From a bacterium (GTDB taxonomy: Bacteria > Armatimonadota > Zipacnadia > Zipacnadales > Zipacnadaceae): a stretch of 64,000 bases of DNA. Within the stretch, counting starts at the first letter, position 1. Each line of letters begins with the position of its first letter. The stretch spans positions 75,847 through 139,846 of the forward strand of contig JAUWYY010000006.1 of the NCBI GenBank assembly GCA_030615605.1. Direction: 5' to 3'. Under the pieces are notes generated by a model. It was not told where the DNA came from and made no database searches. It saw nothing but the letters and a program-made list of their open reading frames with translations. The position numbers and the translations under genes were made by a program. Shown here piece by piece: positions 1 to 64,000 of the stretch.

Positions 1-1554
1 GGCATGGTAGGGATTGGCGCTGGGGGGCTGGATGTTGCGCTGGCCATGGCAGGGATGCCTTTTTGCCTGCGCACCCCCCATGTGCTGGGCGTGACACTGA
101 TTGGGGAGCTGCCCGATTGGGTGGCCGCTCACGATGTCATTCTCTGGCTTCTGCAGCAACTCTCGGTCAGTGGAGCTGTGGGTAAGGCGCTGGAATATCG
201 TGGTCCGGGCGTGACCACGCTCAATGTTCCTCAGCGGGCTACCATAACTAATATGGGGGCTGAATTGGGCGCGACCACCTCGGTCTTTCCGTCGGATGAA
301 GTGACGCACGAGTTTCTCCGCGCTCAGGGGCGTGAGGAAGAGTGGGCGGCGGTTGCGGCGGACGAAGACGCTGAATATGAAGAAGAGATGACGCTGGAAC
401 TTAGCGTGCTGGAGCCGATGATCGCTCAGCCGCACAGCCCCGACAACGTCGTGCCGGTAGCGGAATTGACGGGTATGCCCATTGACCAGGTCTGCGTTGG
501 CAGTTGCACTAACTCTTCTTGCCAGGAGATGATGACGGTCGCCGAGATCCTGCGTGGCCAGCAGATCGCCGAGAATGTGAGCCTGACAATCTCGCCAGGC
601 TCGCGCCAGGTCCTGGAGATGCTGGCGCGCAGCGGAGCGCTGGCCGATATGATCGGGGCGGGCGCCCGGATTCTGGAAACGGCTTGCGGCCCCTGCATCG
701 GCATGGGACAGTCGCCCTCTACCGACTCGGTGACGCTGCGTTCGTTCAATCGCAACTTCCCGAGCCGCAGCGGCACCAAGTCGGCTGGCATCTACCTGGC
801 CAGTCCGGCTGTCTGTGCAGCCAGTGCCCTGACCGGCGAGATGACAGATCCCCGGGAGTTGGGAGAACCACCCTCAATTCAATTACCTGAGCAATTCCTG
901 GTTGACGACAGCATGATTATCTCGCCCCCCAAGGATGGCGAGGGTGTCGAGGTTCAGTATGGGCCTAACATAAAACCGGTGCCGGAGCAGCAGGCGCTCG
1001 CCGATGTCCTGAAGGGTGAGATACTACTGAAGGTCGGCGATAATATCAGCACGGACGAGATAATGCCGGCTGGGGCGAAGATCCTGCCGCTGCGCAGCAA
1101 TATACCAGCTATCAGCGAGCATGTCTTCGAGCCGATTGATCGAGATTTTCCTGCTCGCGCCCGGAAGTGCGGCGGGGGAATGATCCTGGGCGGGCGTAAT
1201 TATGGACAGGGCTCCAGCCGCGAACACGCCGCGCTCGCTCCGGCCCATCTGGGTGTCAGGGCAGTGCTGGCAATTTCCTTCGCTCGCATCCATCGGGCCA
1301 ACCTGATTAACTTCGGAATCGTGCCCATTGAGATTACGGCAGAAGATTATGACAGATGCCAGCAGGGCGATGAGCTGCGGATAGAAGATGTCTGCGCCGG
1401 TGTGCAAAGCGGGGGCCAGTTGATGATCGAGAACGCCACGAAGGGCTTTTCGTTCACCGGCAGTTGCCCGCTTGCTGAGCGGCAAGCACAGGTGCTGGTG
1501 GCTGGCGGAGCTTTGAACTGGGCTAAGCAGGAATTCAAAGGAGAAGAACAGTGA
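1..1554 (+). CDS. acn: Aconitate hydratase, 5'-truncated by the window edge
   Basis: Interconverts citrate and isocitrate through cis-aconitate in the TCA cycle. The reading frame is already open at base 1, so the N-terminus lies outside the window; about 516 residues are visible, and bacterial aconitases of this shorter type are roughly 640 residues, so about 120 are missing. The three 4Fe-4S cysteines are visible: one in GSCTNSS (about residue 168 of the visible part) and two in ACGPC (about 228 and 231). A C-terminal swivel domain from about residue 335 carries the substrate loop [11 protein letters not shown] (about 400-410). The protein joins LeuC-like and LeuD-like halves, so homoaconitase or another family member is possible, but the motifs fit aconitase best. 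The stop overlaps the start of the next gene by 4 bases, indicating translational coupling. Confidence 0.9.
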
Positions 1555-2465
1555 ACGTATCAGACAAGCAGCACCGGCGGCAACAGCTTTATGGGCTTTT
1601 AGGGGATCTGCCGGATCGTGACCGGCCAATTTCCGCGGAAAAGATCGGGGAAGAACAGTGCGAGGCATACGTGCTCGAAAAGCTGGTGCTTGACCTGAAC
1701 GGCATCGAGGTGGTACCGGCGTACTTTGTGTACCCTCATACCCCCGAAGGACCATTGCCCGTCATCCTGTACAACCACGCCCACGGCGGCGACTACGAAT
1801 TGGGTAAGGATGAACTGATTCTCGGACGCGGGGCACTCCAGGAGCCGCCCTATGCCGAGGCGCTGACCCGGCAGGGCTACTGTGCGCTGTGCATTGATAC
1901 GTGGGCATTTGGCGAACGCCGCGGCCGAACGGAGTCTGAGGTCTTCAAGCACATGCTTTGGCAGGGGCAGGTGATGTGGGGGATGATGATCTACGATAGT
2001 CTGCGCGCGGTTGATTACCTGGCCTCGCGTCCCGACGTGGATGTGGAACGTCTTGGTACCATAGGAATCTCGATGGGTAGCACGATGGCCTGGTGGGTCG
2101 CGGCATTGGACACACGTATCAAGGTCTGCATCGATATCTGCTGTCTTACCGACTTTCAGGCTCTAATTGGGACCCGCGGCCTTGACGGCCACGGCATCTA
2201 CTACTATGTGCCCAGTCTGCTCAAACACTTCACCACTGCGCAGATCAATGCCCTCATTGCGCCCCGCGCCCATCTAGGCATTGCCGGCAACTATGATCTG
2301 CTGACGCCTCCCGACGGGCTGGACCGGATTGACGCGGAGCTGCGCCTGGCATACGAAGAGGCCGGTGCTCCCGAAGCTTGGAGACTATCGCGATACGATG
2401 TTGGCCACATGGAGACCGCGGCAATGCGTGCCGAAGCACTCAAGTTCCTGCAATTATGGCTGTGA
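1551..2465 (+). CDS. Alpha/beta hydrolase, esterase-like
   Basis: A 304-residue serine hydrolase of the dienelactone hydrolase / acetyl xylan esterase-like group. The oxyanion region reads YNHAHGG (about 74-80), the nucleophile elbow is GISMGS with Ser174, and the candidate triad partners are Asp249 (GNYDLLTP) and His286 (VGHMET). No signal peptide is seen, so a cytoplasmic location is likely. It starts with GTG inside the last codons of the aconitase gene (GTGA overlap), so the two are probably cotranslated, although no metabolic link is obvious. The substrate cannot be read from the sequence. The family assignment is firm; the specific activity is unknown. Confidence 0.82.
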
Positions 2466-2495
2466 GCCTGCTATCTTTGTGCCGGCCACCCCTGT

Positions 2496-2825
2496 TTACT
2501 GAGCCAGCACGCGGTCAATCATTGCGGATAGTGTGTCTTCGGGCTGGACGCCGACAGCCCGTTCGGCTACCTCGCCATTGTTGAATATGAAGATTGCCGG
2601 TATGCTGCGGACGCCATATTCCGAGGCCAGTGCCGGATGCTCGTCGAGGTTGACTTTGGCGACTCGGATCTTGCCTTCATATTTGTCAGCAATGCTGTCG
2701 ATGATCGGTGCGACCATCCGACACGGCCCGCACCATGGCGCCCAGAAGTCAATCATAACGGGCACGTCAGCCTCAAGCACTTCGCTGGTGAAATTGTCCT
2801 CGGTTAATTCGATTGGCTCAGCCAC
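2496..2825 (-). CDS. trxA: Thioredoxin
   Basis: A 109-residue single-domain thioredoxin, the usual family length, that reduces protein disulfides in the cytoplasm. The redox site WCGPC is at residues 31-35, the conserved Asp of the buried core is at 26 (MIDFWAPW), and the cis-proline loop reads RSIPAIFIF. There is no signal peptide or membrane anchor. A strong Shine-Dalgarno (AGGAGG) precedes the ATG. It is convergent with the upstream hydrolase gene and lies 22 bases downstream of the VanZ-like gene on the same strand, so the two could be cotranscribed. Confidence 0.97.
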   Translation of the reverse strand: MAEPIELTEDNFTSEVLEADVPVMIDFWAPWCGPCRMVAPIIDSIADKYEGKIRVAKVNLDEHPALASEYGVRSIPAIFIFNNGEVAERAVGVQPEDTLSAMIDRVLAQ

Positions 2826-2847
2826 TGAGACTTCCTCCTAGTTGCTG

Positions 2848-3291
2848 CTATTGGTTAGTGTGACAGGTTCCGGGGCTACGGCGGTTACGGTAGAAGTATA
2901 ACAGAAGCAGGGCGGCCATGACAACCCCGGCGCAATTGGCGAGGATATCTGACCATTGAAAGTGGCGACCCGGTACGTAGAGTTGGTACAGCTCCAGCGA
3001 TAGCCCATAGCCGATGGCAATGATGCTGGCGCGACCAATGGCGACTGCGAGCCGCGAGTGGGCAGCGGTTGCCCGACGGGAGCGAAATAGAAGCATTGTC
3101 AAGACTGCGTAGGCCACGAAGTGGAGCATCTTATCGGTACCCCGCGCAGATGGAGGCCCGTGTTTCGGCCAGGCGCTGGCGGCAAAAACCACTGACATCC
3201 ACGCGATGGCAGCCAACCAGCGGACCGGCCAATTTTGGTGGCTGTCATTGGGAGCAATAGCCCGTTTCGGGCGCTGGTGGTGGTTGCTCAT
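2848..3291 (-). CDS. VanZ-like family membrane protein
   Basis: A 147-residue integral membrane protein of the VanZ-like family. Diagnostic parts are DKMLHFVAYAVL (about 53-64), with the conserved DK.xHF pattern, and the later ELYQLYVPGRHFQWSDILAN (about 99-118), which matches the family's E.xQ...R...D...N signature. Four hydrophobic segments are visible at about 26-40, 57-69, 84-98 and 119-136. VanZ itself gives weak teicoplanin resistance, but most family members have no proven role, so resistance should not be inferred here. The gene lies just upstream of trxA on the minus strand. The start codon is only moderately supported by a weak AGGT. Confidence 0.85.
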   Translation of the reverse strand: MSNHHQRPKRAIAPNDSHQNWPVRWLAAIAWMSVVFAASAWPKHGPPSARGTDKMLHFVAYAVLTMLLFRSRRATAAHSRLAVAIGRASIIAIGYGLSLELYQLYVPGRHFQWSDILANCAGVVMAALLLLYFYRNRRSPGTCHTNQ

Positions 3292-3598
3292 CTGGCTACC
3301 TGGGCATTAGCGATGATGATAATAAAGGCGGCCTGCTGTATAATAGCAGCGCTGCTACACACTGCCATCCAGTCCTGGCCTGGGCTTGCAGAGACTTCAC
3401 GGTATGCCCTAATTCAAGCCCAATCTGCCCGCGGCCATACTATCAGAAAGCAGAGACAAAGTAAAGCGAAAGAGAGGGCTGGGGTAGTATCTTTGCCCGC
3501 CAGCAATCTGTCTGATATAATAGACTGCGGTGCGGCTTAGGCCGGATGGAACTGTATTGAACGTTGACGCTGTCGTGTCCGTCAGTATGAGGGTGGTT
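3292..3598. other. Divergent intergenic region between VanZ-like and ArsB-like genes
   Basis: This 307-base gap separates two divergent genes and holds no convincing coding sequence. It contains the plus-strand promoter annotated at 3493-3521. A second TATAAT at 3339-3344 sits in an imperfect inverted repeat (GCTGCTGTATAATAGCAGC) and lacks a good -35 box on either strand. The minus-strand promoter for the VanZ-trxA pair should also lie here but cannot be pinned down. Confidence 0.5.
3493..3521 (+). promoter_or_regulatory. Sigma-70 promoter for the ArsB/NhaD-type carrier
   Basis: TTGCCC (3493-3498), a 17-base spacer and a perfect TATAAT (3516-3521). Transcription would start near 3528, giving a leader of about 70 bases before the chosen ATG at 3599. 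This supports the downstream start, because the longer GTG-initiated frame at 3530 would leave no room for a ribosome binding site on the transcript. Confidence 0.7.
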
Positions 3599-4921
3599 AT
3601 GACTGCTGAAGCAATCATTGCCTGTGTTGTCTTCGTGCTTACTTACATCGTTATCGCCACGGAAGCGGTTCACCGCACCAAGGCGGCGCTCATGGGTGCC
3701 GTAGTGATGCTGCTCCTGCGGCTGGTTGACCAGCACCACGCCTTCCACGGTGCTGATGAAATACTTGGTATTGACTGGAACACGATTTTCCTGCTCATTG
3801 GTATGATGACCATCGCCAGCACTATGGGCCGCACCGGCGCCTTTCAGTGGATGGCCATCAAGGCGGCCAAGCTCGCCCGCGGTCATCCGTTCTGGATTAT
3901 TGTGCTGCTCTCTGCTGGCACTGCGGTGCTTTCGGCGGGACTGGATAACGCCACGACCGTGGTGCTAATGGCACCGGTGACGATCCTCATCTGCGAAGCA
4001 CTGGAAGTCGATCCGATTCCCTACCTGATCTTTGTGGTGCTGTCTTCGAATATCGGCGGCACGGCCACACTGATCGGCGACCCGCCCAATATAATGATCG
4101 CATCGGCGGCCCACTTCTCGTTCGTTGACTTTCTAATAGTTGATACGCCGATTGCAATCTTTGCGATGATAGCCTTCTTTGGGATGGCGTGGCTATTTGT
4201 ACACAGATTTGTGCGCGTATCGCTACGCCAGCGAGCCAGGCTCAAGGAGTTCGATGAGAGCCTGGCTATCACCGATGCTGGCCTGCTGCGCAAGTGCGTG
4301 ATCGTCTGTGGCCTGACGCTGGCGGCGTTCTGTGTTCATGGTTGGCTCGGTCTGGAGCCGGCTACTATCGCTCTGGCGGGCGCGGTGCTGCTGATGATTT
4401 GGCAAAAAGGCGGCGTCGAAGAGATCTTTCATGGTGTCGAGTGGGGCACCATCTTCTTCATCATCGGCCTGTTTGTTATGGTCGCGGCACTCGCGTCCAC
4501 CGGCGTAATTGGTTTGTTCAGCGGCTATCTGCTGGCAATCACCAGAGGCAACGTCTTGGTATTGACGATGGGTGTGCTGGTCGTCTCGGCTATCGTCTCG
4601 GGCCTGATCGGAAACATTGCCTACGTGGCGGCAATGAACGTGGTGCTGCTTGATTTGGCCGCAGCTAAGAATCCCTTACTGATCGGAGTTGCCCAGATTC
4701 AGGCGCAGGATATGCTGCCGGTGTGGTGGGCGCTTTCCATCGGAGCTTGCTTCGGCGGCAATTCCACGCTGCTGGGCACGGCAGCGAATGTGGCGGTAGC
4801 CGGAATCTCGGAGCGGTCTGGTTATCCGATGACCTTCGGACGATTTCTCAAGTACGGTGTTCCCGTGACCGCAGTGACCATCGTCCTGGGCGCGATATAC
4901 CTGTGGATTCTGTTCTTCTGA
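3599..4921 (+). CDS. ArsB/NhaD-type ion transporter (SLC13-like)
   Basis: A polytopic inner-membrane carrier of the ion-transporter superfamily, about 440 residues with roughly 11-12 hydrophobic segments. Two pseudo-repeats carry the family signatures: LDNATTVVLMAP and GDPPNIMIA in the first half, GGNSTLLGTAANV in the second. Homologues move arsenite, Na+/H+ or dicarboxylates; the substrate is not resolvable here, and no arsenic-resistance genes are adjacent. The frame opens at a GTG at 3530, but the ATG at 3599 is preferred: GAGGGTGG lies just upstream, the first helix follows directly, and the promoter's predicted transcript begins at about 3528. The next gene follows after 11 bases, suggesting cotranscription. 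Confidence 0.87.
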   Translation: MTAEAIIACVVFVLTYIVIATEAVHRTKAALMGAVVMLLLRLVDQHHAFHGADEILGIDWNTIFLLIGMMTIASTMGRTGAFQWMAIKAAKLARGHPFWIIVLLSAGTAVLSAGLDNATTVVLMAPVTILICEALEVDPIPYLIFVVLSSNIGGTATLIGDPPNIMIASAAHFSFVDFLIVDTPIAIFAMIAFFGMAWLFVHRFVRVSLRQRARLKEFDESLAITDAGLLRKCVIVCGLTLAAFCVHGWLGLEPATIALAGAVLLMIWQKGGVEEIFHGVEWGTIFFIIGLFVMVAALASTGVIGLFSGYLLAITRGNVLVLTMGVLVVSAIVSGLIGNIAYVAAMNVVLLDLAAAKNPLLIGVAQIQAQDMLPVWWALSIGACFGGNSTLLGTAANVAVAGISERSGYPMTFGRFLKYGVPVTAVTIVLGAIYLWILFF

Positions 4922-4932
4922 CGGGGTAAGCA

Positions 4933-5712
4933 ATGGCACTTGCCGCAGGAGTTGACATCGGGAGTCTGACTGCCAAAGCAGTGATTGTTGACTCGGTGAC
5001 CCACGGGATTCTGGGAGATGCCCTGGCGTCGACTGGCCATCGGCCGTCGGTAGCCGGAGAGCAGGTGCTAAGGCAAGCGCTTCAGGAGGCCGATGTATCC
5101 ATTGACAACATTGATAGGCTCGTGGCTACTGGATATGGCCGGGCCTCAATCCAAGCGGCCGACCAGCGGTTCACCGAGATCTCCTGCCTGGCTGCCGGCA
5201 TCCATCACCTGCTGCCGGAAGTGCGCACCGCAGTGGACATCGGCGGGCAGGACAGCAAGGTGATAACCCTGGATGAAACGGGCTGTGCCGAGGGCTTTGC
5301 GCTCAACGACCGCTGTGCGGCGGGTACAGGGCGATTTCTCGAAGTAATGGCCGAGACGTTGGGTGTAGAAATCGCGCAACTGGGTAGACTTTCTCTGCGG
5401 GCAGAGCAGCCCGCGCAATTCAGCAGCACCTGCACGGTTTTTGCCGAATCTGAGCTGGTTGGTATGCTGGCAGAGGGGAAATCTCGGGAAAACATCGCTG
5501 CCGGCTTGAGTGGCGTTGTGGCTCATCAGGTAGCTGCGCTGATGAGCCAACTGCGCTACCAACCACCGATCGCTCTGGTTGGCGGAGTGGCCCAAAATCA
5601 GGGCGTGCGTGCGGCGCTGGAAGAGTTTCTGGAGACAGATGTACGGGTGCCTGACCAGCCGCAGATGGTCTGCGCGCTGGGAGCTGCGCTTATGGGTGTA
5701 CGGATGTTGTGA
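4933..5712 (+). CDS. 2-hydroxyacyl-CoA dehydratase activator-like ATPase (BadF/BcrA/HgdC family)
   Basis: A 259-residue member of the ASKHA-fold activator family. These proteins dimerise around one 4Fe-4S cluster and use ATP to push an electron into a 2-hydroxyacyl-CoA dehydratase or benzoyl-CoA reductase. The phosphate loops GVDIGSLTAKAV (about 6-17) and VDIGGQDSKV (101-110) are visible, together with the two cluster cysteines Cys128 (NDRCAAGTGRF) and Cys167 (SSTCTVFAESE). Length matches HgdC-type activators. No dehydratase subunit gene is present in the window, so the partner is unknown; stand-alone members of unproven role are common. The family call is firm, the function open. The enzyme type implies anaerobic or low-oxygen chemistry. 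Confidence 0.88.
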   Translation: MALAAGVDIGSLTAKAVIVDSVTHGILGDALASTGHRPSVAGEQVLRQALQEADVSIDNIDRLVATGYGRASIQAADQRFTEISCLAAGIHHLLPEVRTAVDIGGQDSKVITLDETGCAEGFALNDRCAAGTGRFLEVMAETLGVEIAQLGRLSLRAEQPAQFSSTCTVFAESELVGMLAEGKSRENIAAGLSGVVAHQVAALMSQLRYQPPIALVGGVAQNQGVRAALEEFLETDVRVPDQPQMVCALGAALMGVRML

Positions 5713-5722
5713 GGCACAGACA

Positions 5723-6502
5723 ATGCGCCAACGATTGAGCCGTCTACAACTGGGTATTGCAGTCTTGTTGGTACTGTTGGCAGCAGCCCCCTGCTGGGCA
5801 GAGCCGGCGCTCAGCGAAGTGGTGCACGCCTGCGTGCTGCTCGAGCAGGGCAAGCAGGCCTTCGAGCAACAACAAGCCAGCGAAGCCGAGCAATGTCTGA
5901 CTGAGGCGGCGCGGCTGCGCCCGCAGTGGTATCTGCCTCATCAGTGGCTGGCCCTGGTCTACCAGAAAGCCGGCAACAAGGAAGCAGCACTCCACTCCTA
6001 CCGGCAGATTCAGCTCGCCTCGCTGGAGAGCAGTGACTCTCTACGCATGAACCCTCCCAAGTACACAGACGCTCTCCTTGACTGCGAGGCGCTGATGGCC
6101 TGGCTCATCAATAAGACTCGCTGGGAGGCGGGTATCCAGTGTGTGCTGCCGGAACCTCGCCTGGCCCAGGTCGCTCGCCAGCATAGCATGGAGATGCGCG
6201 ATCTGCACTACTTCAGCCACGAGTCTCCGGTCTCCGGTCGGCGCACTTGCGTGGACCGCTTTGAGAATCTGTTTGAGTTTAGTCCCCAGCTTATCGCCGA
6301 GAATGTCGCCCGCCGCTGGGGCACAGGAGATTTCCTCACCCCGGAGAAGATGCGCCAAACCCACCGAGCCTTTCTCAGCACGACAAGCCATCGGCGCAAT
6401 CTGCTGATGGCTTCGGTGGAGCGGCTGGGCGTGGGCATCGCGGTGGACGACAAGGGCAACTACTGGGTAACCGAGCTTCTGGCCAGGTACCAGGACGAAT
6501 AG
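5723..6502 (+). CDS. Secreted TPR and CAP-domain protein
   Basis: About 259 residues. An N-terminal signal peptide (LGIAVLLVLLAAAPCWA, about 10-26) is followed by two TPR-like helical hairpins (about 33-95) and a C-terminal CAP/SCP domain (about 150-259), where the candidate cavity residues sit in RQHSMEMRDLHYFSHES and the conserved SHRRNLL and LGVGIA segments occur. CAP domains of the bacterial YkwD type are extracellular with no agreed activity. The frame is open further upstream, but the ATG at 5723 is chosen because the signal peptide follows it and the upstream part overlaps the preceding gene without resembling anything. It lies 10 bases after the activator gene and 2 bases before gmhA, so it is inside an operon. 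TPR fused to CAP is unusual. Confidence 0.82.
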   Translation: MRQRLSRLQLGIAVLLVLLAAAPCWAEPALSEVVHACVLLEQGKQAFEQQQASEAEQCLTEAARLRPQWYLPHQWLALVYQKAGNKEAALHSYRQIQLASLESSDSLRMNPPKYTDALLDCEALMAWLINKTRWEAGIQCVLPEPRLAQVARQHSMEMRDLHYFSHESPVSGRRTCVDRFENLFEFSPQLIAENVARRWGTGDFLTPEKMRQTHRAFLSTTSHRRNLLMASVERLGVGIAVDDKGNYWVTELLARYQDE

Positions 6503-6504
6503 CT

Positions 6505-7089
6505 ATGCAGGACAGAATTGCTCAGATACTGAGAAGCAGCGCCCGCGTCCACGATGAGACCGCTGCCACGCTCTGCGAGGAGATCGCCCGGGCCGCTCAG
6601 CTCATCATTGATTCGCTGGAGAATGGTGGCAAATTGGCTCTGTGTGGCAACGGAGGCAGCGCCGCCGATGCCCAACACATTGCGGCCGAAATGGTCGGCC
6701 GCTTTCAGATGGAGCGGCGGCCCCTACCCGCCATTGCTCTGACGACTGACACCTCTGTGTTGACCTCCCTTAGCAACGACTACGGCTTCTGCAACGTATT
6801 TCGCAAGCAAGTAGAGGCGCTCCTGGTTGCCGGCGATGTGCTAATTGCTATGACCACCAGCGGCAACTCCCCCAATTGTCTGGCGGCAGTCAAGGCAGCG
6901 CGAGAGCAGGGCGTCACTACGATTGCGCTGACCGGCGCTGGTGGCGGGGAAATCGCGCAGCAAGTTGACCTGGCTCTCATCGTTCCCCATGAGCAGACCG
7001 CCCGCATCCAGGAGACCCACATCACCATCGCCCACGCTCTCTGTGAGCTGGTCGAAGAGGCGCTGTGCGGCCTTGAAGAGCACATATGA
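6505..7089 (+). CDS. gmhA: Phosphoheptose isomerase (sedoheptulose 7-phosphate isomerase)
   Basis: A 194-residue SIS-domain isomerase that converts sedoheptulose 7-phosphate to D-glycero-D-manno-heptose 7-phosphate, the first step towards ADP-heptose for lipopolysaccharide or GDP-heptose for S-layer glycans. Visible hallmarks are LCGNGGSAADAQH (about 46-58), LTTDTSVLTSLSNDYGF (about 79-95), the SIS-fold MTTSGNSPN (about 116-124) and the C-terminal ETHITIAHALCELVE (about 169-183). Length is normal for GmhA. No HldE or other heptose gene is in the window. It is tightly packed behind the CAP protein gene. Assignment is strong; a DiaA-type replication regulator is the main alternative SIS relative and is less likely given the motifs. 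Confidence 0.93.
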   Translation: MQDRIAQILRSSARVHDETAATLCEEIARAAQLIIDSLENGGKLALCGNGGSAADAQHIAAEMVGRFQMERRPLPAIALTTDTSVLTSLSNDYGFCNVFRKQVEALLVAGDVLIAMTTSGNSPNCLAAVKAAREQGVTTIALTGAGGGEIAQQVDLALIVPHEQTARIQETHITIAHALCELVEEALCGLEEHI

Positions 7090-7198
7090 GAGAGGGCTGG
7101 ACAGCAACGGCCCGGCCTGGCAGCACTGTCTTTCAGCGTGGGTCAAGTTGTTTCGCGTGGCGCCAAGATCGGACTTGGGGCGGTGAAGGTCCTTGATT

Positions 7199-7807
7199 AT
7201 GTCGCCGGACTCGTACTTGTCGTACGGAGTCATCGCGGCTGGGGTGGCGATCGTGGCCGCTGCATTCTCCAAGGCACTAGGCGACAGGGACGGCAGTAGT
7301 TCCTTCCTGCGTGCGTGGTGGTATGGGGGCGTTCGAACAGCTCTGGGCGCTGCGCTCGGCACCACGGTTGCCTGGATCACTTGGGGTGGTCCCAGTTATG
7401 ACTGGGACTTATTTTTGTCGGGCATAGTGTTCACGTTGCGGGGAACCGCTGCGGGAGCGCTGGGGGGCGGGATCGGGCCCAGTATGTTCTGGTACGTCTT
7501 ACGCAAGCTGATTACCTTCTTCCCCCGGTCGTTTCCTATGAAGCCCGTGCCAGCCAGAGCACAAGGTTATACGTTGCTCAGTTGTCTGGGAGGTGCTGCT
7601 GGCTGTGGAGCGTTCCTGCCGGGGTTTCTTCTTGTGCTGTTCTTGGGCATTGGCCTCATTCCCGGGCCTGAAGCGTGGGTGAGTGGGCTTCAGTGGGAGG
7701 AGGCCGCTGTATGCTCGCTCGTGGTCGGAGGAATGATTACATCTTTGCTTCTCCCTTGGTTGGTCCAGCGCCTCTTTCCAAGCCCCTCGACGTACGATAC
7801 TCGTTGA
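7199..7807 (+). CDS. Uncharacterised integral membrane protein
   Basis: About 202 residues with no family I recognise. Four to five hydrophobic stretches are visible: about 10-22, 43-60, 73-92 (glycine-rich, with GGGIGPSMFW after it), 121-150 and 166-190. The C-terminus is basic and short. The ATG at 7199 is chosen over a TTG two codons upstream because GGTGAAGG lies 9 bases before it. It sits between gmhA and guaB, 109 bases after the former, and could be transcribed with either. Nothing in the sequence hints at a substrate or partner. Confidence 0.65.
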   Translation: MSPDSYLSYGVIAAGVAIVAAAFSKALGDRDGSSSFLRAWWYGGVRTALGAALGTTVAWITWGGPSYDWDLFLSGIVFTLRGTAAGALGGGIGPSMFWYVLRKLITFFPRSFPMKPVPARAQGYTLLSCLGGAAGCGAFLPGFLLVLFLGIGLIPGPEAWVSGLQWEEAAVCSLVVGGMITSLLLPWLVQRLFPSPSTYDTR

Positions 7808-7883
7808 CAACAGCAGCTTCGTCTGGTAACCTTATAGCCTCCATAAGCCATTTGATGCACTGAAGCGACAAGGAGGTAACCGG

Positions 7884-9353
7884 GTGTCGGATAGGATTCG
7901 AGGCGAAGCGCTGTCTTTCGACGACGTGCTGCTGATTCCGGCCAGGGCGGCACTGCTGCCTGCTGAGGTTGATATAACCACGAGATTTTCCCGCAACATT
8001 CCCCTCAACATTCCTCTGGTCAGCGCGGCGATGGATATGGTCACTGAAGGGCGGCTGGCTATTGCGATGGCTCGCGAAGGTGGCATCGGTGTTATTCATA
8101 AGAGCATGAGCATCGAGGACCAGGCCGCCGAGGTGGATCGGGTCAAGCGCTCGGAGAGCGGGATGATAATTGATCCGGTTACTCTAGGCCCCGACCAGAC
8201 TGTCGGCCACGCTGAACAGTTGATGGGGCGCTATCACATTTCCGGGCTGCCCGTCACCGCGAAGGGCAAACTTGTGGGCATAGTCACCAACCGTGACTTG
8301 CGCTTTGAGACAGATATGAGCAAGCTGGTGCGTGTGGCAATGACCCATGAGAATCTGATAACCACTGGGGAAGGCACCACTCTGGAAGAGGCCAAGCGTA
8401 TCCTCCACGAGCACCGCATCGAGAAGTTGCCTGTGGTGGATGAAGAGATGAACCTGCTGGGGCTTATTACCATCAAGGATATTGAGAAGGTACAGCAGTT
8501 TCCCCACGCCTGCAAAGATGATCATGGCCGACTGCGGGTGGCGGCGGCCGTTGGTGTCGGGCCTGACGTCTGGGACAGGGCGGCAGCCCTTGTCGACCGG
8601 GAGGTGGACGGGCTGGTGGTAGATACGGCTCATGGCCACTCTGAACGCGTACTACTCACGGTAGAGAAGTTGAAAGAGAAGTGGTCTGACAAAGATGTGA
8701 TTGCCGGCAACATCGGCACCGCTGAGGGCTGCCGCGACATGATTGCAGTGGGTGCTGACGGGGTGAAGGTGGGCATGGGACCCGGTTCGATCTGTACCAC
8801 GCGTGTGGTAACTGGTGCCGGGGTCCCGCAGTGGACGGCTATAACGGAGGCCTTCGGAGTCGCTGCAGAAGTTGGTGTGCCGCTGATTGCTGACGGCGGC
8901 GTTAAGTTCTCCGGCGATATTACCAAGGCACTGGCAGCCGGAGCAGAATCAGTAATGATCGGCGCACTGTTTGCCGGTACCGAAGAAGGTCCAGGTGAGA
9001 CGGTGCTGTATCGAGGACGTACCTATAAAGAGTACCGCGGCATGGGTTCACTGGCAGCGATGCAAGTGAGTCGCAGCAGCCGCGATCGCTACGGACAGGA
9101 GGATATGGTGGCGGAGAAGGTCGTGCCCGAAGGTCTGGAGGGCCGGGTCCCGTTCAAGGGACCACTGTCGGGCGTCGTCCATCAGCTTGTTGGCGGCCTG
9201 CGGTCGGGTATGGGCTACTGCGGCGTGCAGAATATCGAAGAACTGCGCACCAAGACCTCATTTTATCGGATCAGCACAGCGGGCCTGCGCGAAAGCCATC
9301 CCCATGACATTACTATCACCGAAGAGGCGCCTAACTACCAGGTTATGGAGTAG
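7884..9353 (+). CDS. guaB: Inosine-5'-monophosphate dehydrogenase
   Basis: A 489-residue IMPDH, the normal bacterial length, catalysing the NAD-dependent oxidation of IMP to XMP, the committed step of GMP synthesis. The (beta/alpha)8 barrel is interrupted by two CBS domains (about 90-205), the regulatory Bateman module. The catalytic cysteine loop [16 protein letters not shown] is at about 302-317, preceded by VGMGPG; the IMP phosphate loop and the flap arginine (around RSSRDRYGQ) are present. Translation starts at GTG behind a near-perfect Shine-Dalgarno (AAGGAGGTAA). No guaA is adjacent; hpt, another purine gene, lies about 46 kb downstream. Confidence 0.98.
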
Positions 9354-9436
9354 ATGCTGAGCACTTCGGTGGCGCCCGGTGCGACTTCCCTGCGATGGCC
9401 CCACGGCTGCCGCACCAAAGAAAAGCTCTGAATCAG

Positions 9437-10552
9437 ATGGCAGATATCAAGACTGTCGGGCTCAGCAAGTACTTTGGCGATACGGTTGGCGTTGCCGACA
9501 TTGATCTGACCGTCGGCGACGGCGAGCTATTTGTGATCACTGGGCCAACCAGCAGTGGTAAGAGCACTATGATTCGCCTGGTCGCTGGACTGGAGGAGCC
9601 GACCGAGGGTGACATCTGGATCGGGGGCCGACCGGTCAGCGAACTGTCCGCTAAAGAGCGGCACGTTGCCCTACTGTTCTCCAACTACGCACTGACCCCG
9701 AGTATGACTGTCTTTGAGAATATTGCAGTGCCGCTGCAGTTGCAACAGATTTCGGCGGAAGAGACCTCCAAGCGGGTGCGGGCCGCTGCCCGACGGGTAA
9801 ACATACATCGGCTGCTGGAACGAATCACTGCCAGGTTGTCCACTTTGGAGCTATATCGCACTGCTCTGGCGCGGGCTTTCGCCAGTGAACCGGAGGTCCT
9901 GTTGATGGACGGGCCACTGGCTAACCTGGAGCCAGAAGATCGCTCATCGGCTCTGGAGCAGCTAGGGCAGTGCCAAGAGGGGCTGGGCATTACAGTTCTT
10001 TACACGACTGAGGACGAGGCTGAAGCGACGAAAATGGGCGATCGGGTGGCGGTACTCCGGGAGGGACGACTTCAGCAGGTGGGGACGGTCTCCGAGCTGT
10101 ATGATCATCCCGCCAACAGCTTTGTGGCCAAGTTTATTGGGCGTCCTCACATAAATATGGTCGAGGCCGCCGTTATGACAAGAGCTGACAAGGTCTACCT
10201 GGACCTCGGGCCGGTAGACCTGACTATGCCGGAAAATATCATGACGGCCCTGCGCGACTTCGAGGGTCGGCCTGTGGTAATGGGTGTGCGCCCCGAGGAT
10301 ATATTCGACAAGCGCGCCGCTCCCCCCAAGCCGACCATTTCGAAAGACAGTCTGGAAGTTAAGGTAGATGAGGTGACCACGCTGGGCGACCGGCGCCTGC
10401 TTACGCTTAATACCGGCCAGGACACCCTGAAGGCGCTATTTTCTCCCAGTTCGGCAGCCCCTGTCGGGGCCCACATCGAAGTGAGCATTGACCTGGCCCA
10501 AATCCACCTCTTCGATGCTGAAACGGGGGAGAGATTACCGGTCCCCGACTGA
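9437..10552 (+). CDS. MalK/UgpC-like ABC ATPase with degenerate catalytic motifs
   Basis: About 371 residues with the full architecture of a sugar-importer ATPase (MalK/UgpC type): nucleotide-binding domain about 1-235, then a TOBE-like regulatory region including VMGVRPEDIF. Walker A is intact (GPTSSGKST, 36-44) and the Walker B aspartate is present (Asp158). Every element needed for hydrolysis is changed: Q-loop Gln is Ser82 (LFSNYAL), the LSGGQ signature reads LSTLE (134-138), the Walker B glutamate is Gly159 (LLMDGPL), the D-loop is NLE, and the H-loop histidine is Glu192 (YTTEDEAEA). The frame is uninterrupted, so this is not simple decay. No permease or binding-protein gene is nearby. 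It may bind ATP without turnover and act as a sensor or regulator; that is inference. The ATG at 9437 fits family N-termini better than the ATG at 9395. Confidence 0.88.
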   Translation: MADIKTVGLSKYFGDTVGVADIDLTVGDGELFVITGPTSSGKSTMIRLVAGLEEPTEGDIWIGGRPVSELSAKERHVALLFSNYALTPSMTVFENIAVPLQLQQISAEETSKRVRAAARRVNIHRLLERITARLSTLELYRTALARAFASEPEVLLMDGPLANLEPEDRSSALEQLGQCQEGLGITVLYTTEDEAEATKMGDRVAVLREGRLQQVGTVSELYDHPANSFVAKFIGRPHINMVEAAVMTRADKVYLDLGPVDLTMPENIMTALRDFEGRPVVMGVRPEDIFDKRAAPPKPTISKDSLEVKVDEVTTLGDRRLLTLNTGQDTLKALFSPSSAAPVGAHIEVSIDLAQIHLFDAETGERLPVPD

Positions 10553-10586
10553 TCCAGAGTTGGCGAGTAGCGGTGCAGGTGAGCAA

Positions 10587-11171
10587 ATGAGTGACCGATC
10601 CCACAAGCCCAGGCTGCTGCTGCATATTTGCTGCGGTCCGTGTGCGATGGCGGTCATAGAACGAATTGTCTCGCGCTTTGAGGTCGTCTGCTTCTGGTAC
10701 AATCCCAACATTGAACCGGCAGCCGAATACGAACGTCGCCTGGCTGGTATGCAGACGGTTGCGCAGGCGATGGGGGTGCCGTTGGTCGAAGGGCAGCAGG
10801 ACATTGCGGGTTGGCGGGAGGCTATTGCTGGATGGGAGGGGGAGCCGGAAGGCGGGTGGCGTTGTCGGATATGCTTTGAATACCGTTTGCGCAGTGCAGC
10901 CGAATATGCCCAGGATCGCGATATGGACTATCTGGCAACCACCTTGACTATTAGCTCTCACAAGGATGCCCAGCTAATCAACTCGTTGGGCGAGGACCTA
11001 GCGGAAGCAGCCGGCCTGAGGTTCCTGGCCGAAGTCTGGCGCAAGGAAGGCGGCTTTCAGCGTAGCGCACAGCTCAGCCGTCAACTCAATCTGTATCGTC
11101 AGGACTATTGCGGCTGTAGCTACAGCATGTCATCTTCAGTTGTCTGGCCCCGTAAGAGCGCTTTTGCCTAG
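10587..11171 (+). CDS. queH: Epoxyqueuosine reductase, QueH type
   Basis: A 194-residue member of the DUF208/QueH family, which reduces epoxyqueuosine to queuosine in the wobble position of tRNAs with GUN anticodons, replacing the cobalamin-dependent QueG. Conserved cysteines are all present: HICCGPCA (Cys15, 16, 19), CRICFEYRL (Cys93, 96) and DYCGCSYS (Cys175, 177), the last pair near the C-terminus as in characterised members that bind a 4Fe-4S cluster plus a single iron. The ATG at 10587 has GGTGAG upstream; a longer frame beginning at 10488 would overlap the ABC gene. No other queuosine gene is in the window, which would suit salvage or dispersed genes. Confidence 0.93.
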   Translation: MSDRSHKPRLLLHICCGPCAMAVIERIVSRFEVVCFWYNPNIEPAAEYERRLAGMQTVAQAMGVPLVEGQQDIAGWREAIAGWEGEPEGGWRCRICFEYRLRSAAEYAQDRDMDYLATTLTISSHKDAQLINSLGEDLAEAAGLRFLAEVWRKEGGFQRSAQLSRQLNLYRQDYCGCSYSMSSSVVWPRKSAFA

Positions 11172-11262
11172 TTGTTGTTCAGTTGTGTCCGGGGAACCTT
11201 AGCAGGCACGATTAACGTTGAGAATAGTGAAAGCCCTTTCCACTACAGATATGAGGAGCTTC

Positions 11263-12795
11263 ATGTTGAATACTATCAAATATGAGGCACTGGTGGTAGT
11301 GAGTGGCATTTTGCTTGGTGTGTGGCTGATTGGTGGCTGCAAAGAGGCTGTCGAGCCGATACAACCAGTGCAGACGCATCACCACGGGGAACAGGAAGAC
11401 CCGGAGGAGGCCCGTCGCAAGCCTCCCCCTGCTGCGGAAGAGCAGAAGGGACCACTCCCCCCGGGCACGTCCGATCCCTTTGCTATGGCTGATGACCTGG
11501 ACGAAGCCCTAGAGCTATTCAAAAGCTCGGATTTGGACAAGGCGGTCCAGGGGCTCCGTGGCCTGGGTGAGTTCCTCACAAAAGGAACGTCGGCAGAGCG
11601 TCGTACGGTGCGGGAAACTCTTCGCGAGATTATGCTACATGGTGGCGACCCAAATATGCGCAAGCGGGCGGTGGCGGGGCTAGGCCACGACTTTGAACAG
11701 AGCTATCCGCTGTTGCTGCAGGCGTTGAACGACGAAGATACAGAGATGTTGACTGCGGTTCTTCGTATAGTTTCGCGGCATGCTGGCAAGCCTAGCCTGG
11801 TGCGACGCGTTCGTGAGTTGCTGGATCACCCCGACTATCGAGTGAGCGATGCTGCCGTGTCTGCTCTGGTGAGCATGTATGCCCGCTCAAAGAATACAGT
11901 AGGCTTAATCAACTTGCTGGGTCTCTACGAGCACGACCTCTCCGCAAAGGCAGCTATTCGGCTGAGTGTTATGGGGCGGGAGACGGTGCCTGAGTTGATT
12001 CGCGCGCTCAAGACCAACCCGGATGCTGATCGGCGCCACGGGGCAGCGATGGTGCTGGCTATGATCTGTGGAGGAGTTAGCGAAAAGCAGCAGAAGTTTG
12101 CCGAGTTGGCCCAAGCTCAGACAACACCCGATTTCGAGAAAGCTCCACCAGTGCCCGACCACCGAGCAGTCGAGCCACTGGTTGGTGCTCTGCTTCAGGA
12201 TGACTCAGCAAGAGTCAGGGAGATCTCAGCGCAAGGGTTGGGCTACCTGGGCGATGAGCGCGCAGCGCCGCCGCTGGCGGAAGCTCTGACTGAAGATCCC
12301 TCGGAGGCGGTGCGCCGACGGGCGGCAGCAGCCCTGATTACAGTTCCGGCTCGCTCGGTACGCCGGGACCTGGAGAAGGCGGCCCGAAGCGACGAGTCGG
12401 AGGCCGTGCGCCGCTACGCTGCGGAAGCTCTGGGCTGGATTGGCTCCCCGGCGGTTGTCCCTGCCCTCATTGACATAACTGAAGACGATGCCCCTGAGGT
12501 GCGGCGGTATGCTGCTGTCCAATTGGGCAAGCTTGCGGATGAAGGAAAGCTTTCCGAGGAGCGTCACGGCGAGGCCTTGCTTGCCCTGGTCAAGCTATTC
12601 GGTGACGAAAGTCCCGACGTGCGCTGGGCCGCTGTGGTGTCGGTTGGTAAGTTGCGTGATAAAGCGGCAGTGAGCCTCCTGGCCAAGGCACTGGATGATC
12701 CGGTGCCGATGGTCTCGCACGCTGCGGAACGGGGGCTGCAAAAGATGGGGATAGCCCAGCGGAAAACAGAGGAATTCGAGAAGTACTACAAATAG
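11263..12795 (+). CDS. HEAT-repeat lipoprotein
   Basis: About 510 residues. An N-terminal signal peptide ends in a lipobox-like IGGC with the lipidated cysteine at residue 26, then a Pro/Glu-rich linker to about residue 80, then a series of HEAT / PBS-lyase-like alpha-helical repeats to the C-terminus. The C-terminal repeats are the clearest, for example the units starting HRAVEPLVGALLQDDSARVR and AAPPLAEALTEDPSEAVRR, each about 30 residues. Such solenoids bind proteins; no enzymatic residues are apparent. The ATG at 11263 is chosen for the GAGGAG six bases upstream; the frame also has a TTG at 11218 and an ATG at 11251. Likely anchored on the outer face of a membrane. Function unknown. Confidence 0.85.
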   Translation: MLNTIKYEALVVVSGILLGVWLIGGCKEAVEPIQPVQTHHHGEQEDPEEARRKPPPAAEEQKGPLPPGTSDPFAMADDLDEALELFKSSDLDKAVQGLRGLGEFLTKGTSAERRTVRETLREIMLHGGDPNMRKRAVAGLGHDFEQSYPLLLQALNDEDTEMLTAVLRIVSRHAGKPSLVRRVRELLDHPDYRVSDAAVSALVSMYARSKNTVGLINLLGLYEHDLSAKAAIRLSVMGRETVPELIRALKTNPDADRRHGAAMVLAMICGGVSEKQQKFAELAQAQTTPDFEKAPPVPDHRAVEPLVGALLQDDSARVREISAQGLGYLGDERAAPPLAEALTEDPSEAVRRRAAAALITVPARSVRRDLEKAARSDESEAVRRYAAEALGWIGSPAVVPALIDITEDDAPEVRRYAAVQLGKLADEGKLSEERHGEALLALVKLFGDESPDVRWAAVVSVGKLRDKAAVSLLAKALDDPVPMVSHAAERGLQKMGIAQRKTEEFEKYYK

Positions 12796-12949
12796 CTCGG
12801 GCAACCAAGCGCCAGGCTGCACTTGCGTTCGGCACCGGATCAAGTGCGGCGAGCACCATCTCCCCGAAAACTACGACAAGGAACTAGCCGGGCGTTACAG
12901 CCTATCTGCGCCGTGTCCGCAGCGTGGCAAATGATGGTGAGCTACATCA

Positions 12950-13525
12950 ATGAGCGCATTGGTTACTGCACTGGTCTACCTGGGCACGGCTCTGTTCGTA
13001 GTCACCCTCTTCGTGGGCGTGCTGGCTACGCTGGTCGGCTTGCCGGGCACGGTTCTGATCTTACTTGACACCGTTATCTTTTCGGCCTGTCACGGGTTTC
13101 AGCGCCCCCCCTGGTGGTTTCTTCTCATTCTCCTGGTTGTTTCGATCCTCGCCGAGACCAGTGACAATTTGCTCAGCGCTCTGGGGGTCAAGGCGGGTGG
13201 AGGCAGCACTATGACCAGTCTGTGGGCCCTGATTGGTGGAGTAGCCGGTGCGATCGCAGGTGCAAACTTCTCACCCGTTCTCGGCCTTCTAGGCATTAGC
13301 GGCGGCCTGGTTGGAGTGGTATTCGGTATGCTACTGCCCCCGCTGGTATTTGCCGCTGTCGGTGGCTTCTTGGCCAGCTACATTTATGAACTGCGCACCG
13401 GCAAACAGCCTGCTGAAGCGCGCAGGGCCGGCTGGGCAGCGCTGGCTGGGCGGCTGGCTGGTGTGTTGTTGAAGGTTGTGCTGGCCTCTGTAATGGTTGG
13501 CATCGTTCTGTCAACGGCCTTCTAG
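12950..13525 (+). CDS. DUF456 family membrane protein
   Basis: A 191-residue glycine-rich membrane protein matching the DUF456 family: an N-terminal helix running into LATLVGLPGTVLILLDTVIF, a central GGGSTMTSLWALIGGVAGAIAG segment, and a last hydrophobic helix. Roughly five to six membrane segments can be seen. The family is widespread in bacteria without an established role. GGTGAG precedes the ATG. It is separated from the HEAT lipoprotein gene by 154 bases without an obvious promoter. Confidence 0.83.
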   Translation: MSALVTALVYLGTALFVVTLFVGVLATLVGLPGTVLILLDTVIFSACHGFQRPPWWFLLILLVVSILAETSDNLLSALGVKAGGGSTMTSLWALIGGVAGAIAGANFSPVLGLLGISGGLVGVVFGMLLPPLVFAAVGGFLASYIYELRTGKQPAEARRAGWAALAGRLAGVLLKVVLASVMVGIVLSTAF

Positions 13526-13638
13526 CTGATATGTTTCATTCAGGCTTTTAGCGACTTCCGCCTGGACGAACCTTTGCCTGATTTAGGTGTCTAAGTAGCT
13601 GAACCGAGTAATAATATAAGAATTGCCTACTATCTGGA

Positions 13639-14364
13639 ATGCACGAATGGATGGATATGTCTGCAAATAGAATCCGCCTGAAATCTATACTTGTTCTGCT
13701 GGTCATATTGATAACGATGGTAGCAGCTGTTGCTTACGGTGCCGTCTCTGCCGAGGGAGTTCGCAACCGGATTTCCAGCAAGATCAGGGGAAAGTACAAG
13801 GTCAAGAATCTGGTTGTTAAGGTGGTTCCCTTTCAGTCCGACTACTGGACCCAACGCGGCAGATTCAAGTCGATCGTAATATCCGCTGACAGGATCGAAC
13901 GCAAGGGTATCGCCATCTGTAACGCCTACACGAAGGCCTTCGACGTGACGCTGGATATCCGCAAGCTTTATGAAGAACTCGACGTCGAGACCAAGTCGCG
14001 CAGAAAGACGATCTTCTCCGGTCGCATCTACAAGGACGATTTGAATAAGCTATTGGTGTTCAAGGATACACCAATTGAGGATCTCGCCATCGAGTTTGAA
14101 GATAACAAACTGGTATGTACGGGGACATACAGATTTGGCTTTGGCCACAGCCTCCGCATGGTCGGAGAACTAAAGGTTGAGGACCATAGGAATGTCAATT
14201 TCGTGCCGACGGCAGCGTCGGTCAACGGCATACCTCTGCCAGCCGGGCCGTTGCGGGCCATGCTTAACAAACTTAATCCCATTATCGACTTTCAAACCAT
14301 TCCCCTCAAGCCCCGCATAGACAAGATAGAGATCAAAGACAACTATATTCTGATCAAGGGCTGA
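13639..14364 (+). CDS. DUF2993 (LmeA-like) lipid-binding protein
   Basis: About 241 residues with an N-terminal membrane anchor or signal peptide (SILVLLVILITMVAAVAYG, about 16-34) followed by a beta-rich domain typical of the DUF2993 family: repeated short strands, the GRFKSIVISADRIERKGI region (about 75-92), and a C-terminal PRIDKIEIKDNYILIKG. LmeA of mycobacteria binds phospholipid and aids mannan elongation in the cell envelope; orthology here is not shown. In-frame ATGs at 13651 and 13657 are alternative starts with no better ribosome site. A candidate terminator lies 150 bases downstream, before the convergent sigma-factor gene. Confidence 0.75.
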   Translation: MHEWMDMSANRIRLKSILVLLVILITMVAAVAYGAVSAEGVRNRISSKIRGKYKVKNLVVKVVPFQSDYWTQRGRFKSIVISADRIERKGIAICNAYTKAFDVTLDIRKLYEELDVETKSRRKTIFSGRIYKDDLNKLLVFKDTPIEDLAIEFEDNKLVCTGTYRFGFGHSLRMVGELKVEDHRNVNFVPTAASVNGIPLPAGPLRAMLNKLNPIIDFQTIPLKPRIDKIEIKDNYILIKG

Positions 14365-14513
14365 CCTGCCCTGAGCCTGCCGGGTTGAATGATTGACGCA
14401 ACTGGATATCTCCGCTGTCGGCATCAAGTCAGCATCTAGCACATCCTGCACTGCCAAGGCACCATCATTGGCCGCCAGGTTCTTGATGCTGTGTGCGGTA
14501 TCCGGCAATCATT

Positions 14514-14540
14514 GGCAACGACTTGGCGGTTGCCTGTTTT
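14514..14540 (+). terminator. Candidate rho-independent terminator
   Basis: GGCAAC (14514-14519) and GTTGCC (14529-14534) form a 6-bp stem with a 9-base loop, followed by TGTTTT. It lies between the DUF2993 gene and the end of the minus-strand sigma-factor gene and would stop plus-strand transcription. The stem is short, so this is tentative. Confidence 0.4.
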
Positions 14541-14544
14541 CAGA

Positions 14545-16269
14545 CTATACGGCTTCATCAGGCACATATTCCCCTACGAAGTGCCGCTGTAGAAACACTC
14601 CCCGCTCCGCGTAGGCTTCCTTGGGTAGTAGCGGCACCAGGCCGCGCTCGAAGACCAACGACAGCCATGACGCAGCGGACATGAATGATATGAATTCCCT
14701 ATCTGCCGGAAGGCAATCCTTGAAGGAACACCTGCTCACCGCCTCCTGCCGTTGCTCATCAATAGCCCGGTAGCGAGGCAGGACCGCAGTGCGCAGCTCT
14801 TCCAATACTTTGTCAAGGGCTTGGGCCGGTCCTTCATCTATGACCGGGATCGTAAGCCGGTGCGGCTCGTTTTTGGTGATGAAGCGAAACTTGACTAGAT
14901 GGGCGGCGAACTCCGTGCTGGGATATTCAGTTACAGCCTGCTCTTCGATGAGGGTGAGCAGCTCATCGCGTGTCCGAGGTTGCTGGTAGATACCCCGAAG
15001 AATGCGCATGAGTTTCATCCCGAGCGGGTCGGCTGGCATGGGAAAGTCCGTGACGCGCATATACTCCTGTATTTCTGGGTGGTGCCCAACCTCCGCCCAA
15101 GTGTAAAGCGCGAGGCGCCATTGTTCGTCGCCGAAGCCCGGAGAGCTGTAGCCGTAGCCGCCGGGGCGATCCCCGCGTGGCCGCTCGCTAGTCGAGCCAA
15201 GCAGACAATACTCCCCCGTATCAGCTCTTCTTGGATACGGCGGAATGAACTCTCCTCTTGGTGCAAACTGCACCGCCATAGCGCCGTTCCACCAAACTAC
15301 GGCCTCTAATGCACTCTCCTCAGGAGCCTCGCCTTTTACCTGCTGCGCAAGCGCTCGGAGCGCTGGAAGCTGCCGCTCCAGTTCCTCAATGGCGATGCGA
15401 GAAAACTCTCGGCCCCACGTCTCCAGGATTTCCGCGTCTTCGGCCGTCATGATGGGAGCTTTGCACAGTACTTCTCCGTTGTGCGTTTCTGCCACCAACA
15501 GCCTGGTCCATACCTCCAGCAGTTCTTCTGCTCGGTGCATCGGTACGTTGGCCGCAGCGGCAGCCTCGGATAGGTCCCCTCTGGGATAAAGTTGCACATA
15601 CAGCCGGGTAGCCGCATCATCGGGGAAGGGGTGACCCGGATGCCCATTACCGGCGATGCCGAAGTGAACGGTCATTCTTGATACCTCCCTGGCAAACGAG
15701 GGTGTGAGCGCGTGTTCGCGAAGCGTCTCGGCGATGAGCTCGACCATGTTGTGCTGCAACTGCTGCCTGGCGCGGTGCAGGCGCATCTTAACAGCGTCGG
15801 CACTGATATTCAGGAATGCCCCGATTTCCCGGTGAGAGAGGCCGTCAATGCAATACATCGTCACGGCCAGGCGGTTCGGCTCATCGAGCTGCTGCAGCAT
15901 CTCGTCAAGTGTCGCTGCCAGCTCCCGCGAAAGCACCGCGTCGTACGTATCAGGGGCGGACACCTCCACCTGATCTGGGCTTTCCTTGCGGGCCCAGCGC
16001 CTCCCCTCCCGCTTGGACCAATTAGTGCACATGTTGGTCACGATGCGCCGGAGCCACGGCCCAAACTTGTCTGCGTCACGCAACTGCGGCAGGTGGTAGA
16101 ACGCCTGAATCAGTGCCTCCTGGGCGAGGTCCTCAGCCTCTTCGAAGTTCCCTACTAGGTGGTAGGCTAGACCATATGCGGCGTGTTGATAGCGCTCCAC
16201 CAACAGCCCATAGGCGTCGACATCTCCCGTCAGCGTCGCCGCAACCAGTTGTCCATCGGTTGGCTTCAT
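14545..16269 (-). CDS. ECF-type sigma factor with a long C-terminal extension
   Basis: A 574-residue protein whose first about 180 residues form an ECF sigma factor: region 2 (about 22-92) with the core-binding segment DLAQEALIQAFYHLPQLRD, and region 4 (about 123-178) with a helix-turn-helix ending in GLSHREIGAFLNISADAVKMRLHRARQQL. Typical ECF factors stop near residue 190. Here about 390 more residues follow, soluble, with possible helix-turn-helix character at about 235-255 (SEAAAAANVPMHRAEELLEVWTR) but no domain I can name. In other ECF groups such extensions sense signals or tune activity; that is only an analogy here. The gene follows a zinc-ribbon membrane protein by 109 bases on the same strand, possibly a regulatory partner. 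Confidence 0.88.
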   Translation of the reverse strand: MKPTDGQLVAATLTGDVDAYGLLVERYQHAAYGLAYHLVGNFEEAEDLAQEALIQAFYHLPQLRDADKFGPWLRRIVTNMCTNWSKREGRRWARKESPDQVEVSAPDTYDAVLSRELAATLDEMLQQLDEPNRLAVTMYCIDGLSHREIGAFLNISADAVKMRLHRARQQLQHNMVELIAETLREHALTPSFAREVSRMTVHFGIAGNGHPGHPFPDDAATRLYVQLYPRGDLSEAAAAANVPMHRAEELLEVWTRLLVAETHNGEVLCKAPIMTAEDAEILETWGREFSRIAIEELERQLPALRALAQQVKGEAPEESALEAVVWWNGAMAVQFAPRGEFIPPYPRRADTGEYCLLGSTSERPRGDRPGGYGYSSPGFGDEQWRLALYTWAEVGHHPEIQEYMRVTDFPMPADPLGMKLMRILRGIYQQPRTRDELLTLIEEQAVTEYPSTEFAAHLVKFRFITKNEPHRLTIPVIDEGPAQALDKVLEELRTAVLPRYRAIDEQRQEAVSRCSFKDCLPADREFISFMSAASWLSLVFERGLVPLLPKEAYAERGVFLQRHFVGEYVPDEAV

Positions 16270-16378
16270 TGCCTACCTCGCTCCGTGATGGTGACTCATC
16301 AGTTAATATGACACCCGAAGCGTGCCCAAGGTAACGCAGGCCACAGCAAAGAGGCTACGATCGCCTGATGTTGGCTTA

Positions 16379-16909
16379 CTATCTATCTTTATTGACCTTC
16401 CTTCCTAGTTCCTTCCTTGTTGATATAGTGAACCCGGAATATATCGGGCTGTTTTGACCCATCTGAGATGAAATCTCCTCGCCCTGAATCAGGCTATCCG
16501 CGTCCGTGACCGCCGCCTCTCGATTCTGTTGCGGCTCAGTGGCAAGCGTCCCGCCCGGCGGGGCCTGCGCCGGCTGTTGCTGCTGGGCGCGCGTCTCGGC
16601 CACCGTGCCGCTGCCGTGCCAGGCGGCTGGCTTGCGCAACTGCGTCCAGATTACCACTGCCAGCAGCACCACTATCGCCAATCCCACGGCGATCAGACCC
16701 CACGTTAGGGCATCTGACCGCTTGGGCAGCTCCACGACCACAGGCGCTGGCGCCTTAGCCTGCGTCTCTTTCTCAGGCGTAACAGCCTTCAGCGGAGGCA
16801 GCTCAGCCGCGTCAGGCGGCGGCTGTGGCTGCTGCTCCGCCATAAGCTTGCACCGTGGGCACGCCACGTCAAAATCACTCATCAGGTATCCGCACTTTGG
16901 GCACTCCAT
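16379..16909 (-). CDS. Zinc-ribbon single-pass membrane protein
   Basis: A 176-residue protein with an N-terminal zinc ribbon (CPKCG at 3-7 and CPRC at 18-21), a proline/glutamine-rich linker, one transmembrane helix (about 70-90, LTWGLIAVGLAIVVLLAVVIW) and a Gln/Pro-rich tail of about 85 residues on the other side. The ribbon would be cytoplasmic. Such proteins are common and unassigned. It has a good Shine-Dalgarno (GAGGTGGTGAG) and lies directly upstream of the ECF sigma-factor gene, a position often held by an anti-sigma partner, although anti-sigma zinc domains usually have a different HxxxCxxC pattern. A partner role is therefore a suggestion only. Confidence 0.75.
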   Translation of the reverse strand: MECPKCGYLMSDFDVACPRCKLMAEQQPQPPPDAAELPPLKAVTPEKETQAKAPAPVVVELPKRSDALTWGLIAVGLAIVVLLAVVIWTQLRKPAAWHGSGTVAETRAQQQQPAQAPPGGTLATEPQQNREAAVTDADSLIQGEEISSQMGQNSPIYSGFTISTRKELGRKVNKDR

Positions 16910-16998
16910 AATCTCACCACCTCACAGCCTGACCCGTCTTGTCCTTTCGTCTCACGCAAATCGGCGCAGGGTCTCAGAGAAAGGGCATTGACACTTTA

Positions 16999-17378
16999 TT
17001 GGCCGTTCAATCCGCGATTCTTGTTTTCCTCTTGGTTATTAATATATTCTTCGCATCTGTTATGAATTCCTCTCCGAGCCGGCTATGGATATGTGTCGTA
17101 TGGATCACGGGGACTACCCTCCGGTGGGACGATGGTACATTGCTCTGGATGAGCACATGGGGGTTGTCGAAGAAGGTGTGGATCCCTTTAAGTGTCAGAT
17201 CGATCACTCAGCGGACCCGACCTCTTATTTCTGCGTACCCCGCTCGGTGCTGCCGTGGCATCAGCGCGGAGCGCCTCTCATCGATATTCCCATGCTGGTG
17301 GGCGAGCTGTATCACCCCACCAAGACCACCGTGCCTTGGTGTGATGGTCACCAGACCGCGGTGGACAAAATTGACTGA
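16999..17378 (+). pseudogene. Degenerate prepilin-like (H-X9-DG type) protein
   Basis: From 17085 a 97-residue reading frame resembles the C-terminal body of the prepilin-like proteins abundant in Armatimonadota and Planctomycetota: MDHGDYPPVGRWYIALDEHM, a short PFKCQ segment, then HPTKTTVPWCDGHQTAVD, matching the usual closing CDGH. The expected N-terminal membrane helix is absent from that frame, which is open only back to 17043. A good hydrophobic helix (SAILVFLLVINIFFASVMN) sits immediately upstream in a different frame (from about 16999). This fits a gene broken by a frameshift and a small deletion of the linker, or a sequencing error. Alternatively the 97-residue frame is a short intact protein. 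Confidence 0.4.
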
Positions 17379-17771
17379 TTGAGATGCGGCGCGAGGAGTA
17401 TCAGATAAAGCGTGATCCCCAGCATTCGGAGTGGTTCTTCTTTGTGTCCAGCTTGGCTTCGATGTCTGAGCGAGAGGCTCAATCCTAATGCCACTCATGG
17501 GTGTTGATCGCTAATATATGGTACTTCGGGCTCTGATTATTGCTGTGACCGGAGCCGCTTGAGGCAACATCTCCCGGCAGGCAGCAATCTGTTTACGCCT
17601 TCTGCAGCGCAGTCATCCTACAATGATCCCGATTAGGCTGCCCCTTCAGGAGACGTCAAGGAGGTTGGTTAGGCTCAACGGGCGAATATTACTATGGTCG
17701 AGCGGTTGCTCGGCAAGGTGCGTTGAGCAATTGTTTGCGTGAGTGCTGGCACAGGGAGGTGCTGGCGGAAC
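17379..17771. other. Gap without a convincing gene
   Basis: About 390 bases between the prepilin-like remnant and the glycosyltransferase gene. A 34-codon frame (17384-17488, starting MRREEYQIKRDPQHSEW) begins 5 bases after the remnant's stop, but it has no recognisable features and is probably chance or a further remnant. No clear promoter or terminator is visible; a TACAAT near 17620 has no matching -35 box. The end of the gap holds the GGGAGGTG ribosome site (17754-17761) of the next gene. Confidence 0.4.
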
Positions 17772-19007
17772 TTGGCCAGGCCAGTTTCCGATCGAATTGC
17801 GTATGTAATTGATACCTTTCCGTCGCCTGTGGACAGCGGCGCGATGCGGCAAATCCCGGCGCTGGAACGGCAGGGCTTTGTGATTGTACCCCTGGCCTTG
17901 CACCGGGATCGTGCCAGGGCCGCACCAGAGACGAGTAGGCGGCTTGCGGAACGCGTGACCTATGCTCCGCCGGTGTTGTCGCTGCGCTGTGCGGTTAGCC
18001 AGCTTGCTGCTCTACTGAGCTACCCCAGCGGCTCCTTGCTGGCCTTGCGCCTGGCATTGGGCCGCATCTTTGGCTATCCCAGGCAGACAAAGGAGATATT
18101 GGCGAGTCTGGTGCGCGCCGGATTTTTTGCCGTGCGTATGAGCCGCCGGATAAGACATATTCATGCTCATCTGGCCGGCGCTCCCACTACCGTTGCCTGG
18201 TTGCTAGCTGTGATCACTGGTCGCAGTTTCAGTTTTGCGGTTGGTGCCGGCGATATTTTCGGTGACGAAGTGCCTACCCTCGGTCTGAAAATAGCGGAGA
18301 CGGAGTTTGTCACCGCCGACACGGAGTACACCCGCCAGTGGCTTGTGAGCCGACATCGCCTGGTTACGGAGGGCAAGCTTCACCTGGTCTACGATGGCAT
18401 AGAGCCCCGTGAATTCGATCCGGTTGACCGTCCGCCCGGCCAGCCGCCGCTGATAATGTCGGTCGGCCCACTGGTAGAGAAGAAGGGCTTCCCGTATCTG
18501 CTTCAGGCGGCCAGCATAGTCCAATCGCGGGACGCCGAGTTTCACCTGGTGATTGTCGGCGAGGGGCCGATGCGCGAGGATTTGATACGCAGGGCCGCAG
18601 GGCTGCAACTTCGCGAACGGGTGGAGTTTGTGGGGGAACTAACGCCGCCGCAAATGCGCCGTCTCTACCAGAAGGCTGACGTCTTCGCGCTCGCCTCGGT
18701 AGTTGCCGCCGACGGTGACCGTGACGGGCTTCCCATGGTTCTGCTGGAAGCTCTGGCTATGGGAATCCCCACGGTGGCCAGCGATATATCGGCCATACCC
18801 GAGCTGATTGAACATCAGAAGACCGGGCTGTTGGCTGAGCCGGGCGATGCCCGTGACCTGGCCGATAAATTAGAGATGGCTCTGTATGATGAACAATTGC
18901 GCGGCCGCGTTGCTCTGCTAGGTCGTCAGAAAGTCGAGAAATACTTTGACGTCAATCGCAATGCTGCCGCTTTGGGGACACTATTCGCCCAGGTACTTCA
19001 CGAATAG
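17772..19007 (+). CDS. Glycosyltransferase, GT4 family
   Basis: About 411 residues with two Rossmann-like domains of the GT-B fold. The N-terminal acceptor domain begins DRIAYVIDTFPSPVDSG. The C-terminal donor domain carries LIMSVGPLVEKKGFPYLL (a family hallmark), LVIVGEGPMREDL and the retaining-enzyme signature DGLPMVLLEALAMGIPTVAS, where the conserved E-x7-E is replaced by D-x7-E, a known variant. It would add a sugar to a surface polysaccharide or lipid. The start is taken at TTG 17772 because GGGAGGTG lies 10 bases upstream; the frame also opens at GTG 17739, which would place the ribosome site inside the coding sequence. It opens the surface-protein region that includes a GT39 enzyme. 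Confidence 0.87.
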   Translation: MARPVSDRIAYVIDTFPSPVDSGAMRQIPALERQGFVIVPLALHRDRARAAPETSRRLAERVTYAPPVLSLRCAVSQLAALLSYPSGSLLALRLALGRIFGYPRQTKEILASLVRAGFFAVRMSRRIRHIHAHLAGAPTTVAWLLAVITGRSFSFAVGAGDIFGDEVPTLGLKIAETEFVTADTEYTRQWLVSRHRLVTEGKLHLVYDGIEPREFDPVDRPPGQPPLIMSVGPLVEKKGFPYLLQAASIVQSRDAEFHLVIVGEGPMREDLIRRAAGLQLRERVEFVGELTPPQMRRLYQKADVFALASVVAADGDRDGLPMVLLEALAMGIPTVASDISAIPELIEHQKTGLLAEPGDARDLADKLEMALYDEQLRGRVALLGRQKVEKYFDVNRNAAALGTLFAQVLHE

Positions 19008-19023
19008 TGGCTCTGGTGTTTGA

Positions 19024-19248
19024 ATGACGATTATGGACGAACCCTCAGGCCGCAACAACCAGGTGGCTGCAGCCGGTACCCAGATGACTCTGGCGCCACT
19101 GGTCATCTCGGTGTTCTTGAGCGTTGGGAAGGTTATGGGCTACGGCGATGCTGCTGGCCACATTGCTTTAATGGCGCTGTGTCTTGTGGTATTTGTAACG
19201 CAGCGGCGGCCGTTGTTCTTCCCGCTGAAGCCAGAGGGCGAGGAATAG
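19024..19248 (+). CDS. Small membrane protein, unknown
   Basis: A 74-residue frame 16 bases after the glycosyltransferase stop. It has two plausible membrane segments: about 22-36 (TLAPLVISVFLSVGK) and 45-60 (AGHIALMALCLVVFVTQ). It ends in a basic, then acidic, tail. The ribosome site is weak. Reading frames on the other phases look like noise by comparison. It is kept because of its position and clean hydrophobic pattern, but it may not be expressed. No family recognised. Confidence 0.45.
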   Translation: MTIMDEPSGRNNQVAAAGTQMTLAPLVISVFLSVGKVMGYGDAAGHIALMALCLVVFVTQRRPLFFPLKPEGEE

Positions 19249-19351
19249 CCCCACACGAAGCACCATCCGCTTGACCCTCGCCGCCAGTCACGCTACAATC
19301 GGCTTGGGAAGCCCGTGCATTGACTGCATGTGGGAGTGAGGGATAAGACAC

Positions 19352-19930
19352 ATGCCACCTATATGCAAGTTGGCGTGGTGGCGCAAATACTGGTGGGCCG
19401 TACTGCTGCTGACTATGGCGTTCGGATGGCCAATATGGGTGGGGCGCGCCTTTTGGGACTGCTTTGGGCCCCCGATCAGCCGTGCTGTGAGGCCAATCAG
19501 CATGCGCTGGGATGATTGGTCGCATCTTGATTTCGCCGTGGCAACGGTTGATGAGGCAACAGCTTACTTTCGAATGTGCCTCGCAGACCCAATCCCCTCG
19601 GGTGTTAGCGACATTCGCGCGGCTCAGCCGACACAGATGCAAGACTGGTTTGTAGTGTTTAGGTTCCATGCCAGCGAACGAGTGATCCAGCGTCTCGTAG
19701 CCCAGTTAGAGCCCGTTGCCGTTGAAGGGCAAGACAGGTTCTTCAGGGGATCCTACCTGGGTCTGAGGGGCAAATCCATCGGTCTGGAGTGGTGGAATCC
19801 CTCTGAAGTGAATAATGCGGATTGCTACGAGTCACATCGATTTGTAACACCAGAAGGAAGACCGGCGGGACTGTACCTCCTAGTCGACAGAGATCAAGAT
19901 TTGGTATACGTGGACGCTTGCGTTGATTGA
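19352..19930 (+). CDS. Uncharacterised membrane-anchored protein
   Basis: A 192-residue protein with an N-terminal hydrophobic helix (WWAVLLLTMAFGWPIWVG, about 14-31) and an extracellular-looking domain rich in aromatic residues. The C-terminal part (about 120-190) has alternating strands and ends RPAGLYLLVDRDQDLVYVDACVD, resembling the edge of a small beta-fold. AGGGAT lies about 9 bases before the ATG. No family recognised. The neighbours are glycosyltransferases and surface proteins, so an envelope role is plausible. Confidence 0.6.
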   Translation: MPPICKLAWWRKYWWAVLLLTMAFGWPIWVGRAFWDCFGPPISRAVRPISMRWDDWSHLDFAVATVDEATAYFRMCLADPIPSGVSDIRAAQPTQMQDWFVVFRFHASERVIQRLVAQLEPVAVEGQDRFFRGSYLGLRGKSIGLEWWNPSEVNNADCYESHRFVTPEGRPAGLYLLVDRDQDLVYVDACVD

Positions 19931-20061
19931 TTGTACGACTATTGGCCCAGAGCTCAGCGTAGCCATGGTACACGGGCTCGGGCCTTTGGGTTAGAGCTTT
20001 GGCCACGCAGTTCGAGGATTACACAAAGCTCGGCCATTGGAGTTCCGTCAAGCGGTACGCT

Positions 20062-20081
20062 CTACTCTACCGGTAGAATAG
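20062..20081. repeat. 20-bp inverted repeat upstream of the GT39 gene
   Basis: CTACTCTACC / GGTAGAATAG: two 10-base arms with no spacer and one mismatch, centred 37 bases before the TTG start of the GT39 gene. The core TCTACCGGTAGA is a perfect 12-base palindrome. The lack of a loop argues for a protein-binding operator rather than a terminator. No promoter was identified around it, so its role is inferred. Confidence 0.45.
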
Positions 20082-20108
20082 ACGGCAGCGGAACGGGCAG
20101 GAGTTAGC

Positions 20109-21836
20109 TTGCCACATGACGAAGGGAAGTCCTGCGTGTCAGGCACTTGGTTAAATCAGCCCGCCCCGGAGATTGTGGTGACCAGCGCCTCCCCAACAGA
20201 TGAACATAGGAGCTTTCTGAGCACAGTCCCGGCTGCGGTAGTAGGACTTGTGATCGTCGCCGCCTGTGCTCGGATTTGGGGATTGCGATGGGGCTTGCCT
20301 GACTCGACCCATCTTTTCTCCTACCATCCCGATGAATACCACTCTCTGCGCGGCCTGCTGTCGCTAGCGCTGAGCGGAGATCTCAATCCCCATTTTTTTA
20401 ACTACGGCAGCCTGTATCTGTATCTCGTCGCAGCAGCCGGCGTTCTGGGCCACGGATTACTTATATCCTCGCTGAGCCTGGAGACCATCCCTGAGGCGTT
20501 AAGACTCTGGACTCTGGATGCGCGCGTGGTGTCTGTGCTGGCGGGAGTTCTCACAGTTGTTACTGTTTACGTGCTGGCTCGGCGAGTCTGGAGTAATCTG
20601 CCGGCTGTGTGCTGCGCCCTGCTGTTGGCTGTGGCCCCTTTGCACGTGCTCAATTCCCACTACGGTACCGTTGATGTAACGCAGACGCTGTTCGTGACTT
20701 TGGCACTGCTGTTTTCGGTGCGGCTAGTGGAGTCGGGGCGCTGGCAGGACTGCGCTTGGGCGGGCCTGATGGTGGGGCTGGCGGCATCCACCAAGTATAG
20801 TGGTCTGCTGGTCGTTGTGGCGCCGCTGACGGCGATTGCTTTAAGTTGCGGTAATAATGCCTCCGGGTGCCGTGCCTCAGATACAGCGAGGAAAATGCTC
20901 ATCGTGCTGGGGATGGCAGCGCTGGGATTTGCGCTCACCTCGCCGTTCACTTTCCTCGCCTGGTCGGAGGCAAAGCAAGGTATCCTCTTCGAGCTTGAGC
21001 ACATGCGCGTCGGTGAGCCGCTGGCAGTGGCAGCCGAGCCGAATGGCTTGTGGTTCCACGCGAAGAACCTGCTCGCACCCGGTGCCGGACCGATAGTCCT
21101 CATGGCCCTGGTTGGCTGGGCGATGGCGGTAGTGAGAAGGCAGCGGCAACTGTTGCCGATAGCCGTTTTCGCGTGTCTGTGGGCGGTGATGATCGGTTTA
21201 GCCAATGTGCGCTACGCCCGCTATGAAGTCGCGCTGCTGCCTGCGCTGGTCGTCTTAGGCACCTATCCCATCGCGTTGCTACTGCGCGGCAGGCGGAACT
21301 ACAGGTGGGCTGGCTATCTGTTGATAGCCGTATGCGTCGTGCCGATCCTGCTGTGGAGTGGACAGCTTTGCAGCGGTCTGGCGAGGTGTGATCCGCGCAG
21401 CCAGGCGCTTGCAGAGATCGTGGAAGCAACTCCGCGGGATGCCCGCATTGGTCTGGTTCGGGATCCGTGGTTCGATGTGCCGCCGGTTGATTACTGCAAC
21501 GGCGGCGCTGTCCTGCGGCGAAATCCCCTGTGGCGACTTTATCGGCGGCCGGTGCGCGACTTGGTGATTACCGGTCTGAACCAAGAGTTGCTCTCCGCCC
21601 AGGCTCCCCACACCTTCGTGCTCAGTGAGTTCAACAGTCGGGCCGGCCTACTGGCGGGTGATGCCGCGACGATCAGCTTCGTTTCGGCACTGCTGACAAG
21701 CTATGAAACACGGGGTCCCTACGGCGGGTTGCCGCTGAGCTTCGTGCCCTGGGAGCTGGGTAGTGACTGGCTGTATCCGTGGCCACAGATCCATATCTTC
21801 GCGCGCAAATCGTCGCCGACTGGCGGAGGCGAGTAA
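20109..21836 (+). CDS. Integral membrane glycosyltransferase, GT39/ArnT-like
   Basis: A 575-residue polytopic GT-C enzyme with about ten membrane helices. The first periplasmic loop contains YHPDEYHSLRG (about 75-85), the acidic motif expected of the GT39/PMT-2 superfamily, followed by HFFNYGSLYLYL. Such enzymes move a sugar from a polyprenyl-phosphate carrier to protein or lipid on the outer side of the membrane. The last about 140 residues are soluble. The start is TTG behind AGGAG with a 5-base gap. The 3' end is followed by the FG-GAP gene 2 bases later, so the two are probably coexpressed, and the FG-GAP protein could be a substrate or partner; that is speculative. Confidence 0.85.
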   Translation: MPHDEGKSCVSGTWLNQPAPEIVVTSASPTDEHRSFLSTVPAAVVGLVIVAACARIWGLRWGLPDSTHLFSYHPDEYHSLRGLLSLALSGDLNPHFFNYGSLYLYLVAAAGVLGHGLLISSLSLETIPEALRLWTLDARVVSVLAGVLTVVTVYVLARRVWSNLPAVCCALLLAVAPLHVLNSHYGTVDVTQTLFVTLALLFSVRLVESGRWQDCAWAGLMVGLAASTKYSGLLVVVAPLTAIALSCGNNASGCRASDTARKMLIVLGMAALGFALTSPFTFLAWSEAKQGILFELEHMRVGEPLAVAAEPNGLWFHAKNLLAPGAGPIVLMALVGWAMAVVRRQRQLLPIAVFACLWAVMIGLANVRYARYEVALLPALVVLGTYPIALLLRGRRNYRWAGYLLIAVCVVPILLWSGQLCSGLARCDPRSQALAEIVEATPRDARIGLVRDPWFDVPPVDYCNGGAVLRRNPLWRLYRRPVRDLVITGLNQELLSAQAPHTFVLSEFNSRAGLLAGDAATISFVSALLTSYETRGPYGGLPLSFVPWELGSDWLYPWPQIHIFARKSSPTGGGE

Positions 21837-21838
21837 GC

Positions 21839-23656
21839 TTGGCCCGGATTGTCTGGACTATTATCATGCTGGCGGTCCTGGTTGCTCCCGCCCACAGCCA
21901 GTATTTAGCCCGAATGCTGGCTGATGACGTCTTCCCCGTGCAGGGAGGGAGGCTGGTGTGGCTGGCCGAGGGGCCGGTGACTGGCGGGGATATGGCCGAC
22001 CTGGCCATTGCCGACCTCAACGGCGACGGGCAAGAGGACTTGTTGGTAGGCTCTGGCTACGGCGATCTGCTCTACTATCGGCGCCTGGCCGGTGACATAT
22101 TTGGTGCTCCTGAGCCGCTTATCGCCGACTCGACTGATTCCGCAAGCTGGCCGCCGAAACCGCGACAGGTCTCCCCGGCTTTGGTTGATTGGAACGATGA
22201 CGGTCGATTAGATCTCCTTTTGGGTTGGGAGGAGCAGCTTCTCTGGTACCAACTGAGGGGTATGGCGTTGCGCGGTGGCGAGGGCATGAGACTGGCGGAC
22301 GGCACAAAGATAGCGGAGGCCATCCGCCAGGTGGCCCCGGAGGTGGGGCATTTGGCTCCGGCGGTCGGTGATGTGGATGGCGATGGTGATGAGGACCTGC
22401 TGCTGGGTGGTGATGACGGCAGTGTATGGTGGCTGGAGCGAACTGCCGACGACGGAGGGTACAGATGGGCAGCGCCTCGGCAGCTGAGCGCTGGCGGCAG
22501 CCCAGTGGAGGTAGGCTCGCGGGCGCGGCCTTGCGTGCTGGATTGGGAGGGCGACGGGCACAAGGATGTGCTCATTGGTCAGGGCGAGGGTGAGTTGTGG
22601 CTTCTGCGCGGGAGTTCCGATGGCCTGGCGGCTGCTGAGCGGATCTCGGTGCGTGGCCAGAGCAGTCTGGCGGCGCTGGCGCCACAGTTGGCTGCCACCG
22701 GTGAAATCTGGCTGGGGACCGCCGATGGTTTCGTTCTCAATGCCAGGCCGTCCTCTGGTGCTCTGGAATATAGCGGGAAGTTGCAGGCGCGGCCAGTGCC
22801 GCTGGATGTCGGACAGGCAGCGGCGGTCTCCGCGCTGGATTGGAATGGCGATGGCCGCCTTGATTTGCTGGTTGGCAACCGCTGCGGAGACGTGCGCGTA
22901 TTTGAGCAGATTGGGGTAGGCGATACGCTGATGATGGCATCAGGGAAGGCAATCTCAGCCACCTCGGGGGTTGTCTCGGCGGCCGGCTACGCTTGGCCGC
23001 GCTGTGCTGATGCTGATGGCGACGGAGATTTGGATATGTTCGTGGGCGCCGGTGATGGCTCCGTAGAGCTGTGGATTAATTCGGGAAGTTTCATTCGTCG
23101 GGGGCCAGTTGAGGTTGCCGGCCAGGCGATTCGCACTGTCGGAGCGGCGCTGGTCGCACCGTGTGACTATGATGGAGACGGCGATGTTGACCTGTTTGTA
23201 GGCAGCAAACCCGTGTCAACCTCGAGCGGGGAAGCCACACTGCCTGTTCATAGAGTGGCCTACTTCGAGAACAAAGCCGACAGCCGTCCTGCACTGCCGG
23301 TTTTCAACAAGGGCACTCTGATTACGATACAGATTAAGGACGGCAACCAGCAGGCCCCGTTAGATGGCACGGTCCTGGGACCGCAGTTGGCCGAACCGCT
23401 GGCGCTAGCCGCCCGTGGCGCCACAGACTTTCTGCTGACCGCAGACCTGGGCGTGTTTCTTTTTTCAACGAGCGAATCGCGCGGCTCTTATCCTTTCCTG
23501 GAAATTGGCAGTTGGCCGCATCGACTTCCCGCGACGCTGGCTCCCGCTGTCTACTCGGCGTATGCCTGTGACTTTCTGGGCACGGGCCAGCCGGTGCTGC
23601 TGTGCGGCCTGGAGCAGTATGGCATGATTGTGGCCTGCCCCGACAGCCTGCCGTAA
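21839..23656 (+). CDS. Secreted FG-GAP/VCBS repeat beta-propeller protein
   Basis: About 605 residues. A signal peptide (about 1-20, ending PAHSQ) precedes at least seven repeats with the Ca2+-binding consensus D-x-[DN]-x-D-G-x-x-D: for example DLNGDGQEDLLVG, DWNDDGRLDLLLG, DVDGDGDEDLLLG, DWEGDGHKDVLIG, DWNGDGRLDLLVG, DADGDGDLDMFVG and DYDGDGDVDLFVG. Repeats of this type fold as a seven-bladed propeller, as in integrin alpha chains. The last about 130 residues have no calcium motif. The start is TTG at 21839 with GGAGG 9 bases upstream; a GTG at 21779 in the same frame would lie inside the GT39 gene. Likely an extracellular adhesion or cargo-binding protein; the ligand is unknown. Confidence 0.85.
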   Translation: MARIVWTIIMLAVLVAPAHSQYLARMLADDVFPVQGGRLVWLAEGPVTGGDMADLAIADLNGDGQEDLLVGSGYGDLLYYRRLAGDIFGAPEPLIADSTDSASWPPKPRQVSPALVDWNDDGRLDLLLGWEEQLLWYQLRGMALRGGEGMRLADGTKIAEAIRQVAPEVGHLAPAVGDVDGDGDEDLLLGGDDGSVWWLERTADDGGYRWAAPRQLSAGGSPVEVGSRARPCVLDWEGDGHKDVLIGQGEGELWLLRGSSDGLAAAERISVRGQSSLAALAPQLAATGEIWLGTADGFVLNARPSSGALEYSGKLQARPVPLDVGQAAAVSALDWNGDGRLDLLVGNRCGDVRVFEQIGVGDTLMMASGKAISATSGVVSAAGYAWPRCADADGDGDLDMFVGAGDGSVELWINSGSFIRRGPVEVAGQAIRTVGAALVAPCDYDGDGDVDLFVGSKPVSTSSGEATLPVHRVAYFENKADSRPALPVFNKGTLITIQIKDGNQQAPLDGTVLGPQLAEPLALAARGATDFLLTADLGVFLFSTSESRGSYPFLEIGSWPHRLPATLAPAVYSAYACDFLGTGQPVLLCGLEQYGMIVACPDSLP

Positions 23657-23777
23657 GTCGGGAACATTTGCGTCGATAGTTGCGTCCAATAGGTGAAGCA
23701 GTAAACTCTTGCTGCTTTCATTGGTTCACCTGTTGCACCAACTTTCATACCTGATCTATTCGAGGCAGGGAATACTT

Positions 23778-24719
23778 GTGAACAATCACTGTTCTCTGGC
23801 AAGCTTACGGGCCTGCCTGATATACACCGTGCTGGCAATTGCTGGGTTAGTTTTGCTCAGTGGCTGTGGCGGTGGAGGTGGTGGGGGTGGGCTGCCCGCG
23901 ATTATTTCTATTGTTATCACTGAGGATTTTGCGGCGCACGTTGGCGATGTTGTTGACTTTCATGTCTGGGGTGAGCAGGAAACCAGTGGCTGGCGGTTGC
24001 TGTATAACGAAGACCTCATCTGGGAAAGCTCTAACCCGGCAGTGGGCACTATTGATAGCCTGGGCGAATTCACCGCCACTGGCCTGGGGACGACTGAGGT
24101 GACCGGTACTTACGAGGATCTGCCTCCTGATTCCGCCGAGGTTACAGTGGAGGAGACCGGGCCGCAGCCTACTGCTGATTATTATCCCGTGGGTCTGGGG
24201 TACTGGTGGGAGTATACGGGCAGTGAGGTCGAGCCTGGTGGTGTCCGGCCCCAGCAGGAGATTACCTTAACAGTCACCTGCCTGCGACAGGTCGTCGGAG
24301 CAGGGGAGACATGGCATGAGTTGCGTGTGCAATTCACTGATCCCCAACAAGCGCCCAGGTATATGTATTTCCAGCATGACGACGAAGGTCTGCGTGAGCT
24401 ATACGCAGACGACAGCACCATGTACAAGTTGAAGGCTCCTGTTCAAGTGGGCACGCAATGGTTTGATGACCAGGCTCCTGAGCACTATTTCGTGATCGAA
24501 TCGGTCACCGAGACGGTGGACGTGCCCGCTGGAGTGTTCGAGGATTGCGTGAAAGTGCGCGAACACAACGTTGCCCAGGGTGGAGATGACTGGGACATCT
24601 TTGCCTGGTTTAAGGCTGGTGTGGGCGTGGTGAAGAGCGAGTATTTCGAGATAGATCCCGATACCGGCGAGGAAGTCCGGATATATCAGGAGCTTGCTGC
24701 CTACTCGGTGGGAGGTTAA
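23778..24719 (+). CDS. Ig-like domain lipoprotein
   Basis: About 313 residues. The signal peptide ends in the lipobox LSGC with the lipidated cysteine at residue 30, followed by a run of eight glycines, a frequent tether in surface lipoproteins. A bacterial Ig-like (Big2-type) domain follows (about 42-133; IWESSNPAVGTIDSLGEFTA, then TGLGTTEVTGTY). The C-terminal domain (about 143-313; YYPVGLGYWWEYTGSE, DVPAGVFEDCVKVREH, WFKAGVGVVK) matches a widespread secreted domain of unknown function. GTG at 23778 has AGGG 7 bases upstream and puts the signal peptide at the N-terminus; an ATG at 23709 would add an unlikely leader. Convergent with the Tad cluster, with 10 bases between the two stops. Confidence 0.82.
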   Translation: MNNHCSLASLRACLIYTVLAIAGLVLLSGCGGGGGGGGLPAIISIVITEDFAAHVGDVVDFHVWGEQETSGWRLLYNEDLIWESSNPAVGTIDSLGEFTATGLGTTEVTGTYEDLPPDSAEVTVEETGPQPTADYYPVGLGYWWEYTGSEVEPGGVRPQQEITLTVTCLRQVVGAGETWHELRVQFTDPQQAPRYMYFQHDDEGLRELYADDSTMYKLKAPVQVGTQWFDDQAPEHYFVIESVTETVDVPAGVFEDCVKVREHNVAQGGDDWDIFAWFKAGVGVVKSEYFEIDPDTGEEVRIYQELAAYSVGG

Positions 24720-24729
24720 GTGGCAGCCG

Positions 24730-25656
24730 CTATTTGCCCATGCCGCCCATTGTATGCATTATTGTTATGGCCCCAGGGCCGAGAATGACCACGAACATTG
24801 ACGGGAATATGCAGAACACCAGGGGGAAAAGCATCTTTACCGGTATCTGGTTGGCCAGTTCGCGTACGCGAATCTTGCGCTTGATGCGCAGGGTGTCGCT
24901 GTGAGTGCGTAGCACCCTCGATATGCTGGAGCCCAGCTCTTCGGCTTGACAGATGGCCGCCATGAAGGCGCTTAGGTCGTTAACTTGGGTACGCTGAGCC
25001 AAATTGCGCCAGGCGTCTTGGCGCTGCTTACCTAGTCGTATTTCGGCCAGGGCCTGATCGAACTCGTCGATCAGGGGGCCGCTTTCCCGCTCAATGATCT
25101 CCGATATGGCTGCATCCAAGCCCAGACCTGCCTCCACACTAACCACCAGCAGATCGATAACGTTGGGCAGATCCTTCCTTATCTCTCGCCGGCGCTTCTG
25201 AGCGATGCGATCTACCAGCCAGCCCGGTGCCAGCAGTCCACCACTCGCTGTGGCGATTGCGGCCAACCAGGTTATGTTGGCGGGCAGCAGACCGCGTAGT
25301 ACTATCATGCCAGCCATAGCTATGCCCATCAGCGTGCTCAACATTCTTACCATCAGGAAGATCTCGCTGGTCAACCCCCAGGGATGGGCGGCCTGCTGCA
25401 GTCGTTGGCGATTGGTCTGTAGTAGGCTGCTCGGGGCTAGCTTGCCGATCACGCTGGACACTCTTTCCAACATTGGAACGACGATACGGTGTCCCCATGG
25501 CTTGGCAAGCTCGGTTGTCAGGATTGGCTCGGGTTCTGGGGCTGTTCGCATCTGTTGCAGTTGTCGAATGTGGGCACTGCTGTCGATGCTGGTTCCTATG
25601 GCGAAGCCAATAGCCACCAGCAGTGCGAAGACTATGCCGGCAATTACAAAGGGCAT
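24730..25656 (-). CDS. tadC: Tad pilus platform protein, TadC-like
   Basis: A 308-residue inner-membrane protein of the type II secretion F (GspF) family. The cytoplasmic T2SSF domain is at about 140-265 (DLPNVIDLLVVSVEAGLGLDAAISEI, QRTQVNDLSAFMAAICQAEELGSSI), with hydrophobic segments at the N-terminus (about 4-22), about 105-145 and at the C-terminus (about 270-300). In Tad systems TadB and TadC together form the platform that couples the ATPase to Flp assembly. It is the last gene of the cluster, 11 bases after tadB. Its order behind cpaF and tadB fits TadC better than a general GspF. Confidence 0.9.
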   Translation of the reverse strand: MPFVIAGIVFALLVAIGFAIGTSIDSSAHIRQLQQMRTAPEPEPILTTELAKPWGHRIVVPMLERVSSVIGKLAPSSLLQTNRQRLQQAAHPWGLTSEIFLMVRMLSTLMGIAMAGMIVLRGLLPANITWLAAIATASGGLLAPGWLVDRIAQKRRREIRKDLPNVIDLLVVSVEAGLGLDAAISEIIERESGPLIDEFDQALAEIRLGKQRQDAWRNLAQRTQVNDLSAFMAAICQAEELGSSISRVLRTHSDTLRIKRKIRVRELANQIPVKMLFPLVFCIFPSMFVVILGPGAITIMHTMGGMGK

Positions 25657-25667
25657 TTCATATCACC

Positions 25668-26615
25668 TCATACGTCAACGTTAAGCATGTTCTTGATAAT
25701 CAACAGGCCAAATATCATCAACGATCCAGCCCCAATCAGCATTCCGATGCCCAGCCGCTCGGTAGTGAGCGGCTGTAGGTACTCGGGGTTGAGCATGTGG
25801 ATAAACAGACCCAGGCCGATCGGCAAGCCGCCGAGGATGACGGCAGAAAGGCGTCCTTCGGCGGTAAGTGCCGCCACTTCCGCGGTGAGCTGAAAACGCT
25901 CGCGAATCATGGTGGAGGTAGTGTCTAGCACCTCGGCCAAGTCACCGCCCACTGATGACTGAATCTGGATCGCCGTTACCATCAGCTTGACGTCGGGACT
26001 GGCAGTTCGTCGTACCATGTGTGTGAAGGCCCTGTCTGTGCTGACACCGACGTTTACCTCGTCAAGCACCCATCGGAATTCCCGCGAGATCGGTGCAGGC
26101 ATCTCGTTAGCGACTACTTCAATCGCTCGCAGGATGGAGAACCCGGAGCGCAACGAGGAAGCTATCAGTTGCAGGGCCTCAGGCAGTTGGGTTATCAGCA
26201 GTTTGTTACGATACTGCTTGCGGACCTGAACGTATATCCAGGGACTACCCAGGCCGATCAAGAGTAAAGATACCTTAGTAATCAAGCTCGGCGGAAAGGC
26301 CAGCGCCAACATATATGCGCCGATCCCCGCCGCCACCGAGATGGCTATCATCTCCGAGGGTTTTATCAACAGACCTGCCCGCAACAGCTCCCACTGCAGG
26401 GCATCGTCAAGCCGAGTCCTGCGCAGCAGTCTTGTGACCAAGGGAGCGCTGTCGGCCTGCAGTTGCGCCTGGCCACTGTCGGCTACCGGCTGCCCCTCTT
26501 CTTGAAGCCGACGCCTGGGCACCTTCTCTTTGAAGAAACCCAGTGCGCTGACCAGCGCGTAGCCACCGATGCTTGAGATGACAAATATGCCGCCAGCGAG
26601 TAATGCCGGGCTCAT
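25668..26615 (-). CDS. tadB: Tad pilus platform protein, TadB-like
   Basis: A 315-residue GspF-family protein: a hydrophobic N-terminus (about 4-23), a conserved T2SSF domain at about 145-275 (QLPEALQLIASSLRSGFSILRAIEVV, IQSSVGGDLAEVLDTTSTMIRER) and further helices at about 85-130 and 270-310. The gene follows cpaF by 4 bases and precedes tadC by 11. TadB is the partner platform subunit of TadC. Length and order match the standard tadABC block. Confidence 0.9.
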   Translation of the reverse strand: MSPALLAGGIFVISSIGGYALVSALGFFKEKVPRRRLQEEGQPVADSGQAQLQADSAPLVTRLLRRTRLDDALQWELLRAGLLIKPSEMIAISVAAGIGAYMLALAFPPSLITKVSLLLIGLGSPWIYVQVRKQYRNKLLITQLPEALQLIASSLRSGFSILRAIEVVANEMPAPISREFRWVLDEVNVGVSTDRAFTHMVRRTASPDVKLMVTAIQIQSSVGGDLAEVLDTTSTMIRERFQLTAEVAALTAEGRLSAVILGGLPIGLGLFIHMLNPEYLQPLTTERLGIGMLIGAGSLMIFGLLIIKNMLNVDV

Positions 26616-26619
26616 ACGA

Positions 26620-27954
26620 TCACTTCCGATCCCACGCTTCGACCAATTGGTCAGGCAGTTCGATTCCCTGAGTTAGTATCTTGTCGGCGAATCTGGGTCG
26701 CAATCCGGTGTAGCGATGTTCACCGATTACCATCCCGTTCTTGTCTAGACCACTCTGTTCGAAATGGTAGATATCCTGCAGGGTGATTGTACCGCTCTCC
26801 ATTCCCTGGATTTCGGTGAGGTGAGTTATCCGGCGGCGCCCGTCCACGAATCGGGACTGGTGGATGATCAAGTGCAAGGCAGCGGCAATCTGTTCGCGTA
26901 TAGCCGGAGATGGCAGTTCAGTGCCGGCCATTAGTACCATAGTCTCCAGCCGCGCCAGGGCATCGCGTGGTCCATTGCTATGGACTGTGCTCGATGAACC
27001 TTCGTGTCCGGTATTCATAGCCTGAAGCATGTCGAGTGCCTCCGGACCTCGGCACTCACCAACAATGATCCTGTCCGGGCGCATCCGCAAGGCATTGCGC
27101 ACCAGATGGCGGATAGTCACCTCGCCGGTCCCCTCCAGATTGGGAGGTCGGCTCTCCATGCTCAAGACATGCGTCTGCTGGAGTTGCAGTTCGGCGGCAT
27201 CCTCTATGGTGATGATCCTCTCATCGGGCCGGATGAACGAGGACAATGCGTTAAGCGTGGTCGTCTTGCCGCTGCCGGTACCACCTGAGACCATTGTGTT
27301 GAGTTGAGCCTGGACGCAGGCCCGCATCAGCTCCATCATATCCTTGTTGCATGTGCCGAAGTTGACTAGGTCCTCGGGAGTCAGGGGCTCTTCAGCAAAT
27401 TTTCGAACGGTTATTGTGGGTCCGTTACGTATGACCGGCGGGATGATTGCGTTGACTCTTGATCCATCGGGAAGGCGGGCATCAACGGTGGGTGTGGTCT
27501 CGTCTATCCAGCGGCCCAGCGGCGAGATGATCTTCTCGATTATGCGGCGTACATGAGCGTCGTCGACAAACTCAGTATCGGTGATCTGCAGCTTTCCGTC
27601 CCGTTCAACATAGACTTGATGGGGGCCATTTACCATGACTTCGCTTATCGAGGGATCGTCTAGCAATTCTTGAATAGGACCATAGCCACGCAGTTCGGCC
27701 CGAACAGCCTGGTATAATCGCTCGCGGATATTGGCGGTGAATGCCAGATTATGCTTCTGAGCAATCTCGCTGGCCAGTGCCCTGATTCGCTCCATCAGCG
27801 ACTGTTCATCCAGGTTCTGCAGCACCTGATGGTCCGTGTTATCCAGGATGGTTGTGTGAATCTCCTGCCGAACCTTCAGCAGCTTCTCCTGCTTCTGCTG
27901 TTTGGCCGAGTCGAGGTATTCGTCGTTGGCTAGGGCTGGTTGCGGCAATCCCAT
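26620..27954 (-). CDS. cpaF: Tad pilus assembly ATPase, CpaF/TadA family
   Basis: A 444-residue secretion ATPase that powers Flp pilus assembly. Walker A is GGTGSGKTT (about 222-230), Walker B follows in the [17 protein letters not shown] segment (about 288-304), and the histidine boxes lie in THVL and [14 protein letters not shown]. The N-terminal domain carries [17 protein letters not shown]. No signal peptide. The gene follows cpaE with a 72-base gap. Length and motifs fit CpaF rather than a VirB11 or GspE relative. Confidence 0.95.
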
Positions 27955-28026
27955 CGTCTACATCACCTCGGGACAACTATGGTTAATTATTGATCTGTTA
28001 ATCTGGTCGGGTTATAGTGAGACCTG

Positions 28027-29214
28027 TCAGGCTGCCTGTTCTGTAATCGACAATTCAGTTGGCTGGACAATCGCATCGGCCAGTTCCGTAATTCCGCGAG
28101 AAACAGGCGCACGTGGGCTGGTGAGGATGAACGGTTCGCCCCGATTTGCGGAGGAAATAACGATTTCGGTGTCATTAGGCAGGGTGAATTCGACCTTCAT
28201 ACCCGTGGCCTCCTCCAGGTCAGAGACGGAAAAACGATCCTTCGATGTCGTACGATTGACCAGCAGTTTGACGTTGCTTTGCGAGACATAGCCGCCATCG
28301 ATAATGATCCTGAGCAAGGAATTGGTATCCCGGATTGTAGTCAGTTCGAAGAGGTTGGTCACTACCAGGACCAACTGGCAGCGCGACAAAATGTAAAGGC
28401 CGCCATCCCACAACATTGACGGCAGGTCGTAAAGGGTCAATCGGTAGTTACGACGCAGAATACCTAGCAGCGACGCCAGATAGGGCACTGAGATGGCATT
28501 TAGCGGAATTGGTTCCGGACTCGTCGAACCACTTAATGCCCGAAGACTGCTGGAATGTGTATATAGGTGACTGTTGATCAGTTGAATATCTAGCTCCTCG
28601 GCGTACGGTGCGAGGTCTACCAGGCTACCGGGCGGCGTCCCCATATTGAGCATCAGGCTGACATCGCCAAGCTGGGCGTACATATCAGTCAATACCACTG
28701 AGCCCGGGAACTGCTTGGCCAGCAGTACGGCCAGGTTGACGGCGAGCGTAGTCTTGCCCACGCCATCTTTGGCGGAAATCAGGCCCACGGTTATCGGCAT
28801 TCTTGTGGAGTCGGTGACCGCCTCGTATGCCTCGGCTTGGCGAATTTCTCGGCGACCGGCACAGGCTCGGATGGTTTCAACAAGTACGTCAGCCTCAGCC
28901 ATAGGAGGAACAATTGCGTTGGCCCCTGCTAACATAGCCTCGCTGGTTCTTGATGACCGCTGTCCCTCGATCAGTAAGATACATCCTACCTCGGGCGCAG
29001 CCATTTTCACTAGCCGACACACCTCGTAACCGTCGGCCGCCGGGAGGTTCTCATGTACCAGCAGCACATCCGGCAGCATCTGGATAGCCATTTGTGCCGC
29101 CTCCAGTCCATCCTGGGGGAGACCGACGACCTCGATTTTGTCGGTCACACTGAGTAGCGACTTCAATCCTTCCACGATGCCCGGTGCAGGTTCGGTCAGA
29201 AGCACGTTTATCAT
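28027..29214 (-). CDS. cpaE: Tad pilus localisation protein, CpaE/TadZ-like
   Basis: About 395 residues with an N-terminal receiver-like domain (about 1-120) and a C-terminal ParA/MinD-type P-loop ATPase domain (about 135-390; Walker A region SAKDGVGKTTLAVNLAVLL). The receiver lacks a phosphorylatable aspartate: the position reads LLVHENLPAADG instead of the usual LLD..MPGMDG. That matches the atypical receiver of TadZ/CpaE proteins, which place pili at the cell pole. The ATG at 29214 has GGAG six bases upstream; an upstream GTG at 29262 overlaps the tadE stop. Flanked by tadE and cpaF. Confidence 0.88.
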   Translation of the reverse strand: MINVLLTEPAPGIVEGLKSLLSVTDKIEVVGLPQDGLEAAQMAIQMLPDVLLVHENLPAADGYEVCRLVKMAAPEVGCILLIEGQRSSRTSEAMLAGANAIVPPMAEADVLVETIRACAGRREIRQAEAYEAVTDSTRMPITVGLISAKDGVGKTTLAVNLAVLLAKQFPGSVVLTDMYAQLGDVSLMLNMGTPPGSLVDLAPYAEELDIQLINSHLYTHSSSLRALSGSTSPEPIPLNAISVPYLASLLGILRRNYRLTLYDLPSMLWDGGLYILSRCQLVLVVTNLFELTTIRDTNSLLRIIIDGGYVSQSNVKLLVNRTTSKDRFSVSDLEEATGMKVEFTLPNDTEIVISSANRGEPFILTSPRAPVSRGITELADAIVQPTELSITEQAA

Positions 29215-29261
29215 ATTTGTCTCCGTCTTGCCAGTAGATTCTGGCGCTAGCGCCTTGGGCA

Positions 29262-29759
29262 CTACTCCCGGCGGAAAGTGGCCGTTGTTGTTAGGTTGAT
29301 GGTGCCGCTGCCCGGGTCATCTTCCAGCCCGGGCAGGATTCCAGTGGCCACCAAAGGATGCGGATAGCTCACCTCAATATTGATGAAGGATCCGGTAGGA
29401 GCGTTGTTGATGATTTCCTCATTGCTGGATACATTGCCCAGGGGGTACCAGGTCCAGCTCCCCTCCTCATAAAGGCCGTACTGCTGGGTGATGATCAGGT
29501 CCTCGGTGGGTAGTTGTGCAGCAGCGTTTTCCACCCGGTCGGCGATGGCAGTCGTACTGGCGCCTGTCGCCGCTGTGCGTGCCCCTTCACGGGCGGCATT
29601 CTTCAGCAGCATGAAATCCTCAAACAGCAGCCCAAATTCGATGATGCCCATCAATAGCAGCAGCAACAAGGGCACGACCAGAGCTAACTCGACGGTAGCA
29701 GTGCCAGCTCTGCGAGCCCAGATTTTGGACAGCTTCTGATTGTTTTGAGGCGTTTGCAT
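29262..29759 (-). CDS. tadE: TadE-like pseudopilin
   Basis: A 165-residue minor-pilin-like protein. The N-terminal helix carries GTATVELALVVPLLLLLLMGIIEFG, with a glycine at the expected cleavage point and glutamate at +5, the TadE/TadG signature. The rest is an exposed domain ending near a basic tail. TadE requires processing by a TadV/CpaA-type peptidase, none of which is in the window. It lies between the pilin gene and cpaE. Confidence 0.9.
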   Translation of the reverse strand: MQTPQNNQKLSKIWARRAGTATVELALVVPLLLLLLMGIIEFGLLFEDFMLLKNAAREGARTAATGASTTAIADRVENAAAQLPTEDLIITQQYGLYEEGSWTWYPLGNVSSNEEIINNAPTGSFINIEVSYPHPLVATGILPGLEDDPGSGTINLTTTATFRRE

Positions 29760-29874
29760 TATATTGAGTCGGTACCGATTGGGCTACGAAACATTCGTTC
29801 CCCGCCTTGACGCCACAGCTTGATCCATCCCCTTATTGTTGTAAGCAATTCTGTTGTTATCTGCCATTTTCAGG

Positions 29875-29913
29875 AACTGAGGGTCGGGTGGGGGGCCAGC
29901 CCGACCCCCAGTT
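29875..29913. repeat. Long hairpin between flp and tadE
   Basis: AACTGAGGGTCGGG (29875-29888) and CCCGACCCCCAGTT (29900-29913) pair over 13 of 14 positions around an 11-base loop. It sits in the 200-base gap between the stop of the Flp pilin gene and tadE. There is no long T-run on either side, so a simple terminator is doubtful. It could limit read-through or protect the 3' end of the abundant pilin mRNA. Confidence 0.6.
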
Positions 29914-29960
29914 TGCAGGGCGCTGCTGCGGCATCACTTGCCGTTAGCAGAGTTTGCACT

Positions 29961-30137
29961 CTAGCTGGATGTACCAGCAATGGTGTCTTTGACGCCACCA
30001 ACCTCAGTGCTCACCTGGCTGCCCAGTTGTGTCCAGGCGGTGACGGCTGCTGCCACTATCAAGACCAGCAGCAACGCATACTCGACAGTTGTCAGCCCCG
30101 CTTCGTCACTCCACAGTTGCTTGAGTGTCCGTAACAT
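29961..30137 (-). CDS. flp: Flp-family type IVb pilin
   Basis: A 58-residue precursor of the major Tad pilus subunit, too short for a routine gene call. Read on the minus strand it begins MLRTLKQLWSDEAG, then LTTVEYALLLVLIVAAAVTAW. The glycine before LTTVEY is the prepilin cleavage site, the glutamate is at +5 and the EY pair is the Flp hallmark. The mature form would be about 44 residues, mostly one hydrophobic helix. A very strong Shine-Dalgarno (AAGGAGGT) precedes the ATG. It is the first gene of the Tad cluster, upstream of tadE, and is separated from it by a hairpin. Confidence 0.95.
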   Translation of the reverse strand: MLRTLKQLWSDEAGLTTVEYALLLVLIVAAAVTAWTQLGSQVSTEVGGVKDTIAGTSS

Positions 30138-30381
30138 TTCGCGACCTCCTTCTTTGGCCTCCGCAATATGGTTGAACAGACGGCTCTGCCACTTGTGGTA
30201 TCGGTAACTTACCGTGGCACCTTGACAGCTGGACAGTTTCGATTATGTAACATCTGCGCAAACCGTCACTGGGCTGGCTGTGCCGGGGTAGAAGTAGAAA
30301 CACCGCATCCAACAAAGGTCTTACGGTCACCCGCAACGAACCTGGTGGTGGACAACTGCTTGCGAGAACAGAGGAATGTAA
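30138..30381. other. Divergent promoter region, flp versus DUF6785 carrier
   Basis: This 244-base gap separates the minus-strand Tad cluster from the plus-strand carrier. The plus promoter is annotated at 30222-30249. For flp a weak minus-strand candidate is GTGACG with a 16-base spacer and CATAAT; its -10 box (30242-30247) overlaps the plus promoter's -10. If both are real, the two transcripts would compete for polymerase. No other element or small gene is apparent. Confidence 0.35.
30222..30249 (+). promoter_or_regulatory. Sigma-70-like promoter for the DUF6785 gene
   Basis: TTGACA (30222-30227), a 16-base spacer and TATGTA (30244-30249). The -35 box is perfect, the -10 imperfect. The transcript would have a leader of about 125 bases before the GTG at 30382. 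Confidence 0.5.
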
Positions 30382-32385
30382 GTGGCCGAAACTGCTGGCA
30401 ACCATCATACAGATGTGGCCGGTGAAGACAGTCTGGCACAATCCCAGCCACGGCGCCGGGGGATAGTCACTGGGAGGGCGCTAGTGCTGGGGACGCTTGG
30501 AGCTGCGGCGATAGGAGTATTCGTGCCCTGGGGCACCCACGTGTTGCGCGGGTCATATATGGCTCTAGATTTCAGTACGCCGGCAGCAGTGGTGCTACTG
30601 GTCTTGCTGGTTGCCGGGCCGAATCTGCTGCTGCTGCGCTTTCGGCGCAGTTTAGCTTTAACCACGGCCGAGCTTATCACCATATATACAATGATGATCA
30701 TTGCTTCGGCCATCCCCACTATGGGCCTGACTGCTCAGTTCATTCCTCTGACGACGGGGGCGCACTACTACGCGACGCCCGAGAATGCGTGGGCAGAGAA
30801 TATCATTCCTCATATCCGACCCTGGCTGGTGCCAAAGGAGGCAGCGGTTGGAGCGCCTGTAATTACCGACCTTTATGAGGGCCTGCCAGCAGGCGGGCAA
30901 GTGCCCTGGGGTGCCTGGGTCCGGCCGTTGTTGGGCTGGCTTCCTATGCTGTTGGCCGTCCATTTTGTGATGATCTGTATGATGGTGCTGCTGCGCAGGC
31001 AGTGGGTAGACAACGAGCGGCTGGCCTATCCCCTGGCCTACCTGCCATTGGAGCTGGCGGGAGCTGAGACTGGCGGCCGGCCGGTCATCCTGAAGCGAGC
31101 CACTTTCTGGATCGGTTTCGCAATTGCGTTCCTCGGGGGCAGTTGGGTGGGGCTACACAACTACTTTCCGGCCGTACCACCTGCGAAGTGGGACCAGAGC
31201 GTTGAGGTGATCGAAGGGATTTGGTCGCTGAGCTTTCGCATCAGCTTCCCGATGATCGGCTTTTTCTACCTGGTCAGTCTGGAGACCAGCTTCAGTCTGT
31301 GGTTTTTCAATCTGTTGGCGCAAGCAGCGCAGGCAATCATAAATGTCGTGGGGATCGCCAGCACAGAGAATCTGGGAGTTTACGGTGCCGTTGATCCGAT
31401 GTTCAAATATGTCGGCACAGGGGCCTTCTTGGCCCTGGTCGCGTCAGGTTTGTGGGTAGCCCGCGGCCACTTGAGTCTGATTTGGCAGCGAGTGATAGGT
31501 GAAGCTGACCCTCAAGTTGACGCTGACGAGATACTTTCCTACCGCGTGGCCTTCTCTGGGATGGTCTGCGGCCTGATTATCGTCGGCTGGTGGCTGGCTG
31601 CCTCAGGCATGCCTGTGTTGGTTGTACCAGTGTTTCTCATTCTGGCCTTCGTGTTTTTCGTGGGACTGACCCGCGTTGTCGCTGAAAGCGGCATGGCGGA
31701 GGCGGTTGCCCCTGCCATTGCTCCCACTACCGTAGCTGGATGGCTGGGGTGGAGAGCGCTGGGGGACCAGGGGATGACCTCATTGGCGCTGAGCTATGTG
31801 TGGACAAGTGACATTCGCACCTTCGTGATGGCTTCGGCAGCAACCAGTCTCAAATTGGCCGATGTCATCGATGCTAAGCAGCGTCGGCTGTTCTGGGGCT
31901 TTGTTCTGGCCATTATCGCAGTCCTGGTTACTTCTATATGGGTGACGATGACGCAGGCCTACGCCCGGGGCGGCGTTACTCTGAATAACTGGTTTTTCCA
32001 GGGGGCGGTGCAGGTTGACTACAAGTGGGCCCAGGACTGGATGACCAAGCGGCCTGGTCCCAGCATTGCTGGCATGCTCTATACGATAATAGGAGCCGGG
32101 ATATATCTGGCGCTCACCGCGATGCGGTTCCGGTCGCCCGCCTGGCCTTTTCACCCCATCGGCTATTGCATCGGCAGCGTCTGGATTATGGATAACATCT
32201 GGTTCACCATCTTCCTGACATGGCTGACCAAGAGTGCCATCTTGCGCTACGGCGGCATGGTTTGGTATCGCAACATGCGCCCGGTGTTCCTCGGCCTGAT
32301 CTGTGGGCAGTTTACCTGCAATGCTGTATGGCTGTTGCTCGATTGGTTAACCGGCCATACTGGTAACGTGGTCTTCTGGATATAA
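30382..32385 (+). CDS. Large polytopic membrane protein, DUF6785/OPT-like
   Basis: A 667-residue protein with roughly 14 hydrophobic segments, matching the DUF6784/DUF6785 group of large carriers found in Planctomycetota, Armatimonadota and Chloroflexota and distantly similar to oligopeptide transporters. Noticeable features are TTAELITIYTMMIIASAIPTMG (about 93-114), RRQWVDNERLAYPLAYLPLEL and a C-terminal helix ending near WLTGHTGNVVFWI. The substrate is unknown. It starts with GTG behind GAGGAA. It stands alone between the Tad promoter region and recO. Confidence 0.75.
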   Translation: MAETAGNHHTDVAGEDSLAQSQPRRRGIVTGRALVLGTLGAAAIGVFVPWGTHVLRGSYMALDFSTPAAVVLLVLLVAGPNLLLLRFRRSLALTTAELITIYTMMIIASAIPTMGLTAQFIPLTTGAHYYATPENAWAENIIPHIRPWLVPKEAAVGAPVITDLYEGLPAGGQVPWGAWVRPLLGWLPMLLAVHFVMICMMVLLRRQWVDNERLAYPLAYLPLELAGAETGGRPVILKRATFWIGFAIAFLGGSWVGLHNYFPAVPPAKWDQSVEVIEGIWSLSFRISFPMIGFFYLVSLETSFSLWFFNLLAQAAQAIINVVGIASTENLGVYGAVDPMFKYVGTGAFLALVASGLWVARGHLSLIWQRVIGEADPQVDADEILSYRVAFSGMVCGLIIVGWWLAASGMPVLVVPVFLILAFVFFVGLTRVVAESGMAEAVAPAIAPTTVAGWLGWRALGDQGMTSLALSYVWTSDIRTFVMASAATSLKLADVIDAKQRRLFWGFVLAIIAVLVTSIWVTMTQAYARGGVTLNNWFFQGAVQVDYKWAQDWMTKRPGPSIAGMLYTIIGAGIYLALTAMRFRSPAWPFHPIGYCIGSVWIMDNIWFTIFLTWLTKSAILRYGGMVWYRNMRPVFLGLICGQFTCNAVWLLLDWLTGHTGNVVFWI

Positions 32386-32501
32386 TATCTGCGATTGTGC
32401 TCGCTCCATATTGCGGTTTGTGCATACTTGTGGACAGCAATTATCAGGATCTGTAGCGAGTGGGCATCTCAGCAACTGCCGTAGGTTTGACGGTAGCACC
32501 G

Positions 32502-33284
32502 ATGCGTACATTTCCGGCAACAGGAATCAGCCTGATAGTATATAAGTATCGCGGGACCGGGCGAGTCGTGGTCTTCTTTACTCGCGAGCGTGGTAAGGTG
32601 GAGGCCGTGGCGCGCGGTGTAGGTAAGCCCGGCAGCAAGCTGGCTTCGCTGGTCGAGCCGCTCACTCTCTCCAAGCTATTCCTGGCGAAGGGACGCGAGC
32701 TTGATCACCTGACCGAGGGTGACGTGATCAATCCGTTCTATGGGTTGCGCTCCAATATGCGGCGGTTCGGCTATGCCTCCTATATTGCGGAACTGACCGC
32801 CCGTGCTACTGAGCCGGACCTGCCTATGCCCCAGCTTTTTGAGGCGCTGCGCGCCAGTCTGGAGGCTCTCGAAGGCGGGGCGAGGCCAGATATAGTCACC
32901 TGGGGATTTGCCTTGCGGCTTCTGGAGCAGCTCGGGGTGGGGCCGGTCCTGGAACAGTGCGTCAACTGCGATGAATCTCTGACTGGCCAACTGCGCTACA
33001 GTCCGTCTGCCGGAGGGTTGATCTGTGGAGATTGTACGCCGATCGACGCATCAGCGGATCTCGCTGTCTCTGGTATGACCGCGGGGCTGCTGCGCTGTGT
33101 GGCTACCTTCCCCCTTGATCGGCTCTCACGCCTGTCTTGTCCGCCGGTCAACTGCGAGGAGATTGGTCAGTTGGTCCGCCGCCACATCGAATATCATCTG
33201 GGCTTTGTCCCGAGAAGTCAGCGTTTCATTGAGGAGATGGAGAAATTCGGGGAGCGGTCTGACGAAGGCGATGAACAGAGGTGA
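32502..33284 (+). CDS. recO: DNA repair protein RecO
   Basis: About 260 residues. RecO mediates RecA loading in the RecFOR recombination pathway by annealing SSB-coated DNA. The N-terminal OB-fold domain begins MRTFPATGISLIVYKYRGTG, matching the family pattern of a short start followed by G-x-x-L. A helical C-terminal domain contains a CxxC...CxxC zinc site (CVNC at about 155-158 and CGDC at about 178-181). The ATG at 32502 is preferred over a GTG 42 bases upstream because it fits the family start. The stop overlaps the polX start by 4 bases. Confidence 0.9.
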   Translation: MRTFPATGISLIVYKYRGTGRVVVFFTRERGKVEAVARGVGKPGSKLASLVEPLTLSKLFLAKGRELDHLTEGDVINPFYGLRSNMRRFGYASYIAELTARATEPDLPMPQLFEALRASLEALEGGARPDIVTWGFALRLLEQLGVGPVLEQCVNCDESLTGQLRYSPSAGGLICGDCTPIDASADLAVSGMTAGLLRCVATFPLDRLSRLSCPPVNCEEIGQLVRRHIEYHLGFVPRSQRFIEEMEKFGERSDEGDEQR

Positions 33285-35035
33285 CCAACGCGCAGGCTGC
33301 CGAAATTCTGGGACAGACAGCCGACCTGCTTGACATCTCCGGTGTCAACAGCTTCCGGATTCGCAGCTATCGGCAGGCGGCTGAGTCGCTGGGATCATGG
33401 GCCGAAGAGATCGAGGAAATATACGCAGCGCAAGGCCTGCAAGGTCTGCGCGATATCCCCGACATCGGCAAGAGCCTGGCCGAGAAGCTGGAGGAGCTGC
33501 TCACCACCGGCCAGATCAGCCAGCATCAGGAGCTGCTGGCGCAGTTTCCTGACGGGATATTGCAATTGCTGCAGGTACCCGGCCTGGGCCCGCGCAGGGT
33601 TGCCTTGATCTGGTCGGAGCTGGAGATAGGCGACATTGATGAGCTGGAGAAGGCCGCCCAGCGCCAAGAGTTGCAGGAGCTGCCCGGCCTGGGGGCCAAG
33701 AGTGAGGAGAAGATACTGGCCAGCATCGCGGGGTATCGTCAGGGGATGCAGCGGGCGTTGCTGGGCGAAATCCTGCCCCTCGGCGAGCAGCTCATCAGTT
33801 ATCTGCGGGATCATCCCCGCGTTGTCGCCGCCGAGCTGACGGGCAGTGCCCGACGGCGGCGAGCCACCGTGGGCGACTTGGACTTGCTGGCCACTTCGGA
33901 GCATCCCGAAGAAGTGTGTCGCGATTTTGCCGCCAGCGGGCAGCTTGAGGAAGTCACGATGGCCGGTGATACCAAGGTTAGCGGCCTGCTGGCGGAGGGG
34001 CGTTCGGTGGATCTACGGGTGGTGGCCCCGGAAAGCTACGGGGCGGCGCTTCAGTATTTCACCGGCTCGCAGGCGCATAGCGTGGCCCTGCGTGCCCGTG
34101 TCCAGAAGATGGATCTGACTGTCAACGAATACGGCGTATTTGAGCAGCATAACGAAGAGATAGGGGAGAAGGTGGCCGGGTCCAGCGAAGAGGATGTCTA
34201 TGCTGCCGTGGGGCTGGAATGGATCCCGCCGGAGCTGCGCGAGGATCGCGGGGAGATTGAGGCGGCGGCTCACGGAAATCTGCCGGACCTGATTGAGCTT
34301 GCCGACATTTGCAGTGACCTGCAACTGCACACTATCGCCTCCGACGGGAAGTACAGCCTTGAGGAGATGGCCGAAGCCTGCCGGCGGCGCGGCTATAGCT
34401 ATATTGGCATCACCGACCACTCCCCGGCGCTTCGTGTTGCCGGAGGACTGACGGAAGAAGAGATAGTTGCCCAGATCCAGGAGATTGCCGGGCTAAACGA
34501 GCGCTACCGGGAAGAGGGCATCGAGTTTCGCATCCTGGCTGGCCTGGAAGCAGACATATTGACGAAGGGACGGGTTGATGTTCCCGATAAGGCCTTCGAG
34601 ATGCTGGATTTCGTCCTGGGTTCGCTGCATCAGGGGTTCTCGTCGGATGCTGACAAGATGACCCAGCGGATTGTCCAGGCACTGGAGTCGGGCCGGATTG
34701 ACATCCTGGGCCATCCCACCGGTCGCCTGCTGCTGCAGCGGGAACCCTTCGGTATTCATCTTAACGAGGTGATAGAGGCTGCCGGCGAGCTTGATGTAGC
34801 GGTGGAGATTAACGCCAATCCCCACCGGCTCGATCTCGACGATGTCCACGCCCGTTTTGCCCAGGGAAATGGTACCCTCCTGAGCATCAACACCGACGCC
34901 CACGAGATCTCCCACCTTGACTTTATGCAATATGGGGTCTATACGGCTCGTCGCGGCTGGATTGAGCCGCAATCGGTGATAAATACATGGCCAGTAGGCC
35001 AAGTGAGAGAATGGCTGGCCCAGCGGCGAGCATAA
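33281..35035 (+). CDS. polX: DNA polymerase/3'-5' exonuclease PolX
   Basis: A 584-residue family-X DNA polymerase with a C-terminal PHP exonuclease, involved in base-excision repair. Helix-hairpin-helix segments occur at about 50-65 (LRDIPDIGKSLAEKL) and 92-106 (VPGLGPRRV). The nucleotidyl-transfer site is GSARRRRATVGDLDLLA (about 187-203), with the two aspartates in GDLDLL. The PHP domain (about 340-584) has DLQLHTIASDG, GITDHSPALRVAGG, ILGHPTGRLLLQR, EINANPHRLD and TDAHEISHL, the metal-binding residues. A glutamine replaces the first His of the HxH motif, which is also seen in other bacterial PolX proteins. The GTG start overlaps the recO stop (GTGA), so the two repair genes are coupled. 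Confidence 0.95.
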   Translation: MTNAQAAEILGQTADLLDISGVNSFRIRSYRQAAESLGSWAEEIEEIYAAQGLQGLRDIPDIGKSLAEKLEELLTTGQISQHQELLAQFPDGILQLLQVPGLGPRRVALIWSELEIGDIDELEKAAQRQELQELPGLGAKSEEKILASIAGYRQGMQRALLGEILPLGEQLISYLRDHPRVVAAELTGSARRRRATVGDLDLLATSEHPEEVCRDFAASGQLEEVTMAGDTKVSGLLAEGRSVDLRVVAPESYGAALQYFTGSQAHSVALRARVQKMDLTVNEYGVFEQHNEEIGEKVAGSSEEDVYAAVGLEWIPPELREDRGEIEAAAHGNLPDLIELADICSDLQLHTIASDGKYSLEEMAEACRRRGYSYIGITDHSPALRVAGGLTEEEIVAQIQEIAGLNERYREEGIEFRILAGLEADILTKGRVDVPDKAFEMLDFVLGSLHQGFSSDADKMTQRIVQALESGRIDILGHPTGRLLLQREPFGIHLNEVIEAAGELDVAVEINANPHRLDLDDVHARFAQGNGTLLSINTDAHEISHLDFMQYGVYTARRGWIEPQSVINTWPVGQVREWLAQRRA

Positions 35036-35090
35036 TCCGCCCCCGACCGCGAGTTCAGCCATAGCAGCCGCGCCGGCAGGGCAGAGGGGA

Positions 35091-35855
35091 TTAGCGGCAG
35101 ATGGGCTTCTCCGCCAGGTAGAGCACCTGTCGTTGATATCCGGCGAAGGGGGTAGCCTCATAGTCACCGTAGATCGCCGTTTTCCGAAGACCTGCCTCGG
35201 CCATCATCTCGTCGAGTTCGTCAATCCCGTAAAGACGAATTGAGGCCCGGTGTACTACCGGCCCATCCGCCGCCTGACGCCACTCGCTTGTGAGTCGGTG
35301 ACCCGCCCGATCGTACCGGCAGCGCAGGATGAACCGCTGGCCATCGGCCGTTTCCATGGGCAGGTAGTGGGGAGCGAACATAATCTGGTGCGGGCGATTG
35401 CGCGTCTCCAGCAGGAACTTGCCTCCAGGCCGCAGCACCCGCGCGCTTTCAGTCAGGATGCGCTGGTTTTGCGCTTCTGACTGGCAGTAGCCAAAACTGT
35501 TGAACAGGTTAAGAACTACGTCCAGCGAATCATCGGCAAAGGGTAGCTGGCGGGCGTCAGCGCGCAGAATCACTGCCGTTACGCCGAGCTTCTCCAGCCA
35601 GCGGCGGGCTTTTGCCAGCATCATCGGAGCTGTGTCAACACCGAAGACAATGTGGCCCCGCTGCGCTAAGGGTAGCAGGTGGCGACCGTATCCACAGCAG
35701 ACGTCAGCGATCCGCTGCTGGCCGCCCAGTTCTAGTATGCTAGTGAGGCCAGCTACCTCACGTTGGGTCTCGTCGGCATCGGGAAACTGGGAGAGGTCCA
35801 GCGAGTAACGATGATCGAAGAAATCCTGCCACCAGGTTGCAGCGCAGTCAGTCAT
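35091..35855 (-). CDS. Class I SAM-dependent methyltransferase
   Basis: A 254-residue protein with a Rossmann-fold methyltransferase core. Motif I is VCCGYGRHLLPLA (about 49-61), the acidic residue of motif II is in FGVDTAPMM, and the ILRADARQLPFADDSLDVVLNLFNSFGY stretch (about 96-123) carries motifs III-IV. The second half (about 150-245) is a beta-rich cap ending QRQVLYLAEKPICR. The substrate is not predictable; the FNSFGY variant is common among small-molecule methyltransferases. The gene starts 1 base before the stop of the REC-GAF gene, so they are cotranslated. Confidence 0.85.
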   Translation of the reverse strand: MTDCAATWWQDFFDHRYSLDLSQFPDADETQREVAGLTSILELGGQQRIADVCCGYGRHLLPLAQRGHIVFGVDTAPMMLAKARRWLEKLGVTAVILRADARQLPFADDSLDVVLNLFNSFGYCQSEAQNQRILTESARVLRPGGKFLLETRNRPHQIMFAPHYLPMETADGQRFILRCRYDRAGHRLTSEWRQAADGPVVHRASIRLYGIDELDEMMAEAGLRKTAIYGDYEATPFAGYQRQVLYLAEKPICR

Positions 35856-36892
35856 CAGTCGCTCAGCAGACTTCCCAGGTCAACAAACTCTTCTGGTTCA
35901 GTGTCGTCTGCTGGGGGAGATTTTGCCCTTGGTCGAATGCCGCTGGTAGCGGCCAGGACGGTAGCCGCCTGCGCTGCCAGCATTGCGACCAAATCCTGAT
36001 CCTCGGCACTGAAAGGCTGGGTGCGTTCGTCAAATAGGGCGATGAGACCGATTGTCTTGTCGGCTACTTGCAAGGGTTGTGTGAGCACTCGGCGCATTCC
36101 CTGGTATACCAGAAGATCGTCGGCCAGTTGCGGGTCGCTGAGCAGATCGTTGATAACCTGACGCTGCCCGGATGCCGCCGCTTGGCCTAATACGCCTGAG
36201 CCCAGGGGGATGCTGTGCTTATGTAGCTCGTGGCTAGCCTCTCCGATACAACCGATTGGGGATAGTTCATCGAGGCTGGGATCTTTGCGGAAGATTACGC
36301 CCGCCCCAGCTCCCGTCAGGTCGGCTGCTGTCGTCAGGAGGTGGTGCATAATGGCCTGGGGACTGCGGACCTCGGACAGGCGGGAGCCTAGCTGCATCAG
36401 TGTCTCGAGCCGCCCTTGTAGCTCGCCGACACGTTCTTGAAGCGTAGCTTGGTCCTGGCGCATCCGGCGGTTGGTCTCGTCTAACTCGGCAATGATACGC
36501 TGACTGCTGCTTAACAGATCTCGGCCGGCCAGGCCCCGTTGGAGTGTGTCTAGGAGCTGCTGGGGATCAGCGGGCTTGCGCAGGTAGTCGAAGGCGCCGT
36601 AGCGCACTGCTTCTATAGCTGACTCGAGCGATGCGTAGCCGGTGAGGATGACGACCACGGGGGGATGATCCATCCGCCGTGCGGCCGCGACCACCTCCAT
36701 GCCGCCAATCCCTGGCAGTACCAGATCAACTACGGCGACATCGAACCGGCCCCTGTCGAGCTCTGCCAACGCCTCTTCGCCAGTGGCTGCCGTAGCCACC
36801 TCGTAGCCTTCCTCCGTCAAAGTCTTCTTGTAGAGGGCCGTGACTGAAGGGTCGTCGTCAACTACCAGTGCTCTTGGACAGCTATCATTCAT
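35855..36892 (-). CDS. Response regulator with REC and GAF domains
   Basis: About 345 residues. The receiver domain (about 6-122) is complete: acidic pair VVDDDPS, phosphoacceptor aspartate in VVDLVLPG (about 54), threonine in ILTGYAS and lysine in LRKPAD. A coiled-coil linker (about 125-168) leads to a GAF domain (about 170-310; GSGVLGQAAASGQRQVINDL, TQPLQVADKTIGLIALFDE). There is no DNA-binding or enzymatic output, so it probably works through protein contact. No histidine kinase is adjacent. The ATG at 36892 is chosen because CGGGGAT provides a spaced ribosome site; an ATG at 36901 is the alternative. The methyltransferase gene overlaps its stop by 1 base and may be its effector. Confidence 0.85.
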   Translation of the reverse strand: MNDSCPRALVVDDDPSVTALYKKTLTEEGYEVATAATGEEALAELDRGRFDVAVVDLVLPGIGGMEVVAAARRMDHPPVVVILTGYASLESAIEAVRYGAFDYLRKPADPQQLLDTLQRGLAGRDLLSSSQRIIAELDETNRRMRQDQATLQERVGELQGRLETLMQLGSRLSEVRSPQAIMHHLLTTAADLTGAGAGVIFRKDPSLDELSPIGCIGEASHELHKHSIPLGSGVLGQAAASGQRQVINDLLSDPQLADDLLVYQGMRRVLTQPLQVADKTIGLIALFDERTQPFSAEDQDLVAMLAAQAATVLAATSGIRPRAKSPPADDTEPEEFVDLGSLLSD

Positions 36893-36967
36893 GGGCCGCA
36901 TCCCCGCACAGGTCAGTTAGGCTGGCCACTGGCTGGGTTTTCACGTCACTGCTATAATGAGACTACT

Positions 36968-37261
36968 TCAGGTGTACGCGGTGGGCTCGATCACAAAATC
37001 CACGAAATTGTCTTCTGCGGGCTGCCACCGAGTGGAGACATATTGGACCCATGCCATGGATGGGCCTGGCTGCAGCTTGCTAACAAGGCGCTGCAGATCC
37101 TGCTTGTCGCCTTCGGCAACTATCTCTACGGCTCCATCTGTGCGGTTCCGCACCCATCCGACCAGTCCCAGTTGCTTAGCATTTCGGATAACGAAGTACC
37201 TGAATCCTACTCCCTGTACTCGCCCTGTTATCACAGTGCACATTCTGCTGGCTTCGTGCAT
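36968..37261 (-). CDS. acyP: Acylphosphatase
   Basis: About 97 residues, the normal length. Acylphosphatases hydrolyse carboxyl-phosphate bonds such as those of acetyl phosphate or 1,3-bisphosphoglycerate. The signature GRVQGVGFRYFV carries the catalytic arginine, and the second motif GWVRNRTDGAVEIVAEG carries the catalytic asparagine. The frame extends upstream to 37345, but the first 28 codons there have no family resemblance and the ATG at 37261 follows GGGAG. Lies between the REC-GAF gene and a membrane-protein gene on the same strand. Confidence 0.92.
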   Translation of the reverse strand: MHEASRMCTVITGRVQGVGFRYFVIRNAKQLGLVGWVRNRTDGAVEIVAEGDKQDLQRLVSKLQPGPSMAWVQYVSTRWQPAEDNFVDFVIEPTAYT

Positions 37262-37317
37262 AGATGACACTCCCAAGCGGGCTGCTGGGCTCGGCTGCGG
37301 GGAGAGTAGTCGGAAAG

Positions 37318-38436
37318 TTATAGTTTCTTCACCAGTATGATCCATTCGGTGAACTTAAGCACCCACGACAGTACAAGTAGCCCCAGGATTATCAGGAAGA
37401 ACACTTGCACCGTTGGGGTATTGAGCTGCTCGAACCAGTATTGGGGGTCAACTTCCGAGCCGTATGTAAACTGGCTGGCCACAGTGGCCATACCCGTTAT
37501 GGTTAAATCATAGAGCTTAAGGAGCGGTTGGTAGAATACGAAGAATGCTACTATGGTGGCTATCACCAGAATTGGGTTTACGAAGCGGAACTTGGCTCGC
37601 TGATGCTCTAGATAGATGGCGCACTGGGCACAGGAAATGGTCCGTTCCTGCTGCACTGGGGTGTCGGCTCGAAGATCTGAGCGGATATATTCTTGTTGGC
37701 GGCGGCGCTGTTGGCTATCAGTGGATGCTCCCACGCCCCCGGTGCGAATGAGCTGCTCCACCAGGCCGGGATCGCAATTGCAGCCCCGTCCGAACCGCCA
37801 GCAGGACTTGTGCGCATTGAAAGCCGGGCACATCTCTCGTATGACCTGGTGGCAGAATGGCATATCCCAACAGGGTGTCCAGAGTTGGATGGTCTTAATT
37901 CTAGCTTTCTCACCTGGCTTCGCTTTTTCTCCTGCCTGCGACTGAGCTTCCTTGAGTCTAAGCCCGCCGTGGGCAACTTGGTGATATATCTCATACAGGA
38001 TACGAAGACCAACCACGGCAACTATGATCGTTCCCGTCAAAGTCCCCCACGTCATCAGTGACTGAGCTGCCGGGCTGGTGGCTGATTGTATGTTGCCCGA
38101 AATGAGAAAGGGAATGCCCAGCAAGTAGCCCAGGCCAACAATCCCAGCTAGAACAGCCCACGCTATTTCCTCAAAGGTGATCAAGACAAGACAGACCGTT
38201 GCCAGGCCAGCACTGACCGCCAGCACCTGCCCAACCAGTTGGAGATTAGCAACGATGCGGGGTGGGGTGGTGGCGGCTAACTGCCCGCTGAAGATCCCGT
38301 AGAGGATATAACTGGTGGCAAGCACCATTGCCAGCAGGCTCCACCTCAGGATCGTCTCGGCATACTTCGTGAGGTCAGTCCAGCTCTCTTCTGTGGAGCG
38401 CAGCCGAGTTGGTTGCCTTTCGCGTGAACGACTCAT
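37318..38436 (-). CDS. Cysteine-rich polytopic membrane protein, unknown
   Basis: A 372-residue protein that I cannot assign. About four hydrophobic helices occupy residues 25-150, then a soluble loop of about 130 residues, then two helices (about 285-310 and 345-365). The loop holds a dense cysteine cluster at about 188-222 (PCWDMPFC, EMCPAFNAHKSCWRFGRGCNCD) and a CAQC pair near 267. Nine or so cysteines with this spacing suggest a metal or iron-sulfur site on one face of the membrane. It lies downstream of pilT on the same strand with a 130-base gap and upstream of acyP. No homologous enzyme recognised. Confidence 0.72.
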   Translation of the reverse strand: MSRSRERQPTRLRSTEESWTDLTKYAETILRWSLLAMVLATSYILYGIFSGQLAATTPPRIVANLQLVGQVLAVSAGLATVCLVLITFEEIAWAVLAGIVGLGYLLGIPFLISGNIQSATSPAAQSLMTWGTLTGTIIVAVVGLRILYEIYHQVAHGGLRLKEAQSQAGEKAKPGEKARIKTIQLWTPCWDMPFCHQVIREMCPAFNAHKSCWRFGRGCNCDPGLVEQLIRTGGVGASTDSQQRRRQQEYIRSDLRADTPVQQERTISCAQCAIYLEHQRAKFRFVNPILVIATIVAFFVFYQPLLKLYDLTITGMATVASQFTYGSEVDPQYWFEQLNTPTVQVFFLIILGLLVLSWVLKFTEWIILVKKL

Positions 38437-38566
38437 GGGTATCCGTCTCCTATCCCTCGTCTACTCCATTCGCTGGTCAGTTCTCTCACTTCCCGAAGAG
38501 CGCTCTCAGTGGCAACGGTGCAGAGCAAGTGGGTCACATAAATGACGAGTCGGGTGCCACATGTAG

Positions 38567-39775
38567 TTATTGGTCCTGGCTATCGCTCTGCTCTTGCGAT
38601 TGAGCCGAGGGGGGCGATTGTTGCCCTAAGTTGCTGGATCGTCGTTGTTTGCCTGCGCTGACTCGCTTTTTCTTTTGCTCCGCGACGCGTTGGGCGTCTT
38701 CCCGTTCTTTGTCCAAGCGGCGGAGCATCTGGCGCATCTCGGTGGCATTACCTGCGTAGAATTGGGTAGTCTCGGCGGAAATAACCCCCTGCTCGTAGAA
38801 ATGAAGGAGTGATTGGTTCATTGTCTGCATGCCCCAGTGACTGCCCTCGAAGATGGCATCCTCAATGTCAGAGACCGCGCCGTCTTCAATATACTGCTGA
38901 ATGGTGGGTGTTACCATCATTATCTCGATGGCTGCGGTTCGTCCGGCGACGTCCTCGCGGGGGACTAGCTCCTGGGCGAGTGTCGCTACCATAGAATCAC
39001 TCAGGCGCATGCAGACCTGTTTGCGCAGATCGGGAGGGAACATATGGATAATGCGCTCTATAGTCTCGGCTGCTGACTTGGTATGAACCGTTGAAAAGAC
39101 CAGGTGGCCAGTTTCCGCGGCCTGCATAGCGACATTGAAGGTCTCCACGTCACGCATCTCGCCGATCAGGATAATGTCCGGACTTTGACGCATAACGTAC
39201 TTCAGGGCGTCCTGGAAGCTGTCTGTATCAATCCCCACGGCCCGCTGCGTGAAGATGCAGTGGTTGTCGGTGTAAACATACTCAATTGGGTCCTCGATGG
39301 TGACGACGTGAGCGCGCCGATTGCTGTTGATGTGCTGTAACATAGTTGCCAGGGTTGTTGACTTTCCGCAGCCGGTCGGACCAGTGACCAACACCAGGCC
39401 CTGGGGGCGCATGGCGATTTCTTTGAGTATCTGGGGCAAATCCAGACTGTCGATGGAGGGTACCTGGATTGGGATGATGCGCATAGCCAGCCCGATGTCG
39501 TTCTGCTCCTGGAATATGTTGATACGCAGTCGCGCGACGCCTTCGACAGTCAGACCGATATCTTTTTCGTGATATTCCTGGAACTTAGCCCAGTCTTGCT
39601 CGTTCATTAGCGATTGGGCCAGTTGACTGGTATCTTCCGGCGAGAGTTCTGGGGTGTCCGGCACTGGCTCGATCACGCCCTTGACCCGACGGTAGGGCAC
39701 AGTACCCGCCTTGAAGAATACGTCAGATGCGTTCACTTCAGATCCCTGACGAATAATATCCTGCCAATTAATCAA
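38567..39775 (-). CDS. pilT: Twitching motility ATPase, PilT family
   Basis: About 402 residues. PilT is the hexameric ATPase that retracts type IV pili. Walker A is GPTGCGKSTTLA (about 120-131), the Asp box and Walker B are in DPIEYVY and DIILIGEMRD (about 185-194), and the His box in GHLVFSTVHTKSA. The N-terminal PAS-like domain begins LINWQDIIRQGSEVNASDVFF. A TTG at 39775 preceded by AGGAGGT is taken as start; the frame otherwise opens at 39835 without a ribosome site. The C-terminus is a Gln/Ser-rich tail of about 40 residues. No pilB, pilC or pilin genes are adjacent, so the assembly partner is elsewhere; the Tad cluster has its own ATPase and does not need PilT. Confidence 0.93.
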   Translation of the reverse strand: MINWQDIIRQGSEVNASDVFFKAGTVPYRRVKGVIEPVPDTPELSPEDTSQLAQSLMNEQDWAKFQEYHEKDIGLTVEGVARLRINIFQEQNDIGLAMRIIPIQVPSIDSLDLPQILKEIAMRPQGLVLVTGPTGCGKSTTLATMLQHINSNRRAHVVTIEDPIEYVYTDNHCIFTQRAVGIDTDSFQDALKYVMRQSPDIILIGEMRDVETFNVAMQAAETGHLVFSTVHTKSAAETIERIIHMFPPDLRKQVCMRLSDSMVATLAQELVPREDVAGRTAAIEIMMVTPTIQQYIEDGAVSDIEDAIFEGSHWGMQTMNQSLLHFYEQGVISAETTQFYAGNATEMRQMLRRLDKEREDAQRVAEQKKKRVSAGKQRRSSNLGQQSPPSAQSQEQSDSQDQ

Positions 39776-39861
39776 GGCAATACCTCCTGCTGTTTTGTTA
39801 CTGGTTAAGTTGGCTGTATGGAACTGAATGCACAAGTCATCAGTTTGATGTACATCTTAAC

Positions 39862-39899
39862 AAAAATGGCGCAACGAGGCAACCCTCGCTACGCCATTT
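39862..39899 (-). terminator. Rho-independent terminator of tRNA-Ala
   Basis: On the minus strand AAATGGCG ... CGCCATTT (39892-39899 with 39864-39871) forms an outer 8-bp stem, continued by an inner CGAGG/CCTCG stem with a small internal loop and a GTTG tip. The transcript ends in a run of five U then GUU. It begins 15 bases after the tRNA 3' end and separates it from pilT. Confidence 0.8.
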
Positions 39900-39913
39900 G
39901 CACTAAGACCACT

Positions 39914-39988
39914 TGGTGGAGCAGGCGGGAATCGAACCCGCGACCTCCTCCATGCCAAGGAGGCACTCTCCCCCTGAGCTACTGCCCC
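39914..39988 (-). tRNA. tRNA-Ala (anticodon GGC), CCA encoded
   Basis: The minus strand reads GGGGCAG at the 5' end and pairs with CTGCTCC at the 3' end (one G-U). D arm GCTC/GAGT, anticodon stem CCTCC/GGAGG with loop TTGGCAT giving anticodon GGC, and T arm GCGGG-TTCGATT-CCCGC are all present. The discriminator is A and the CCA tail is encoded. It is flanked by its own promoter and terminator. Confidence 0.97.
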
Positions 39989-40001
39989 AACCATGATAGG
40001 G

Positions 40002-40030
40002 AGTATAACAAAAAGGCGCTGCGCCGTCAA
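40002..40030 (-). promoter_or_regulatory. Sigma-70 promoter of tRNA-Ala
   Basis: On the minus strand TTGACG (40025-40030), a 17-base spacer and TATACT (40002-40007). The expected start of transcription is a few bases before the tRNA 5' end at 39988. The spacer is perfect and both hexamers are near consensus. Confidence 0.8.
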
Positions 40031-40094
40031 GAGGTCATCTCGGGCGGTGCTCCGCGGTTGCAACTGTCGGTTTTTTGTGGTAAACTTACTAGTG

Positions 40095-40727
40095 ATGAAG
40101 TTTGAAGATTTGGTGAGTTATCCTGGCCAGTCAGTGGCAATAATTGGTGGTAGCTTTGACCCAATTCATTATGCCCACTTGCGGTTGGGCGAGCGCGTTC
40201 GTGAGCAATACGCTGTGGGGTTGGTGATATATATACCCAATCGCCTCTCGCCATTGAAGAGCCAAGCGAACGTCTCGGCTGCGCAAGATAGATATGCCAT
40301 GGCGGAGCTTGCTGTGGCTGACAACCTCCACTTTGTGGTCTGTGATTGTGAGTTGCATCGTTCCGGCGCCTCCTATTCCATAGACACTATTCGTGCGCTT
40401 CGGCAAGGGTTGTCACCAGAGGTAGAGATTTTATTCGTTATGGGAGCCGACGCAGTTCTGGAACTGCCCGAGTGGCGCGAGCCTGATGCCATTCTGGGCG
40501 AGTCACAGGTAATAGCCGCGCGGCGGCCTGGCTTCGATCTGCAGAGAATGAGCGCAGTTTTGGGACCGCAACGGGCCAGCAGTATAGAACTGTTGGATAT
40601 GCCGATGATGGATATCTCGTCCACCGACATCCGCCAGCGCGTCAGTCAGGGCAGGAGCATCAGGTACCTCACCCCTCCTGTGGTCATTGATTACATCATG
40701 CGGCATAACTTGTATCAAGCTGTGTAG
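40095..40727 (+). CDS. nadD: Nicotinate-nucleotide adenylyltransferase
   Basis: A 210-residue nucleotidyltransferase that adenylates nicotinate mononucleotide in NAD synthesis. The ATP-binding motif GGSFDPIHYAHLRLG (about 18-32) contains the HxxH-like pattern, and the C-terminal ISSTDIRQRV (about 174-183) is the ISSTxIR motif. FVMGADAVLELPEWRE is the family's middle motif. The frame opens earlier at 39993 but the ATG at 40095 fits the family; a GTG directly upstream (40092) is possible. First gene of a long housekeeping run, typically nadD-rsfS. Confidence 0.95.
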   Translation: MKFEDLVSYPGQSVAIIGGSFDPIHYAHLRLGERVREQYAVGLVIYIPNRLSPLKSQANVSAAQDRYAMAELAVADNLHFVVCDCELHRSGASYSIDTIRALRQGLSPEVEILFVMGADAVLELPEWREPDAILGESQVIAARRPGFDLQRMSAVLGPQRASSIELLDMPMMDISSTDIRQRVSQGRSIRYLTPPVVIDYIMRHNLYQAV

Positions 40728-40751
40728 TAAGGCCGGCCAGGGATATTGGGT

Positions 40752-41981
40752 ATGAAGCAATATAGAAAACTGTGGGACGTAGCGCTGTATATGGTAGCCG
40801 CCGTGGTGGTTGTTATGGGTGCACTCGGCGCAGTGAGCGCTTTGATGAATCCTTCCAGTCCGCCGGGCGACAGCACAGGCCAGCCCCGGGTTGGGATTGT
40901 CCAACGGCTCAGAGAGCCGTTCCCGGGCCGGACGCAGCTCAACGTGCTTCTGCTGGGCTGTGACGATGTGGAAGAGGTCCGTCGTTCGGACACGATAATG
41001 GTGCTGTTTCTCAATCCCCGGCTCAAGCGCGCTGCCCTGCTGTCAATTCCCCGTGATTCACGAGTGCAGATACCCGGCCATGGCCTGGACAGGATTAACC
41101 ACGCTTATGCCTTCGGTGAGGCGGAACTTGCCCAACAGACAGTTGAGCAGTTTCTGGGCATCACTGTTGACTATTATGCCCAGATTGGCTTTGACACTTT
41201 CGTGGAGGTGGTAGATGAGCTGGGCGGAGTGGATGTGGATGTCGGGAAGAGAATGAAGAAGCGCACTTATTACGAGAACATCGATCTGCACAAGGGTTAT
41301 CAGCACCTTGACGGTAGGGAAGCTCTCCAATTCGTCCGCTACCGCAATGACGGCGACGTGCAGCGCGGCAAGCGGCAGCAACAACTGCTACGTGCTCTGG
41401 TTGATCAGAAGCTCAATATTATGAACTCCCACCGCTTGCTGGCGGCGGGCAGCAAAATCATTGAGCAATTGAATACTGATATTGACTGGTATGCCGCGTA
41501 CGATTTCTTGCGGGTGTTGCGGCAGATAGCGGCCTCTGACATTATGATTGGTACTGTACCCATCGGGGACACATCTATCAATGGAGTATATTACGGGGAG
41601 GTGCGCGAGCACGATCTGCGGCAGTTACTGGGTGAGATCAACGACCACCTCAGCGGGGCGCAGAGGCTGGCCGGTACTCTCGAGGTGTGCAACGGTAGCG
41701 GGGCGATCGGTGTTGCCGCCGTGGCTGCTGAGAGGTTAGCTGAATGCGGATTCGAGATCGCCGATGTCGGGAATGCTGATAGCTTTGAATATCACAGGAC
41801 TGTCATAAATCACCGCGCGGGAGACGGCGAGGTAGCGAGGAGAGTCAGGGAAGTGCTGGCAGTGCCTGATGCCCAGCTCATCGAGCAGCACAACTGGGAT
41901 GATGAGGCCGAGACTGGAGTTGTTGTGGTGCTGGGTAGTGACTTCGATGCTGACCGCCTGACGGCCCGACGAGCGTATTGA
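40752..41981 (+). CDS. LytR-CpsA-Psr (LCP) family cell-wall ligase
   Basis: About 409 residues: a short cytoplasmic tail, one membrane helix (about 13-32), an extracellular LCP domain (about 60-215) and a C-terminal LytR_C domain (about 300-400). LCP motifs are NVLLLGCDDVEEVRRSDTIMVL, with the conserved aspartates, SIPRDSRVQIPGHG and FVRYRNDGDVQRGKRQQQLL, whose arginines bind the polyprenyl-pyrophosphate substrate. These enzymes attach glycopolymers to peptidoglycan or other envelope acceptors. Sits between nadD and rsfS, a common arrangement. The ATG at 40752 follows AGGGAT; a TTG two codons upstream is an alternative. Confidence 0.92.
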   Translation: MKQYRKLWDVALYMVAAVVVVMGALGAVSALMNPSSPPGDSTGQPRVGIVQRLREPFPGRTQLNVLLLGCDDVEEVRRSDTIMVLFLNPRLKRAALLSIPRDSRVQIPGHGLDRINHAYAFGEAELAQQTVEQFLGITVDYYAQIGFDTFVEVVDELGGVDVDVGKRMKKRTYYENIDLHKGYQHLDGREALQFVRYRNDGDVQRGKRQQQLLRALVDQKLNIMNSHRLLAAGSKIIEQLNTDIDWYAAYDFLRVLRQIAASDIMIGTVPIGDTSINGVYYGEVREHDLRQLLGEINDHLSGAQRLAGTLEVCNGSGAIGVAAVAAERLAECGFEIADVGNADSFEYHRTVINHRAGDGEVARRVREVLAVPDAQLIEQHNWDDEAETGVVVVLGSDFDADRLTARRAY

Positions 41982-42018
41982 CATATAGTCACTGGGGAAG
42001 AGAACAGACCTGAAGTGA

Positions 42019-42417
42019 ATGCTGAGAAGAGAGGAGTCAGCGCTTTTGGAAGAGAGTTCACAATACCACGCCTTAACTGCTGCTGAAGGCGCCGATGAGG
42101 CCAGGGCTTTGGATATACTTGTTCTGGATATGCGAGCGTTAACTGCTGTTTGCGATTACTTTGTCATCTGTCACGGCCGTTCGCCAATTCATACTCGTTC
42201 GGTGGCCAACGAGATTGAAGAAGCTATGCAGCAGCGGCAGTTCGCGCGGCATCACCGCGAGGGCCGCGCGCAGGCTACCTGGATAGTGTTGGACTACATT
42301 GACGTTGTCGTGCATATCTTCACCGAAGAGACTCGCAACTTTTATGCGCTGGAGCGATTGTGGGGTGATGCGCCCCGTATCCAGGCAAGCCTAGGGGTTC
42401 CTGGCGACTTAGAATAG
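42019..42417 (+). CDS. rsfS: Ribosomal silencing factor RsfS
   Basis: A 132-residue RsfS/Iojap protein. It binds L14 on the large subunit and blocks subunit joining when nutrients are scarce. Family motifs are DILVLDMRALTAVCDYFVIC, HREGRAQATWIVLDYIDVVVHIF and FYALERLWGDAPRI. The N-terminus is about 20 residues longer than in E. coli. Its position after nadD and the LCP gene is the usual context. Confidence 0.95.
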   Translation: MLRREESALLEESSQYHALTAAEGADEARALDILVLDMRALTAVCDYFVICHGRSPIHTRSVANEIEEAMQQRQFARHHREGRAQATWIVLDYIDVVVHIFTEETRNFYALERLWGDAPRIQASLGVPGDLE

Positions 42418-42446
42418 CGCCATCCCTGCCAGGCACAAGTGAGCTT

Positions 42447-43118
42447 ATGAACAGCGATAATCCCCAACAGATGGACGGAATGGAACTGGAACAACTCTAT
42501 GAGAAGCTGCACACAGCTTTGCACTACCAGCGGGTGGAGGAGGCCGAAAAGGCGGCTCGCGAGCTGCTGGAGGTAGCTCCCTGGAGCACGACCAGTTGGG
42601 AGCTGTGGGGCGATGTGCTATTGGCGCAGAGCAAGCTGGAGGAGGCTGCCGACGCTTTCAAAAAGGCGGTCGAGCTGGAACCAGCTAATGCCGATGCTGA
42701 ACGTAAGTACGCTAGCGTTCAACTCGATCTGCAGCAAGCCAAATGGGAGCGTCAGGCTCTGGAAAGCGGGGATCTGTCCCAGTTTCGTGGTGCGGCCAAT
42801 AAGGAATCGGGCACTGCGGCAGCTCGCTCGGCGCTGTTCCCCGGCCTGGGCCAGGTCTACAATGGTGAATACGAAAAAGGTCTGGTCATGTTCTTTGTTG
42901 GGCTGGCGCTGCTTACTGGTGCCGTCCGGCTGGTAGTGACCTGGCTCGCGCCCAGCCAGTCTCTTAGCGGACTGGGGGCGGTTTTGGGGTACATTGGCTT
43001 GTTTGGCGGCATCGCGCTGTATATTTTTGGTGTGTACGACGCTTACCGGGGCAGTCAGAAAGAGCAAGAGCGCCCGTTGGTTCCTCCGCCGACTGAGTTC
43101 CAGGATAGAGAGGAATGA
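42447..43118 (+). CDS. TPR membrane protein
   Basis: A 223-residue protein with two TPR-like helical repeats at about 18-85 (the second reads WELWGDVLLAQSKLEEAADAFKKAVELEPANADAE), a linker, and two to three C-terminal hydrophobic helices (about 138-200). AARSALFPGLGQVYNGEYEKGLVMF resembles the start of small TM2/DUF5683-like domains. Function unknown. It sits between rsfS and recG with tight spacing, so it is probably cotranscribed. Confidence 0.75.
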   Translation: MNSDNPQQMDGMELEQLYEKLHTALHYQRVEEAEKAARELLEVAPWSTTSWELWGDVLLAQSKLEEAADAFKKAVELEPANADAERKYASVQLDLQQAKWERQALESGDLSQFRGAANKESGTAAARSALFPGLGQVYNGEYEKGLVMFFVGLALLTGAVRLVVTWLAPSQSLSGLGAVLGYIGLFGGIALYIFGVYDAYRGSQKEQERPLVPPPTEFQDREE

Positions 43119-43124
43119 TTTGGG

Positions 43125-45485
43125 GTGGCCGATGAATCCCCCGCTAAGCTGCTGGGTAAGGTCCTGCGGCTGGAAAGCAGCGGGGGTTGCCGGGACCGGG
43201 CTACTACCGGGGGGATGGCGGAGTTTATGTTCCGGTGGCTGCCGCCGATAACTGCCGGTGCTCCCCAGCAGCAGGCTGAAGCATTGAGCCAGCTTGAAGG
43301 AAAGTTTGAAGCATACGCCGAGCTATCCCCCCAGCAGCGTGCCGACTTGGTTGACCAGGCTCTCGACCTGTTGCAGGAACTGGATGCTGACCAGTCAGAC
43401 GCTGAACCCACCGGGGATGAGACCGACCAAGTCTGCTGGGATGACTCGGTTACGAAGCTTAAGGAAGTAGGCAGCAAGCGGGCCGAACTGCTGGCGGCAC
43501 TGGACATCTACACTATCGGTGACCTGCTGCTGCACTGCCCGCTGGGCTACGAAGACCGCAGCCAATTGACCGTAGTGGAGGCGCTTGAGCATCGCGAAAG
43601 ACAGACGCTGCGGGTGGAAGTGACCGGCAAGGGCCAGATCATCAGACGCGGGAAGCTGGCTATTGCGCGCGTGCCCGCCCGCGATGAGACCGGGCAGTGC
43701 ACGCTGGTATGGTTCAATCAACCCTACCGGGCTAATATGTACTCGGCGGGCACGGAATTGCTGGTTACCGGCAGTGTCAGGGTCGGCAAGAAGCGGCCTA
43801 CTGTACGGGTACAGGAGGCTGAGCAACTCGAGAATCTTCCCCATGACTGGCAGGATCGGCTGGTGCCCCACTATGCGGTGACTACGGGGCTTTCGCAGAC
43901 GATGCTGCGCCGGCTGATCACTCAGGCACTAAGCCGCTGCCAGTTAGTTCCTGCCGGATTGGTACCCGCCAGCATTGAGAACCAGCGAGATCAGCCCGGC
44001 TTGTCGTGGGCGGTAGCTCATGCCCATGGCCCTGCCGATGCCGAGGAAGCTCGTCAGGCTCGGGCCCGCCTGACCTACGAACGGCTCTTTGCCCTGCAAG
44101 CCGCGCTGGCTCAGCGCCGTCACAATGTCAAGCAGCACAACGAGCGGTCAGTCGTAGCCTGTGACGGTGTGCTGGCCGAACTGTCAGCTACCTTGCCGTT
44201 TACCCTCACTGAGGCGCAGCGGCGAGTCATTGAACAGGTATTGGCTGATCTGGGCAAACCTGAGCCGCAGTACCGGCTTATTCACGGCGATGTGGGCTCG
44301 GGCAAGACTGTAGTTGCTGCCGCAGCCTTGCTGGCGGCGGCGCGGGCCGGGCGACAGGCGGCAATGATGGCTCCCACCGAGATCCTGGCCGAACAGGACT
44401 GGACGGTCGTCTCGGAACTGCTGGAGCCGTTCGGCATCGCACCAGTGTTGCTGACCGGCAGTATGGCAGAAGCCGACAAGCAAGTGATACACGAAGACCT
44501 GGCTACCGGTCTCATTGACTGTGTGGCTGGCACGCACGCGCTATTTCAGGAAAGCGTGGGTTTTGCGGATCTGGCGGTGGCAGTGATAGATGAGCAGCAA
44601 CGTTTCGGCGTGGCTCAGCGCGCGCGCCTGGCTGAGAAGGGGGATGGGACAAACATACTGGTGATGTCGGCCACCCCCATACCACGGACTCTGGCTCTGA
44701 CCGCCTATGGAGACTTCGATGTCTCGGTGGTTGACGAGCTGCCACCGGGCCGCCAACCAGTCCATACCGAACTGTTAACCGGCCGACAAAAATCCCAGGC
44801 CTACGAGACGGTCATTGCCCATATTGAGCAGGGCCGCCAGGCTTTCATTGTTTGTCCGGTTATTGAAGAGGCTAAGACTAAATACGTGACTGCCGCCGAA
44901 GAGCTTTTTAGACATCTCAGCGGTCATGTCTTCCCGAACTTGAATCTGGGCCTGGTTCACGGCCAGATGCCCAGCGACGAGCGCGAGGCGGCGATGGCGA
45001 AGTTCCGGGCAGGCGAAATTGACGTGCTGGTGGCTACCAGCGTGGTTGAGGTCGGTGTGGATGTGCCCAATGCTACCGTGATGCTGGTGCAGAATGCCGA
45101 GCGGTTTGGCCTGGCGCAACTCCACCAGTTGCGAGGGCGCGTAGGCCGAGGCGGCGAATCTTCCTGCTGTATGCTGGTTACTGGCTCTGGTTCTCCCGAG
45201 GTCATCGATCGGCTGACCGTGCTGGTACGGACAAATGATGGATTTGAGATTGCCAGCGAGGACCTGGCCCGACGCGGTCCCGGTGAGCTGACCGGCACTC
45301 GCCAGCATGGCATCCCTGATCTGGAGATGTCCGGCCTGATGGGTGATACCAGGATACTGGTTCGGGCCCGGGAGGATGCTCTTAAGCTTATTGGCGACGA
45401 CCCTCGCCTGGAACAGCCTGCGCACCAGCCCCTGAAGCACTACCTGGCACGGCACAGTCAGGAAGGCCAGGACTGGACACTGTGA
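43125..45485 (+). CDS. recG: ATP-dependent DNA helicase RecG
   Basis: A 786-residue superfamily 2 helicase that reverses stalled replication forks and processes branched DNA. The N-terminal wedge domain contains an OB fold (about 165-260). The helicase motifs are GDVGSGKTVVAAAA (Walker A, about 387-400), APTEILAEQ (Ia), VIDEQQRFGVAQR (DExQ-type motif II; RecG usually has DEQH), MSATPIPRTLAL (III) and ATSVVEVGVDVPNA plus QLRGRVGRG (V and VI). The C-terminus is normal. It starts at GTG 7 bases after the TPR gene. The 3' end overlaps rsmD by 4 bases. Confidence 0.96.
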   Translation: MADESPAKLLGKVLRLESSGGCRDRATTGGMAEFMFRWLPPITAGAPQQQAEALSQLEGKFEAYAELSPQQRADLVDQALDLLQELDADQSDAEPTGDETDQVCWDDSVTKLKEVGSKRAELLAALDIYTIGDLLLHCPLGYEDRSQLTVVEALEHRERQTLRVEVTGKGQIIRRGKLAIARVPARDETGQCTLVWFNQPYRANMYSAGTELLVTGSVRVGKKRPTVRVQEAEQLENLPHDWQDRLVPHYAVTTGLSQTMLRRLITQALSRCQLVPAGLVPASIENQRDQPGLSWAVAHAHGPADAEEARQARARLTYERLFALQAALAQRRHNVKQHNERSVVACDGVLAELSATLPFTLTEAQRRVIEQVLADLGKPEPQYRLIHGDVGSGKTVVAAAALLAAARAGRQAAMMAPTEILAEQDWTVVSELLEPFGIAPVLLTGSMAEADKQVIHEDLATGLIDCVAGTHALFQESVGFADLAVAVIDEQQRFGVAQRARLAEKGDGTNILVMSATPIPRTLALTAYGDFDVSVVDELPPGRQPVHTELLTGRQKSQAYETVIAHIEQGRQAFIVCPVIEEAKTKYVTAAEELFRHLSGHVFPNLNLGLVHGQMPSDEREAAMAKFRAGEIDVLVATSVVEVGVDVPNATVMLVQNAERFGLAQLHQLRGRVGRGGESSCCMLVTGSGSPEVIDRLTVLVRTNDGFEIASEDLARRGPGELTGTRQHGIPDLEMSGLMGDTRILVRAREDALKLIGDDPRLEQPAHQPLKHYLARHSQEGQDWTL

Positions 45486-46048
45486 GGAGGCAATTGCGGG
45501 TCATCGCAGGTGATGCTGGCTCGCTGCCGCTGAAAGTGCCCCCGGGTGCGGACATTCGTCCGACCACCGATGCCATGCGTGAGACGCTCTTTGCAAGTCT
45601 GGCAAGTGCGATACGGGGAGCGAGGTTTACTGATTTATATGCGGGCAGCGGCGCGGTCGGTATCGAGGCGCTCAGTCGCCGAGCAGAGCTGGTCGTGTTC
45701 GCTGACAGTGATTCTCGTTGCACGAAGGTCATCAGGGCGAACCTGGAGAATACTAATCTATCTGAGGGCGGAATAGTGGTGCGGGGCCGACTGCCCGCCG
45801 TGTGGACACGGATCGCTCAGGTTCATGGGCCTTTCGACATAGTCTTTGCGGACCCGCCCTACGACAGTCCTGACCTGCCGGAATTGGCTGAGCGACTGGT
45901 TATTGACCAGGAGGGTGTAGCTCCGGGAGGGATTGTGGTCATTCAACATGACCTAAGTGAACCACTGCTCCGTGATATTGAACCGGACAAAGTTAAGAAG
46001 TTCGGGCAGAGCCGTCTCGACTTTTACTACCTTGGTGCCAGCGAGTAA
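45482..46048 (+). CDS. rsmD: 16S rRNA (guanine966-N2)-methyltransferase RsmD
   Basis: A 188-residue Rossmann methyltransferase that modifies 16S rRNA G966. The start reads LRVIAGDAGSLPLKVPPG; motif I is FTDLYAGSGAVGIEALSR (about 48-65) and the catalytic N-methyltransferase motif is DIVFADPPYDSP (about 119-130; DPPY). GTG start overlaps the recG stop (GTGA). rsmD-coaD adjacency is very common. Confidence 0.95.
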   Translation: MRRQLRVIAGDAGSLPLKVPPGADIRPTTDAMRETLFASLASAIRGARFTDLYAGSGAVGIEALSRRAELVVFADSDSRCTKVIRANLENTNLSEGGIVVRGRLPAVWTRIAQVHGPFDIVFADPPYDSPDLPELAERLVIDQEGVAPGGIVVIQHDLSEPLLRDIEPDKVKKFGQSRLDFYYLGASE

Positions 46049-46060
46049 GAGGGTAAGCTA

Positions 46061-46564
46061 ATGACCACACCGAAAACTGAGCATATCGCGATATGTCCGG
46101 GAAGCTTTGATCCAATCACCGAGGGGCATATGGATGTAATTCGCCGGACTAGCCAGATGTTTGGAAGAGTGTTCGTGGCGGTGACCGAAGATTCGGAGAA
46201 AGAGCCGATGTTTTCCGTGGCAGAGCGGGTAGCCATGGTCCGAGAAGCTTGCCAGGATCTGTCCAATGTCGAGGTGGACAGCTTTGAGGGACTCGTGGTA
46301 GACTATGCCAGACAGCGTGGAGCTGTGGCTCTCATAAAGGGCTTGCGTGCCGTCTCGGACTTCGAGCACGAGATGCAGATGGCGTGGATGAATCGGCAGC
46401 TAGCTCCTGAGCTGTATACGGTCTTTTTGGTTCCGCATCCCGATTATGTCTTCTTGAGTTCCAGTCTGGTCAAGGAAGTTGCCAGCCGGGGCGGCGAAGT
46501 CAGCCAATTTGTGCCGAATGGTGCATACAAGCGACTGCAAGATAAGGTAGGCGGATCGCACTAA
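46061..46564 (+). CDS. coaD: Phosphopantetheine adenylyltransferase
   Basis: A 167-residue nucleotidyltransferase, normal length, that makes dephospho-CoA in coenzyme A synthesis. The motif CPGSFDPITEGHMDVIRR (about 11-28) holds the TxGH sequence, KGLRAVSDFEHEMQMAWMNR is the substrate-binding stretch and FLSSSLVKEVASRGG is the ISSTxR-like motif. Follows rsmD by 12 bases. Confidence 0.97.
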   Translation: MTTPKTEHIAICPGSFDPITEGHMDVIRRTSQMFGRVFVAVTEDSEKEPMFSVAERVAMVREACQDLSNVEVDSFEGLVVDYARQRGAVALIKGLRAVSDFEHEMQMAWMNRQLAPELYTVFLVPHPDYVFLSSSLVKEVASRGGEVSQFVPNGAYKRLQDKVGGSH

Positions 46565-46591
46565 ATATTGACGTGTCAGGGAGGGTGGCAG

Positions 46592-47098
46592 ATGGATATA
46601 CTGACTCTCATTGAGGAACTTGAACTGATGGGCGAGGGAGGGGAGAAGTGGTATACTCGTATTATCCCCGGCTTTATTGGCAAGTCAGTAATGAATGCCG
46701 AAGAGTTTTTCGATGTGCTCCACCGCCTGCGCTCGGCGTTGCCCGAGGAAATGAGCGTGGCCAATAAGGTCAGTCGTGACCGTGATCGTATTCTACAGGA
46801 GGCCCACGAGGAGCGCGCTAAGATCCTGGGAGCATCCCGGGAGCAGGCTCAACTGCTGATCTCTAATGATGAAATCGTTAAGCAGGCTGAGCAAGGCGCT
46901 GAAGAAATACTGGACAGGGCTCGTGTTGACGCTCAGGCCGTGCGTGCTGAAGCTGAGACCTGGGCGCGGGGCATCGTCGAGCGGCTCGACAACTATGTCA
47001 ATCGCATATCGGCGACCGTTGACAAGACCCGCAAAGCATTGCTTAGTGAACCAGCGGCAGTCGAAGAGAGTCGCCTACGGCTCGGCGAAGAAGAATAG
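46592..47098 (+). CDS. Coiled-coil protein, F0-b/DivIVA-like
   Basis: About 168 residues, almost entirely charged alpha-helix with a coiled coil from about residue 45 (SVANKVSRDRDRILQEAHEERAKILG). The N-terminal part (MDILTLIEELE, then FIGKSVMNAEEFFDVLHRLRSALPEE) is family-specific: such proteins lie beside coaD in several phyla and are often mislabelled as ATP synthase subunit b. It has no membrane helix, so it is not that subunit. The ATG at 46592 follows GGGAGGGTGG. The role is unknown. Confidence 0.8.
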   Translation: MDILTLIEELELMGEGGEKWYTRIIPGFIGKSVMNAEEFFDVLHRLRSALPEEMSVANKVSRDRDRILQEAHEERAKILGASREQAQLLISNDEIVKQAEQGAEEILDRARVDAQAVRAEAETWARGIVERLDNYVNRISATVDKTRKALLSEPAAVEESRLRLGEEE

Positions 47099-47240
47099 AG
47101 AATTCCGGCAGACCCTATCTTCCCAGGTCAATACGATGGCCGCCACATTGGGCAGGTAGCTAGTTCTTGATCGCTCCGCTATGCTTAGAATTTCCTCCGT
47201 TGTTTGCTGTTGGACTAGTCTCGGGTAGGAGAAATGTTCC

Positions 47241-48467
47241 GTGATAGTGCTGGTGGTCAATTGTGGTAGTTCTTCTTTGAAGTATGAACTGTTTGAAGGC
47301 GATCGGTCAGTCTGTTCGGGCCTGGCCGAGCGCGTGGGCATAAACGGGGGCAACGATGCCGTTTTGACCCACCAATACAGCGACGAGGCCACAGCCAGGG
47401 TCAGCGCTCCTATGCCCGATCATACTGTCGCCTTCGACCACGTCGTTGAGGTGCTGACCGATCCTGAGCACGGTCAGATTGGTTCTCTTCAAGAGATTGA
47501 GGCAGTCGGCCACCGCGTGGTCCACGGCGGCGAGCAGTTCACCGAGTCGGCTCTGATTGACGATGAGGTTATTGCTGCGATTGAAGATTTCTGTGAGCTG
47601 GCTCCGCTGCACAATCCGCCTAATTTGGAAGGTATTCGGGCCTGTCGGCAGCGTTTGCCGGATATCCCGATGGTCGCGGTGTTTGATACTGCCTTCCACC
47701 AGACGATGCCAGCCCATGCGTTTGTCTACGGACTGCCCTACGAGATGTATCGGAATCATAACATCCGCCGATACGGCTTCCACGGCACCTCTCATCGCTA
47801 TGTGGCTATTGAGGCGACGCAGTATCTGCAGGCGAAGGGCATTCCCCCCGAGCGGCAGAAACTCGTTACCTGTCACCTGGGTAATGGGGCCAGTGTTACG
47901 GCAATCTGTGGGGGCCGTTCTGTCGATTGTTCGCTAGGTTTTACGCCGCTTGAAGGTCTGGTGATGGGCACGCGTAGTGGCGATCTGGATCCGGCCATTT
48001 CCCTGCATTTGATCCGCGCGATGGATATGGATGCTGCTGAGGTGGATCGGCTTCTTAACACGGAGAGCGGGCTTTTGGGCATCTCAGGGGTGAGCAGCGA
48101 TATGCGGGATGTAATGCAGGCTGCTGGGGATGGCAACACGCGGGCCCAGTTAGCCGTGGACATATTCTGCTACCGCGTAAGGAAATACATCGGGGCCTAT
48201 GCTGCCGCCATGGGTGGCTTAGATGCAGTGGTCTTCACCGCCGGGATTGGCGAAAATGCCCCCGAGATTCGCCGCGACTGTGTACGGGGCCTCGAGTTGA
48301 TTGGCCTGGATCTCGATGAGGCCAGCAATAACAGCATTGGCGATGACCGAGAGGTCGCCGTTATCAGTGCGGCTAACAGCCCTGGCTATATCCTGGTAGT
48401 TCCTACTGACGAGGAGCTGATGATCGCCCGCGACACCGCTGCTGTTGTGGGCGATCTGCTTGGCTAG
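47241..48467 (+). CDS. ackA: Acetate kinase
   Basis: A 408-residue ASKHA-fold kinase converting acetyl phosphate and ADP to acetate and ATP, a fermentation and overflow step. Motifs: VLVVNCGSSSLKYELF (start), VVHGGEQFTESALI, MVAVFDTAFHQTMP (signature 2 region), RRYGFHGTSHRYV, CHLGNGASVTAICGG, GTRSGDLDPAI and VFTAGIGENAPEIR. Length is normal. No phosphotransacetylase gene is in the window. It starts with GTG, 142 bases after the coiled-coil gene, with GGAG before it. Confidence 0.97.
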   Translation: MIVLVVNCGSSSLKYELFEGDRSVCSGLAERVGINGGNDAVLTHQYSDEATARVSAPMPDHTVAFDHVVEVLTDPEHGQIGSLQEIEAVGHRVVHGGEQFTESALIDDEVIAAIEDFCELAPLHNPPNLEGIRACRQRLPDIPMVAVFDTAFHQTMPAHAFVYGLPYEMYRNHNIRRYGFHGTSHRYVAIEATQYLQAKGIPPERQKLVTCHLGNGASVTAICGGRSVDCSLGFTPLEGLVMGTRSGDLDPAISLHLIRAMDMDAAEVDRLLNTESGLLGISGVSSDMRDVMQAAGDGNTRAQLAVDIFCYRVRKYIGAYAAAMGGLDAVVFTAGIGENAPEIRRDCVRGLELIGLDLDEASNNSIGDDREVAVISAANSPGYILVVPTDEELMIARDTAAVVGDLLG

Positions 48468-48498
48468 GAGCCGGTGGGTCTTCGGTGGCAGTTTATGT

Positions 48499-50157
48499 CT
48501 AGGTCTGCTGTTTGTCAGCGACCAGTTCCAAATTGATGTCGAACTCGACCGCTACTTCGAACAGTCGCCGCCAAGGTAGGTTCACGCGGGTCTCCTCCAG
48601 CTCGGCCAGGACGATATCGTTGCGCTCCTCGCCCTCGCCGACTTGCACACAGCTTTTGCCCCAGAAATGCTTCATCCACAAATCAGCGGCCGCCTGGGCT
48701 AGCTGGTTGCTGAGCACCTGCTGGGCCCGAGGGTACAGCTCCGTAAGGTCAGAGCTACCATCGTCAACCATTTGATGTAGTTCTTCTTTGAGTTGGGGAC
48801 GCAGCCGCGTCTGGTAGAGCCAATCGTCTATCAGGCTTAGGAACAGCAACTGCAAGTGGGCGCGTTCGGTGTTGATCAGGGAGTTGAGCAGTTGCAGATA
48901 GCGCATCGGAGCAAAGTTGGTAAACAGGTGGGCCAGATCAAAAGCGCCTTTGTCCTGCCGAGCGATCAGGCGCAGACTGGCATGAGCCAGCGCTGAACCA
49001 ATGGAGTTGGCCGCAGTATTCCAGCCCGAGAAGGCCAGTAGCTCTACCAGGTTCAACTCGCTGTCCAGTAGAGCGTTGACCAACTCGTCGTCTGCTCCGT
49101 TGGGGGTGGCGACATCACAGATGGCTACCCCTCGGGTGCTGGCTGCCTGCTCAATGTCGATCAATGACTTACGAATTAGCGACTTGCGGTCCTCATCATC
49201 TGACTCTTTGGGTGGATTGACCAGCAGAATCAGGTCGGCCTCCGTGGCCTGCTGGGTCAGGCGCCCGCCTACTACATTCACCTGCGCGGCCACTGTTTCG
49301 CTGATGCTGCGGTCCTCGTAAGGGGCTATGCGCTCGCTGGCGCTGGGGTCAACCCATTGAACCTTGATCGCGGGCTGCTTTTCCATGTGCCGGTGGACAA
49401 AGCGTGCGAACAACGTCATGGCAACTTCGTCGGTGCCCGGATATATCATGGCTCGCTCGTCTACGTCCAGTTCCTCAATACGATCTTGCAGCCGGGCCTG
49501 TTCGACCTGGGGCAGGCCTGCGGGCCGGGCGTCGTCCTGGGGCAAGGCCAGGAAATCTATCCGTTCGGCCGCCAACTCCTCGATAGCCTGAAGATTGATC
49601 TGATGGTTACGCTCGCGCACTTGCTGGTAGCGCCGCAAGATGGCAGCGGGTATGCCGGTGCCCGGCTCCTCCGAATTTTGGCTTTCTGCGTCGCTTCTAC
49701 CAGCTTCCGCCACTAACTGTGAGTATTGTTGTAGCTCCTGGCGGTAGTCATCCATGCCGCTGATACAACTATCGGGAGCCTCCCGCAGAATTACGCTGCT
49801 GGCATAGATGGGTATGCCGGGAGCCTGTTTCTTGAGTTGAGCAAGTACTTCCAGTCGCACGGCGGTTTCTTCCAGAGATAGCTGGGAGCTGCGCGAGGCC
49901 ACCAGTCCCCCGTAGACCAGCATATCCAGGCTCAGTATCAGACAGTCGGCCGCGTGGGGCTCATCAACCTGGGCGGTCAGCCAGTCGGCCAACTCCTCGG
50001 GGCGCCCGGGTGTGCGGTAGCGGCCCAGGAGAATAGCTGGCGGGGTTATCAGCTCATAGTCAACCATCTGCGCCAGCAGGCGGGGCCGCTCCGTATTCAC
50101 CGGACGGTCGTCGAGCGGGACGTAGATCACTCGATGGAGCCGATGTCTGAGTGTCAC
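48499..50157 (-). CDS. DUF4127 family protein
   Basis: A 552-residue protein of the DUF4127 family, recognised by the N-terminal VIYVPLDDRPVNTERP (about 9-24) and by LSLDMLVYGGLVASR and PGTDEVAMTLFARF segments. No signal peptide or membrane helix is evident, so a soluble location is likely. The DDRP and other conserved acidic residues hint at a metal-dependent enzyme, but no activity is established. It starts with GTG after AGGAGGT. Last gene of a four-gene minus-strand cluster with a TIM-barrel protein, a secreted protein and an ApgM-type mutase; the shared substrate, if any, is unknown. Confidence 0.85.
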   Translation of the reverse strand: MTLRHRLHRVIYVPLDDRPVNTERPRLLAQMVDYELITPPAILLGRYRTPGRPEELADWLTAQVDEPHAADCLILSLDMLVYGGLVASRSSQLSLEETAVRLEVLAQLKKQAPGIPIYASSVILREAPDSCISGMDDYRQELQQYSQLVAEAGRSDAESQNSEEPGTGIPAAILRRYQQVRERNHQINLQAIEELAAERIDFLALPQDDARPAGLPQVEQARLQDRIEELDVDERAMIYPGTDEVAMTLFARFVHRHMEKQPAIKVQWVDPSASERIAPYEDRSISETVAAQVNVVGGRLTQQATEADLILLVNPPKESDDEDRKSLIRKSLIDIEQAASTRGVAICDVATPNGADDELVNALLDSELNLVELLAFSGWNTAANSIGSALAHASLRLIARQDKGAFDLAHLFTNFAPMRYLQLLNSLINTERAHLQLLFLSLIDDWLYQTRLRPQLKEELHQMVDDGSSDLTELYPRAQQVLSNQLAQAAADLWMKHFWGKSCVQVGEGEERNDIVLAELEETRVNLPWRRLFEVAVEFDINLELVADKQQT

Positions 50158-50199
50158 GGTACTATTTACCTCCTAGTTGCACTGCCAGGGCACCCCTGG

Positions 50200-50940
50200 C
50201 TATGTCAGCACGTCTGCGAATCGGCGAGTGGTTTGCTTGACCGTTGCTGGCTCATCGCCGGTTACCACCGCACCAATAATTATCCCTCTAATGCCACAGT
50301 TCGTCAATATAGGCAATTCGTCAGGCCTGATACGCCGCTGAGTGGGCACCAGCACCGGAATGTCAGGGTAGGCAGTGCAGATGGCGGCATAGTCACACAG
50401 ATCGGCTACGGTTAGCGGCTGGCCGTAGCCGTCAGGCTCGATAATTGAGGCCTCGATGAGGTCACACCAGGCGGCGCAGGGGCCCAGCGAAAAATTCGCC
50501 TGCCGCTGGCGGTGGCTCAGAGCGATCATCCGTGACATCTGCGTCTCCATCTGCAGCATTGCCGCCGGCATCTGATGGACATAGGCATCGAAGAAATCAA
50601 TGCCCATTTCGTCCAGTTTCTGCATATCATCAGGGCTGGCCATGGCCGCCTCGGCGCCGGGCACAATGCCTGCCGGCAGGCCCACCTCGATTATCGCCTC
50701 CAGTGCTTCGCTTTCTTCCCGGAGGCTGCCGAAGACCGTGCCACTGGCGTGGTGGCGGACATTGATGTGAACCTTCACCGCATCAGCGCCGCCGGCCTGA
50801 GCCGCCTCCGCAAACTGTACCTCGTTGCGTGGCAGGCTCACAACCAGCACGGGCCTGTCGTGAGTCTCTATCATTCTCTGGAGCTGCCGGCGTTCAGAGA
50901 CCACTGGCTTTAGTGCTCCTCGTTGTACAGAATAGGGCAA
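50200..50940 (-). CDS. TIM-barrel protein of unknown function
   Basis: A 246-residue protein with a TIM-barrel pattern: strand VLVVSLPR at about 31-38, GADAVKVHINV (about 50-60), GLPAGIVPGAEA (about 86-97), DFFDAYVHQMP (about 115-125) and a C-terminal phosphate-binding-like GIRGIIIGAVVTGDEPATV (about 215-233). That last element is what such barrels use to hold a phosphorylated ligand. The histidines in VHINVRHHASG are possible catalytic or metal residues. Not identified as a known enzyme. It starts at TTG immediately after the TAA of the upstream gene (TAATTG), so translation is coupled. An internal ATG at 50874 would lose the first strand. Confidence 0.72.
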   Translation of the reverse strand: MPYSVQRGALKPVVSERRQLQRMIETHDRPVLVVSLPRNEVQFAEAAQAGGADAVKVHINVRHHASGTVFGSLREESEALEAIIEVGLPAGIVPGAEAAMASPDDMQKLDEMGIDFFDAYVHQMPAAMLQMETQMSRMIALSHRQRQANFSLGPCAAWCDLIEASIIEPDGYGQPLTVADLCDYAAICTAYPDIPVLVPTQRRIRPDELPILTNCGIRGIIIGAVVTGDEPATVKQTTRRFADVLT

Positions 50941-52197
50941 TTATTCCGGCCAGTACAGCTCTTGCGGCAGCCTGATCCGGACCGCCCGCAGATTAATAAG
51001 CGCGCGCTGTGCTGCTGCTGGGAGCGGCTCCCGGACATCCAGGCTAGCCCTGATACGCCAGGTGCGATTGCCCTCGGGTGGTTTATTAGTTTCCGTAGCC
51101 TCCGGATCCAGAGCAATCCGGGGCAGCAGGTCCCAGTCTCCTGCGCCAGTCTTTGCCAGTACCTGGCAACGTGACAGCGTCCGCTGTAGCCAGTTGGCAT
51201 AGCCTCCGGTTAGGTCATCAGGCCGATAGCTGGGATATAGGTAGCCAGAGAATAGCGGCGCTGCGCCCTTCCAGCTTTCATTGCGCTGCCATGGACCCTG
51301 GCGTGGGCCCACCACCATCCACTGCGTGTTAGTCTTGACATACGCGACTTCCGCGTCATTGGCATGGTCGGCGGGAATGATCTGAAATCCGCCCACCAGC
51401 CCGTACGGTGACGTCGAGATGTCAATCACTCCGGCATGATTGGCGCGCAGCCGCCCCGCTGCCGCATATCTGGTACCCTCAAATCGCCCAATCCCACACA
51501 CCGGCCGCATTACCAGGCCGATAACCTGGCGGCTGCCGTCAGTGCAAGTAACAGTGATGTCTCCACCGAATTCGTTCGCGAAATCAATATATCTCACATC
51601 AGCGTAAGTGGTGGTGAAGTCTTCACCGAATTCGTCTGCAAAATCAATATGTGTCAAACGCTGTGGTGGCTGCTGGCGAACAATTATCAGTACATCGCCG
51701 ATGGCCGGATGATAATCGCCGGATAGCTTGCCCAGCTTGCCGCCTGTGCCCTCGATATAGACCGGAGAGCCTACATGCGGGCCCAGGCCCCCGAACAGGC
51801 CGCTACCCGGTGGCATATCAGTTGCGATCACGCTCGAATACTTGCGGGTGGCCGCTCCCACCACTTCTCCGGCTGGCACCAGACTGAAGGTGATGCCGTA
51901 GCCAGTCTGTGCCGCGTTGGCTACCTTAATGTGAATGGCGTTGACCGCGGTGGCAGCGACAGTACTGTCGGGCACCCAGCGGCTGGCATTGTAACTATGT
52001 TGGTTGACAGCATTGGCCGGTGAAGTTACCTGTCCGATTGCCAGCCAGCTTCTGCCCGCATCGCGGCTGACGGCGATCGCCCCGCCCTGGCGATTCTCCA
52101 GCCGAATGCGCAACTCTTCTTGCGCTGCCCAGCTTGAATTCGGCTGGGCAGCCACGAGTAGGGCGCAAAGCAGGTTATAGACAATTGCGCGATTCAT
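50941..52197 (-). CDS. Secreted protein of unknown function
   Basis: A 418-residue protein with a signal peptide (about 1-24, ending SWA) and a beta-rich body. It opens with IRLENRQGGAIAVSRDAGRSW and contains a 20-residue tandem duplication at about 183-219 (IDFADEFGEDFTTTYADVRY, then IDFANEFGGDITVT). The C-terminal region (about 365-410) reads like an extended beta domain. No family recognised. The start overlaps the stop of the apgM-type gene by 1 base (TGATG), and its own stop is directly followed by the TIM-barrel start, so all three are coupled. In such a cluster it could be a sensor or binding protein for the pathway's substrate. Confidence 0.72.
   Translation of the reverse strand: MNRAIVYNLLCALLVAAQPNSSWAAQEELRIRLENRQGGAIAVSRDAGRSWLAIGQVTSPANAVNQHSYNASRWVPDSTVAATAVNAIHIKVANAAQTGYGITFSLVPAGEVVGAATRKYSSVIATDMPPGSGLFGGLGPHVGSPVYIEGTGGKLGKLSGDYHPAIGDVLIIVRQQPPQRLTHIDFADEFGEDFTTTYADVRYIDFANEFGGDITVTCTDGSRQVIGLVMRPVCGIGRFEGTRYAAAGRLRANHAGVIDISTSPYGLVGGFQIIPADHANDAEVAYVKTNTQWMVVGPRQGPWQRNESWKGAAPLFSGYLYPSYRPDDLTGGYANWLQRTLSRCQVLAKTGAGDWDLLPRIALDPEATETNKPPEGNRTWRIRASLDVREPLPAAAQRALINLRAVRIRLPQELYWPE
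51561..51650 (-). repeat. 60-base-period internal duplication in the secreted-protein gene
   Basis: CTCCACCGAATTCGTTCGCG at 51561 recurs as CTTCACCGAATTCGTCTGCA at 51621. The similarity covers 30-base cores (51561-51590 and 51621-51650), which end in the same AAATCAATAT, with 26 of 30 bases matching and weaker similarity in the 10 bases before each. It encodes the 20-residue repeat described for the gene. Confidence 0.75.
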
Positions 52198-53453
52198 CAG
52201 GCACCAAACGTGGCCAGGCTACCAGCATAGTTGCCCATAATACTCATTATGTCCAGCCCGCGGACTCGCTGGACGCTCCCAGTGGCGAAGGGCCGCTCTC
52301 CGAAGCTCTTCACCCCATCAGGCCGCACGCCATGTCCGTAGAAAGCCACCGGGATGGCATCGCCAGTGTGATCCATTGCGGTGACGGGTGTACAATGATC
52401 TGCGCTAACCATCAACACGGTGCTGTCCCAATCCAGGGCATTCAGAAGATGGCCGACAGCGCGGTCTACCTTAGCAATAGCCTCCATCTTTTGCTGGGCG
52501 TTGCCGTCGTGCCCAGCCACGTCAGGAGCCTTAATATTGCACAGGACAAAGTCGTGGCTGGCGGCGGCTTCGACTACTGCCTGGGCGATTGCCATCTCGT
52601 CCGTATCTATCCCCCCAGTGGCACCGCGCACGTCAATGACATCCATCCCCAGGTATAACCCGAGACCCCGGACAATGTCCACTTCCACTATCATAGCGCC
52701 GCTCAAACCATATTGCTCGGAAAATGGCGTCAAGTGAGGCGCGGCGCCTGCTCCCCGAGGCATAACTATATTAGCGGGAAGTAGCCCCTCAGCACGCCGC
52801 TGCTGGTTGACTTCGTGGCTTTCAAAGATCTCCTGGACGCACTGGACGAATCTGTTGATTATCGCGGCGGTCTTTTGCGCAGCCGGGTCATCCGACGCCT
52901 CGGCAGTGGGCCGGCACCGGGGCACCTCGACACCGGCCTCGTGGGGGTCTACGTCCGTGACGCGCGGGTCAAGCCCCTCGCCGCGCAGGACCAGCGCCGC
53001 CCGATGGGCCACCGACTCCTTGAAGATCACCTCCACGCCGTCTACGCCATCACTGAATGCTTTATTAGCGGCTGCCGATAGCTGGTCGGTGCCCTCGGTA
53101 ATCCGACCGGCGCGACGGTCCTTGATGACACCGTTCTCGATGGTAGCGAAGTTGCAGCGGAAGGCCACATCGCCGGGCTGGACGTCAATGCCGACGCCTT
53201 TGGCTTCAAACGGCCCTCGGCCGGTGTAGTGGACAAGTGGATCGTAACCGAGAATGGCCATGTGCCCGGTGTCACTACCGACTCCCTGGCCGGGTCGAAT
53301 CGGGTCCATATATCCGCACTCGCCGCCCTTTGCGACCTCATCGAGTGCCGGATAGTCACCGGCTTCCAGGCAGGTCTGGCCGTCCAGACTGGGTATCGGT
53401 CGCCCGCCCATCCCGTCGCCCAGCAGTATTACTTGCGCAGCACTATTATGCAA
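52197..53453 (-). CDS. apgM: 2,3-bisphosphoglycerate-independent phosphoglycerate mutase, archaeal type (ApgM-like)
   Basis: A 418-residue alkaline-phosphatase-superfamily protein of the archaeal cofactor-independent mutase type. Metal and nucleophile motifs: LLGDGMGGRPIPSLDG at the N-terminus, GVGSDTGHMAILGYDP (about 57-72, with the nucleophilic serine) and the C-terminal SADHCTPVTAMDHTGDAIPVAFYGHG. These match ApgM, which converts 3- to 2-phosphoglycerate; related enzymes of the superfamily act on other phosphoesters or phosphonates, so an altered substrate is possible in this cluster. TTG start; a GAGGCGA lies about 10 bases upstream. First gene of the four-gene minus-strand unit. Confidence 0.85.
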   Translation of the reverse strand: MHNSAAQVILLGDGMGGRPIPSLDGQTCLEAGDYPALDEVAKGGECGYMDPIRPGQGVGSDTGHMAILGYDPLVHYTGRGPFEAKGVGIDVQPGDVAFRCNFATIENGVIKDRRAGRITEGTDQLSAAANKAFSDGVDGVEVIFKESVAHRAALVLRGEGLDPRVTDVDPHEAGVEVPRCRPTAEASDDPAAQKTAAIINRFVQCVQEIFESHEVNQQRRAEGLLPANIVMPRGAGAAPHLTPFSEQYGLSGAMIVEVDIVRGLGLYLGMDVIDVRGATGGIDTDEMAIAQAVVEAAASHDFVLCNIKAPDVAGHDGNAQQKMEAIAKVDRAVGHLLNALDWDSTVLMVSADHCTPVTAMDHTGDAIPVAFYGHGVRPDGVKSFGERPFATGSVQRVRGLDIMSIMGNYAGSLATFGA

Positions 53454-53749
53454 GTTAAAATCGCCTCTAGTCGTTAGGTTCGCTAATGGTAAGACGCAGA
53501 CTCAGGTAGATTCTACGCAATCTGGTAGCTACGGTCAAGCGTTGGCACTTTGCCTGCGCCTGGCTCTACGGATTGGTAACAGGTTGCGGAGCCGCCATAC
53601 CTCTGCCAGCAACGGCGGTAGGTGGAGGAAGGGTAAACAGCACTTATGGAGAATTATTACTCACGTAATGTGGCGTACCGTACCGATTCAGTCTCCGGTG
53701 AGCCCTGGCGGTGGATGTGACCGGAGTTAGATTTGGAGAGGACTTGCGG
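53454..53749. other. Divergent gap between apgM and thymidylate-synthase-like genes
   Basis: Nearly 300 bases without a gene. Promoters for both strands should lie here, but no pair of hexamers close to consensus is visible. A short inverted repeat AGATT-CTACGC-AATCT occurs near 53508-53523; its role is unclear. Confidence 0.35.
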
Positions 53750-54577
53750 ATGTCAAACAGTCTTACCCTACCGGTTATTCACTTGCAGGCCGCCAATTTA
53801 GCGGAGGGCTGGGAGCGAGCGGTAGTTGAGACCTGGGAACGAGGCGCGCGCATCGCAACCGAGTACGATAAGCCCGATGATCCGCCCAGCCGTGATGCCA
53901 CGCTGGTGCTATCTGTTGTCGATCCCTTTGCTGAGCCGCGCATTCACCGGGCTTTGCCAGGGGGTATCTACGATCTGGAGGTCTATCGCCAGGAAGTTGT
54001 TGATGGCATTCACGACGATTGGATTGACCCGGAGGCCGGCAAATGGTCGTATACCTATCACGAGCGGCTGGCTGCGTATCGCCCCTCCTCGTCAGACAAG
54101 CCTGTCAATCAGCTCGAGCTGATCGTTGACGAGTTGGCGCAGGCCCCACATACGCGCCGCGCTCAGGCAATTCTGTGGAAGCCGGGCACCGATAACCGCG
54201 GCGAGCATCCTCCGTGTTTGCAGCGCATCTGGTGCCGCGTCTTCGATGACCAACTGGTGATGTCAGCCCATATCCGTAGCAACGACGCCTTTAAGGCTGC
54301 CTATATGAACATGTATGCCTTCACGGAGTTGCAGAAACTTTTGGCTGAGCGGTTGTCTGATAGAATAGGACGGCCCATACGGGTTGGTCAGTACAATCAC
54401 ATCGCTGATTCGTTCCATATTTACGGATCATACTTTGAGGAGTTCGAGGGATTTCTGGAAACGCTGGAGAGGCGGACCTTCGAGCAGCGCACTTTTACCA
54501 CCGAGCAGATTTCTCCATTGATCAAAGAGGCCCGCGAGAAGATTGCTGCGTCTTTGGCAGAGGAGGAGTCGAGATAG
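53750..54577 (+). CDS. Thymidylate synthase-like protein
   Basis: About 275 residues of the thymidylate synthase/dCMP hydroxymethylase fold. Despite low overall similarity the catalytic set is present: paired arginines in HTRRAQAILWKPG, the nucleophilic cysteine in HPPCLQRIW, IRSNDAF with the conserved arginine and aspartate, MNMYAFTEL with the conserved asparagine, and YNHIADSFHIYGSYF with the histidine and tyrosine. The residue after the cysteine is Leu instead of His. It could make dTMP or be a paralogue with a different pyrimidine substrate. ATG at 53750 follows GGAGAGGA; a GTG at 53711 is an alternative. It stands alone and diverges from the apgM cluster. Confidence 0.78.
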   Translation: MSNSLTLPVIHLQAANLAEGWERAVVETWERGARIATEYDKPDDPPSRDATLVLSVVDPFAEPRIHRALPGGIYDLEVYRQEVVDGIHDDWIDPEAGKWSYTYHERLAAYRPSSSDKPVNQLELIVDELAQAPHTRRAQAILWKPGTDNRGEHPPCLQRIWCRVFDDQLVMSAHIRSNDAFKAAYMNMYAFTELQKLLAERLSDRIGRPIRVGQYNHIADSFHIYGSYFEEFEGFLETLERRTFEQRTFTTEQISPLIKEAREKIAASLAEEESR

Positions 54578-55106
54578 CAATACGGCTGAGCCTGCTTTTC
54601 GAAAGTGGGCAACCGATGCCAACCATAGCAGGCGGGTCACGGGGATCGTTTTATCCTGAAGTTGGCGCAGAATCCCGCGCTACCTGCCATATGTTGCTCG
54701 AGTTAGTTGACAAAGACTTCCTGTATCATTATAATACTGTATGATTCATGGTAACCCTCGGCTGATTTTCACGCCTTCCAGAGTTTGATATATCAATAGC
54801 GAAACTGCGACGAGTAGGTACACCTCCTCTTTGTACTGGCGTTCCGAGGTAGGTTTAGATATGGGCGGCCGGTTACAGTTACGACCTAATGGTTTCTTTA
54901 GTTAATCCTTCACGTAATTTCCATAGTGTGTGTGGTTCCCCCATGAGTTGTTGAGCTGGTGGTCGGCGAGTCGATGGCAAACCTTGAAGATTTAGGCTTT
55001 ATGGCCAATATACGAGATAGACTTCTCCATGGGAGAAAGACCAGCTATCATCGTCGAGCAGTGTACTCCCGCAATATTGCAGCAGGCTGCGCTTAGAGGG
55101 TCATCG
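54578..55106. other. Long intergenic region and hpt leader
   Basis: A 529-base stretch without a gene. It holds a perfect-consensus promoter (54707-54735). Transcription from it would begin near 54742 and leave about 365 bases before the hpt start at 55107. The leader contains a possible ACCTC/GAGGT hairpin (54822-54826 with 54846-54850) and a TGATATATCA palindrome near 54786. No known riboswitch or small RNA pattern is recognisable by eye, including the purine and PreQ1 types. Confidence 0.5.
54707..54735 (+). promoter_or_regulatory. Perfect-consensus sigma-70 promoter
   Basis: TTGACA (54707-54712), exactly 17 bases, TATAAT (54730-54735). All twelve hexamer bases match the sigma-70 consensus, the best promoter match in the window. 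It reads towards hpt and rho, whose first start is about 370 bases downstream. Confidence 0.85.
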
Positions 55107-55673
55107 GTGCCATACTGCGACGGAGACATCGTCGAAGTAGTTATTACTCAACAGCAGATTGCTGCGCGCATCGCCGAGCTTGCCCGGCAGATTGCTGCTG
55201 ATTATCGGGATAAGCAGTTGCTGCTGATAGGGGTGCTTACGGGCAGCTTTGTGTTTTTGTCCGATCTGATGCGCCAGCTCGATAGGCCCTGTGAAGTTGA
55301 TTTCCTGGATGCTTCCAGTTATGGAAACGGTACGGTCTCCCGCGGTCAGATCTCGATTACCAGGGACTTGAAGCTGTCGCTGACTGGTAAGGATGTACTG
55401 GTTATTGAAGATATTGTTGACAGCGGTCGGACAGTTTCCGAGTTGGTGGGGCTGATGGAGGCTCACCAACCTGCTTCTGTGAAGGTTTGTACGCTGATAG
55501 ACAAGCCAGCCCGCCGGGAGATACCTGTGGAACTTGACTATATCGGCTTCGTGATTCCTGACCAGTTTGTGGTGGGCTACGGTCTGGATTATGCCCAGTG
55601 CTTTCGCAATCTGCCCTTTGTAGCAGTGCTTGATGAAGATGCTGTAGTACCCAAACCACGAACCAGTGAGTAA
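55107..55673 (+). CDS. hpt: Hypoxanthine phosphoribosyltransferase
   Basis: About 188 residues, the usual length, salvaging hypoxanthine (and guanine) to IMP/GMP with PRPP. The PRPP-binding loop is VLVIEDIVDSGRTVSEL (about 105-121); GVLTGSFVFLSDL and FLDASSYGNGT (substrate region) and VIPDQFVVGYGLDYAQ near the end are family features. Start is taken at GTG 55107 because GAGGG lies 6 bases upstream and the family begins a few residues before the DIVEVVITQQQI segment; an ATG at 55029 has no ribosome site. Followed by rho after 18 bases. Confidence 0.93.
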   Translation: MPYCDGDIVEVVITQQQIAARIAELARQIAADYRDKQLLLIGVLTGSFVFLSDLMRQLDRPCEVDFLDASSYGNGTVSRGQISITRDLKLSLTGKDVLVIEDIVDSGRTVSELVGLMEAHQPASVKVCTLIDKPARREIPVELDYIGFVIPDQFVVGYGLDYAQCFRNLPFVAVLDEDAVVPKPRTSE

Positions 55674-55691
55674 GCTGTCGAGAGGTGCGCT

Positions 55692-56954
55692 ATGTTAGAC
55701 CTATCAGATCTGAAGGAAAAGACGGTAGACGAACTGCGCGAGGTAGCTGGCACCATGGACGTTGCTGGCTACTCGAGCCTTAAGAAGTTTGACCTGTGTA
55801 TGACGATACTCAAGGCCCAAAGTGAACAAGATGGGAATAAGTATCAGTACGGAGTCCTGGAGGTGCAGGCTGACGGACGTGGCTACCTGCGGGTCAACGG
55901 TTACGTGCCGGATCCGGCTGTAGATATCTATGTTGCCGACAGCCAGATCCGACGATTCGATCTGCGCACTGGTGATGTGATTAGCGGACCGGTGCGGCCG
56001 CCTAAGAACAGCGAGCGCTACTGGTCACTGCTGCGGGTGCAGACCATAAACGGCGTCCCTCCTGAAGAGGTCGGGCATCGTCCTGACTTCGAAGACCTTA
56101 CCCCGGTTTATCCCGATGAGCGCATTCACCTGGAGACCGACGACCCCACCAACATAACGGGCCGCTTGCTGGACATCATAACTCCAATCGGCCGGGGACA
56201 GCGAGGCCTAATTGTCTCGCCTCCTAAAGCCGGTAAGACCACCGTCATTAAGCAGCTTGCCAACTGTATGACCGCCAACTACGACGACCTGCGCTTGCTG
56301 ATCCTGCTTGTTGATGAGCGTCCCGAGGAGGTCACTGATATTGCCCGGTCGGTTGAAGGCGAGGTCATCAGTTCCACTTTCGACGAACTTCCGGAAAACC
56401 ATATGAGAGTCGCCGAGCTTGTTCTGACTCGCGCCAAGCGCCTGGTCGAACAGGGGGAGGACGTGGTGGTGCTGCTGGACAGCATCACCCGCCTGTCGCG
56501 GGCCAGCAATCTGACCATAGATCCCAGCGGGCGTACACTCTCGGGGGGCCTGGACCCGAGCGCTATGTACCGGCCCAAGAGCTTCTTGGGCGCGGCCCGG
56601 AACATCGAAGCAGGCGGAAGCCTCACTATCCTGGCCACGATTCTCGTCGAAACGGGCAGCCGTATGGACGATATGATTTTTGAAGAGTTCAAAGCAACCG
56701 GCAATCTTGATTTGATACTCTCCCGGGAGCTGGCCGATCGGGGCATATTCCCGGCAGTGGACATCATCCGCTCCTCCACCCGGCATCAGGAGCTGCTGTT
56801 CGATGATGAGGAGATGCAGTCTGTATATCAGCTTCGCCAGGCATTGCACAATATGGAACCCCCTGAGGCCCTGGAAACTCTATTGGCCGGGTTGCGCAAG
56901 ACGAAGACCAACGCCGAGTTTCTCCAGATGGCTGCTGAGTCGTTCGCTAGATAA
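55692..56954 (+). CDS. rho: Transcription termination factor Rho
   Basis: A 420-residue hexameric RNA helicase that ends transcription at Rho-dependent sites. The N-terminal helical segment (about 1-35, TVDELREVAGTMDVAG) and the RNA-binding cold-shock-like domain (YGVLEVQADGRGYLRV) are followed by the ATPase domain with Walker A GLIVSPPKAGKTT (about 174-186), LVDERPEEVTDI, VVLLDSITRLSRASN (Walker B) and the secondary RNA site GGLDPSAMYRPK. Complete and standard length. Downstream of hpt. Confidence 0.98.
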   Translation: MLDLSDLKEKTVDELREVAGTMDVAGYSSLKKFDLCMTILKAQSEQDGNKYQYGVLEVQADGRGYLRVNGYVPDPAVDIYVADSQIRRFDLRTGDVISGPVRPPKNSERYWSLLRVQTINGVPPEEVGHRPDFEDLTPVYPDERIHLETDDPTNITGRLLDIITPIGRGQRGLIVSPPKAGKTTVIKQLANCMTANYDDLRLLILLVDERPEEVTDIARSVEGEVISSTFDELPENHMRVAELVLTRAKRLVEQGEDVVVLLDSITRLSRASNLTIDPSGRTLSGGLDPSAMYRPKSFLGAARNIEAGGSLTILATILVETGSRMDDMIFEEFKATGNLDLILSRELADRGIFPAVDIIRSSTRHQELLFDDEEMQSVYQLRQALHNMEPPEALETLLAGLRKTKTNAEFLQMAAESFAR

Positions 56955-56998
56955 CTCCATTACGTCCCGAACCAGGATCGAACGGAGCTGAAACCAAA

Positions 56999-57817
56999 AT
57001 GGCAGACGCCACTGTCCCTCAGCGAGCGTTGCACGGCTCGCTGATACTTTGTCTGCTGGTAACCACTGCCGCAGTCCTCACCTCTTGTCGGCCCCAATAC
57101 ACGTCGGACCGGCGGCTGGCTAGGACCAGTGTGAGCCAGGTAGATAACCTCAGGGCCGACGTACAGCTACTTCACCGGCTTAACAATATTGGTCTATCTT
57201 TAGCCCAGACAAAAGATCTTATTCCGGTAGTCAACCAGCTACACAGTCTGAAAGTCCAGTACGAGCAGCGCAAGAATGCAGTAGTCACCCAGATGGCTCC
57301 GCTTTTGGTCAACAAGCGCGAGATGCTAATCGGTGGGCAGCCGGTTTCGGGTGCTGTTGACCAGCAACTGGAGGAGCTGGAGACGAAAGTGGAGAGAATC
57401 GAGGCTGAGTTGGCTGGCGAGCAGGAGGCGTACGTCCAGAAGATTCGAGAGATATTGACCCCGGAACAGGTTGATAGGCTTGCGGGTGGCAGCGACGCCC
57501 ATGCCCGGGCCCGCGAGCTACTGACCTGGCTGCGCGAGATGCCCAGCTCAAGCTACGCTGATGAAGCCCCTGTCCATGCCGAACTTCTAGCTGCACCAGA
57601 GTTGGGCCTGGACGCCGAGGTGCTCCAGGGAATCTTCGATACCGCCCGTGATCTGTCGGCCGATAAGTACGCCTTGGCCCAGGAGCGGCTGGCTGAGCGG
57701 GTTGCTCCGCTGTATAGTGCTGCCGACGAAGCGGAGACCCGCGCTATAGTGGAAACCTTCAGCAACGGGCGGGTGGCAACAATCCTCCGCGAGAAGGCAG
57801 AGGCTATGGCGAAATAG
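56999..57817 (+). CDS. Coiled-coil lipoprotein
   Basis: About 272 residues. A signal peptide (about 13-29) ends in LTSC, with the lipidated cysteine at residue 30. The mature part is helical with long heptads (about 45-75, 117-150) and the REILTPEQVDRL motif, which recalls Spy/CpxP-type periplasmic chaperones and LTPEQ-containing regulators. No enzymatic motif. It begins 44 bases after rho and ends 2 bases before the glycosyltransferase gene. Function unknown. Confidence 0.75.
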   Translation: MADATVPQRALHGSLILCLLVTTAAVLTSCRPQYTSDRRLARTSVSQVDNLRADVQLLHRLNNIGLSLAQTKDLIPVVNQLHSLKVQYEQRKNAVVTQMAPLLVNKREMLIGGQPVSGAVDQQLEELETKVERIEAELAGEQEAYVQKIREILTPEQVDRLAGGSDAHARARELLTWLREMPSSSYADEAPVHAELLAAPELGLDAEVLQGIFDTARDLSADKYALAQERLAERVAPLYSAADEAETRAIVETFSNGRVATILREKAEAMAK

Positions 57818-57819
57818 CT

Positions 57820-58989
57820 ATGCGGGTAGCCATCTTCACCAATACATATCACCCGGCTGTCAACGGCGTAGCTAACTGTGTGGCTGCGTATCGAGAGGGG
57901 CTGCTTGATGCCGGCCACGAGGTCACTATCTTTGCGCCAGCTCCCCAAGAATACGACTTGCGCAGTGATCCCGACAATATTTCCCGCTTTCCGGCGTTGC
58001 CGCTTCCCCTCGACCTGGACTATTCCATTGCTGTGCCGTATTCCTCTGCGGTGATGAAAGCTCTTCGGGGTCGCCAGTTTGAGGTTGTCCATACTCAGCA
58101 CCCGGTGTGGGTGGGAGCCTGGGGGGCCTGGTATGCGCGCTGGAGTGACATCCCGCTGGTCACCACCGTTCACACTGAGTACGAACTGTTTGCCCCACTG
58201 GTTCCCCTGCCCACTGCTCTGGTCGAGATGTATCTGAATCTGCGGGTGACCTCTTACTGCAACAAATGTCAGATAGTGACTACGCCGGCCCAATCCACTC
58301 GTCGCCGGCTTGAAGAACAGGGCGTCACTACGCCTGTCGAGATCTTGCCTAATCCCATTCGAGTTAGCGATTTTGCCGAGGTAGACGGCAGTAGGGTACG
58401 CCAGGAGTTGGGCATTGACGATGAAGTGGTGTTGATTGGTTTCGTTGGACGGCTGTCGCGTGAGAAGAACCTGAAAATGCTCGTGGAAGCCGTCGGACAG
58501 GTCCTGGATCAGCACAGCGAAGCTGCCTTCGTGTTGGTGGGAGCGGGAGCAGAAATGGAGAGCCTCAAGCGGCAGGTCCGCGATATCCCCGCAGGGGAGC
58601 GCGTTCTCCTTGTTGGCAGTGTCCCCCATGAAAATATTCCGCCCTATCAGGCGGCCATAGATGTCATGGTAACAACCAGTTTGAGTGAGACTCAACCGCT
58701 AGCGTATACGGAGGCGATGGCCGCCGGCACACCAATTGTGGCTCTGCGGGCACCGGGCGCCACAGATATGGTTGCCGATGGCGTCAATGGATTGTTTAGC
58801 GAAGTTGAAGATGGCGCCGAGGGACTGGCTCAGAAGATACTGAGAGTGGTGGATGATTCCACCCTACGTGGCAAATTGGCCCAGGGGGCGCAACGGTCAG
58901 CTCAGCAATTTGACGTGACCCATGTAACTGATCGATTGGTGGCTATCTACAATCGCGCCCTCGAGCTAGGCGGCGAGTTGGCATTGTAG
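57820..58989 (+). CDS. Glycosyltransferase, GT4 family (diacylglycerol glucosyltransferase-like)
   Basis: A 389-residue retaining GT-B enzyme. The N-terminus MRVAIFTNTYHPAVNGVA is typical of the group that includes monoglucosyl-diacylglycerol synthases and PimB-like mannosyltransferases. The donor domain carries VLIGFVGRLSREKNLKMLV, FVLVGAGAEMESL, a DVMVTTSLSETQPLAYTEAMAAGTPIVA segment with the E-x7-E signature and IPPYQAAIDV. It probably glycosylates a membrane lipid; acceptor and donor are not resolvable. Starts 2 bases after the lipoprotein gene. Confidence 0.87.
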   Translation: MRVAIFTNTYHPAVNGVANCVAAYREGLLDAGHEVTIFAPAPQEYDLRSDPDNISRFPALPLPLDLDYSIAVPYSSAVMKALRGRQFEVVHTQHPVWVGAWGAWYARWSDIPLVTTVHTEYELFAPLVPLPTALVEMYLNLRVTSYCNKCQIVTTPAQSTRRRLEEQGVTTPVEILPNPIRVSDFAEVDGSRVRQELGIDDEVVLIGFVGRLSREKNLKMLVEAVGQVLDQHSEAAFVLVGAGAEMESLKRQVRDIPAGERVLLVGSVPHENIPPYQAAIDVMVTTSLSETQPLAYTEAMAAGTPIVALRAPGATDMVADGVNGLFSEVEDGAEGLAQKILRVVDDSTLRGKLAQGAQRSAQQFDVTHVTDRLVAIYNRALELGGELAL

Positions 58990-59184
58990 CTTAAACAGAC
59001 GAGGCCTCTGCCCGGTAGCCTGGGCAGCTACTGATCTGTCTGCCGACCGGTGGGAAGGAACATCGGGGTTGGACAGCGAACTACGTGGAGGAAACTGCGC
59101 AGGCGTTTGCACTTACACTGCCTAAACAGCCAGAAGCGGCGATCTGCGACGAGTCTGCCTTGCTTAGGTGCATTTGGGGTATCT
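58990..59184. other. carB leader region
   Basis: A 195-base gap before carB. A hairpin CTGCCC-N8-GGGCAG (59008-59027) is not followed by a T-run. No clear promoter. pyrR-type or arginine-responsive elements are common before car genes but no such pattern is evident here. Confidence 0.35.
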
Positions 59185-62100
59185 ATGCCGAAGCGCGAAG
59201 ACATTCAGACAATACTGATAATTGGTTCAGGCCCGATAGTTATCGGCCAGGCCTGTGATTTTGACTACTCCGGCACCCAGGCCTGCAAGGCTCTCCGCGA
59301 GGAAGGCTATCGGGTGGTGCTGGTTAACTCCAACCCAGCTACCATTATGACGGACCCCGAAATCGCTGATCGTACTTACATTGAGCCCCTAACCGCCGAA
59401 AGCGTGGCCCGAGTCATCGCTCAGGAGAGGCCGGATGCACTCTTGCCTACCCTGGGCGGACAGACGGGACTCAACCTGGCGCTCAGCCTCTCGGAGTCCG
59501 GTGTGCTTTCTCGTCACAATGTCGAGCTTATCGGCGCCAAGCGCAAGATCATCAAGAAGGCGGAGGACCGCGAGCTGTTCAAAGATGCTATGCTGGCTGC
59601 CGGCCTGGAAATGCCGGAGAGCGCCTTTGCTAGCACCGTCGGTGACGCCCGCAATGCCGCGCGCCAGATTGGCTTTCCTCTGATTATTAGACCCTCGGCA
59701 ACCTTGGGGGGAACCGGCGGCGGCACTGCGCACAATATGGAGGAGCTGGAGGTGGTCGCTGCTCGGGGACTGGATGCCAGTCCCATGAACGAGGTTCTGG
59801 TGGAGCAATCGGTCATCGGCTGGAAGGAATATGAGTTGGAGGTGATGCGTGACCACCGGGATAATGTGGTGATCGTCTGTCCTATTGAGAACTTTGATCC
59901 GATGGGGATTCATACTGGCGACTCGATTACCGTCGCCCCCGCCCAGACGCTCACTGACGACGAATACCAGATTATGCGGGACCTGGCCATCCGGGTGATG
60001 CGTGAGATTGGCGTGGATACCGGGGGCAGCAATATCCAATTTGCGGTGGACCCCGAGAATGGCCGGATAGTAGTAATCGAGATGAATCCGCGCGTTAGTC
60101 GCTCCTCGGCGCTGGCTTCCAAGGCCACCGGCTTTCCCATCGCCAAGATTGCCGCCAAGCTGGCAGTGGGTTATACGCTTGATGAGATACCTAATGATAT
60201 TACCCGCGAGACCCCGGCCTGCTTCGAGCCGACCATTGACTATGTGGTCACCAAGATACCGCGCTGGGCCTTCGAGAAGTTCCCGGGTGCTGATCCTCAG
60301 CTTATGATCCAGATGAAGTCGGTGGGGGAGGCTATGGCCATCGGCCGGACCTTCAAGGAATCCCTGCAGAAGGCAATTCGTTCCCTGGAGATTGACCGCT
60401 TTGGCTTGGGCGGAGATGGTCGCGGTACCCACTACGACCAGCTACTAGCCGAGGAGTTGCGCGAACTGCTTACTACCCCGCATCCGGATCGCCTCTTCCA
60501 ACTGCGCGGCGCTATGCGCAAGGGGCTCAGCCTGGAGGAATTGTATGAGCTGACTCGTATTGATCCGTGGTTCTTGCACCATATGAAAGAGATTGTCGAG
60601 ATGCAGGATGAGCTGGTTAAGTTGCGTCAACACCCGGGCGCGGAGCTGCCTGCGGTAACTTCGGATTATATGCGCCAGTTGAAGCGCGCCGGTTTCTCCG
60701 ACCGCCAGATCGGAGTTCTCACTAAATCCGACGAGAAGTCCATCCGGCAGATGCGCCGGGAGATGGGTGTCGAGCCGGTCGTCAAGCTCGTGGATACCTG
60801 CGCGGGTGAGTTCGAAGCTCATACACCCTACTACTATCTCACCTACGAACGTGAAGACGAGTTCCGCGCCGGCGAGAAGCCCAATATCATCATCCTCGGC
60901 AGCGGCCCCAACCGCATCGGGCAGGGCATTGAATTCGATTATTGCTGTGTTCACGCCGCCTTCGGCCTGCAGGAAGACGGCTACGATGCCATAATGGTCA
61001 ACAGTAATCCCGAGACAGTCAGTACCGACTATGACACCTCCGATAAGCTTTACTTTGAACCGCTTACCCTGGAAGATGTGCTCAATATATGTGACAAGGA
61101 AAAGCCCGTAGGAGTCATCGTCCAGTTTGGCGGCCAAACCCCGCTGAATCTGGCAGAAGGTCTGGAGGCGCATGGTGTCCCCATCATCGGAACCTCTCCC
61201 GATAGCATCCGGCGTGCGGAGAACCGAGAGAGCTTCAAGCAGGTTCTTAACAAGCTTGGTCTGGTGCAGCCGGCCAATGACACAGCAACCTCTCTGGAGG
61301 GTGCTCGTGAGGCGGCGCAGGATATCGGCTATCCGGTGGTAGTGCGGCCCTCGTATGTGCTGGGCGGTCGGGCAATGCAGATCGTCTACAATGACGAGCA
61401 GCTCGACCAGTATATGACGGCGGCCATTGAAGCTTCCCCCGAACATCCAGTCCTGATTGATAAGTTCCTGGAGGATGCCATCGAGGTTGACGTTGATGCC
61501 ATCGCCGACGGGCAGTGCTGCGTTATCGGCGGGATTATGGAGCATATCGAGGAAGCCGGCATTCACTCGGGCGACTCAGCCTGCGTCCTGCCAGCATTCA
61601 GCCTGGCCGAAGAGGAGTTGGCCGAGATTCAACTCCAGACTGAGGCCCTGGCCCGCGAGCTGGGCGTGGTCGGGCTGATGAACATTCAATATGCCATCCG
61701 CAACGAGGTCCTTTATGTCCTGGAAGTAAACCCCCGCGCCTCCCGCACCATACCCTTCGTCAGCAAAACCATCGGCGTGCCCCTGGCGCAGTTGGCCGCC
61801 CGGGTGATGGCCGGTAAGTCCCTGGAAGAACTGGGCTTTACCGAAGAGGTGCATATCGAGCATATCGCCGTCAAGTGCCCGGTCTTCCCCTTCAGTAAGT
61901 TTGCTGGCATAGATACTGTACTGGGGCCGGAGATGAAGTCCACGGGTGAAGTAATGGGCATAGACAGCCGCTTCGGGGCGGCCTTCGCCAAGGCATATAT
62001 TGCTGCCGGCCATAAGCTGCCCACTGGGGGCACGGTCTTTATCAGCGTGCGCAACCGCGACAAGCGCGATGTCATCTTTCTGGGCAAGCGCCTTGGCGAG

Positions 62101-62460
62101 CTGGGTTTCGATATAGTAGCCACCGAGGGCACCGCCGGAGTGTTGCGACGGGTGGGCGTGGATGCCGAGGTCGTCTACCGTGTCTCCGACCCCCGCGGGC
62201 GTAACGTCATTGACCTCATCCACGAAGGCCGCATTGATCTAATCATAAATACGCCCCGTGGCGAAGAGCCACGCGAAGACCACCGGCGTATCCGCGCCGA
62301 GGCGGTTACCTACGATGTGCCCAGCATCACCACTATCGCCGGGGCGATCGTCGCGGTAATGGGCATTGAGGCACTGCAAAGTGGCGAAATTGATGTCAAA
62401 CCGCTGCAGGAGTATCATGAAGCTATTGTCCCGACCGGCGCGCCAACTGCCAGCACATAG
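59185..62460 (+). CDS. carB: Carbamoyl-phosphate synthase large subunit
   Basis: A 1091-residue subunit that makes carbamoyl phosphate from bicarbonate, ammonia and two ATP for pyrimidine and arginine synthesis. Two ATP-grasp halves are visible: the first (about 1-400) with [20 protein letters not shown] and [13 protein letters not shown]-like glycine loops, the second (about 545-935) with [20 protein letters not shown]. The C-terminal MGS-like allosteric domain (about 940-1080) follows. Motifs [20 protein letters not shown] and [19 protein letters not shown] confirm both synthetase units. The frame opens at 59050, but the ATG at 59185 ([17 protein letters not shown]) matches the family start. 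No carA in the window. Confidence 0.97.
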
Positions 62461-62475
62461 ACTCTGACCCCTGCT

Positions 62476-63576
62476 ATGGCTACCGCAATGCCTCCCACAG
62501 TCTGTTGGGCCCAGACCAGGGCTGGCCCCGCTGTTCGGCTGATTGACCAGACTCTTCTGCCTGGCGAGCTGGTTCTGAAGGATTGCTATGTGCTTGAGGA
62601 GGTCTGCGAGGCGATCAAATCGCTGCGCGTGCGCGGTGCGCCGGCCATTGGCTGCAGCGCGGCATTGGGGGTAGCCCTGGCTGTGTACACCAGCGGGGCC
62701 GACTCCACCAGTGAGCTTATTTCAGTCGTGGAGGCTGCCGCCGAGCAACTGGCGGCGACGCGACCGACCGCAGTCAACCTCTTCTGGGCACTGGAGCGGA
62801 TGCGCCAACTTGCCCAGCAGTCCACTGATCTGCCGCCGGAGGACTTTCGCCAGGTGCTGTTAGAAGAAGCTCAGGGGATTGTTGATGACGACCTTGACCG
62901 CTGCCGACGCATAGGGCAGCACGGTGTGGAGCTTATTGCGAAAGGGGCTAACATTCTTACTCACTGCAATGCAGGGGCGCTGGCTACCGCCGGGTACGGA
63001 ACGGCTCTGGGGGTGATTCGTGCCGCGCACCAGCAGAGCAAAGATATACATGTCTGGGTGGATGAAACCCGACCGCTGCTGCAGGGCGCGCGGCTCACCG
63101 CCTGGGAACTGGAGCAGGAGGGCATTCCCTGCACGGTCATCTGCGACAGCGCTGCCGCTTCGCTTATGCAGGCGGGCCAGGTGGACTGTGTCGTGGTGGG
63201 AGCCGACCGCATCACCGCCAATGGTGATGTTGCCAATAAGATAGGTACCTACGCAATAGCGGTAGCTGCCGCACGTCACGAGGTACCCTTCTATGTCGCC
63301 GCGCCGCTGTCCACCCTGGATTTCTCACTGGCGAGCGGTCAGGAGATTCCCATCGAGCAGCGCAGTTCCGAAGAGGTCTGCTACCTGGCCGGTCGGGTGG
63401 CCGATCCCATTTGTCCGGAGGGCGCTGATGTCTACAACCCGGCTTTTGATGTCACGCCGGCTGAGCTGATTGCGGCGATAATCACTGAAGTTGGCGTCGC
63501 CCGTCAGCCACTGGCTGCTTCACTGGCGGGGCTTTCCTCTGAGGATTCCTCAGCGGGCTGCTGCTCCTCTTCCTGA
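62476..63576 (+). CDS. mtnA: S-methyl-5-thioribose-1-phosphate isomerase
   Basis: A 366-residue isomerase of the eIF2B-like family, used in methionine salvage from methylthioadenosine. Motifs: LRVRGAPAIGCSAALG (about 49-64), NILTHCNAGALATAGYGTALG, WVDETRPLLQGARLTAWELEQ and VVVGADRITANGDVANKIGTY. Family members are about 345 residues; here about 20 extra residues form a Ser/Cys-rich tail after ELIAAIITEVG. The last 73 bases overlap, in antisense, the end of the convergent gene. The related ribose-1,5-bisphosphate isomerase is the main alternative, but the DETRP segment favours MtnA. Confidence 0.92.
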   Translation: MATAMPPTVCWAQTRAGPAVRLIDQTLLPGELVLKDCYVLEEVCEAIKSLRVRGAPAIGCSAALGVALAVYTSGADSTSELISVVEAAAEQLAATRPTAVNLFWALERMRQLAQQSTDLPPEDFRQVLLEEAQGIVDDDLDRCRRIGQHGVELIAKGANILTHCNAGALATAGYGTALGVIRAAHQQSKDIHVWVDETRPLLQGARLTAWELEQEGIPCTVICDSAAASLMQAGQVDCVVVGADRITANGDVANKIGTYAIAVAAARHEVPFYVAAPLSTLDFSLASGQEIPIEQRSSEEVCYLAGRVADPICPEGADVYNPAFDVTPAELIAAIITEVGVARQPLAASLAGLSSEDSSAGCCSSS

Positions 63577-64000
63577 GGGGCTTCCGGCTCTTCTTCCTCT
63601 TCGGTAATCTTCTCTTCAGAGACCCAGGGCAGGCGCACCTTCTGGTCCGTGGTGTTGCCAGCCTCATCCCAGACCCGTACCACGATCTGCTCCGCATCCT
63701 CGGGGAGCTGTCCAGTGGCAATCTCGAAGCTTTCGAGCAGCTCGTCGTAGGCGCCATCGGCGGGCTGAGCTGCCCACCACTCATCACTATCCTCGACTTG
63801 CCAGGAGACCGAGGCGACGGCGGTCTGCTCGTCGCTGGCAATCCCGGTCAGAGTCACCTTCGCATCTTCCTGCTCGCCGCACGGCGGCTGTAATCTCAGC
63901 GTTGGCGGTTCGTTGTCAATACGCACACCGGTGACCACCTGGCTTACCTGCCACTGGCTGTCCGGATTGCTCGGGCGGTCGGTTATGGTTATTCTGATCT
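63504..64000 (-). CDS. C-terminal part of a secreted-type protein, cut by the window edge
   Basis: The minus-strand frame is open to the right edge; about 165 residues are visible and the N-terminus is missing. The visible part resembles an Ig/FN3-like beta domain that handles conserved NEPPTLRL, SWQVEDSDEWW and VRVWDEAGNTT segments, then ends in an acidic, Glu/Ser/Pro-rich tail (from about 110; EKITEEEEEPEAPQEEE). Such modules are typical of cell-surface or sensory proteins. The 3' end overlaps mtnA convergently. Family and function cannot be named without the rest. Confidence 0.6.
   Translation of the reverse strand, partial: IRITITDRPSNPDSQWQVSQVVTGVRIDNEPPTLRLQPPCGEQEDAKVTLTGIASDEQTAVASVSWQVEDSDEWWAAQPADGAYDELLESFEIATGQLPEDAEQIVVRVWDEAGNTTDQKVRLPWVSEEKITEEEEEPEAPQEEEQQPAEESSEESPASEAASG

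Follow-up and report, generated by a model that had tools for sequence, protein, structure and literature searches.

Within the window (the whole 64,000-nucleotide stretch of DNA that was analysed), a degenerate ABC ATPase of the UgpC/MsmX/MalK type is encoded on the plus strand at 9437..10552, between guaB (IMP dehydrogenase; 7884..9353, +) and queH (epoxyqueuosine reductase; 10587..11171, +), its conserved upstream and downstream neighbours; guaB also served as the marker of the slot and of the species tree. The open reading frame translates cleanly into 371 aa with a full-length nucleotide-binding domain (NBD) and an OB/TOBE regulatory region; an alternative in-frame ATG at 9395 would yield 385 aa, and the start conserved in the genus is MADIKTV at 9437. 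Three Pfam domains were matched (ABC_tran, OB_MalK and TOBE_2), the last two demonstrating the presence of the C-terminal regulatory region (10142..10549, +), which is missing entirely in the sister genus g3. The AlphaFold2 model (pLDDT 93.7, pTM 0.88) had its best solved-structure matches among sugar-importer ATPases (2d62, 1v43, 1g29 MalK, 7x0q and 6yir MsmX), indicating that the fold is whole and that only the chemistry has been lost. Furthermore, homology spans both the NBD and the regulatory region, placing the protein in the UgpC/MalK type by descent. It resembles UgpC and MalK in best family match, full-length alignment and domain content; unlike them, it has lost the catalytic residues and scores below the curated NCBIfam cut-offs (278 bits against 432 for UgpC, NF008653; 215 bits against 568 for MalK, NF008233), while a canonical relative of the same family reaches 469 bits for UgpC.

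Motif state and selection

Residues were numbered as in E. coli MalK, which coincides with the ATPase's own numbering through residue 240. The single-subunit nucleotide contacts are retained in all seven species of the genus (g1): the A-loop aromatic is Phe13, Walker A is intact (GPTSSGKST; 9542..9568, +) with G36, G41, K42 and S43 invariant in 7/7 species, and the Walker B Asp158 (LLMD; 9908..9910, +) is kept in every one. The Q-loop Gln is replaced by Ser (Q82S in FSNYALTP; 9680..9682, +), the deepest-branching genomes G001 and G004 retaining Gln82 and the other five having Ser or Pro. The ABC signature LSGGQ reads LSTLE (G136T, G137L, Q138E; 9836..9850, +), and in the genus position 136 is T, V or A and position 137 L, V, F, M or T; this free variation implies that the surface has simply been released and that no new motif was built there. 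The catalytic Glu has become Gly (E159G, codon GGG; 9911..9913, +), with Glu (GAG) in a single g1 species, G003; the D-loop SNLD has become ANLE (D165E; 9920..9931, +); and the H-loop His has become Glu (H192E in TTED; 10010..10012, +). The H-loop codons form a series from CAC in relatives through CAG (Gln) in G001 and G004 to GAG or GAA (Glu) in the other five genomes. Signature, D-loop and H-loop His are gone in 7/7 g1 species, and the residues required of a functional CUT1 ATPase (Q-loop Gln, LSGGQ, catalytic Glu, D-loop Asp and H-loop His) are lacking from this protein.

Among 72 positions nearly invariant across 42 canonical proteins, 16 of the 19 catalytic or sandwich positions were changed in g1 compared with 15 of 53 others (Fisher p = 3e-5), the classes having been assigned by the analyst from general knowledge of MalK. 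F13, G36, G41, K42, S43, D158 and most invariant positions of the C-terminal domain were retained; within g1, the nucleotide pocket was not invariant beyond background (7/11 versus 146/360, p = 0.11).

The established ABC mechanism pairs the Walker A and B motifs, catalytic Glu, Q-loop and H-loop that one subunit contributes with the signature and D-loop contributed by its partner. Because both halves of this sandwich have been lost, closure and hydrolysis would not be expected of the protein, whether paired with itself or with a different subunit. The alignment with MalK thus agrees with the first-pass annotation, made from the sequence alone, which had listed the replaced Q-loop, LSGGQ, catalytic Glu and H-loop His beside an intact Walker A and Walker B Asp, and adds the D-loop to that list. 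Its description of a single clean full-length frame with a C-terminal regulatory region is upheld by the translation and the OB_MalK and TOBE_2 matches, and its predictions that neither site of a sandwich dimer formed by the protein would work, even in a heterodimer, and that it probably binds nucleotide without pumping fit the residues lost and kept, from which binding without hydrolysis is expected.

The ATPase gene is under purifying selection in g1, with a pairwise Nei-Gojobori omega of 0.16-0.27 (95% bounds 0.11-0.43; pairs with dS 0.15-0.94). These values are about 1.5-2 times those of the canonical pairs G014/G009 (0.115) and G007/G010 (0.123); the neighbouring genes in g1 gave 0.04-0.09 (guaB) and 0.15-0.24 (queH). 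Since the signature and the H-loop His had already been lost before every g1 pair split, the constraint has been on an already dead enzyme. A nucleotide-binding pseudo-ATPase is marked by retained binding residues, the loss of catalytic ones and purifying selection, and all three were found here.

Distribution of the degenerate form

Orthologues were sought in the 40 nearest relatives of the genome. All seven g1 genomes (G000-G006) hold a full-length orthologue, 58-92% identical and with the same classes of loss, graded at Glu159 in G003 and at Gln82 in G001 and G004. Genera g2 and g4 of the family and the rest of the order have canonical motifs (G012 was read from residue 66 onward only). More widely, 176 of 177 homologues sampled from the phylum and other phyla keep the catalytic residues, with a single substitution among them, Arg for Gln82 in L293 (G269); the sole degenerate sequence, L049, is the 92% relative and belongs to a g1 genome. 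The genome of this close relative came from a cold-seep metagenome (isolate CSMAG_1268; catalogue PMC10491686). Canonical motifs in close relatives, which the annotation would have counted against its reading, do occur in the other genera, but within g1 the protein is uniformly dead, so the loss is old and not recent. As judged from these alignments, the degenerate state is genus-wide, old and confined.

The order guaB-ATPase-queH is shared by g1, g3 and g4, and in g2 guaB and the ATPase gene are followed by tatC (read from sequence). Synteny and tree make the ATPase orthologous to the canonical members in relatives. Canonical g4 orthologues occupy the same guaB-queH slot without a permease, which identifies the g1 protein as the direct descendant of a lone ATPase and not a side copy; the absence of a nearby permease remarked on in the first-pass annotation is real but is the ancestral state, as the canonical orthologues of the family also stand alone after guaB, in the manner of MsmX.

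A second form was found in g3, where G013 and G008 encode an NBD-only protein (220 and 222 aa; loci L197, 6390-7052, minus, and L198, 2441-3109, plus) in which the signature reads LSKAQ, the catalytic Glu has become Asp and the His is kept. The third g3 genome, G011, has no ATPase orthologue in the slot, and none was found elsewhere in the genome; between its guaB and queH (L235, 6701-8603) lie unrelated open frames, one of them GIY-YIG-like, and repeated sequence. The guaB tree groups g1 and g3 (94/90), and T190 instead of V190 is common to both, a hint from the aligned proteins that decay may have begun in their ancestor.

Client permeases and paralogues

MalF and MalG profiles were built from the family and the order to search for CUT1 permeases. 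Strong matches were obtained in 5/5 g2 and g4 genomes (E down to 1e-153), and G010 gave a MalG fragment only (E 6e-31). By contrast, no CUT1 permease was detected in the seven g1 and three g3 genomes, ten drafts that are 67-95% complete, in which only weak cross-matches to WtpB appeared. The dead ATPase forms thus coincide with CUT1 permease loss (0/10 genomes of g1 and g3 versus 5/5 of g2 and g4), and a cognate CUT1 permease was not found in the genome. Across the order, the genomes at least 85% complete that lack a MalF match are four from g1, G011, G010 (the one with the MalG fragment) and G034. The PF00528 permeases found in g1 are PstC/PstA, Dpp-type or WtpB-type; tandem MalF/MalG-like matches in G001, G002, G004 and G006 proved to be PstC/PstA accompanied by PstB and PhoU (read from sequence). 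In g4, a single open frame of some 625 aa encodes CUT1 MalF and MalG as a fusion (L178, 5469-7349; L182, 217-2091).

Canonical relatives in the order combine a single close ATPase with as many as eight MalF-type permeases, in keeping with the multitask arrangement of MsmX and MsmK. In g1 no canonical MalK/UgpC paralogue was found. The best same-genome paralogue, considered as an active partner, is only 34% identical and is a WtpC-type tungstate/molybdate ATPase beside its own WtpB permease. The canonical paralogue that the first-pass annotation had thought worth looking for was therefore not found in these genomes, and its suggestion of a sensor or inhibitor of a real importer encoded elsewhere is not supported, as neither a canonical CUT1 ATPase nor a CUT1 permease was found in g1.

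An orphan SBP_bac_1-type solute-binding protein, L152 (G000 C40; 8668-9903, minus; 411 aa), is encoded in a genome with no CUT1 permease. It has orthologues (L160, L159, L181 and L194); in g1 the neighbouring M16 peptidase-like gene is conserved with it, and the protein occurs also in g3 and g4. It was considered as a surviving importer part and set aside: it is kept both in G011, where the ATPase is lost, and in the canonical G009, so the two proteins are not tied.

Proposed fate of an importer ATPase and alternative explanations

MsmX and MsmK are established lone multitask ATPases of type I sugar importers in B. subtilis and streptococci (PMC7658222). The g1 ATPase is like them in fold (the 6yir match), in being a lone gene away from permeases and in numbering one per genome; MsmX, however, is catalytically intact and has client permeases, and the g1 protein has neither. 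Judged by motifs and orthology, it is a catalytically dead lineage of a multitask sugar-importer ATPase. Heterodimeric ABC transporters with one degenerate site include TM287/288, TAP and CFTR. BmrCD is a further example (PMC4046567). The g1 protein shares with these the loss of catalytic Glu, His or signature, and their NBDs still bind ATP, as is predicted for this one; in those transporters, however, the degenerate NBD is joined to a membrane domain and an active partner, either by fusion or by pairing, and the g1 protein has neither. We found no report of a degenerate lone MalK-type ATPase in the open literature, which is weak evidence of novelty.

We consider it somewhat more probable than its negation that the protein is an orphaned MsmX-like multi-importer ATPase, which lost its motor after its clients and was kept as a nucleotide-binding, non-hydrolysing protein in a non-motor role. 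The ancestor would have been a lone shared ATPase (multitask, MsmX/UgpC-like), inherited vertically, that energised the CUT1 sugar importers of the family. All CUT1 permeases would then have been lost, probably already in the common ancestor of g1 and g3; as the guaB tree unites these genera, a single loss there suffices. In the clientless ATPase the sandwich residues would have drifted away, the signature, D-loop, catalytic Glu and H-loop earlier and the Q-loop Gln later. What remains may bind nucleotide in the single-subunit pocket formed by the A-loop, Walker A and the Walker B Asp; the ATP sandwich presumably can neither close nor fire, and dimerisation through the regulatory domain probably persists. 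The present state is most likely a non-hydrolysing, nucleotide-binding dimer held by the regulatory domain. Purifying selection would keep it for some task other than driving transport. A nucleotide-dependent contact with another protein, or a regulatory one, is the likeliest candidate, a kind of second function that MalK-type ATPases have; MalK, for one, binds regulators, among them MalT. Retention for such a second role is plausible: it is the selection that points to it, and MalT binding by MalK lends plausibility rather than evidence here. No partner or regulated gene was identified. A more specific version, in which the freed motor was recruited genus-wide as a soluble, ATP-binding regulator or scaffold, a MalK-type pseudo-ATPase of which the sister lineage kept only the NBD, is possible, though we rate its chances a little below even.

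The main rival is slow gene loss, whereby a functionless relic is fading and is held by its guaB-queH operon position or by too little time having passed. We regard this as unlikely, yet it deserves weight, because the raised omega relative to canonical pairs, the truncation in two g3 species and the absence from G011 are what slow loss predicts and count against a retained function; the free drift of the signature in g1 points the same way. On the other side, the frame is full-length in 7/7 g1 species despite pairwise dS of 0.15-1.35, the omegas within g1 are all far under 1 (upper 95% bound at most 0.43), and derived residues, among them Y140, L173, Q175 and T190, are fixed across the genus.

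A continuing role in transport, whether through weak ATPase activity or as a binding-only subunit working with another permease such as Wtp or Pst, appears improbable: the Wtp and Pst permeases adjoin canonical ATPases of their own, the WtpB-type permease is the only PF00528 protein found in G000 and G005, and signature, D-loop and His are lost in 7/7 species, even though residues near the coupling-helix groove (Y84, A85, P88 and V114) are retained in g1 and Glu159 persists in G003 and the Q-loop Gln in G001 and G004. Still less credible is that the protein regulates a genuine CUT1 importer encoded at another locus; a binding-only NBD could in principle be dominant-negative or a sensor, but in 0/7 g1 genomes was a CUT1 permease or canonical CUT1 ATPase found. 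All the genomes are draft assemblies, which would allow for a sequencing, assembly or frame error; common, graded changes on synonymously diverged sequences from seven independent genomes speak for neither chance nor error, and we give this explanation next to no credence.

Under the favoured reading of an orphaned multi-importer ATPase, the family offers a clean natural experiment: one chromosomal slot shows a shared importer ATPase both with its clients and after their loss, and graded intermediate stages survive (His, Gln, then Glu at the H-loop; Gln82 first retained and afterwards replaced). A motor ATPase may thus persist under selection, without catalytic activity, once its transporters are gone, and the genus would provide a test bed for non-transport roles of MalK-type proteins. 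Automatic annotation as 'UgpC/MalK' would falsely predict sugar import in g1.

The chromosomal surroundings of the slot also differ between genera. Genes for a ROK kinase and a cupin-type glucose-6-phosphate isomerase separate gmhA from guaB in g3 and g4 and are absent from the g1 locus; in the window (7090-7883, compared with L165 and L197), an open reading frame without a Pfam match (7193-7807) replaces them.
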